This document shows positions 1 to 27,676 of a stretch of 27,676 nt of DNA, in pieces; positions within the stretch are counted from its first letter, which is position 1; every line of letters starts with the position of its first letter. The notes beneath the pieces were generated by a model. The model was not told where the DNA came from and made no database searches. It saw nothing but the letters and a program-made list of their open reading frames with translations. Made by a program: the position numbers and the translations under genes. This DNA is from a virus. The stretch spans positions 1-27,676 of IMG/VR virus record IMGVR_UViG_3300034684_000301. One strand, written 5' to 3'.

Positions 1-185
1 AGAGCCGCCACAGGAGAGCTGACGGACTGGTTACGAACGGGATAGATCCCCCTGCATCGTGAAAAAAAGCTCCACGACCTACACAGACAGTAGGGAATGG
101 AGCTCATTCGTGAGGTACCTGGCGGACTTTGAATAACTCTATTTTTCAATAAATTACACATTACCGGTATACAAACGGGCTACAT
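1..185. other. Left window edge, no complete gene
   Basis: No complete gene is present. On the + strand, frame 1 is open from the window edge to a TAG at 43-45 (last residues ELTDWLRTG), which could be the tail of an upstream gene, but 14 codons cannot prove it. The rest holds the leftward terminator described separately and an AT-rich stretch (about 120-185) between it and the repressor stop codon. I looked for a tRNA or attachment core and could not support one. Confidence 0.3.
62..104 (-). terminator. Intrinsic terminator of the leftward repressor transcript
   Basis: Read on the minus strand, a stem AGCTCCA/TGGAGCT (7 bp), a 3x3 internal loop, a second stem CCTAC/GTAGG (5 bp) and a 7-nt loop are followed immediately by seven T. 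It lies about 80 nt beyond the stop codon of the leftward repressor gene, the right place and direction to end that transcript. On the + strand no T-run follows. Confidence 0.75.
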
Positions 186-602
186 TTAATCATCTAATTC
201 CAACTTGTGTTTGCTAACCACATGTTCATCATTATTTTTTTTGCTGTAATTGAGACGCTGTAGTTCTAATCTCAATCGTTCATTTTCACGACAATAATTT
301 TCTAGCCTATCTAACAACAATTCAGGAGATTTATTTGCATCTTCATCTTTCTTCAGCATTTCCCCTCTCCCCAAAAGCAACCATTCTGAATTTATTCCGA
401 CATTATCAGCTATAGTTGCAATCACTTCTGCAGATGGGACTACTAATCGATAATTACCATCTTTATCTTTCTTACCTACAATATAACCTCTTATACTTCC
501 TTCGGTCATACCGATGGCATGTCCAAACCTTGACATGTTCCCTTTGAAAACATTATCAAGGATTAATTTTAATCTACTGGACAATTGGTGTTTATAATCC
601 AT
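186..602 (-). CDS. Phage repressor, Cro/CI-type HTH protein with C-terminal coiled coil
   Basis: This 138-residue protein is the probable lysogeny repressor. Residues about 24-43 form a helix-turn-helix (SRFGHAIGMTEGSIRGYIVG). Residues 74-82 read WLLLGRGEM, a signature common after the HTH in phage CI/C2-like repressors. Residues about 94-119 are leucine-rich and charged, a likely dimerising coiled coil. There is no S24 peptidase domain with Ser-Lys dyad, so RecA-stimulated self-cleavage is not expected and induction must work otherwise. It is the only gene clearly read leftward and is divergent from the early operon. Palindromes at 612-632 and 671-691 in the shared intergenic region are candidate operators. 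The assignment as repressor is strong by position and domain; target sites are inferred. Confidence 0.85.
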   Translation of the reverse strand: MDYKHQLSSRLKLILDNVFKGNMSRFGHAIGMTEGSIRGYIVGKKDKDGNYRLVVPSAEVIATIADNVGINSEWLLLGRGEMLKKDEDANKSPELLLDRLENYCRENERLRLELQRLNYSKKNNDEHVVSKHKLELDD

Positions 603-611
603 TTATAAAAT

Positions 612-632
612 AATCGTAAATTTATTACGATT
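612..632. promoter_or_regulatory. Candidate repressor operator, palindrome AATCGTAA-N5-TTACGATT
   Basis: A perfect 8-bp dyad with a 5-bp centre lies 10 bp upstream of the repressor ATG (602). A third similar half-site (TTCGTAA) occurs near 647-653. The dyad touches the T-rich -33 box of the rightward early promoter (631-640), so a bound protein could block early transcription and act on the repressor leader. Which protein binds is inferred. Confidence 0.5.
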
Positions 633-667
633 TTTCTTTGATTATTCGTAATATATTCTGATATTTG
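631..667 (+). promoter_or_regulatory. Early rightward promoter (TTTG-N19-GATATTTG)
   Basis: TTTTTCTTTG at 631-640 is followed after 17 nt by CTGATATTTG (658-667). This gives TTTG-N19-GATATTTG, one mismatch from the Bacteroides-type TTTG-N19/21-TAnnTTTG. The same two boxes with the same 17-nt spacing recur at 15152 and 16264, and 16 bases (CTGATATTTGCACTGT) are identical to 16291-16306. A start near 674 would lie inside the palindrome at 671-691. It should drive the operon beginning at 749. Confidence 0.65.
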
Positions 668-670
668 CAC

Positions 671-691
671 TGTACCGATTCTATCGGTACA
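671..691. promoter_or_regulatory. Candidate operator palindrome TGTACCGAT-N3-ATCGGTACA
   Basis: A perfect 9-bp inverted repeat with a 3-bp centre sits just downstream of the early -7 box and touches the -7 box of the opposing promoter (690-697). A protein bound here would cover both start regions, the classic place for a lysogeny switch operator. It may serve the repressor or the Cro-like protein at 749. Confidence 0.6.
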
Positions 692-697
692 AATGTA
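690..697 (-). promoter_or_regulatory. Repressor promoter -7 box (TACATTTG on the minus strand)
   Basis: The minus strand reads TACATTTG, an exact TAnnTTTG match, about 90 bp upstream of the repressor start codon. No good TTTG -33 box is visible at the usual distance further right, so the promoter is supported by one element only. Confidence 0.45.
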
Positions 698-748
698 CGT
701 TTTTTCCGAACATTTCTAAATAGTTCATATTGACTAATTTTTATTGCA

Positions 749-982
749 ATGACGAAAAAGAAAAAAAACATTCATTCTTTCAAACGGGGTTATTCTCAGA
801 TCCCATACAAGGATCTTAAAAAGGTCAAGACTGAAATTATGGATGCCTTATCAATTACCAGCAGATCGCAATGGTATGAAAGGTTATGGGGCAATGTAGT
901 TCCTAATGTAGAAGAGAAAAATGCAATCGAGCAGGTATTTACAAAGTACAAAGTAAAAAAAACAGAAATATGGGGGAATTGA
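749..982 (+). CDS. Small Cro-like / HTH DNA-binding protein, first early gene
   Basis: This 77-residue protein is basic at the N terminus (TKKKK). Residues about 20-70 (VKTEIMDALSITSRSQWYER, then VPNVEEKNAIEQVFTKYKV) resemble a compact helix-turn-helix of the type common in small Bacteroidales regulators. It is the first gene to the right of the divergent promoter region, where a Cro- or CII-type switch protein is expected. The ATG at 749 is about 75 nt after the predicted transcription start. The next gene begins 1 nt after its stop codon. The fold is suggested by pattern only, and no family name can be given with certainty. Confidence 0.6.
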   Translation: MTKKKKNIHSFKRGYSQIPYKDLKKVKTEIMDALSITSRSQWYERLWGNVVPNVEEKNAIEQVFTKYKVKKTEIWGN

Positions 983-983
983 T

Positions 984-1370
984 ATGAATCCAACAGCAAA
1001 GTTGACAAAAAGAGAACAGGAGGTTGGGGAACTTATTGCCTGGGGAGCTTGCAAGAAAATGGTTTCCGAAAGACTGTACATCTCAATCCATACTGTAGAG
1101 AATCATGTTCGTAATATTTTTTCAAAAACAGAATGTAGGAGTGCAAATGAATTTTCAGCCTGGTATTTCTGTACACACTTCAACATCAGTATGGAATTAT
1201 CTCCACTGAAAAACATTGTTGCAGTACTTCTCCTCTCCATCTATTTATCTGGAGATTTTACTCAAAGCTTTGATCTATTCACTCGCAGTAAGTATGCCAG
1301 ACGAACAAACTTAACAGAAAGAATTAGGCATAGATCTCGCAGAGATGACTTTGAACTTGATTATTGCTAA
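984..1370 (+). CDS. LuxR/GerE-type helix-turn-helix regulator, short form
   Basis: Residues 7-62 form a GerE/LuxR DNA-binding domain: LTKREQEVGELIAWGACKK, then the recognition-helix region SIHTVENHVRNIFSKTECRS. There is no receiver or ligand-binding domain in front of it. Residues about 76-90 (KNIVAVLLLSIYLSG) are hydrophobic and may form a membrane segment or a buried helix, and the tail is Arg-rich. Short LuxR-like proteins with this layout are frequent in the early regions of Bacteroidales phages and mobile elements. It probably controls phage transcription; activation of later operons is possible but is inference. Confidence 0.75.
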   Translation: MNPTAKLTKREQEVGELIAWGACKKMVSERLYISIHTVENHVRNIFSKTECRSANEFSAWYFCTHFNISMELSPLKNIVAVLLLSIYLSGDFTQSFDLFTRSKYARRTNLTERIRHRSRRDDFELDYC

Positions 1371-1374
1371 TGCT

Positions 1375-1677
1375 ATGATTGAAATGCTTTTCAACCGATT
1401 ATTTGATCAACAAGAGCGAGAAAAGATCAGATCACGAACACGGTCTGAACCAACTGAAACAGCACGCAAAGCATGGATCCTCTTTGCTTATATGAATGAC
1501 TACAGTATTTACGACATTGCCTGGTGCACTTCAAAAAACATTCGACAGGTGAGATACTTGCTCTCCAAAGCAGAGGATCTATTTAGTATAAATGACAAGG
1601 AATTACATAGATACATAAAAAGGTATGAAAGAACAATGGCTCAACCTGGTGGAACAAATTCAGAAATTGATAGATGA
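1375..1677 (+). CDS. Small protein resembling DnaA C-terminal (domain IV) fold
   Basis: From the ATG at 1375, just after the upstream stop codon, this is a 100-residue protein. The region ARKAWILFAYMNDYSIYDIAW, followed by CTSKNIRQVRYLLSKAEDL, follows the helical pattern of DnaA domain IV (helix, YSxxxIA, then the DHxTV-type loop and helix). The DHTTV signature is not conserved: NIRQV stands in its place. Such stand-alone proteins occur in Bacteroidales phages and may bind origin repeats. The ORF can be extended upstream to 1345, but that would overlap the previous gene. Function is tentative. Confidence 0.5.
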   Translation: MIEMLFNRLFDQQEREKIRSRTRSEPTETARKAWILFAYMNDYSIYDIAWCTSKNIRQVRYLLSKAEDLFSINDKELHRYIKRYERTMAQPGGTNSEIDR

Positions 1678-2110
1678 CAATGCAGCAGTAATTAATGGTC
1701 TTAGAAATGGACCGGATGTGAAAAAAATCAGAAAGAATTTCGAACGTAGTGTAAAAATCCTGGGCAAACAAATCGAAGAGTTTAGCATGTTCGTGCCAGA
1801 TCCGGAAGCTGATGAGATTGAATTACCGTTTAAAACCCCAGAATTCGAATCTTCATGGAGGGAATATAAAGAATTCCTTCATCAGGTTTTCGGTATTGTT
1901 CTGGTACCTGTTGAAGAAAAAAGGAGGTTAAAGAAACTTTACAATATCTCGAAAAAAAATGAAGAACGGGCACTTGAGTATATTGACTTTTACATCTGCA
2001 GCCGATACAAATCAGTTTTCTTGCCCAAAGACTTTCAACTTAACAGTGAAGAGGAAATAGAAGAAAAATTACCAGAACATAGTTTTACTCTCAAAAAAAC
2101 AACAATTTAA
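1625..2110 (+). CDS. Early protein of unknown function
   Basis: This 161-residue protein is charged and mostly helical, with no family I recognise. It begins with a helical stretch (EQWLNLVEQIQKLIDDN), has an acidic centre (PDPEADEIELPF) and an acidic stretch near the C terminus (NSEEEIEEKLPE). The ATG at 1625 overlaps the previous gene by about 50 nt, and no better in-frame Met lies nearby. It lies in the tightly packed early operon, so a role in early takeover or replication is likely but unproven. Confidence 0.6.
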   Translation: MKEQWLNLVEQIQKLIDDNAAVINGLRNGPDVKKIRKNFERSVKILGKQIEEFSMFVPDPEADEIELPFKTPEFESSWREYKEFLHQVFGIVLVPVEEKRRLKKLYNISKKNEERALEYIDFYICSRYKSVFLPKDFQLNSEEEIEEKLPEHSFTLKKTTI

Positions 2111-2120
2111 TTTCAACATC

Positions 2121-2399
2121 ATGCTTAAACAGATTGAAAAGGAAACACACGTCTTTTTAAAAGATGAAGGCAGCTTTACAAGCATTTCAAAAAGAAAAAT
2201 GAAAGGTGTATATCAGGTATATACATCAAAGAAGATCACTCCATTGATGGCAGATCAAATTGACCAGTTATTCAAGGCGAACATGCGTGTTCAGAGAATA
2301 AATTTTGATCAGGGATTCATCTTGGTAAAACTACTTGAAGGATCTTCTTATCATGATATTGTTAGAGCAATCAAAACTGTGCTGTATGGGCAAAGTTAA
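2121..2399 (+). CDS. Early protein of unknown function
   Basis: This 92-residue protein has no recognised family. Two alternating hydrophobic/charged stretches (KGVYQVYTSKKITPLMADQI and MRVQRINFDQGFILVKLLEG) suggest a small alpha/beta fold. It begins 10 nt after the previous stop codon and overlaps the start of the next small ORF by 14 nt, in keeping with one early operon. Confidence 0.55.
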   Translation: MLKQIEKETHVFLKDEGSFTSISKRKMKGVYQVYTSKKITPLMADQIDQLFKANMRVQRINFDQGFILVKLLEGSSYHDIVRAIKTVLYGQS

Positions 2400-2496
2400 A
2401 TCACTCTTAAACGAAGATACAATCTTTGTTACCATGCAAGAAAAAATAGATACACTATTCACACTAAACAAAGAACTGTGTATCGTGGTAGTGTGA
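2386..2496 (+). CDS. 36-residue small ORF in the early operon
   Basis: This short ORF (MGKVKSLLNEDTIFVTMQEK, then 16 more residues ending in LCIVVV) starts inside the last codons of the preceding gene and fills most of a gap that would otherwise be about 160 nt. Its sequence is amphipathic and protein-like, and the overlapping start fits the compact style of this operon. It has no recognised family, and its length alone does not prove expression. Confidence 0.4.
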   Translation: MGKVKSLLNEDTIFVTMQEKIDTLFTLNKELCIVVV

Positions 2497-2559
2497 TCAA
2501 TGAAAGTATTGAGTAAAATCCACAAACCTACGGTTTTTCCGTGAAATTAAAACTATTTC

Positions 2560-3165
2560 ATGACATCAAATAAATTACACACACAACTGCTTAACAGTTA
2601 CCCAAACTGGAGTGATTTCGTTAAATATCAAAGCCCTGAACAATTGATAGTAAATTACGATTTTGTTAGATCGATCTGGGACGTCTACGAAACATCTCCA
2701 ATTACGCTTAATCTATTGACAGAAGTTTATCCTCTTAAACAAACTTATGCAGGTTATGAGTATTTGGATCAATGGCTACGCTACCTCAATGATTTTCTAA
2801 ACATCAGTAAAGGATTACAAACACAATACATTAAACAATTGTCATACATGCTTTACGCAAAGTACAATCATTTTCGATTGTCTGATCTCAAACTGCTATT
2901 TAATTATATTCTGGAAAGTAGATATGGTACATTCTATGGCAGTATAGATTCGCAACGCATAGTTACGAGCTTCTTTGAATACAATCGGGAAAGAGGAAAT
3001 GAATTTGAAAAAATTGAAGAAAAGAAGAGAGAGGAAGCCAAAAAAGCAGAAAAGGATTTGCCATACACTCCCCCCGATCTATCTAAATACCAAAACATCA
3101 GCAAACTAAACCAATTTGGAGTTCGGGCCATGGCTGAGGATATTTCAAATAGGAAAAAAATATGA
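2560..3165 (+). CDS. Early helical protein, probably DUF6633-like
   Basis: This 201-residue protein is rich in aromatic and hydrophobic helices through residue ~145. It contains KYNHFRLSDLKLLFNYILES followed by YGTFYGSIDSQRIVTSFFEY, a pattern I associate with the DUF6633-type proteins found next to replication genes of Bacteroidales phages and plasmids; this is from memory. Residues about 146-168 are a charged Glu/Lys helix, then a Pro-rich linker. The stop codon overlaps the next ATG (ATGA). A replication accessory role is possible, by neighbourhood only. Confidence 0.55.
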   Translation: MTSNKLHTQLLNSYPNWSDFVKYQSPEQLIVNYDFVRSIWDVYETSPITLNLLTEVYPLKQTYAGYEYLDQWLRYLNDFLNISKGLQTQYIKQLSYMLYAKYNHFRLSDLKLLFNYILESRYGTFYGSIDSQRIVTSFFEYNRERGNEFEKIEEKKREEAKKAEKDLPYTPPDLSKYQNISKLNQFGVRAMAEDISNRKKI

Positions 3166-3458
3166 AATTTTTCATCTCTTTTCATAGTGAATATGTTCCT
3201 GGCATGTATGAGGACTGTCCAAAACCATATATACTGCATGTCATGTTGAAAAGACTGAATAATCAAATCATTTCATGTGGAGAATTTTATAATACATTAA
3301 GGCGAATCAGATACCTGGTTGATGAAATTGATAACCAATACTGGGGTAACAGCCGAACTGTTATCAATATTGAGTTTCATCCAGAGGAAGAAGAACATTT
3401 AATAGAATTCAGCTTCTCATATTATCTCGGAACTATAATAGCAAAACAAATCAATTGA
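3162..3458 (+). CDS. Small early protein of unknown function
   Basis: This 98-residue protein starts by ATGA overlap with the upstream gene and ends by the same kind of overlap with the downstream gene, so it is translated as part of the operon. It has an aromatic N-terminal half and a C-terminal beta-like stretch (VINIEFHPEEEEHLIEFSFS). No known motif is visible. Confidence 0.55.
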   Translation: MKFFISFHSEYVPGMYEDCPKPYILHVMLKRLNNQIISCGEFYNTLRRIRYLVDEIDNQYWGNSRTVINIEFHPEEEEHLIEFSFSYYLGTIIAKQIN

Positions 3459-3682
3459 TGTACAACAAAGGTATGACAGATATAAATGAAAAAACGGGGA
3501 TGTGTAAAATCTGTGGATGCACATGGGATAATGCATGCTTCCATCCAGATTTCGGAACATGCTGGTGGATAAATGAAGAAGAAACAATTTGCTCTCATTG
3601 TAGCATCCCAGAAATTAGAGACAGCGAAGAAACAGAACATTATAACATGGATTCAACTGAATACGAAAATGACAACAATTAA
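3458..3682 (+). CDS. Small cysteine-rich zinc-ribbon-like protein
   Basis: This 74-residue protein contains seven cysteines in its first 50 residues: CKICGC (16-21), C27, C35 and CSHC (45-48), with WDNACFHPDFGTCWW between. The pattern C-x2-C-x-C-x5-C ... C-W-W ... C-x2-C matches the small CxxCGCTxxxAC...CWW...C..C proteins common in phages and presumably binds zinc. The tail (49-74) is acidic and disordered. The ATG at 3458 overlaps the upstream TGA; a second ATG at 3473 would also keep every cysteine. The 3' end overlaps the primase/helicase start. Confidence 0.65.
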   Translation: MYNKGMTDINEKTGMCKICGCTWDNACFHPDFGTCWWINEEETICSHCSIPEIRDSEETEHYNMDSTEYENDNN

Positions 3683-4928
3683 ACTCCCTGAAATAACGTC
3701 CAATAGCCTACAATTCGTTGATGATAGGATCCAGGATATTGTGGATACAATCAACGAAGCGTTTATAGTAAAAACATCATGCCTGGATCCTGCTAAATTT
3801 TCAATTGAGAGCAAAGACAAAAACAGGTACCGGTATACTCCAACAATAGACACCCTATATCTTTACCTAAAAGGTATTGGGAAAACAATATCAAGAACCG
3901 ACCTGAGGATAATTCTCAGAGATCAAAATTATTTTGAGCAGGAAAATCCGGTGATAAACTATTTCAATAGCATCCGAGGAACCTACAAGGGTGAAAGTCA
4001 CATCGACAAACTATGTGAACATATCACACCGCGTGTATTCGATCATGAACCGGATTATTACCGTGAAAGAATGAATAAGATCATACGTAAGTGGATGGTG
4101 GCAAGCGTTGCTCAATGGATAGATGCGATTCCGAACTCTATAGCACTCGGTTTTATTTCAATGGAGGAATATATCGGCAAAACATTTTTAACGCGATATT
4201 TCCTGCCAAAAGAGCTGGAATCATACTATGTACAGCCGGAGAATGATAGCAAGTTTTCCCTTTCTGATGTGTTCACCAGGTACCTGATCGTTTGCTTTGA
4301 TGACCTGGTTGGTATTAACAAAGGCACCGCTCGTATTGAAGAGTTCAAAAAATACACCCGTTCAAGGATGATCCTTGTGCAGCGCAGGAACGACGAGTAT
4401 CCGGTAGAACAACCACGTGTAGCTGTTCCCATGTTTACGGCCAACAGGACCGCGGAAATGGGTGGCTTTCTTTCTCAAATCCATGGTACCAGTCGTTTCG
4501 GTACAATAGAAGTTGAGAAAATTGATAAACGGTATTCACAAAGGGTTAAAGTTGATCAGATGTGGGCCGAAGCACTTATGCTTTATGAAAATACCGATTT
4601 TGACGCACATTACAGTGACGAAGAGATTCAGGAACTACAGGAGTACAACCAGAGATACATGATCCAAACCGATGAAGAAAAATACATCAGGCTTTATGTT
4701 TCCACTCCAGATCCAAATGATGACGTTGATGATTCTGAATGGTTGACAGCAAGTGAAATCCTATCACACCTGAGAAGGAACCGGAAGATCCTCTCCGGCG
4801 ACTTGATTCGAATAACTCCCCAAAACATCGGTAAAGCTTTGACATCAATTGGTTTCACAAAAGAATCAAAGCGTGTAACATCCAAATCATACCCCGAATA
4901 TAGATATCATGTTAGGTTTAATTTTTAA
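3669..4928 (+). CDS. VapE-like (virulence-associated E) primase/helicase
   Basis: This is the replication protein of the element, 419 residues from the ATG at 3669. That start fits the overlapping gene style; the frame is open further upstream to 3573 but that would run through the zinc-ribbon gene. The layout follows the VapE/DUF3874 family: an N-terminal region, a P-loop ATPase core with GKT at residues 170-172, a Walker-B-like stretch LIVCFDDL with D211-D212, an arginine-rich segment (FKKYTRSRMILVQRR), and a C-terminal winged-helix-like domain (WLTASEILSHLRRNRK ... NIGKALTSIGF). The Walker A motif is unusual: the first glycine is replaced by Met (MEEYIGKT), so ATP binding may be weakened. 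It is followed by an AT-rich repeat region that may be its origin. Confidence 0.7.
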   Translation: MTTIKLPEITSNSLQFVDDRIQDIVDTINEAFIVKTSCLDPAKFSIESKDKNRYRYTPTIDTLYLYLKGIGKTISRTDLRIILRDQNYFEQENPVINYFNSIRGTYKGESHIDKLCEHITPRVFDHEPDYYRERMNKIIRKWMVASVAQWIDAIPNSIALGFISMEEYIGKTFLTRYFLPKELESYYVQPENDSKFSLSDVFTRYLIVCFDDLVGINKGTARIEEFKKYTRSRMILVQRRNDEYPVEQPRVAVPMFTANRTAEMGGFLSQIHGTSRFGTIEVEKIDKRYSQRVKVDQMWAEALMLYENTDFDAHYSDEEIQELQEYNQRYMIQTDEEKYIRLYVSTPDPNDDVDDSEWLTASEILSHLRRNRKILSGDLIRITPQNIGKALTSIGFTKESKRVTSKSYPEYRYHVRFNF

Positions 4929-5272
4929 TATATACGCATATATGGGTGCACATGGTCGCGATATAAGTATAATATATTTATTATTAGTTAGTTATAGTAT
5001 TATATATTTTTTTTATGCATGTAGAAATATTTTTTTTCAAAAATGCCTACTACCTACTACAAACTATTTCAAATCATCTCCTGTAAAGGTTTTGATATGT
5101 AGTAGGCTGTTTTCAGAGCCTACTACAAAGTTACTACAAATTGAAGGATCAAAACTTGACAAACTACATTTAATTGACTATATTTCTGATATTTATACCC
5201 ATTGTAGTGTGTAGTAGGTTTTTTTAGATCTAGATTTTTTATTTTTTTATTTACCATAAAATTCAATATAAA
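4929..5272. repeat. Iteron-like non-coding region, candidate replication origin
   Basis: These 344 bases carry no credible gene. The left part (about 4920-5040) is extremely AT-rich, like a DNA-unwinding element. The right part repeats the core CTACTACA in both orientations: CCTACTAC at 5047, CCTACTACAAA at 5053 and 5119, TTACTACAAA at 5131, and TGTAGTAGG reversed at 5098 and 5210, with weaker copies near 5163 and 5202. Two copies form a perfect 11-bp hairpin, TGTAGTAGGCT/AGCCTACTACA with an 8-nt loop (5098-5127). Iterons plus an AT-rich block directly behind a primase/helicase gene are typical of an origin. The function is inferred. Confidence 0.5.
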
Positions 5273-5728
5273 ATGAGCAATTTCTGTATTTACCTAAAGG
5301 TTGAGCCTTACCTGAAACATTTTCTCGAAAACGCCTTTGGTGACCCGGTACAAGTAATGCGTGACAGTCCGGAATCACGCATTATCCGGCAATTCATTTC
5401 AAAAACACCGGAAGGAGAGTTGCCAGACCTTGGTGATGGCAGTAACTTACGTGTTGAGATCCCCTTCTTCAAGGAAGCCGATCCTCGCGTTTACAATTTC
5501 ATGGGAGAAAAGGCAAAAATTGCATTGATCGACAGCTTTGACCATATCCTGAAAGCATGTATGATGAAAGAGCTGGGTGCACTTGAAAATTATCGAAGGG
5601 GTGAGATATCAAAGCAGATTTATGCCTGGATGGAAAAACATGGAATACCTGAAGAGAACTGGTACACGATTTCACAGAAGTTTTACCGGCTTAGGAAAAA
5701 ATATCTTGAAAAAGAGGTGAAATTGTAA
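5273..5728 (+). CDS. Protein of unknown function between replication and late genes
   Basis: This 151-residue protein has an N-terminal half with beta character (LRVEIPFFKEADPRVYNFM) and a helical C-terminal half ending in ISKQIYAWMEKHGIPEENWY and a basic helix (FYRLRKKYLEK) that could be a DNA-binding helix-turn-helix. Its place, after the putative origin and before the late operons, is where phages often keep a late-gene activator, so it is one candidate for the protein that recognises the late promoters. No family is recognised and the regulator role is speculation. Confidence 0.55.
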   Translation: MSNFCIYLKVEPYLKHFLENAFGDPVQVMRDSPESRIIRQFISKTPEGELPDLGDGSNLRVEIPFFKEADPRVYNFMGEKAKIALIDSFDHILKACMMKELGALENYRRGEISKQIYAWMEKHGIPEENWYTISQKFYRLRKKYLEKEVKL

Positions 5729-5801
5729 CTTTTTTTATCGAGTTATCGCCCCATTTCAAAAGAACTAAAACAATGTAAATTAATTAAATAACTGAAATAT
5801 T

Positions 5802-6245
5802 ATGAATGATAAAAATTTACCGGGATTCATTGCCGTCGGTTATTGCAAATCATCAAATTTGCAACCTGATGTTCTGGATATTTATGATGAAGATGACAGG
5901 ATGAAAATTTATGGTTCGCTTATCAATATTCCTATTGTTGGCATGGGTTCAATGAGCGTGTCGAGTGAAGAAATTAAAGGGTCCACAGTTTACAACCTGA
6001 AATCCTCATTCCAGATATGTGCAGATGATGAAGATGCCAAAAAAATTTGCTCCATACTTAGGGAAAACATTTATGCATTCATCTTTGAAACGGTTGATCG
6101 TAACAAAATGCTTGTTGGCACTCACGAAAAACCATACCCAGTCGTAACATATCAATATATGAATGAAAATTCACCGACCGGAAAACGTGGATACTTTGTT
6201 GAGATAACCTATCAAAACACTCATTCTGTAATACTTTTGGAATAA
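5802..6245 (+). CDS. Protein of unknown function, possibly structural
   Basis: This 147-residue protein has no family I recognise. It looks beta-rich (GFIAVGYCKS, SLINIPIVGMGSMSVSSEE, GYFVEITYQNTHSVILLE), a style common in small virion or baseplate proteins. It ends just before a terminator hairpin and the head protease gene. No signal peptide or membrane segment is seen. Confidence 0.5.
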   Translation: MNDKNLPGFIAVGYCKSSNLQPDVLDIYDEDDRMKIYGSLINIPIVGMGSMSVSSEEIKGSTVYNLKSSFQICADDEDAKKICSILRENIYAFIFETVDRNKMLVGTHEKPYPVVTYQYMNENSPTGKRGYFVEITYQNTHSVILLE

Positions 6246-6250
6246 ATTGC

Positions 6251-6286
6251 AGTCTTTTTATGCCATCCTTAATATTTGTAACGTTG
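6251..6286 (+). promoter_or_regulatory. Candidate late promoter E, variant boxes
   Basis: AGTCTTTTTA (6251-6260) is followed by exactly 18 nt and then TAACGTTG (6279-6286). Both boxes are near-matches to the late-promoter pattern TGTCTTTTTT-N18-TAnnTTTG found in front of three other late units. Here the -7 box overlaps the left arm of the terminator hairpin, so a transcript starting about 7 nt later would not contain the full hairpin. Confidence 0.4.
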
Positions 6287-6313
6287 CATTGAATTTTTAA
6301 TGCAACGTTTTTT
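6280..6313 (+). terminator. Intrinsic terminator abutting the head protease start codon
   Basis: A perfect 11-bp stem AACGTTGCATT/AATGCAACGTT with an 8-nt loop is followed by six T, and the protease ATG begins at the very next base. It should end the transcript of the preceding genes and so insulate the late protease-capsid unit. Confidence 0.75.
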
Positions 6314-7366
6314 ATGGCTAAGAAATACGATATCGATATCGACTCTTTTATTGGCGGATGGACCTGCAATAAAAGAGGTATGAAAAACCAACTCAGCCAG
6401 CTGGGCGATAAGGAAATTACTGTCCGGGTGAATTCCCTGGGGGGAGATGTAGATACCGCAATCGATATTGCATCACAATTTGAAGCCCATGGGAATATAA
6501 TTTGTGACCTCTATGCTTTCAATGCATCTTCAGCAACAGTTCTGACTCTGGGCGCCAAAAAAGTGAGAATGCATGAAAATGGAATGTACCTGATTCATAA
6601 GGCTATGATTTGGATTGATGAGTTCGGGTACATGAACGAAGATGACCTGGATGATCTCATTGAAAAACTCAAGAACCGAAAGCAGGATGGAGCAGTGGTT
6701 ACACTCAATCTCGCGAGAATGTATGCTAAAAAATCAGGGAAACCACTGCAGGATATTCTTGGATTGATGAAACAAAACATTTGGTTGAATGCTGAAACAG
6801 CCAAGCAGTGGGGATTCGTTGATGAAGTCTTCTCCGGTTCTATTCCTGTAAAAAAACAGGTAGATATTGTTGAGATGCTCAATTGTGCCGAACTACCGAT
6901 TCCGGAGAATTTCCAGTCAGATGAATCTGAAAATACAGTAACTATTTCCCGTAAAGATTTCATGAGTGAGCTCTTATCCGGGATCAGAAATATTTTTTCT
7001 AACAATAAAACAGAACCAGATATGGAAAAACAAGTAATTAATGCCGCACTCTTAGGTGCAATCCTTAATGTAGAAGGATTTGAAGCGGTGGAAAACAAAG
7101 TGGAACTTACCGCTGAACAAATCACTGGCATTGAAAATGCAATCAGTGCACTGAACAGTGAGATTGATCAACTCAAAAAAGATCTTGCCGGCAAAGAAAG
7201 TGAAATTGCCGATCTCAACACTCAACTTGAAAACAAGAATTCTGCCCCGGGTGACTCCACCAGGGAGGTGAAGAAAGAAAATGATGAAATTGTTGATGAT
7301 GAGTCTCCATCATTTGACAACTCTGTTGCAGAATCGGCCAGGAAACTGTACGATTTAATTCCGTAA
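6314..7366 (+). CDS. ClpP-like head maturation protease with C-terminal scaffold-like region
   Basis: Residues about 1-180 are a ClpP-like serine protease as used for phage head maturation. NSLGGDVD (40-47) matches the NSxGG motif, AFNASSATVLTLGA (68-81) carries the nucleophile (Ser73 by alignment with GxAAS) and YLIHKA (92-97) carries the catalytic His95. From about residue 230 the chain changes to a helical, Glu/Lys-rich coiled coil (LNSEIDQLKKDLAGKESEIA) ending in a disordered acidic tail, as in scaffolding domains fused to proteases. An in-frame ATG at 7022 (Met237) could give a free scaffold protein of about 114 residues. The capsid gene follows after 24 nt. It should cleave scaffold and capsid during prohead maturation. 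Confidence 0.85.
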   Translation: MAKKYDIDIDSFIGGWTCNKRGMKNQLSQLGDKEITVRVNSLGGDVDTAIDIASQFEAHGNIICDLYAFNASSATVLTLGAKKVRMHENGMYLIHKAMIWIDEFGYMNEDDLDDLIEKLKNRKQDGAVVTLNLARMYAKKSGKPLQDILGLMKQNIWLNAETAKQWGFVDEVFSGSIPVKKQVDIVEMLNCAELPIPENFQSDESENTVTISRKDFMSELLSGIRNIFSNNKTEPDMEKQVINAALLGAILNVEGFEAVENKVELTAEQITGIENAISALNSEIDQLKKDLAGKESEIADLNTQLENKNSAPGDSTREVKKENDEIVDDESPSFDNSVAESARKLYDLIP

Positions 7367-7390
7367 CCATAACTCCAAAAAACTATATTA

Positions 7391-8368
7391 ATGAGTACAA
7401 TTACAATTACCCCTGAAGAACTGGCGAAATCAGCTGCGAAGTATCGCAAAGAGCTGCTGATGATGTCAGTGATTGCCTTGCAGAGTACTCTGCAACACAT
7501 GTCGCTGCGCACGGGGATCCGCTACAAGGAAACCGTGGGTGAATTGTCCGGATCTATTGAAATGGGACCGTACGATGAAACCCGAGTGAATGAATCAAAC
7601 GTGAAAATCACAGGCCGAGATCTGGAAACATTCTTTGGTTCAGTATGGGAGAAGTTCTCTCCGAATTCCGTTTACCAGTCTATCTATGGCGACAGTATTG
7701 TGATGGGAGAAGGTCTGAAAAATGTACCGATCGCAAAGGCTGTCCTGGCATTCCTGATGAAGAAACTATCTCAGTCACTCAACAAGAACATTTGGGGTGC
7801 TGTGAGAAATCCGGCCGGTACCACAACGGCAGATCTCTTTAATGGTTTTGATACCATTACACAGGCTGAGATTACAGCAGGAAACATTGCAACAGCAAAG
7901 GGAAATCTCTTTGAATTTGCAGAAGCTATTGATGCCACCAATGCTGTGGATCAGCTGAAAGCTTACTTCCGTGCGGCCAGTGATGAGCTACAGGGAGACG
8001 GCGATGATGCTGTTAAACTGAAAATGTTTATCCCGAAAAGCATCTACAACGCATATGTAGATGATTATCAGATGACAGTCGGTGCAGTTCCTTACAACAA
8101 GGAATTCAAAAAAACCTTCCTGGAAGGAAGTGATGATCTTTGTGAGTTGGTGGCACTTCCAAACAAGAAAGGTTCTCCTTTCCTGCATCTCACCCCGAAG
8201 AAAAACATGCTGGTTGGTGTGGATCAATCTTCGGATACTGAAAAGATCACTATCGAAAAGCACGAACCGTTCCGTCTGGACTTCGTTGCAGCTATGTTCT
8301 TCGGGACTCAATTCGAATCGATTTCTCCCGAAAGGTTGTTGGTTGCTAAACTTTATACCGGAGTATAA
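7391..8368 (+). CDS. Major capsid protein, HK97-like
   Basis: This 325-residue protein directly follows the head protease, the usual place for the major capsid protein. It has a helical N terminus, a central region typical of HK97-fold capsids in Bacteroidales phages (DLETFFGSVWEKFSPNSVYQ, then LNKNIWGAVRNPAGTTTADL), and a C-terminal domain with EPFRLDFVAAMFFGTQFESI and PERLLVAKLY. No long N-terminal delta domain is present, which agrees with the scaffold being supplied by the protease C terminus. Spacing to the next gene is 2 nt. The assignment rests on position, length and remembered family style. Confidence 0.8.
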   Translation: MSTITITPEELAKSAAKYRKELLMMSVIALQSTLQHMSLRTGIRYKETVGELSGSIEMGPYDETRVNESNVKITGRDLETFFGSVWEKFSPNSVYQSIYGDSIVMGEGLKNVPIAKAVLAFLMKKLSQSLNKNIWGAVRNPAGTTTADLFNGFDTITQAEITAGNIATAKGNLFEFAEAIDATNAVDQLKAYFRAASDELQGDGDDAVKLKMFIPKSIYNAYVDDYQMTVGAVPYNKEFKKTFLEGSDDLCELVALPNKKGSPFLHLTPKKNMLVGVDQSSDTEKITIEKHEPFRLDFVAAMFFGTQFESISPERLLVAKLYTGV

Positions 8369-8370
8369 CT

Positions 8371-8955
8371 ATGGCAGTCGATTGTAAAGGATTAAGCCCT
8401 CAGTCACTGGATTGGTGTGAGGGTGCGGTGAACCTTCCGGGAATCCGTAGAGACGTGTATATGATCCCGAAAAGGGACATTGTAAAGTTCCCTACAAGGG
8501 TGAATGAGTATGTAACCGGCATGGGTGAAATTGCAACCCTGGTGGGTTCTTTTGAGCTGGCCGAGCTGAAGACATGGAGTGTACTTCAGGTGCTGGTTGA
8601 TAAATCACCGGTCACATCAGAATCGCAAGGAACAAAACCTTCAAAATCATTCCTGAACAAAGCAACCTTTGTTCATCCGGGAGTGGAAGAAGAAGCTGCT
8701 GCATTCTGTGCCCTGGCGAACAATGATGACTATGTCTATATCATTCAGACCAAACCCGGCAAATACCGCGTGATTGGAAATGAAATGTACCAGACTGAAA
8801 CAAACCCGTCTCAGAACCTGGGTGCAAGTGCCACGGATGAAATGGGTACCACACTAGAAGTATCTGTAACCGATTCGATGCCGGCTCCCTTCTATGCAGG
8901 TCAGATTGTAACACCTGCAGGGATTATCAATCCCGACGAGCCGGTGGTTCCCTGA
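8371..8955 (+). CDS. Virion structural protein downstream of the capsid gene
   Basis: This 194-residue protein follows the capsid gene with a 2-nt gap and ends at a strong terminator, so the two are co-expressed. Its sequence is beta-rich (GIRRDVYMIPKRDIVKFPTR, GEIATLVGSFELAELKTWSV, YVYIIQTKPGKYRVIGNEMY) and resembles tail-tube or head-decoration proteins of Bacteroidales phages. Gly/Asn- and Pro-rich turns near the C terminus (PFYAGQIVTPAGIINPDEPV) fit a surface-exposed structural role. Whether it is tube or decoration cannot be decided here. Confidence 0.6.
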   Translation: MAVDCKGLSPQSLDWCEGAVNLPGIRRDVYMIPKRDIVKFPTRVNEYVTGMGEIATLVGSFELAELKTWSVLQVLVDKSPVTSESQGTKPSKSFLNKATFVHPGVEEEAAAFCALANNDDYVYIIQTKPGKYRVIGNEMYQTETNPSQNLGASATDEMGTTLEVSVTDSMPAPFYAGQIVTPAGIINPDEPVVP

Positions 8956-8977
8956 GGATTCATATCAATAATTTTAA

Positions 8978-9011
8978 GGCGATTCCAATCCGGGATCGCC
9001 TTTTGTCTTTT
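8978..9011 (+). terminator. Intrinsic terminator after the capsid operon
   Basis: A 9-bp stem GGCGATTCC/GGGATCGCC (one T-G wobble) with a 5-nt loop is followed by TTTTGTCTTTT. It lies 22 nt after the stop codon of the structural gene at 8371-8955. Its T-run merges with the -33 box of the next candidate late promoter. Confidence 0.85.
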
Positions 9012-9039
9012 ATAGGTAATTACTTATCAATTACCTTCG
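9004..9039 (+). promoter_or_regulatory. Candidate late promoter D with internal dyad
   Basis: TGTCTTTTAT (9004-9013), 18 nt, then TACCTTCG (9032-9039): the late-promoter spacing with one mismatch in the -7 box. Between the boxes lies an inverted repeat GGTAATT/AATTACC (9015-9035, 7-nt centre) that overlaps the -7 box and could bind a regulator. An AATAAAA stretch follows, as at the other late promoters. It would drive the packaging operon starting at 9065. Confidence 0.45.
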
Positions 9040-9064
9040 AGTTAACAATAAAACATGTTTTGAT

Positions 9065-9826
9065 ATGGAAGACCTGACAAATGAAATCAAAAAAATCCTC
9101 GAACTACCAGTAGAAAAGGTAGACATTGATAAAGCAGCCTTGTTACTGCTGCGCATCAATCGGAACAAAATCATGTACTCGAATCTACTTCGCAGAAAAA
9201 GTGTTGAGAAAGTACTTTACGAACTCCGTAAACACTATGACTTCAGGATGCAAAATGAAGCTCTGAAGAAAACAGCACAGATGGAGATCCAGGTTGCAGA
9301 GGTAGTTAAGATAATACCTGAATTGAACAGCGCAAAGGCCACAGAAGAGAAAGCCGAAAAGGGAAAAAGGCAGGATCATGATTCTCTCCCGGAAGAGATA
9401 CAGGCTTATTACCTGGAAAACTTCAATATCTTGCGAAGAATGCGGAAGCTTCATGAACAGCTGAAACTCATGAACAATGATCAACCGTGCGACCGATATC
9501 CCTATCTCTGTGAACTACTCGAACTTGACGCTCAATTAAGAGGCAACTGGCATTACTATGACAGTTACGTTATCGGAACACCAATTGTCAAGAATGAGCT
9601 TAATATTGAAAATGATCTGGTTGCCGAAATGATTAATCCAAAAAAGGTATCGGCAGCCCGAAAGTATCTTTCCGATAATAAAAAGAAACTTTCAACACTC
9701 AAGGGTGCAGAACGTGAGAAACTGATTGCAAAAATGCAGGATAGACTCGACTATTTGATTTCCACTGATGCAGGTATATCAGATGCACAAATGAATGAAT
9801 TTAAAGAGATTGGGCTAAATGTTTAA
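9065..9826 (+). CDS. Helical protein of unknown function, first gene of the packaging operon
   Basis: This 253-residue, highly charged helical protein has no family I recognise. Residues about 1-70 hold repeated Leu/Lys helices (DIDKAALLLLRINRNKIMYS). The middle is Lys/Glu-rich and includes HDSLPEEIQAYYLENFNILR. The C-terminal part contains KVSAARKYLSDNKKKLSTLK and an acidic end. Its position at the head of the operon leading to the terminase suggests a role in packaging or head assembly. The next gene overlaps its stop codon by 8 nt. Confidence 0.55.
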   Translation: MEDLTNEIKKILELPVEKVDIDKAALLLLRINRNKIMYSNLLRRKSVEKVLYELRKHYDFRMQNEALKKTAQMEIQVAEVVKIIPELNSAKATEEKAEKGKRQDHDSLPEEIQAYYLENFNILRRMRKLHEQLKLMNNDQPCDRYPYLCELLELDAQLRGNWHYYDSYVIGTPIVKNELNIENDLVAEMINPKKVSAARKYLSDNKKKLSTLKGAEREKLIAKMQDRLDYLISTDAGISDAQMNEFKEIGLNV

Positions 9827-10295
9827 AACAGCCTTAATGGAACTGAAGCCTGTATCGGAAAATCCAATACAGGCTTTTTACACAGATAAGTTTCAATTGT
9901 TCGACATCATCGAGGTGATCTTATCTCAGCTCCCTATTTGTGAAGAGCTGACAATGACTTCTTTTTCGATATCGGAAGAATTTACCAGGAAGATCTTCCG
10001 TTTCAGAGAAACATACAATCTGAAACGCATTGCGCTCATTCTTGACACCAAAGCGGCTACAAAGGTTCAGAAATTGAATCTGTTTCTCAAGAACACTTTC
10101 GATGATGTGTACTTGACAAACAACCATGGTAAGGTCATACTTTTCGATTCTGATCCGCTTGTTTCGATTTGTACAAGCCAAAACCAAACGCGCGGGAATC
10201 GAAAAGAATCGCATGTAATTTGTACTGATATTGCCGTCTTCGAAAAATTGCACAATACTGTTTCTGAAATGAAAAAAACGGCTGTAAAACTATGA
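9819..10295 (+). CDS. Single-HKD phospholipase-D-like protein, possible nuclease
   Basis: Residues 103-110 read HGKVILFD, an exact HxKx4D motif of the phospholipase D superfamily. It is followed by TSQNQTRGNRKE (119-130), which fits the GSxN...E segment that normally comes after it. With one HKD copy in 158 residues the protein resembles the dimeric Nuc-type endonucleases, in which each monomer gives half of the active site. The N-terminal half (FQLFDIIEVILSQLPICEEL, SFSISEEFTRKIFRFRE) fits the preceding alpha/beta portion. It lies between virion genes and the terminase and overlaps both neighbours, so it belongs to the packaging operon. DNA trimming, packaging or host-DNA attack are all possible. 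A terminator-like hairpin lies inside its first codons. Confidence 0.6.
   Translation: MFKTALMELKPVSENPIQAFYTDKFQLFDIIEVILSQLPICEELTMTSFSISEEFTRKIFRFRETYNLKRIALILDTKAATKVQKLNLFLKNTFDDVYLTNNHGKVILFDSDPLVSICTSQNQTRGNRKESHVICTDIAVFEKLHNTVSEMKKTAVKL
9848..9879 (+). terminator. Terminator-like hairpin inside the PLD-like gene
   Basis: An 8-bp stem GCCTGTAT/ATACAGGC, extended after one mismatch by GGA/TCC around a 3-nt loop, is followed by five T. It lies 22-48 nt after the stop codon of the upstream gene but inside the first 20 codons of the PLD-like gene. It could end part of the transcripts and lower expression of the downstream packaging genes, or the downstream gene could start after it. Confidence 0.5.
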
Positions 10296-10561
10296 TTGAT
10301 ATCGAAAAACTAAAAGAGTATGCGGAAGATCTCATACCCCTTGATATGATTGCCGTTCTTCTGGATGTAGATGAGATATTATTGCGCGAGGTTATTTCTG
10401 ACCGTACATCTCCCATATCAAGGGCTTACTATTTGGGACAGGCTGAAACAATTGCTGCAATAAGAAAACAGGAAGTAGAGCTCGCTAAAGCTGGATCACC
10501 TCTTGCAGTAGAAAATGTATCAGGATACATTATTGACCAAAAATCTGCAGAAAATGGCTAA
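10292..10561 (+). CDS. Small HTH protein of the packaging operon, small-terminase-like N-terminal type
   Basis: This 89-residue protein has a helix-turn-helix-like beginning (YAEDLIPLDMIAVLLDVDEI) and a second part, SRAYYLGQAETIAAIRKQEV followed by ELAKAGSPLAVE, that resembles the Y-x-G-KAE...LAK-GSP pattern of phage small-terminase-related proteins. It overlaps both the PLD-like gene and the next gene. It may bind DNA at the packaging start, but the following gene is an equally good small-terminase candidate. Confidence 0.5.
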   Translation: MIDIEKLKEYAEDLIPLDMIAVLLDVDEILLREVISDRTSPISRAYYLGQAETIAAIRKQEVELAKAGSPLAVENVSGYIIDQKSAENG

Positions 10562-11168
10562 ACCGCAAACTCTGGAATTGTGTCGATTGCATCTATTTGA
10601 TGATGTCGACAAGCTGAAAAAAAACAGTCTGTCACAGCAGGCAATTGACCGCATTTTGCGTCTTCGTGCTGCATTCAACTTGTGGAATAAATACCCACTC
10701 AAGAAAGAGGCAGAGATCCGTGATTTCATCATGAAACATGCTGGTGTTGAAAAGACGGCAGCATACGAGGATATCCAGATCCTGAAGATTCTATTGGGAG
10801 ATTTCCAGGAAACATCGAAGGAGTTCCACCGTTTCCGATTTAACCACATGATCGATAAAGCTTTTGAAATGGCTGAACGGAAACAGGACGCCAGAGGTAT
10901 GGCCACTGCTGCCGGTCATTATGCAAAATATAATAAGATTGACCAGGAAGAGGCCGTGAAGATCCCTTATGAGGACATTGTTCCACAGACTTTTGAACCT
11001 ACATCAGATCCTACCGTGATTGGCATCAAACCCATTCCAAACATTCGTGAGAAGATCGCCGGCATGAAAAGGAAATACATGGCCGATATCGCGGAAGATA
11101 TAACATTCGAAGAGACCGATTTCAATGAAGAAGAATTCTTTGCAGATGAAAAAGAAAATCTACTTTAA
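10554..11168 (+). CDS. Probable terminase small subunit
   Basis: This 204-residue protein (ATG at 10554, overlapping the upstream TAA) precedes the large terminase and overlaps its start. A helical N-terminal region includes SQQAIDRILRLRAAFNLWNK and IRDFIMKHAGVEKTAAYEDI, a likely DNA-binding helical bundle. Then comes MAERKQDARGMATAAGHYAKYNKID, reminiscent of the oligomerisation region of small terminases, and the C terminus is acidic and may touch the large subunit. The assignment rests mainly on position and layout. Confidence 0.6.
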   Translation: MAKPQTLELCRLHLFDDVDKLKKNSLSQQAIDRILRLRAAFNLWNKYPLKKEAEIRDFIMKHAGVEKTAAYEDIQILKILLGDFQETSKEFHRFRFNHMIDKAFEMAERKQDARGMATAAGHYAKYNKIDQEEAVKIPYEDIVPQTFEPTSDPTVIGIKPIPNIREKIAGMKRKYMADIAEDITFEETDFNEEEFFADEKENLL

Positions 11169-12780
11169 TCCACCTCAGCAGGAGGTCATGTATACCGGTG
11201 CCCATACCGTTGTTTTCGTTGGTGGACGCCGTATCGGGAAAACACATGGGATTGCTGCTCCTTTCCTTTTACGAAACTTTCAGCGGATGCCGGGATCCTC
11301 CGGGGCTTTTGTTGCAAGCACCTACAAAAGGGCTTTGACAAATACAATTCCCGGTACCCTGGCTGCCCTGGATTCCTGGGGTTTTAAAAGAGACATCCAT
11401 TATTTCATTGGCCGGAGACCCCCAAAAGTAGCCGGGTTCAAAAAGCCCAGGATAGAGCCGGCCGAATATGAATATGTGATTTCGTTTTACAATGGGTCTA
11501 TTGTCTACATCATCTCCCAGGATAGGCCGGGAACATCCAACTCTCTCACTCTTGATTACCTGATTTGCGATGAAGCAAAGTTCCTGGACTTTGAGAAACT
11601 GAAAGATGAAACCTTCCCGGCTAATGGTGGTTACAAGGGTTATTTCGGTAATAGGAGCTATCATCACTCGGTACTTATCATTTCGGACATGCCAACAACA
11701 AAGAAGGGGTCCTGGTTCCTGAGATATGAGGAGAAGAGCGATCTGGAACTAATTGAAACTATTCAGGGTGTAATCTTCGAGATATGGAAAACCAAAGACA
11801 GGATTAAGACTCTCCAATCTGAAAATAAACCGATACCTGATTATCTTAAATACTATCTTCGAAAGATGTACACTGACCTGGCTGAACTTCGGTCTGTTTG
11901 TGTGTATTATAAGGAATTCTCTTCAATAGAGAATTTGGAAGTTCTGGGAGATAGCTACATCAAACAGATGAAGCGCGATCTTCCGCCATTGGTGTTCCAA
12001 ACATCGATATTATGCCGTAAGGTTGGTGTGATGAAAGATGGTTTCTATAATAACATGCGTGAAAGTATTAATTATTATGTGGCTAATGATAATCATTACC
12101 TGGATAGTCTGGAGTATAAGTTTGATAAGATCTCCGATAGCTCTTCACTTCAGGACTCAGACGTTGACCGTAACGCGCCGATCTATATCGGAATGGACTA
12201 CAACGCAAACATCAACTGGATCGTAGCAGGTCAGCCACAGGGACGTACCCTGAGGGTGCTCAAATCATTCTATGTGAAGTACGAAAGAAAACTGAGGGAA
12301 CTAGTCCAGGATTTTTGTAAGTATTACCGGCACCACAAGGATAAGACCGTGATCTATTATTATGATAATACAGCTTTAGGATCCAACTATGCAGTAAATG
12401 ATGAAGACTTTAAATCTGTGGTGTGTAATGAATTTGCCAAGCATAACTGGAAGGTAAGACCTGTTCACATTGGTAACCCTATGCGACACATGGAGAAGTG
12501 GCTCTTAATCTCCGAGGGATTTGCAGGGAAATCCGGCTTAATCCCTATGTTGAACAGCAACAACAACGAGGAACTGATCCTCGCTATGGAAACCACTGGC
12601 GTTTATAAAGGCGCCGAAGGTTTCAAGAAAGATAAGCGAGGTGAGAAGCTTGCGGAAACGGAAGAAGACCGGCTGGAATATCGAACCGATGGCACTGATG
12701 CATTCGACACTCTTTACATCGGATGTACGAAGTTCCCTCAAGCTGGAACATCGTACATCTTAACCAGTTCATTCCTGTAA
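11146..12780 (+). CDS. Terminase large subunit (ATPase and nuclease)
   Basis: This is the DNA-packaging motor, 544 residues from the ATG at 11146 (an in-frame ATG at 11125 is also possible). Walker A is GGRRIGKT (26-33). Walker B is YLICDEA (138-144) with D142 and the catalytic E143. The C-terminal RNase-H-like nuclease shows its acidic residues at IGMDYN (D351), YYYDNTA (D407) and DGTDAFD (D518/D521). Both motors are complete, so the protein should be active. It is the last gene of the packaging operon and is followed by a long non-coding stretch without an obvious T-tailed terminator. The portal gene, usually its neighbour, lies 6.5 kb further right. Confidence 0.9.
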   Translation: MKKKIYFNPPQQEVMYTGAHTVVFVGGRRIGKTHGIAAPFLLRNFQRMPGSSGAFVASTYKRALTNTIPGTLAALDSWGFKRDIHYFIGRRPPKVAGFKKPRIEPAEYEYVISFYNGSIVYIISQDRPGTSNSLTLDYLICDEAKFLDFEKLKDETFPANGGYKGYFGNRSYHHSVLIISDMPTTKKGSWFLRYEEKSDLELIETIQGVIFEIWKTKDRIKTLQSENKPIPDYLKYYLRKMYTDLAELRSVCVYYKEFSSIENLEVLGDSYIKQMKRDLPPLVFQTSILCRKVGVMKDGFYNNMRESINYYVANDNHYLDSLEYKFDKISDSSSLQDSDVDRNAPIYIGMDYNANINWIVAGQPQGRTLRVLKSFYVKYERKLRELVQDFCKYYRHHKDKTVIYYYDNTALGSNYAVNDEDFKSVVCNEFAKHNWKVRPVHIGNPMRHMEKWLLISEGFAGKSGLIPMLNSNNNEELILAMETTGVYKGAEGFKKDKRGEKLAETEEDRLEYRTDGTDAFDTLYIGCTKFPQAGTSYILTSSFL

Positions 12781-12787
12781 TTACCTA

Positions 12788-12823
12788 ACCGTGAGCTCGT
12801 CAGTGTGATACACTGACCAGCTC
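12788..12823. repeat. 36-bp palindromic repeat, copy 1
   Basis: It is identical over 36 bp to 12863-12898. Each copy folds as GAGCT-c-GTCAGTG-tgata-CACTGAC-c-AGCTC, two stems separated by a C-C mismatch around a 5-nt loop. It starts 8 nt after the large-terminase stop codon and has no T-run, so it does not look like a simple intrinsic terminator. Confidence 0.8.
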
Positions 12824-12862
12824 TGGTAGAAAAGAAAAGAAACAAAAAAAGAAAAATAAAAG

Positions 12863-12898
12863 ACCGTGAGCTCGTCAGTGTGATACACTGACCAGCTC
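12863..12898. repeat. 36-bp palindromic repeat, copy 2
   Basis: The second identical copy lies 75 bp after the first. Here the outer stem is two pairs longer (GTGAGCT/AGCTCAC, to 12900), so the whole hairpin is 7 + 7 bp. The 39 bp between copies are almost pure purine (A with some G). Confidence 0.8.
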
Positions 12899-12922
12899 AC
12901 TTGATAAAATATTGAATAAACA

Positions 12923-12970
12923 TTGCATCCAACCGCCCGTGCTTAGAACAGCCCGGGCGGTTCCATGCAA
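12923..12970. repeat. Long CG-rich interrupted hairpin
   Basis: Stems TTGCAT/ATGCAA (6 bp), AACCGCCCG/CGGGCGGTT (9 bp) and GCT/AGC (3 bp) are stacked, separated by a CC/CC internal loop and a single mismatch, around a 6-nt loop. The strong symmetry over 48 nt implies a selected structure. No T-run follows. Confidence 0.65.
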
Positions 12971-12997
12971 ATACATTGGATAGTACATTGTTTTTTA

Positions 12998-13025
12998 CCG
13001 CCCGCGCCGACTTCAGCGTGGGCGG
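12998..13025. repeat. CG-rich hairpin related to the preceding one
   Basis: CCGCCC/GGGCGG, a G-T pair and CGC/GCG surround an 8-nt loop. The left arm is preceded by ACATTG-N6, as in the hairpin at 12923, so the two may be diverged copies of one element. Confidence 0.6.
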
Positions 13026-13102
13026 CGTCGTTTCATATAAGGTGAAATCGGAAAGAAATTAACGGAAACGCAAAGCAGGGCGTTGGGGGGTCTCCCCTCA
13101 CA

Positions 13103-13125
13103 ATAAACGCACTTTTTGCGTTTAT
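13103..13125. repeat. Hairpin ATAAACGCA-N5-TGCGTTTAT
   Basis: A perfect 9-bp inverted repeat with loop CTTTT. A short GGGG...CCCC element (about 13085-13097) precedes it. There is no gene nearby that it would obviously serve. Confidence 0.5.
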
Positions 13126-13290
13126 ATTTCGTTTATCTATCTGTTAATCTTTTATTTAACCTAATGAAAGACGAATATTTTTAATTTTGCTTTGACTTTT
13201 GATGATATTTTAATGGGTAATTGATTGTTTTAATGGCGTTTAAAGATAGATTTTTAATTTTTCAGATTTTGATTATTGAAGCTCTTCGGC

Positions 13291-13324
13291 GCTACTTTCT
13301 TGTATGGCCGACAAAGAAAGTAGC
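13291..13324. repeat. Inverted repeat GCTACTTTCTT-N12-AAGAAAGTAGC
   Basis: An 11-bp perfect inverted repeat with a 12-nt loop, flanked by CTTCGGC and GGCTTCGG. Elements built on GCTACTTTCTT/AAGAAAGTAGC are, as I recall, frequent between genes in Bacteroidota chromosomes; here one lies upstream of the accessory cassette. Confidence 0.65.
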
Positions 13325-13342
13325 AAAGAAACGGCTTCGGGA

Positions 13343-13366
13343 AATTCACAATTCTAATTGTGAATT
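13343..13366. promoter_or_regulatory. 24-bp near-perfect palindrome, candidate operator
   Basis: AATTCACAATT-CT-AATTGTGAATT: two 11-bp arms around a 2-bp centre, typical of a dimeric repressor site rather than a transcribed hairpin. It lies about 85 bp upstream of the accessory cassette start. Confidence 0.55.
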
Positions 13367-13377
13367 GAGTTTTTTAA

Positions 13378-13404
13378 AAAACAAATAAGTAAATTATTTG
13401 TTTT
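13378..13404. promoter_or_regulatory. AT-rich inverted repeat upstream of the accessory cassette
   Basis: AAAACAAATAA-N5-TTATTTGTTTT, 11-bp arms, directly preceded by TTTTTTAAAAAA (13370-13381). It sits just upstream of the candidate promoter box and may be a regulatory site. Confidence 0.45.
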
Positions 13405-13430
13405 ATTTTTAAATAGATGATCTTTTTCAT

Positions 13431-13438
13431 TACTTTTG
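13431..13438 (+). promoter_or_regulatory. Promoter -7 box (TACTTTTG) of the accessory cassette
   Basis: TACTTTTG matches TAnnTTTG exactly, 13 nt before the first ATG of the cassette, implying a very short leader. No TTTG lies at the usual 19-21 nt upstream, and the TGTCTTTTTT box of the late promoters is absent, so control differs from the late genes. Confidence 0.5.
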
Positions 13439-13451
13439 TAACTTACTTTTT

Positions 13452-14210
13452 ATGATTATGGACAGTTGGCCCAACTTAAATAACCCACCAGTAGTTGCAG
13501 CAATATTCCAATTGAAATACGTTGCAAAAGAATTAAGTATAAATAGTTTTCTAACACTAGATTCTCAAATTAAGAATAATCTTCCACACCGGAGCGATAA
13601 TATTCATGTAGGAATAGATCTTGGGAACTCATCTATTCCTCTTGGCGTTTCATCAATTCATGCTAAATCTGACGCAAAAATCAATTCATATGTTTATTCT
13701 TCAGAGGACAAAAAAACCAAACTTGAAATAACGGAGAATTCAGTAACTTTCATCGATGAATCTCCATATATAGGATGGAGTCATTTTAAAGAATCAGCTA
13801 CAAAATTTTTCAATATATTATCAGAAATATTAAATAAGACAAAGATTGTAAGGACATCCATTCGTTTTATTAACCGATTCTCATTTGAGAAATTTGATAG
13901 TCCTGAAGAATACTTTAATACGCTCATTTCAAGCACTAATGATGGAGAATTACCATATCCAGTTCAACAATACGGTTTTAAAATTATAATGGTAGTACCA
14001 AATAGCAACATCCATTCAATAGTTAATCAAAATGTTGAAGTTGTTCCACCGAGCCCTTTTAATTATACTTTTGATATTGACGTCTTAGATAAAGATGAGT
14101 ATCCTTTTAATATTGTAATTATCACTGAAAAATCTGAATCTCTTCGAGAAATAAAAAATAAAATTTTTTTCGAAAATATCACACAAAAAACTATTGACTT
14201 ATGCAATTAG
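13452..14210 (+). CDS. TIGR04255-family-like protein, first gene of accessory cassette
   Basis: This 252-residue protein matches the pattern I know for the sporadically distributed TIGR04255 family, of unknown biochemical function: an N-terminal NPPVVAAIFQLKY segment, the YIGWSHF motif (106-112), and RTSIRFINRF (134-143) corresponding to the conserved R-Y-I-N. The length is normal for the family. ATGs at 13452 and 13458 are both possible starts. The gene is visibly AT-rich (about one third G+C by eye) compared with the late genes. It overlaps the next gene by 10 nt, so the three genes to 15114 form one operon. TIGR04255 proteins turn up patchily in mobile regions, which suggests an accessory or defence-type role; that is inference. 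Confidence 0.65.
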   Translation: MIMDSWPNLNNPPVVAAIFQLKYVAKELSINSFLTLDSQIKNNLPHRSDNIHVGIDLGNSSIPLGVSSIHAKSDAKINSYVYSSEDKKTKLEITENSVTFIDESPYIGWSHFKESATKFFNILSEILNKTKIVRTSIRFINRFSFEKFDSPEEYFNTLISSTNDGELPYPVQQYGFKIIMVVPNSNIHSIVNQNVEVVPPSPFNYTFDIDVLDKDEYPFNIVIITEKSESLREIKNKIFFENITQKTIDLCN

Positions 14211-14656
14211 CGAACTTGTCACACAGAATGAAACCTATCACGCTGGCAATAGGCCTATTGTCAACTGCTAATTCATTCACTTACGCTTCTATCGATTCTT
14301 ATAGTGGGATTTTGAGCAATTCTGAAGATGTTAGGATAAAAGATTATATCAATAGTGTTGACTATAACGATTCATTCCTATACTTAAACAAAATCAAGTT
14401 TCAGGATCATTTAAAAAAATGGGAAACTAATACAATGTTCCTGTCATCTACAAAGGCAATTATTGAAGACAAGGATTTTCAAGCAATAGTTTCAATGGGG
14501 TATTCTGCTGTTCAATTTATAATTGAAGAAATTGAAAATAACCCTTCAACTCTTGTTTGGGCATTAAATCTAATCTTTAATAAGAAAATAACCAATAATC
14601 CTAACGCTACTATTTCTGAAGCATGTAAGTTATGGGTCCAACACTTGAAGAAGTAA
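14201..14656 (+). CDS. Helical accessory protein, partner of the Cys-His hydrolase-like gene
   Basis: This 151-residue protein (or 142 from the ATG at 14228) contains LKKWETNTMFLSSTKAIIED, then FQAIVSMGYSAVQFIIEEIE, then WALNLIFNKK and EACKLWVQHLKK. This follows a small family I remember as commonly encoded beside the NCIAxA hydrolase-like proteins (W...T...S...II.MG..aip.Il.El ... Wl). It overlaps the upstream gene by 10 nt and the downstream gene by 25 nt, so tightly coupled translation and a joint complex are likely. The N terminus is mildly hydrophobic (ITLAIGLLSTANSF) but has no clear signal cleavage site. Function unknown. Confidence 0.55.
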   Translation: MQLANLSHRMKPITLAIGLLSTANSFTYASIDSYSGILSNSEDVRIKDYINSVDYNDSFLYLNKIKFQDHLKKWETNTMFLSSTKAIIEDKDFQAIVSMGYSAVQFIIEEIENNPSTLVWALNLIFNKKITNNPNATISEACKLWVQHLKK

Positions 14657-15114
14657 CTTATATAATACTAAGAGCTTTCCCAAATTTATCTTCTGATAAA
14701 TATTTCAAAGTAACGAGTAAAAATACGCCAGTTTATAACTGTATTGCTTGGGCTTATAATATTACGGATCGTTGGATGTGGCCTAATACGGGAGAGAATT
14801 ATTTTCTTGATGGAGTTCATTATTGGCCATCTGACAAGATTATGGACTGTGATGTTCAAAATTTCATCGATGCATTTAGATTAAAGGGATACGAACTATG
14901 TGAAGATGGAGTTTTTGAAGAAGGGTTTAGGAAGATTGCTTTGTATGTAGTACCTAATACTACAGAATGTAGACATGCAGCTAGACAACTATCTAATGGA
15001 TGTTGGACGAGTAAACTAGGAAGATTAAATGATATACAGCATGGTACTCCAGAATCTATTGAAGGAACAGAATATGGTATTGTTTATTGTTTTATGAAAC
15101 GAAAATTTGAATAA
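14632..15114 (+). CDS. Cys-His hydrolase-like protein (DUF7689-like)
   Basis: This 160-residue protein carries conserved elements in the order NCIAWA (C37), WMWP (48-51), YWP (64-66), RHAARQL (H115), GCWTSKLG (123-130) and DIQHGT (D134, H137), ending in YGIVYCFMKR. I associate this arrangement with a widespread family of unknown function (probably DUF7689). An early Cys, a later His and an Asp/His are compatible with a papain/NlpC-like or transglutaminase-like active site, but catalysis is not shown. All motif residues are present, so the protein is intact. It is the last gene of the accessory operon and ends 20 nt before a terminator. It could be a toxin or effector kept in check by the two upstream proteins; this is speculation. 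Confidence 0.6.
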   Translation: MGPTLEEVTYIILRAFPNLSSDKYFKVTSKNTPVYNCIAWAYNITDRWMWPNTGENYFLDGVHYWPSDKIMDCDVQNFIDAFRLKGYELCEDGVFEEGFRKIALYVVPNTTECRHAARQLSNGCWTSKLGRLNDIQHGTPESIEGTEYGIVYCFMKRKFE

Positions 15115-15134
15115 CTTTCAATACATTCAATGAG

Positions 15135-15156
15135 ACCCCGATTTTTCGGGGTTTTT
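15135..15156 (+). terminator. Intrinsic terminator of the three-gene cassette
   Basis: ACCCCG/CGGGGT stem (6 bp), 6-nt loop, followed by TTTTT. It lies 20 nt after the stop codon of the hydrolase-like gene. Its right arm is the start of the 46-bp direct repeat. Confidence 0.85.
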
Positions 15157-15188
15157 CTTTGCTATGTGAAAACTTATGCTGATATTTG
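15143..15188 (+). repeat. 46-bp direct repeat, copy 1 (terminator arm plus promoter)
   Basis: Identical over 46 bp to 16255-16300. It spans the right arm and T-run of a terminator and then a complete promoter (TTTTTCTTTG-N17-CTGATATTTG). The 1.07-kb segment between the copies holds two accessory genes. Confidence 0.9.
15152..15188 (+). promoter_or_regulatory. Accessory promoter P2 (TTTTTCTTTG-N17-CTGATATTTG)
   Basis: It has the same boxes and spacing as the early promoter at 631-667 but lacks the palindromic operator that follows there. It would start about 20 nt upstream of the small gene at 15216 and should also be active in a lysogen. Confidence 0.6.
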
Positions 15189-15215
15189 ATTCTTAACAAT
15201 CTTAAACGCCAATTA

Positions 15216-15404
15216 ATGGAAGATAAATACAATGCCTTTATTTTTAACCCTGGGAATGACAACCCGATTGGAGAAGCGAGAGGAAAAAGTATATCTGAAT
15301 TGAGACACTGGGCCATTAGAAATGCTATAGGCTATAATGGTAAAGGTGGTAGAATTATTGTTCAGGATAAAAAGACCGAAAGAATTTGGATGTTTATTTC
15401 TTAA
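15216..15404 (+). CDS. Small accessory protein of unknown function
   Basis: This 62-residue protein starts at the ATG 15216, about 20 nt after the predicted transcription start; the frame is open further upstream but without an ATG. It has an N-terminal segment MEDKYNAFIFNPGNDNPIGE, a helix (SISELRHWAIRNAIGY) and a C-terminal beta-like strand (GGRIIVQDKKTERIWMFIS). It has no recognised family and no signal or membrane segment. It forms a two-gene unit with the lipoprotein 11 nt downstream, and the unit is bounded by direct repeats. Confidence 0.55.
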   Translation: MEDKYNAFIFNPGNDNPIGEARGKSISELRHWAIRNAIGYNGKGGRIIVQDKKTERIWMFIS

Positions 15405-15415
15405 ATTATTATGAT

Positions 15416-16216
15416 ATGAAAAATGTGTTGATAGTCACCTGTTTGATAATTATTACATCATGCAGCAATGAATTAAAAAAGGAGAATGAAACTCTTAGAA
15501 GCGAAATATCAAGGCTTGAGTCTGAAAATAAGTCTCTGAAAAGTGAACTGATTTCGTTTAAAATGGATCCTGAATTATTATTTGCAAATGCAGAAAAATT
15601 CTATTCAGAAAAAAATGTTGATTCACTCAAAAGTATCATAGTCAGTTTGGAGAGGTATCACCCCATGTCTGAAATGAAAGATAAAATTTCAATCATGATA
15701 TCCGACATCAACGCAGAACTAGAAAAACAAAAAAAAGACGAAGAGCAAAAGAGGCTCAAAGCTGTTAATAAATTAAAGAAATCAGTCGATGATGTATCAG
15801 GTACAACATGGTATAAAAACCCATACTTTACACACTACACAAACAGGAATCTGACTTCACTTTATATTGGGAAGAGTGGATCAACTGTGTGGCTAAGATT
15901 GTTAATGTCATACACTGGAGATGATTGGATATTTTTTGAAAACGCATATTTATCTTACGAGGGTAATACCAAAGAAATTTACTTTGATAAATATGATGAC
16001 AAAGAGACAGAAGTCGGGAATGGTGGAGTCTGGGAATGGATTGATGTAGTTGTTAATGACTCTGACTTAAATTTCCTAAAACAAATGGCAGAATCAAATG
16101 ATTGCAAAATGAGACTTTCAGGAAAATATACCAAAACAAGAAACTTATCATTGAATGAAAGGAAAGCAATAACTGACGTTCTCCTAGCATACGATGTATT
16201 AAAAAATGAAAAATGA
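15416..16216 (+). CDS. Lipoprotein with coiled coil, candidate lysogenic-conversion or exclusion factor
   Basis: From the ATG at 15416 the 266-residue protein starts with a lipoprotein signal (MKNVLIVTCLIIITSC, lipobox cysteine C16). A coiled coil follows (NELKKENETLRSEISRLESE and onward), then a linker with helices, and a C-terminal domain beginning near WYKNPYFTHYTNRNLTSLYI and containing YTGDDWIFFENAYLSYEG. It should sit in the envelope facing the periplasm or cell surface. In a prophage accessory unit with its own promoter and terminator, a lipoprotein is a natural candidate for superinfection exclusion or altered host surface. No family name is recognised for the C-terminal domain. The gene is AT-rich like its neighbours in the block. 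Confidence 0.65.
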   Translation: MKNVLIVTCLIIITSCSNELKKENETLRSEISRLESENKSLKSELISFKMDPELLFANAEKFYSEKNVDSLKSIIVSLERYHPMSEMKDKISIMISDINAELEKQKKDEEQKRLKAVNKLKKSVDDVSGTTWYKNPYFTHYTNRNLTSLYIGKSGSTVWLRLLMSYTGDDWIFFENAYLSYEGNTKEIYFDKYDDKETEVGNGGVWEWIDVVVNDSDLNFLKQMAESNDCKMRLSGKYTKTRNLSLNERKAITDVLLAYDVLKNEK

Positions 16217-16243
16217 AAAATGATAAACTTTACAGATTTCTCC

Positions 16244-16268
16244 AACCCCGAAAATTTTCGGGGTTTTT
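16244..16268 (+). terminator. Intrinsic terminator of the lipoprotein unit
   Basis: A perfect 22-bp palindrome with arms AACCCCGAAAA and TTTTCGGGGTT, followed by further T. It lies 27 nt after the lipoprotein stop codon. The same terminator, with a slightly different loop, ends the preceding cassette at 15135. Confidence 0.85.
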
Positions 16269-16300
16269 CTTTGCTATGTGAAAACTTATGCTGATATTTG
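16255..16300 (+). repeat. 46-bp direct repeat, copy 2 (terminator arm plus promoter)
   Basis: Perfect copy of 15143-15188. Homologous recombination between the two would delete the small gene and lipoprotein while leaving one terminator-promoter junction intact. Confidence 0.9.
16264..16300 (+). promoter_or_regulatory. Accessory promoter P3 (TTTTTCTTTG-N17-CTGATATTTG)
   Basis: It has the same boxes as P2 and the early promoter, and 16 bases through the -7 box match the early promoter (658-673). Transcription from here would produce a leader of nearly 200 nt before the gene at 16502, passing two terminator-like structures. Confidence 0.6.
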
Positions 16301-16328
16301 CACTGTCTAAGTTTTTTAATTCGTAAGA

Positions 16329-16367
16329 GGCAATGGATATTGCCGGAAGAGTCTGGCATTTTTTTTT
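16329..16367 (+). promoter_or_regulatory. Attenuator: mutually exclusive hairpins before a T-run
   Basis: Hairpin 1 is GGCAAT-ggat-ATTGCC (16329-16344). Hairpin 2 is TGCCGGA-agag-TCTGGCA (16341-16358), followed by nine T, a standard intrinsic terminator. The two share bases 16341-16344, so only one can form at a time: the first would act as antiterminator. The arrangement lies about 25 nt after the predicted start of the P3 transcript. Confidence 0.45.
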
Positions 16368-16388
16368 ATCCATTTCTATAAGATTTAT

Positions 16389-16478
16389 GGCGGTTTCGCC
16401 CCGTGCGTTGGCTGTAATGGCCACGCGAGCCTTTTACGAAAGACTTAGACAACGGGTAGCGAAACCGTTCTTTTTTTT
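16389..16478 (+). ncRNA. Predicted three-way-junction RNA ending in an intrinsic terminator
   Basis: A closing stem CGGTTTCGC+CCCGT (16391-16404) pairs with ACGGG+GCGAAACCG (16452-16467, two-base bulge). It encloses two hairpins: GCGT-t-GGC/GCC-ACGC (16405-16426) and CTTT/AAAG around a TACG loop (16431-16442). Eight T follow after one base. The 3' end is 24 nt before the ATG at 16502, so it may be a regulatory leader or the end of a small RNA. A 51-codon ORF (16333-16488) runs through it. It matches no riboswitch class I know. Confidence 0.4.
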
Positions 16479-16501
16479 AATGTCTTAAAATTTCGTAAGT
16501 T

Positions 16502-16765
16502 ATGAGCAAAGAAACTGTGGCAGTGATGCCGGAAATTAACCAGGAAAGCAGCGAGATCCCGCTGTATTATCGTGAACGCTTGAGCAACTCCACGCTCGGT
16601 GAATTCAAAAAGAAAGTTGAAGAACTCCTCTCTGCCATCGATGATGAAGAGAAAGAAACTCCTGTTCGAATGCTGGTTGAACAGAAACACAAAGAGTACA
16701 GCATTGCATGCTGGTCCGGTGAAGCGTTTTTGAGATTCACGTTTGACAAAGGAAGGAGGTTCTGA
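16502..16765 (+). CDS. Small protein of unknown function
   Basis: This 87-residue protein is the first of three overlapping small genes behind the structured leader. It is charged and mainly helical (TLGEFKKKVEELLSAIDDEE), ending in SIACWSGEAFLRFTFDKGRR. No motif or membrane segment is seen. Its last bases carry AGGAGG, a rare good Shine-Dalgarno sequence in this window, placed to initiate the next gene at 16765. Confidence 0.55.
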   Translation: MSKETVAVMPEINQESSEIPLYYRERLSNSTLGEFKKKVEELLSAIDDEEKETPVRMLVEQKHKEYSIACWSGEAFLRFTFDKGRRF

Positions 16766-17052
16766 TGGATGATGTAACAAAACCGGTAATGGCATTGAAT
16801 CCATACACCAACAAGTTAGTGAACGTGGAACCCCTTTTCAGATTCATCCGTTCACACGATGACGGGAGAGACCTGGTGGATGAATTGATTCGCCACTTGA
16901 TCATCAACGATGATTGTGAAACGACTGATTACGTATTTGAACACTTCAATGGCAAACAAGGCATGTACTTTTACCTGTACGATTTGCGAGATTTGTTTAA
17001 AGAGATGGCAGAATGTCAGATATCCATGCCTAAAAAAGGGGGTGAGGTATGA
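16765..17052 (+). CDS. Small protein of unknown function
   Basis: This 95-residue acidic protein starts on the last base of the previous stop codon, with AGGAGG 5-10 nt upstream. It contains NKLVNVEPLFRFIRSHDDGR and DLVDELIRHLIINDDCETTD, then YVFEHFNGKQGMYFYLYDLR. No known family. It is translationally coupled to both neighbours. Confidence 0.55.
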   Translation: MDDVTKPVMALNPYTNKLVNVEPLFRFIRSHDDGRDLVDELIRHLIINDDCETTDYVFEHFNGKQGMYFYLYDLRDLFKEMAECQISMPKKGGEV

Positions 17053-17306
17053 ACAATGACAATATCGATTGGAAATTTGTGCTTCTTAGCCGCTGGGCCG
17101 GTGAATACCCACCCGCCGGGCAGGATGAGGATCACATCTTGAAAAGCAGTCAGGAAATTGCCGATGATCTCCGCGGTGCCGGTGAATTTACCGCGGACGA
17201 AGTAAGCATGTTTCTTGCAACTCAGGGATACAGGGTGGTTTTTGAAAATGGATATCCATTCTGGGCAGTGAAAAATGAATCGCTTCACAATTTAATCAAG
17301 GAATGA
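17049..17306 (+). CDS. Small protein of unknown function
   Basis: This 85-residue protein starts by ATGA overlap with the upstream gene. It contains WAGEYPPAGQDEDHILKSSQ, a helix EIADDLRGAGEFTADEVSMF, and LATQGYRVVFENGYPFWAVK; the middle-to-C-terminal part reads like a winged-helix or adaptor-type fold, but no family is recognised. An intrinsic terminator follows 16 nt after the stop codon, closing the three-gene unit. Anti-defence or regulatory roles are possible for such small overlapping phage genes, without evidence here. Confidence 0.55.
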   Translation: MNNDNIDWKFVLLSRWAGEYPPAGQDEDHILKSSQEIADDLRGAGEFTADEVSMFLATQGYRVVFENGYPFWAVKNESLHNLIKE

Positions 17307-17322
17307 AAATGATAATAAAGTT

Positions 17323-17349
17323 AAAGCGGATCTTCGGGTCCGCTTTTTT
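17323..17349 (+). terminator. Intrinsic terminator before the u-spanin unit
   Basis: Stem AAAGCGGA/TCCGCTTT (8 bp), 8-nt loop containing TTCGGG, then a run of six T. It directly precedes candidate late promoter A. Confidence 0.85.
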
Positions 17350-17350
17350 G

Positions 17351-17386
17351 TGTCTTTTTTGCTCTCTGGGTGCTGTTCTATATTTG
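17351..17386 (+). promoter_or_regulatory. Late promoter A (TGTCTTTTTT-N18-TATATTTG)
   Basis: The T-rich box is at 17351-17360, an exact TAnnTTTG box at 17379-17386, then AATAAAA. It has the same boxes and spacing as promoters B and C. It lies 11 nt upstream of the u-spanin ATG. Confidence 0.65.
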
Positions 17387-17397
17387 AATAAAAAAGA

Positions 17398-17895
17398 ATG
17401 AGGCATGGTGTTTATTGTCTGCGTGTTCTTGTTATCCTGGCTGTTGTGGCTCTGGGCAGTTGCAACGCTCGAAAAACAACTCAAAAGAATTCGCGCTCTT
17501 TCAGAACAGATCAACGCATTGAACAAAGCTTTGACAAGGAGATCAAAACGGAAAAGGCGAGCACGGATGTTCGCATCGAAGCGAAAGAAGATGTCTGGGA
17601 ATTCAGCCGTACAACAGATATCGATACAGCAGGAAACATTCGAAGAGTACAGGAAACTTGGAGGGGATCTGGACGCTCTGAGTTGGCTCTATTGCGTGAC
17701 TCATCACGAACTGTTTCCATAACTGATTCAGAAATAATAATCCAGGATACAGACAGCATGATCCTAAATGAAGAAGAACAAACAATATATGATAGCGACA
17801 GCAGACCAGTACAGGGTGTTGAGTGGTTCTGGGTTGTGATCGGTGCCGGACTGCTGCTACTCTTGATAATCTTTCTTAGTAAACGTTTCCTATGA
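17398..17895 (+). CDS. Probable u-spanin (lipoprotein with C-terminal membrane anchor)
   Basis: This 165-residue protein has a lipoprotein signal with lipobox LGSC (C22) and one strong hydrophobic segment at about 143-161, near the C terminus, followed by SKRFL. A protein fixed to the outer membrane by a lipid and to the inner membrane by a C-terminal helix is the layout of unimolecular spanins such as T1 gp11, which fuse the membranes at the last step of lysis. The middle part (23-142) is charged, Ser/Thr-rich and beta-prone. It lies upstream of the holin-like and amidase genes. An overlapping ORF of 105 codons (17405-17722) in the +1 frame encodes a membrane helix plus a coiled coil. Confidence 0.65.
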   Translation: MRHGVYCLRVLVILAVVALGSCNARKTTQKNSRSFRTDQRIEQSFDKEIKTEKASTDVRIEAKEDVWEFSRTTDIDTAGNIRRVQETWRGSGRSELALLRDSSRTVSITDSEIIIQDTDSMILNEEEQTIYDSDSRPVQGVEWFWVVIGAGLLLLLIIFLSKRFL

Positions 17896-18917
17896 TCCAG
17901 GTAGTAACGATACTCGATTCTCTGTATTTCACATCAATGATCCCTGACATTGAGGTGAACTGCTATGAGTCATTGACATTCACACTTACCAGAGGCGCTG
18001 AAGAAATCCTGCATGAAAGGTATTGGGCAAACAACAAAAGCCGGGTGTGGATCCGTGACCTGGGGAAAGTGATTGCATCTGATTTAGGAGAGATCCCTGG
18101 CCTTGCTGCTGATTATTCTCTCAGCTTTACTGATGGCAATACCAGTGATTCTAAATCTTTCAGGGTGATCCTGGGTGAACAAAGAACGGAAGTCACGACT
18201 TCCAACTTTGTGACAAACAATTTTCTCACACTTCTCGATGGCTGGAAGCTTACTCACACTTGGCAAAAAGAGATCTTATCTCTTTATACCCCTACAGCCG
18301 TTGATGTCACCATTGAAACAGTGGCCATGGACGGTACAAGAGTGGGACCTACAGTTATGAGAAATATTGCAGACTTGAACCAGGTTGTTGAAATTGATGT
18401 TTCTCCGGAACGAATTCTGGCAGATCCTTCCCTGATAAAGCGATACATCATCAAAGCCGGATCCAGGATGATGATATATTACCTGGATCATAAAAACAGG
18501 AAAGAGGAACCCGAACTTCTTTTCCGAAATTCATTCGGTTGCCGGGAAAGCTTTGTTCCAACAGGGCTGGTGGAAAGAACAAACGAGTATGAAAATTCTA
18601 CCGGTTACATCCGTGATATGCTATTCCGATTCCGAACAAAGGAAATCAAGAAATTTGAAGCAAATACCGGTATCATGAAAGAGAATCACGGGAAATGGGC
18701 TGAAGATCTTTTTGTGAGCAATGAAGTGTTTCTGGTGATGGGTACTGATCTATTGCCGGTAACGATCACTGATGCAAAAGTGGTGAGATCGAATGCTCCC
18801 GATGAATTGATCTCTTTTGATTTCTCTTACCAGTTGAGCCGACCCAATGTGTACGGTGCCGGAAAAATCGATATCAAACGGATCTTTGATGATACCTTTG
18901 ATTATACATTCCATTGA
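17892..18917 (+). CDS. Putative virion structural protein
   Basis: This 341-residue, beta-rich protein starts by ATGA overlap with the u-spanin gene and is the last gene of its unit. Segments such as YESLTFTLTRGAEEILHERY, YYLDHKNRKEEPELLFRNSF followed by GCRESF, and RSNAPDELISFDFSYQLSRP recur, as I remember, in Bacteroidales prophage structural proteins. It has no transmembrane segment. It may belong to the tail tip or baseplate; the exact part is unknown. Confidence 0.55.
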   Translation: MIQVVTILDSLYFTSMIPDIEVNCYESLTFTLTRGAEEILHERYWANNKSRVWIRDLGKVIASDLGEIPGLAADYSLSFTDGNTSDSKSFRVILGEQRTEVTTSNFVTNNFLTLLDGWKLTHTWQKEILSLYTPTAVDVTIETVAMDGTRVGPTVMRNIADLNQVVEIDVSPERILADPSLIKRYIIKAGSRMMIYYLDHKNRKEEPELLFRNSFGCRESFVPTGLVERTNEYENSTGYIRDMLFRFRTKEIKKFEANTGIMKENHGKWAEDLFVSNEVFLVMGTDLLPVTITDAKVVRSNAPDELISFDFSYQLSRPNVYGAGKIDIKRIFDDTFDYTFH

Positions 18918-18951
18918 TTGCACTATTCAATTTTAATAATAATAAGATTTA

Positions 18952-18983
18952 AAACGGCCTGCTGAGAAGCACACCGTTTTTTT
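18952..18983 (+). terminator. Intrinsic terminator before late unit B
   Basis: AAACGG/CCGTTT outer stem, a 3x3 internal loop, GCT/AGC inner stem, GAGA loop, then seven T. It follows the structural gene and immediately precedes late promoter B. Confidence 0.8.
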
Positions 18984-18984
18984 G

Positions 18985-19020
18985 TGTCTTTTTTCTCATT
19001 GTCTCCCTTTGGTACTTTTG
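18985..19020 (+). promoter_or_regulatory. Late promoter B (TGTCTTTTTT-N18-TACTTTTG)
   Basis: Boxes at 18985-18994 and 19013-19020 with an 18-nt spacer, then ATAAAA. It lies 17 nt before the ATG at 19038 and would drive the long portal-lysis-connector unit. Confidence 0.65.
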
Positions 19021-19037
19021 ATAAAAACAAAGCAAGC

Positions 19038-19271
19038 ATGGCATCTGCAATTCATATCAATACAGCTCGTCAAATGCTTCAAAGCGGTGATGCTCTTGAC
19101 GTGAAGTTCTGGAAGTCAGACGGCAGTATTGTACATGCCAACAACGTGATTTGCACCAGCACAAATTTTCGGAACAATACGGTGAACCTGAAATTTCTCA
19201 CTTCAAAACAGTTTCGAAAAGTAAGAATGGTAAGCATTTTCGAAATAAACGGAATGGAAGTATTTATGTAA
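19038..19271 (+). CDS. Small protein of unknown function preceding the portal gene
   Basis: This 77-residue protein starts at the ATG 19038, the first after promoter B; the frame is open further upstream but would run through the promoter. It has an N-terminal helix (INTARQMLQSGDALDVKFWK) and a beta-like remainder (IVHANNVICTSTNFRNNTVN, RKVRMVSIFEINGMEVFM). It lies 1 nt before the portal gene, so it is probably a small virion or assembly protein. No family recognised. Confidence 0.55.
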   Translation: MASAIHINTARQMLQSGDALDVKFWKSDGSIVHANNVICTSTNFRNNTVNLKFLTSKQFRKVRMVSIFEINGMEVFM

Positions 19272-19272
19272 C

Positions 19273-20646
19273 ATGAGCGAAAGATTAAACTATTTCAGTG
19301 GATTTGAGATGATGGAGGTGGAAAATGGCTCATTTTCTGCACTGATCACGGAACTGGACGAAGGTTCCACACTATTTGAAGAGCTGGGCAAAACACCATC
19401 CCCGGTACCTGGAGACTCATCAAAAAAATATCGAGGTTATGTACCCTGGGGTGAAGACAACATGCTGCCTTATGAAATCATCGACAGCGTACGTCATGAT
19501 GAAGTGTTGAGCCAGAACAAACTGTTCAACACCCTCACGCTTTATGGCAGCGGAATAAAGATCACCAACAATGCCGGGGAAGAGATCAGCAATGAAGAAA
19601 TAAAAGAATTCTTCGACTACAATAGGTTGCCAAAATTCTACCTGGAACAGGCAACGGATATGAAGCACTTCTTTTTCTCGGTTGCGGTCATTATTCTTTC
19701 GAAGGATGGGAAAAATATCGTGAGATTGCGCCACAAAGAGGCTGTTCACACGCGTTTTGAGCAGGTCAATCCCAAAACCGGCAGAATCGATCATCTATTC
19801 TATGCAAACTGGAAAGATGATCCTACAAAGGAGGAAATTGAAACCATTGAGGTATTGGATCTGAGCAACCCTCTTTGGGATCTGCTGGTTCGAATGGGAA
19901 GAATCCCGGATGATGATGGGAAACTTCAGAAGGAAACCAACACAAGAAAGTTTGCCATTGTCAACATGTTCCCTATACCTGGAACTGCATATTATCCTTT
20001 CGCTTATTGGTACAGTATTTTTCAAAGTGGATGGTTCGACATTAAGCGCCTTATACCAAAAGCAAAGAAAGCCAAGTTCAAGAATGGATCCTCATTCAAA
20101 TACCATGTGGAGATTAATCGCGCATTCTGGGATGACCTGTGCGACCAGGAGGGAATCACGGGAAAGAAAGAACGGATTGAGCGCTGCAACAAAGAAAAAG
20201 AGAACATAAAAAAGTTCCTTACCGGAATTGAAAATAGTGGAAAGATGTGGATTTCCGGTTTCTACATGGCTCCAGATGGTAAAGAAAACAAATACGTGCG
20301 GATCAATAATATTGATGCAGGAAAAGAAGGTGGAGACTGGATCGAAGATAGCGAAGAAGCCAGCAATATGATTTGCTATGCTGATAACATCCACCCATCA
20401 ATGGTAGGAGCTGCACCTGGAAAAAGTAAAGGAAGCTTCAGCGGAAGTGTTCAACGAGAGCTCTTCACAATGAAACAATCACTTGAAAAGTCGTACCAGG
20501 ATATATTGCTGGAGCCTCTCTTCGTGATCAAACGATTCAATGGATGGGAAGATCTAAAATATGATATCCCGGTGATTACGCTCACAACCTTGGACAAAGG
20601 GAAGGATGCCGAAGAAAACACATTAAGAACCGAAGAAGTGGATTAA
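19273..20646 (+). CDS. Portal protein
   Basis: This 457-residue protein fits the portal proteins of Bacteroidales phages: YVPWGEDNMLPYEIIDSV near the N terminus, an alpha/beta body, a conserved segment WFDIKRLIPKAKKAKFKNGS, and a C-terminal crown region with IHPSMVGAAPGKSKGSFSGS. Length and domain order are normal. A portal forms the dodecameric ring at one head vertex through which the terminase packages DNA. It is unusual that the gene lies about 6.5 kb downstream of the terminase and after capsid and protease genes, separated by an accessory block. Confidence 0.75.
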   Translation: MSERLNYFSGFEMMEVENGSFSALITELDEGSTLFEELGKTPSPVPGDSSKKYRGYVPWGEDNMLPYEIIDSVRHDEVLSQNKLFNTLTLYGSGIKITNNAGEEISNEEIKEFFDYNRLPKFYLEQATDMKHFFFSVAVIILSKDGKNIVRLRHKEAVHTRFEQVNPKTGRIDHLFYANWKDDPTKEEIETIEVLDLSNPLWDLLVRMGRIPDDDGKLQKETNTRKFAIVNMFPIPGTAYYPFAYWYSIFQSGWFDIKRLIPKAKKAKFKNGSSFKYHVEINRAFWDDLCDQEGITGKKERIERCNKEKENIKKFLTGIENSGKMWISGFYMAPDGKENKYVRINNIDAGKEGGDWIEDSEEASNMICYADNIHPSMVGAAPGKSKGSFSGSVQRELFTMKQSLEKSYQDILLEPLFVIKRFNGWEDLKYDIPVITLTTLDKGKDAEENTLRTEEVD

Positions 20647-20649
20647 GTT

Positions 20650-20982
20650 ATGTTTGAATTTCTCCAACAGAATTGGGAAAGTTTGTTCGCTTTCATTACT
20701 GGTGGCGGACTTCTTTCAATCGGAACAGCAAAATATGCTCGCAAAAGTGCCCAGGCAAATGCCATGAAAGAATGGCAGGGGATTTACCAGGAAACAATCA
20801 AGGATCTGCGAACTGACAAAGATCTCCTCAAAGAGGATATTGCTGACCTGAGGAAAGTGGTCGATCAAAATACTTTCGACATTGAGGAGCTGAAAAGCTA
20901 TGAATGTATTGTGATCGATTGTGCGCTTAGAAAAAAAAGGCCTAGAATCATAAGAAAAACAGATCATGACCAGGAAGATTGA
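20650..20982 (+). CDS. Holin-like membrane protein with coiled coil
   Basis: This 110-residue protein has one N-terminal hydrophobic segment at about 10-27 (ESLFAFITGGGLLSIGTAKY), then a charged helical region forming a coiled coil (LRTDKDLLKEDIADLRKVVD), and a basic C terminus. Such proteins sit directly before the endolysin in many Bacteroidales prophages and are taken as holins. The gene begins 3 nt after the portal stop codon and overlaps the amidase start by 17 nt. The role follows from position and topology only. Confidence 0.6.
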   Translation: MFEFLQQNWESLFAFITGGGLLSIGTAKYARKSAQANAMKEWQGIYQETIKDLRTDKDLLKEDIADLRKVVDQNTFDIEELKSYECIVIDCALRKKRPRIIRKTDHDQED

Positions 20983-21373
20983 GAAAATAATCATCCACTG
21001 TTCAGCAACTCCTGAAGGAAGACATGTGACAGTGAAAGAAATTGCAAGGTGGCATCGGGATCGGGGATTTTCGGGCATCGGTTATCATTGGGTGGTTTAT
21101 CTGGACGGAACAGTTCACAAAGGAAGGCCGGAGGCAATCAACGGAGCTCACACTGTGGGGCAGAATGCAAATAGCATTGGCGTCTGTTACATTGGAGGAG
21201 TGGACCAGAAGATGAAAGCTAAAGATACGCGAACACCAGCACAGAGAATTGCACTGAGAGAGTTGGTGAAAGATATCCAGTCAAGATATCCCGGTGCAAC
21301 AGTTCATGGTCACAATGAATTCGCTGCTAAAGATTGTCCCAGTTTTGACGTTCAAAAAGAATTTGGATTATGA
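20966..21373 (+). CDS. N-acetylmuramoyl-L-alanine amidase endolysin (T7-lysozyme type)
   Basis: This 135-residue protein matches Amidase_2 / T7-lysozyme-like enzymes. Zinc ligands His11 (IIIHCSATP), His116 and Cys124 (HNEFAAKDC), and catalytic Tyr40 (GIGYHWVV) and Lys122 are all present at the spacing of the T7 enzyme. SIGVCYIGG (70-78) and CPSFDV are conserved too. It cleaves the MurNAc-L-Ala bond in peptidoglycan at lysis. It has no signal peptide, so it needs a holin, which fits the membrane protein just upstream. It overlaps the next gene by ATGA. Confidence 0.92.
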   Translation: MTRKIEKIIIHCSATPEGRHVTVKEIARWHRDRGFSGIGYHWVVYLDGTVHKGRPEAINGAHTVGQNANSIGVCYIGGVDQKMKAKDTRTPAQRIALRELVKDIQSRYPGATVHGHNEFAAKDCPSFDVQKEFGL

Positions 21374-22251
21374 TCACAAATATTGAGGATTTTGTAAAAT
21401 ACATTCCTACAGCCAGGGGCACTCATTTCGAGGATATTTATCCATTCATTGAGGAAGCGGTGATCTGGGTAGAGCAGGAATTATTTGGTTCTGAATTAGT
21501 GACTTCAATTAAAGCCGCGCAGGCAGGAAGTGATGAACAAAAGATGTTGGATTCAATCATTGCACTAAAAGCGTACTCCACGGCTATTCCATTTCTTGAT
21601 GTGGTGCAGACTGCCAATGGCTTTGCAGTGGTGAACAATGCAAATCAAGCGCCAGCAAGTAAGGAAAGAGTGGAGCGATTATTGATTCACGTGGAAGAGC
21701 GTTTATATTTTCATATTGATTCACTGATTGAATATATTCAGAAAATTGTAACATTGTTTGAAAAATGGAGATTGTTCCCGAAATTCAACACATTGACTGA
21801 GTTGATGTATTGGAGCGGGAACGAATTCATGATCTATTGCGGTGAATATGAATTATTTGATAACCGCGAGTCTGTGATTAAATATGAAGCGGCTAAGCGA
21901 AGAATCCCTTATTTGGAGTTGCGGCGTCTTCATGGATCAATAAAAGGATTCCAGGACGTAGAAATATCTTCTTATATCAGTCGTGATTACCTGAATGAGC
22001 TGATCGAAAAAAGGCGTAATGGAACATCGACCGACGATGATAAGAGAATGTTGAATCGATTGAAATCAGTAATCGGACTTTACATGAGGAACGATGATCT
22101 GAAAGCGGAAGAACAACTCAAGGCGATCGTGAACCTGATGGTAAAGGATGTTGAAAAATACGCCACCTACGCTTCATCCGAAGAATATCAATTGAAAATC
22201 ACTGAGAGATACCAAAACCTGGAGGAAGATCCAACCTATTTTTTCATGTAA
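21370..22251 (+). CDS. Head-tail connector-type protein (probably DUF6712)
   Basis: This 293-residue helical protein contains SIIALKAYSTAIPFLDVVQT followed by ANGFAVVNNANQAPASKERV, a pattern I associate with DUF6712 proteins of Bacteroidales phages, which lie in the head-completion position after the portal. The C-terminal half is charged helical (YISRDYLNELIEKRRNGTST). It overlaps the amidase stop codon and the next start codon, so it is co-translated. A connector or adaptor role is inferred from position. Confidence 0.6.
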   Translation: MITNIEDFVKYIPTARGTHFEDIYPFIEEAVIWVEQELFGSELVTSIKAAQAGSDEQKMLDSIIALKAYSTAIPFLDVVQTANGFAVVNNANQAPASKERVERLLIHVEERLYFHIDSLIEYIQKIVTLFEKWRLFPKFNTLTELMYWSGNEFMIYCGEYELFDNRESVIKYEAAKRRIPYLELRRLHGSIKGFQDVEISSYISRDYLNELIEKRRNGTSTDDDKRMLNRLKSVIGLYMRNDDLKAEEQLKAIVNLMVKDVEKYATYASSEEYQLKITERYQNLEEDPTYFFM

Positions 22252-23021
22252 TGGAAGATCAAATCGAATTGACTGCGCCAACTAGCTGGAAATTGCTGAA
22301 CGAGAAGCAACTTTTGTATGCTTCCTGGCTGCTCTCTACCGGTGATTTAACTGCTGAGGAGATCTGGACTTATGCTTTCATCCGATTCACCGGTGTCAAA
22401 GTGAAATATCACGGTTTGCAGGGGGTGCTTCTCTCATATAAGAAAAAGCAATTCACTTTGGATCCTCAGGAATGTCTTTCATTTGCCAGACAATTCCAAT
22501 TTTTGACTGCTGGAATTGATGAGATAGTCCCTCTGAAAAAGATGTCAGGTAACGAGAGTAGTGATGCCAGGTTAAGAGGCGCCTCACTCGCTCAGTATCT
22601 TGCATGTGAAAATTACTACCAGGCATTCCTGTTCAAGAAAAACCCGGAATACTTGAATAAGCTTTGTGCATGTTTTTACATTAAAGGGAAATTTAATGAC
22701 GGGAAAACAGAGAAGCGTGCACGGAAATTCGCGAGGCTTCCTTTCCATGTCCGCTACACTGTTTTCCTGTGGTTTAGCGGATTGAAAAAGGTTTTGAAAA
22801 ACCATTTTCCGAATTATTTCATTGAAATGGAAGTTGATGAAACTGACTCCCCCACTCCCCCAAACATGCGCAAACAGATTGAGCAGATGTTGCGAGCTTT
22901 AAGTGGAGGCGATGTGACAAAGGTTGGCGAGATTTATGACGTTGATACATGGACTGCCCTGGCAGAACTTGATGCAAAGGCATATGAATATAATGTAATG
23001 AAGCAAAAAATGAAGAAATGA
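22251..23021 (+). CDS. Virion assembly protein of unknown type
   Basis: This 256-residue protein has an N-terminal portion with WKLLNEKQLLYASWLLSTGD and a C-terminal helical end (MRKQIEQMLRALSGGDVTKV). The N-terminal pattern of small helices acting on an output count and the C-terminal LSGGD element are reminiscent of tail-assembly chaperone-type proteins, but I cannot assign it. It overlaps both neighbours by one to four bases. Confidence 0.5.
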   Translation: MEDQIELTAPTSWKLLNEKQLLYASWLLSTGDLTAEEIWTYAFIRFTGVKVKYHGLQGVLLSYKKKQFTLDPQECLSFARQFQFLTAGIDEIVPLKKMSGNESSDARLRGASLAQYLACENYYQAFLFKKNPEYLNKLCACFYIKGKFNDGKTEKRARKFARLPFHVRYTVFLWFSGLKKVLKNHFPNYFIEMEVDETDSPTPPNMRKQIEQMLRALSGGDVTKVGEIYDVDTWTALAELDAKAYEYNVMKQKMKK

Positions 23022-23518
23022 GCCAGTTCGACACACATGCATATTTCGAAAAGGAAATTCGCGACAAGATGAAGCTTGCAGTAAGCGGCGGATATGTGTA
23101 CAGTAAGGTAACATCAATGCAGCACATGGAAGAAGTGATTGACGAATTCCGCTATCACACAGCATTCTTTGCAGTCGATGACACAGAGGATGGATTCACG
23201 TTCCAAGCCGGTGGTGGATACATGGATCGAAAAACCATAGTTGTTTACATTTTGAAGCAATATCGTTTTGGTGATATGAATTCTCAGAAGAATGCTCTTG
23301 ATGAGTGTAAAATGATCTATAAAAATGTGCTCAAAAAGCTGATTCGCGACAAAAGCCGGTTGGAAAATCAAATGGTTTACCTGGTAACTGAACGAATCCC
23401 ATACAATGAGATCCCGGGTATCTTCGCAAATAACTGCACAGGACTTTTCTTCACAATACCTGTGAATATCCCTACAGATCTCTCATATAAAGATGAAGAA
23501 TGGATTACAAATCAGTAA
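23018..23518 (+). CDS. Putative tail-completion / connector protein
   Basis: This 166-residue alpha/beta protein has an N-terminal helical part, a central strand with Gly-rich turn (FTFQAGGGYMDRKTIVVYIL), then a helix with DECKMIYKNVLKKLIRDKSR and a final strand GLFFTIPVNIP. Size and order suit a head-tail joining or tail-terminator protein. ATGA overlap upstream and a 19-nt overlap downstream. No firm family. Confidence 0.5.
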   Translation: MSQFDTHAYFEKEIRDKMKLAVSGGYVYSKVTSMQHMEEVIDEFRYHTAFFAVDDTEDGFTFQAGGGYMDRKTIVVYILKQYRFGDMNSQKNALDECKMIYKNVLKKLIRDKSRLENQMVYLVTERIPYNEIPGIFANNCTGLFFTIPVNIPTDLSYKDEEWITNQ

Positions 23519-23934
23519 ATAGAGATAAAGAAAAGTATCTGGATGAATGGGCTGAACTTATGATCACCTTTTGGGGCGAGCGAATGGATGCCGAAAGGGT
23601 TGGCGTTTCACAGCGTCCGGATGGGACTCCACGTTATTCATCCGGAGAATTGAGGAGAAGTTTCACGGTATCACTGATGAAACAGGCTGGTGGAGACACT
23701 GCAAAAATAGATCACATGTTCAAATATTATGGAATGTACCTCGATGGAGGTGTTTTCCCTGGCACGAAAGGTAGCGGTGGCCAGAACAGAATTTCTAATC
23801 CCAATCGCGTTCCTAAACCCTGGCAAGCTAAGAAATACTGGTACAGTCAAAGAAGACTTCAGGAGAAAATGATTGAACTAACCGGCCATGATTACCTGAA
23901 CAGCATAGCATACATACTCCGAAACGGTGGATGA
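23500..23934 (+). CDS. Putative HK97-gp10-like or minor virion protein
   Basis: This 144-residue basic protein contains RPDGTPRYSSGELRRSFTVS and GMYLDGGVFPGTKGSGGQNR, followed by RVPKPWQAKKYWYSQRRLQE. The S-G-x-L-R-R-S segment and the following YGMYLDGG loop resemble the gp10-like connector proteins of siphoviruses. It is the last gene of late unit B, 26 nt before a terminator. The function is inferred from neighbourhood. Confidence 0.5.
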   Translation: MDYKSVNRDKEKYLDEWAELMITFWGERMDAERVGVSQRPDGTPRYSSGELRRSFTVSLMKQAGGDTAKIDHMFKYYGMYLDGGVFPGTKGSGGQNRISNPNRVPKPWQAKKYWYSQRRLQEKMIELTGHDYLNSIAYILRNGG

Positions 23935-23960
23935 CTCTCTTGTTATTGATTTAGCCAATG

Positions 23961-23988
23961 CGGTCTGTTGTGAAACAGGCCGTTTTTT
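23961..23988 (+). terminator. Intrinsic terminator before the tail-fibre unit
   Basis: Stem CGGTCTGTT/AACAGGCCG (9 bp, one T-G pair) closed by a GTGA (GNRA) tetraloop and followed by six T. Confidence 0.85.
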
Positions 23989-23991
23989 AAT

Positions 23992-24027
23992 TGTCTTTTT
24001 TCGCAATACCCATCTGGGCTATTTTTG
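23992..24027 (+). promoter_or_regulatory. Late promoter C (TGTCTTTTTT-N18-TATTTTTG)
   Basis: Boxes at 23992-24001 and 24020-24027, 18-nt spacer, then AATAAAA. It lies 19 nt before the ATG at 24047 and would drive the two receptor-binding genes. Confidence 0.65.
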
Positions 24028-24046
24028 AATAAAAAACAGGTACGAA

Positions 24047-24673
24047 ATGACGTTTGAAGAACTCTTACTGGCACTTGAGCAACATAGCGATTTAATTGCT
24101 AATGAAACCAAAACAGGACGAAATACCAACGTTCGCGTAGGGTTACTCGGGAGAAAAGTAGCAGATATACTCAGAGAACTTGGAGATCCTGCGAAGAAAT
24201 ACCTGAGCAAGGTTGAAGAAGATACTGCTCAAGAGATTATCACCTTCCTGAAAGGTAGCATTTCCGAGGGCTTGATCGATACGGCCGGTATCGTTGCCCG
24301 TGCAGGTATAGTATCCTCGGGAGTGGTTGCGTCCGGCCTGGCAGAAGTAGAGGAGTCCGATACCGAAGGCGTGATAGTGCCGGGGGTGACAGAGGTGAGT
24401 GAATCAAGCACAGTAACTACTCTCGGAAGTCTTTCGAATGTTGATACATCAGCGGATGAACCGGATGCATACGACATGGTACTTGCCCGTAACCGGGGAT
24501 CGGACAGGTGGTATAAAAAACCTTTGAGCGACTTTCAAGGAAAAGACGGTGTGATTGTCTATCCGACCATGTTTTTGAATCCTTTAACCGGAAAGCTGAT
24601 CCTTCAGGTCCCGACAAATAATTACGAAAACCGGTTCTTTGTTGAAAACGGACATCTAATAATCAGGCAGTAA
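24047..24673 (+). CDS. Tail-fibre or adaptor protein
   Basis: This 208-residue protein has a helical N terminus and a segment QEIITFLKGSISEGLIDTAG, a turn common in Bacteroidales phage fibre proteins. A low-complexity Val/Ser/Thr/Glu stretch follows (about 85-130), and then a small C-terminal domain (DGVIVYPTMFLNPLTGKLIL). It lies 5 nt before the large spike gene in the same unit and could form the link between tail and spike. No enzymatic motif is visible. Confidence 0.55.
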   Translation: MTFEELLLALEQHSDLIANETKTGRNTNVRVGLLGRKVADILRELGDPAKKYLSKVEEDTAQEIITFLKGSISEGLIDTAGIVARAGIVSSGVVASGLAEVEESDTEGVIVPGVTEVSESSTVTTLGSLSNVDTSADEPDAYDMVLARNRGSDRWYKKPLSDFQGKDGVIVYPTMFLNPLTGKLILQVPTNNYENRFFVENGHLIIRQ

Positions 24674-24678
24674 GTAAT

Positions 24679-27588
24679 ATGGCACAGGATATAGATTTAG
24701 GAAAAATATCGCTCACCCCGAAAGGAACATGGACAATGGATGTACAAGTTGAGTATAACGACGTGTGGGCCTATAGTAATGCGAAGTTCCTTGCCTTACA
24801 GAATTCCAAAGGTGTCGCCCCGTCCGACGACGGAGTGTATTGGTATCAACTTTCATTATCCGGGGATAGTGCTTACGAAGTAGCTATTAAACAGGGATTT
24901 GTCGGGACGGAAGAGGAATGGATACAGTCGCTGAAACAACCGGCTACTGACGCGGCCGCGATGGCTACGGCTGCAGTTGAGAGCATGGATGTCAGGTATG
25001 GGGAGAAGATCGAAGAAATTAAAACCGAATTGGAATCCACTGTTGACGATGCCGTAGCCGACCGGGTTGCAAGACCGCTACTTATCTCTGAAAAGGAAAT
25101 AAAGGTCGGTGCCTATAAAATAGGAGGTGAAGACATTGACATATACGAACGTAGTGTAAGGCTACTCGACTTACCCCAGTCAGTGGATGAGACCATCGAT
25201 TATGTAGTTGCCGATGAGCCGCTTGGCTACGGACTTTATTTTAAAGTTGAGTCGCTTGTTGTTTCTACAGGTAAAGGTCTAAGTGCTCAATTTTTTAATC
25301 AAAATTATGAAGTATCAGGTTATGTGATAAATAATGATTTTCAATCTGTCATTACGATAAAATGTAAAGCCGCTGTGCCCGATGCTGTCGACGGAATACT
25401 TCATGTCAGGTATTGCAAGTTTGAGGGTGAAATGATAGAAATGACGTTAAATTTATCAACCTCTGACCCGATTGACACGACTAACTTTATTATTCCACCT
25501 TTAAAATATAACAAGAAGTTTGCTATAAGTATGTCAACTGATGACACTGGGGCAGACGATTACGCAAAGATATTTCAGTATTTCAATGGTGGTTTTATCA
25601 ATAGTCTTGTTGATGGAAATCATTATTGGCATAACGGAATGCTTTTCCCAGACGGTGGATGGCTTTCACGTGCATTGACTTATACTGATGGCTGTGGTGT
25701 TCAAAGGAGATTCCCTGTTCAATCTGCATCATGGTTTAATCTAAGAAATCAGTATTGGAGTGGTCCAGTAAAAGATATTGAACCTATTGAGCTTACACGT
25801 TCAGCCAGCGGATGGCCCTTCCTTTATTGGCAAGATATTGAGGAGATGCTTGATTTTGATGGTGCTGTTTCATTGCATGATGTGCAAGACCCAGCAGTAG
25901 ATGATTATGCTGGGGGTACTATCCAAGAGATTATTAATGGTATTAATGACGCTCAAGATAATTATATCTATCCGAGATTGGGACGCAAGCTGCTTATCAT
26001 GACAGAGCCAAATGGAGATTATAAGTATGTAGAGGCAGCATTACAAATCCCAGAGATTAAACTGATTACAAGACAACAATCAGAAGGAGGTTTCAGTGTT
26101 ATCGATGTAAATACTATCGACATCTCAACGAAGGTTAAATTGATAAGATATTTCAGTGATAGTGGATCTTTGCAGTCGCATAAAGACTGGTTTCTTGCGA
26201 ATATTATCGCTCCATCTCTATCTAACGGAGATAAGATGTATGGAGATTTTGGTATGCATGGTTTTGGACAAAATGGTGGGTCTTATACGTTTGAAACATT
26301 ACCAACAATGAATAAGCCAATGTTCTTTGATTGGCTTTGCGATACCTATGGAGAAGAGGGTTCGGATGAACTGTGGTTCTGCACACAAGACGAGTTTATA
26401 TGTTATCAGTTAACAAAAGCGCAAACCACTATAAAAGTGGTACAAGAAGTTGATAAGGTGCACTTAAAAATATTCATACCCAGAATACCTAATGTTCATT
26501 GGAACGAGATTTCAATTTTATATGAGGGCGCCAATCTTCCTGTAACAAGTGTAGAAGTACCTGGTAGCGTGGTAACACTATCTCACGCAAATACAACGGA
26601 TGGATTTATGATAAATTTAAGTACAAATGACAGATTACTTGTTAATGCTGAAAAATATACCTCATACTTTGAAAGCGTATATGATAGCGAAGAAACGGGA
26701 TTAGTGAAGTATGCTCTTGGTAATGCCAACTATTTTATCCAACGGCTTAATCCTGCTTTACAGAATCCTTTCACTTCACGGATACAAGCACTAATAGCAG
26801 CACCCACCTTGATATCCATTGTAATAAATGGGGGTGAATTAACTACACAGTCGCAATCTGTCTCTATCACTATCAATAAGACTGGTGGTAATCCCACGCA
26901 TTATAGAGCAGGTGAGTCCAGTGATTTGTCAGCCGTATCTTGGATACCGTATGTGAGTGATGATGTAACTTTCTTCCTGTCTGATCAGTTTGGAGCTAAA
27001 ACAGTTTATCTTCAATTAATGAACGCTTTTGGAAATTCATTAGTTGTGTCAGATACCATTGAACTTGTTGAGGCTGACCTTGCACTCAATAGCATCACGA
27101 TCAATGGTGGCGATTTGTCAACGAACGATCCGGTTGTTTCCATCTTGTTCAATTTTGTAGGATCAGCAACACATTATATGGTTAGTGAAAGTTCTATATT
27201 TGACGGAGCATCTTGGGTTGCAATGGAAAACCCGGTAAATTTCACACTCTCTTCAGGTTCTTATGGAAGTAAAACGGTTTACGCTAAGTTGAAAAACGAT
27301 AACACCTTAATAACAAGCGACACAAAAAGCGCCACAATAGAATTGCTGGATACAGTAACAATCGTGCTTGATTCTATTCAGATTAATGGTGGCGACAGTT
27401 ATACTGGGTCTGATAGTGTTTTGATAACTCCGTCATACTCAAACACACCAACCCATTACAGGGTGGGCGAGTCAGCTGATCTTTCTCTGGAAACTTGGAT
27501 TCCTTATACTTCGGGTGATATTTCATACACTTTATCTACTGGCTATGGAGTTAACCCACATTGCAGCTTGATCATGAATAGAAGTTAA
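24679..27588 (+). CDS. Large tail spike / receptor-binding protein with deacetylase-like domain and Ig-like repeats
   Basis: This 969-residue protein has an N-terminal anchor (1-130) with WAYSNAKFLALQNSKGVAPS and the fibre motif GFVGTEEEWIQSLK. A middle domain around 279-600 begins KKFAISMSTDDTGADDY, where D288-D289 match the NodB-type DD of polysaccharide deacetylase-like domains, and has H400 in SLHDV. Three C-terminal repeats of about 93 residues start near 710, 802 and 896; each has INGG and a THYxxxES segment. The third repeat is cut short, ending MNRS. From about 25240 on the DNA is AT-richer than before, a sign of mosaic exchange between anchor and receptor-binding part. It probably binds and modifies host capsular polysaccharide. 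Confidence 0.7.
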   Translation: MAQDIDLGKISLTPKGTWTMDVQVEYNDVWAYSNAKFLALQNSKGVAPSDDGVYWYQLSLSGDSAYEVAIKQGFVGTEEEWIQSLKQPATDAAAMATAAVESMDVRYGEKIEEIKTELESTVDDAVADRVARPLLISEKEIKVGAYKIGGEDIDIYERSVRLLDLPQSVDETIDYVVADEPLGYGLYFKVESLVVSTGKGLSAQFFNQNYEVSGYVINNDFQSVITIKCKAAVPDAVDGILHVRYCKFEGEMIEMTLNLSTSDPIDTTNFIIPPLKYNKKFAISMSTDDTGADDYAKIFQYFNGGFINSLVDGNHYWHNGMLFPDGGWLSRALTYTDGCGVQRRFPVQSASWFNLRNQYWSGPVKDIEPIELTRSASGWPFLYWQDIEEMLDFDGAVSLHDVQDPAVDDYAGGTIQEIINGINDAQDNYIYPRLGRKLLIMTEPNGDYKYVEAALQIPEIKLITRQQSEGGFSVIDVNTIDISTKVKLIRYFSDSGSLQSHKDWFLANIIAPSLSNGDKMYGDFGMHGFGQNGGSYTFETLPTMNKPMFFDWLCDTYGEEGSDELWFCTQDEFICYQLTKAQTTIKVVQEVDKVHLKIFIPRIPNVHWNEISILYEGANLPVTSVEVPGSVVTLSHANTTDGFMINLSTNDRLLVNAEKYTSYFESVYDSEETGLVKYALGNANYFIQRLNPALQNPFTSRIQALIAAPTLISIVINGGELTTQSQSVSITINKTGGNPTHYRAGESSDLSAVSWIPYVSDDVTFFLSDQFGAKTVYLQLMNAFGNSLVVSDTIELVEADLALNSITINGGDLSTNDPVVSILFNFVGSATHYMVSESSIFDGASWVAMENPVNFTLSSGSYGSKTVYAKLKNDNTLITSDTKSATIELLDTVTIVLDSIQINGGDSYTGSDSVLITPSYSNTPTHYRVGESADLSLETWIPYTSGDISYTLSTGYGVNPHCSLIMNRS

Positions 27589-27634
27589 ATATCTACTTTT
27601 TTAGTGTTAAATTCGTTGGTTTTGGGTGTTGGTC

Positions 27635-27675
27635 CTCATTATGAATTTTCATATCAAGTTGATATTCAATATGAG
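27635..27675. repeat. Imperfect 41-bp inverted repeat at the right window edge
   Basis: Outer arms CTCATTATGAAT and ATTCAATATGAG pair at 10 of 12 positions. The centre is a perfect dyad ATATCAA-g-TTGATAT (27651-27665). It lies 46 bp after the spike stop codon with no T-run. It could be a regulatory or recombination site; the window ends before its context can be seen. Confidence 0.4.
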
Positions 27676-27676
27676 T

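Follow-up and report, generated by a model that had tools for sequence, protein, structure and literature searches.

A candidate antisense-RNA attenuation module, resembling the immunity RNAs of P4 and P1, in the leader of a Bacteroidales phage operon

The leader of three small genes in a 27,676-base virus record (IMG/VR record IMGVR_UViG_3300034684_000301, the whole of which is referred to here as the window) is probably a module for attenuation by antisense RNA in a temperate Bacteroidales phage, working like the CI RNA of P4 and the C4 RNA of P1. Its main feature, which a first-pass annotation of the DNA had missed, is that two separate segments, 16304-16331 (A) and 16481-16499 (A''), are both complementary to a third, 16429-16451 (A'), that lies between them inside a stem-junction RNA formed by the helices P2 and P3. 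The predicted duplex energies are -28.4 kcal/mol for A:A' and -13.9 kcal/mol for A'':A'. The parts of the leader and the genes behind it are as follows, in window coordinates.

16271..16300, plus strand: Bacteroidales-type promoter (TTG at 16271-16273, 19-nt spacer, GATATTTG at 16293-16300; consensus TAnnTTTG)
16304..16331, plus strand: segment A, upstream target complementary to A', located where the RNA is predicted to begin (duplex energy, family covariation)
16329..16344, plus strand: antiterminator hairpin GGCAAU/AUUGCC, its 5' arm overlapping the 3' end of A (sequence)
16341..16367, plus strand: T1, first intrinsic terminator (7-bp stem, T9)
16389..16404, plus strand: 5' strand of P2, the closing stem (covariation)
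16405..16426, plus strand: P3 hairpin with conserved UGUAAUG/UUAAUG loop (covariation)
16429..16451, plus strand: A', antisense to both A and A''; hypervariable
16452..16478, plus strand: 3' strand of P2 (16452-16469) and T8, which together make up T2, the second intrinsic terminator, where a small RNA is predicted to end
16481..16499, plus strand: A'', second copy of A, two bases 5' of the ATG at 16502, in the ribosome-binding region (duplex energy, covariation)
16502..16765, plus strand: first regulated gene, 87 aa, no family assigned
16765..17052, plus strand: second small gene, 95 aa, no family assigned
17049..17306, plus strand: third small gene, 85 aa, no family assigned; homologues in loci L004 and L006

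Much of what the first-pass annotation had described in this region was found in the sequence. The hairpins GGCAAT-ATTGCC (16329-16344) and TGCC...GGCA with T9 (16341-16367) do share positions 16341-16344, which is where the antiterminator and T1 of the window overlap, and the P2-closed fold, its terminal T8 ending at 16478 and the spacing to the ATG at 16502 were likewise as described. The promoter just upstream is also present, and it is of the Bacteroidales form with no match to sigma-70, placing the probable transcript start at about 16305. In the wider family the promoter TTTG lies directly 5' of A in 50 of 53 members, and a correctly spaced TTG is present in 41 of the 53. P2 of the window comprises 11 and 5 pairs separated by a UA bulge, and the region 16386-16482 folds at -36.2 kcal/mol (z -4.3), an energy equalled by none of 200 shuffled sequences. 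The complete 202-nt leader folds 4.4 sd below its shuffles, and, unlike the fold drawn earlier, its minimum-energy structure rests on A:A' pairing.

Owing to the high variability of A' and P3, DNA patterns derived from the window had no match among viral and genome contigs, and a protein-guided search of the neighbouring genes was therefore needed. As the window is a 27,676-base virus record, relatives were sought through a 341-aa protein encoded downstream, and searches with this protein and with the third small gene returned the identical set of five viral contigs; a blastn comparison of the window's leader with phage and plasmid records gave no match. A first covariance model, for which L002, L004 and the window supplied the sequences, also picked up relatives outside its training set, namely L005/L006 (E 1.7e-5) and L003 (E 0.006). 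A second model, built from four lineages, located members in 19 of 393 Bacteroidales genomes at E <=0.01 (best 6e-18), a count whose weakest four matches (E 0.002-0.009) include some that were later rejected, and in only two of 395 genomes sampled phylum-wide at E 1e-4. A pattern of the common core matched 25 IMG/VR contigs, all 25 of which were confirmed by the model. Named phage records with a member were those of an uncultured human faecal phage and of Bacteroides phage BS-TP3, an isolated phage of B. salyersiae with an integrase gene near the module. After removal of identical copies, Bacteroidales genomes, IMG/VR contigs and phage records together gave about 57 non-redundant members; the leader was not detected in the distant genome relatives L007-L009. 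The matches at L062-L064 were rejected as members, minus-strand model matches to the element itself were discounted as an effect of the palindromic P2, and the weak model matches of L061 as well as a variant at L042:14814 were left out of the covariation counts.

The Rfam search that the first-pass annotation had called for gave no family at the gathering threshold, whether for the window, for L003, L004 and L006 or for the sixteen genome loci L020-L035, and permissive E-values added chance-level matches only; the C4 model (RF01695) was unmatched in window 16200-16560 even at E up to 10. A literature search of partial coverage found no paper describing such an element. A survey of structured-RNA candidates from human microbiomes (PMC8040213) mentions a palindromic Bacteroidetes motif near phage genes. 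By sequence, structure, host group and the arrangement of terminators and antiterminator, the family stands separate, and it was found neither in Rfam nor in the literature searched, while its mode of action would be of a known kind.

The suspicion that the element is conserved as RNA and not as protein proved well founded, as the pairs of P2 and P3 covary and no reading frame is conserved. In an alignment of 55 members, which was fitted to the model and hence favours the structure, 97.8% of the P2/P3 cells hold standard pairs as compared to 75.9% in shuffles, and double changes occur at 15 of 20 pairs (202 cells, against 41.7 in shuffles). Shifting the pairing by one to three columns of this alignment abolishes the signal. 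RNAalifold independently gives P2 and P3, with double changes at 18 of its 22 pairs, and the alignment of four lineages presents a similar picture on a small scale (five pairs with double changes). Positions that hardly vary are the unpaired UAAUG in the loop of P3 and, in P2, the inner strands CCCGU/ACGGG. Of the three-way junction proposed earlier, P2 and P3 are accordingly retained on the strength of their covariation, whereas the third hairpin, inside A', appears in RNAalifold only as a weak one.

In contrast to this constant core, the segments A, A' and A'' change together from one relative to the next while the layout of the leader is kept. They read TGTCTAAG, CTTAGACA and TGTCTTAA in the window, TGCTAAAG, CTTTAGCA and TGCTAAAA in L004, GATCTACA, TGTAGATC and again GATCTACA in L003, and GTCTTACA, TGTAAGAC and again GTCTTACA in L006. 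We took the nine nucleotides at the 3' end of A' as a seed and scored it by Watson-Crick matches. Against the member's own upstream region the seed reached at least 8 of 9 in 48 of 55 members, compared to 2.3% against the regions of other members; against the own downstream region it reached at least 7 in 36 of 55, compared to 14% for those of others. When the 41 distinct seeds were considered, the average match was 7.78 in the own leader and 5.74 (sd 0.12) after permutation, and 6.95 as compared to 5.69 (sd 0.11) downstream; none of 10,000 permutations was as high in either case, values that are not strict probabilities since the members are related. The specificity extends to the 5' half of A', which likewise matches no A but its own (7.80 vs. 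6.36, sd 0.11). Downstream, the match of the seed usually reads NNNNNNCAAAATG, so that its end meets the start codon; several members (e.g., L048, L049, L050, and L090) have a weak A'' or none.

The two-stage attenuator suggested by the first-pass annotation is borne out in that T1, T2 and an overlapping antiterminator were all found. Of 53 members, 45 have a T1 that a simple scan could detect in the stretch from A to P2, and in 43 of these 45 an antiterminator shares the 5' arm of T1 and makes use of the 3' end of A, usually GGC. The mean energies of antiterminator and T1 (-7.7 and -8.3 kcal/mol) are nearly equal, as expected for a switch. The nested minimum-energy fold of the full leader contains A:A' and lacks P2 in 49 of 51 members, and when A is masked P2/T2 forms in 50 of 51. 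Since A:A' and P2 cross, a nested fold excludes one of them by construction, and these counts consequently indicate a preference and not mutual exclusion.

From these parts, and by analogy with the RNAs of P4 and P1/P7, we propose the following mode of action. Transcription would begin at segment A, and transcripts that pass T1 would yield a folded P2/P3 RNA that presents A' and has its 3' end at T2. Such an A' RNA from a resident copy would pair with A of a nascent transcript and capture the GGC of the antiterminator, upon which T1 would form and transcription stop. With A occupied, the nascent A' could no longer be captured by A, P2 would close, and T2 would terminate as well, while in any messenger that escapes A' would pair with A'' at the ribosome-binding region and block translation. 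When no A' RNA is present, as on entry into a naive cell or at induction, A would instead pair with its own A', opening P2/T2 and leaving A'' free, and the operon would be expressed, presumably as part of the control of lysogeny. Because its own A is predicted to be a stronger partner for A' than A'' is, a free A' RNA would need either processing or excess.

The main rival is a switch acting solely in cis, in which A' of one transcript chooses between A (on) and A'' (translation off), with the timing set by a protein, by RNA processing or by how fast transcription proceeds. All three segments do lie on one transcript and covary, and the intramolecular A:A' pairing is the predicted fold of the complete leader, as such a switch would have it. 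On the other hand, it gives no reason for a strong T2 between A' and A'', the known analogues work in trans, and it leaves unexplained three members (L040:7070, L041:5900, and L048:5312) that carry P2/P3 and A' with no matching A upstream. The latter are expected if the A' domain acts alone and thus favour action in trans, although they could also be decaying copies. Altogether we regard a switch confined to cis as unlikely.

A riboswitch for a metabolite or ion, with the three-way junction as its aptamer, is a very improbable reading, although the first-pass annotation had named a riboswitch-like leader among its readings and a conserved P2/P3 core with invariant CCCGUG, UAAUG and ACGGG, placed in a leader with terminators, would be compatible with it. 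The junction segment that would have to form the aptamer is the hypervariable one, an antisense segment that is complementary to and covaries with two distant targets, and nothing in it suggests an aptamer; moreover, the window and the loci searched are without an Rfam match, and the downstream genes are phage regulators or small unassigned genes, none of them metabolic. Equally hard to sustain is an element acting as DNA, in which a recombinase or repressor would recognise A and A' as inverted repeats. A/A' are indeed inverted, A'' is a direct copy of A and the repeats diverge together; yet covariation of individual pairs is also seen in P2 and P3, which are not repeated outside the element, the mismatches between A and A' are rich in G-U, and a promoter and two terminators flank the element. 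Attenuation through a leader peptide, for which the 51-codon open reading frame noted at 16333-16488 does exist, can practically be dismissed, as L004, among the nearest relatives, already has the frame shifted, the element is spanned by no open frame in 8 of 57 members and by differing ones in the others, and base pairs are maintained through double changes. Similar short proteins of other Bacteroidales, suggested earlier as MAVSPRALAVMATRAFY-like, were not confirmed: degenerate patterns matched nothing, and the start MAVSPRA recurs only in L004, where it results from translation of the P2 5' strand.

The antisense-RNA module that we favour over these readings has its closest likenesses in two phage systems. 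Transcription in P4 is ended prematurely by the CI RNA through its pairing with seqA and seqC (PMC4825925). The layout seqA - CI/seqB - seqC is matched in the window and the family by a structured antisense RNA in the leader of the operon it would control, with complementary sites upstream and downstream in one transcript, and control by premature termination has its counterpart in the predicted terminators and overlapping antiterminator. In contrast to P4, the upstream site here lies at the predicted 5' end of the RNA and overlaps an antiterminator/intrinsic-terminator pair, the downstream site abuts the start codon, the hosts are others, and sequence and fold differ, as judged from the published description of P4. 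In P1 and P7, the C4 RNA (RF01695, with c4-a1b1 listed alongside) blocks the ant mRNA at its ribosome-binding site and is the basis of heteroimmunity (PMC12197685; PMC8546580). Shared with C4 are a leader-encoded antisense to the ribosome-binding region of the next gene, present in the window as A':A'' and in the family, and a specificity that differs between relatives. The C4 operon often encodes antirepressors; in the family antirepressor-type genes follow the leader at 13 loci, and the three genes of the window have no assigned family. The C4 model of Rfam is nonetheless unmatched, the hosts are Bacteroidales instead of Proteobacteria, and the promoter, the T1/antiterminator and the terminator-type P2 are different. 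The IsrK/anrP leader of Gifsy-1, sar of P22 and STnc6030 of BTP1 are also prophage RNAs that control antirepressor synthesis or superinfection, and they lack the A-A'-A'' layout with covarying specificity. Plasmid attenuators such as those of pT181 and pIP501 work by binding of an antisense RNA that disrupts an antiterminator and lets a terminator form, with the antisense coming from the opposite strand, whereas in the Bacteroidales module it is contained in the same transcript. The module looks like an unrecorded counterpart of the P4/P1 antisense-RNA immunity switches.

The genes behind the leader support an antirepressor role for the family, although those of the window are not recognisable antirepressors. 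An antirepressor-type protein is among the first three downstream genes in 13 loci: Bro-N with or without KilAC/ANT in L045, L060, L051, L054, L056, L058, and L059, Rha in L052, L065, and L078, P22_AR_N in L003 and L079, and KilA-N with ANT in L073. At the other loci, including the window, the downstream genes are small and without a recognised family. The three window genes sit among structural genes, between the terminase and the tail-side genes, and may be late or accessory.

Elsewhere in the window, cargo-like genes, including one for a DUF7689 protein (14632-15114), occupy 13452-16216 between terminase and leader, a position at which L004 carries other genes. The structural block ends with a 969-aa protein with a polysaccharide deacetylase-like domain (Polysacc_deac_3; 24679-27588), and the early region encodes a LuxR-type (GerE) regulator (984-1370) and a VapE-like protein (3573-4928).

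Little is known of how gut Bacteroidales phages regulate lysogeny, and descriptions of P4/P1-like RNA immunity come from proteobacterial phages. Since each member carries its own antisense specificity together with both target sites in a form readable from sequence, the family could be used to predict immunity groups of Bacteroidales phages, and it would allow direct tests of antisense attenuation, with a member present in the isolated phage BS-TP3. A further possibility, about which we are rather doubtful, is a dispersed immunity made of RNA only, with interchangeable, guide-like specificities, in which phages differ in A', modules coexist and orphans serve as antisense defence against heteroimmune phages. 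The module at L040:7070-7165 is an orphan in that it has neither A nor A''; genome G112, in which it resides, contains no intact target for its seed, and a matching target is found in a module of another genome (G359, C2:283136). Among 25 pairs of co-resident modules none had identical specificities, which an identity of 1.7% would likewise predict to be almost none.

Several modules with different A' specificities share one genome or contig in L040 (7070, 7279, and 7688), L041 (5900 and 6109), L042 (5742, 6134, and 15206), L070, L074, and L075, those of L040 and L042 standing in tandem 5' of paralogous small genes (MKKTVVLPVSQAKEGRKTSALE...). At L042:14814-14910 and directly upstream of L040:7070 lies a second, distant subtype, CGGCTGTCTTTCC...ACGGGAAATGGCAGCCG, which has neither A nor T1. 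Its A', AAGATGGTTTGTTTGGC, shows 17-nt complementarity to the sequence immediately 5' of the next start codon, and a promoter-like TATTTG motif adjoins the fold; this subtype may be a stand-alone antisense RNA.
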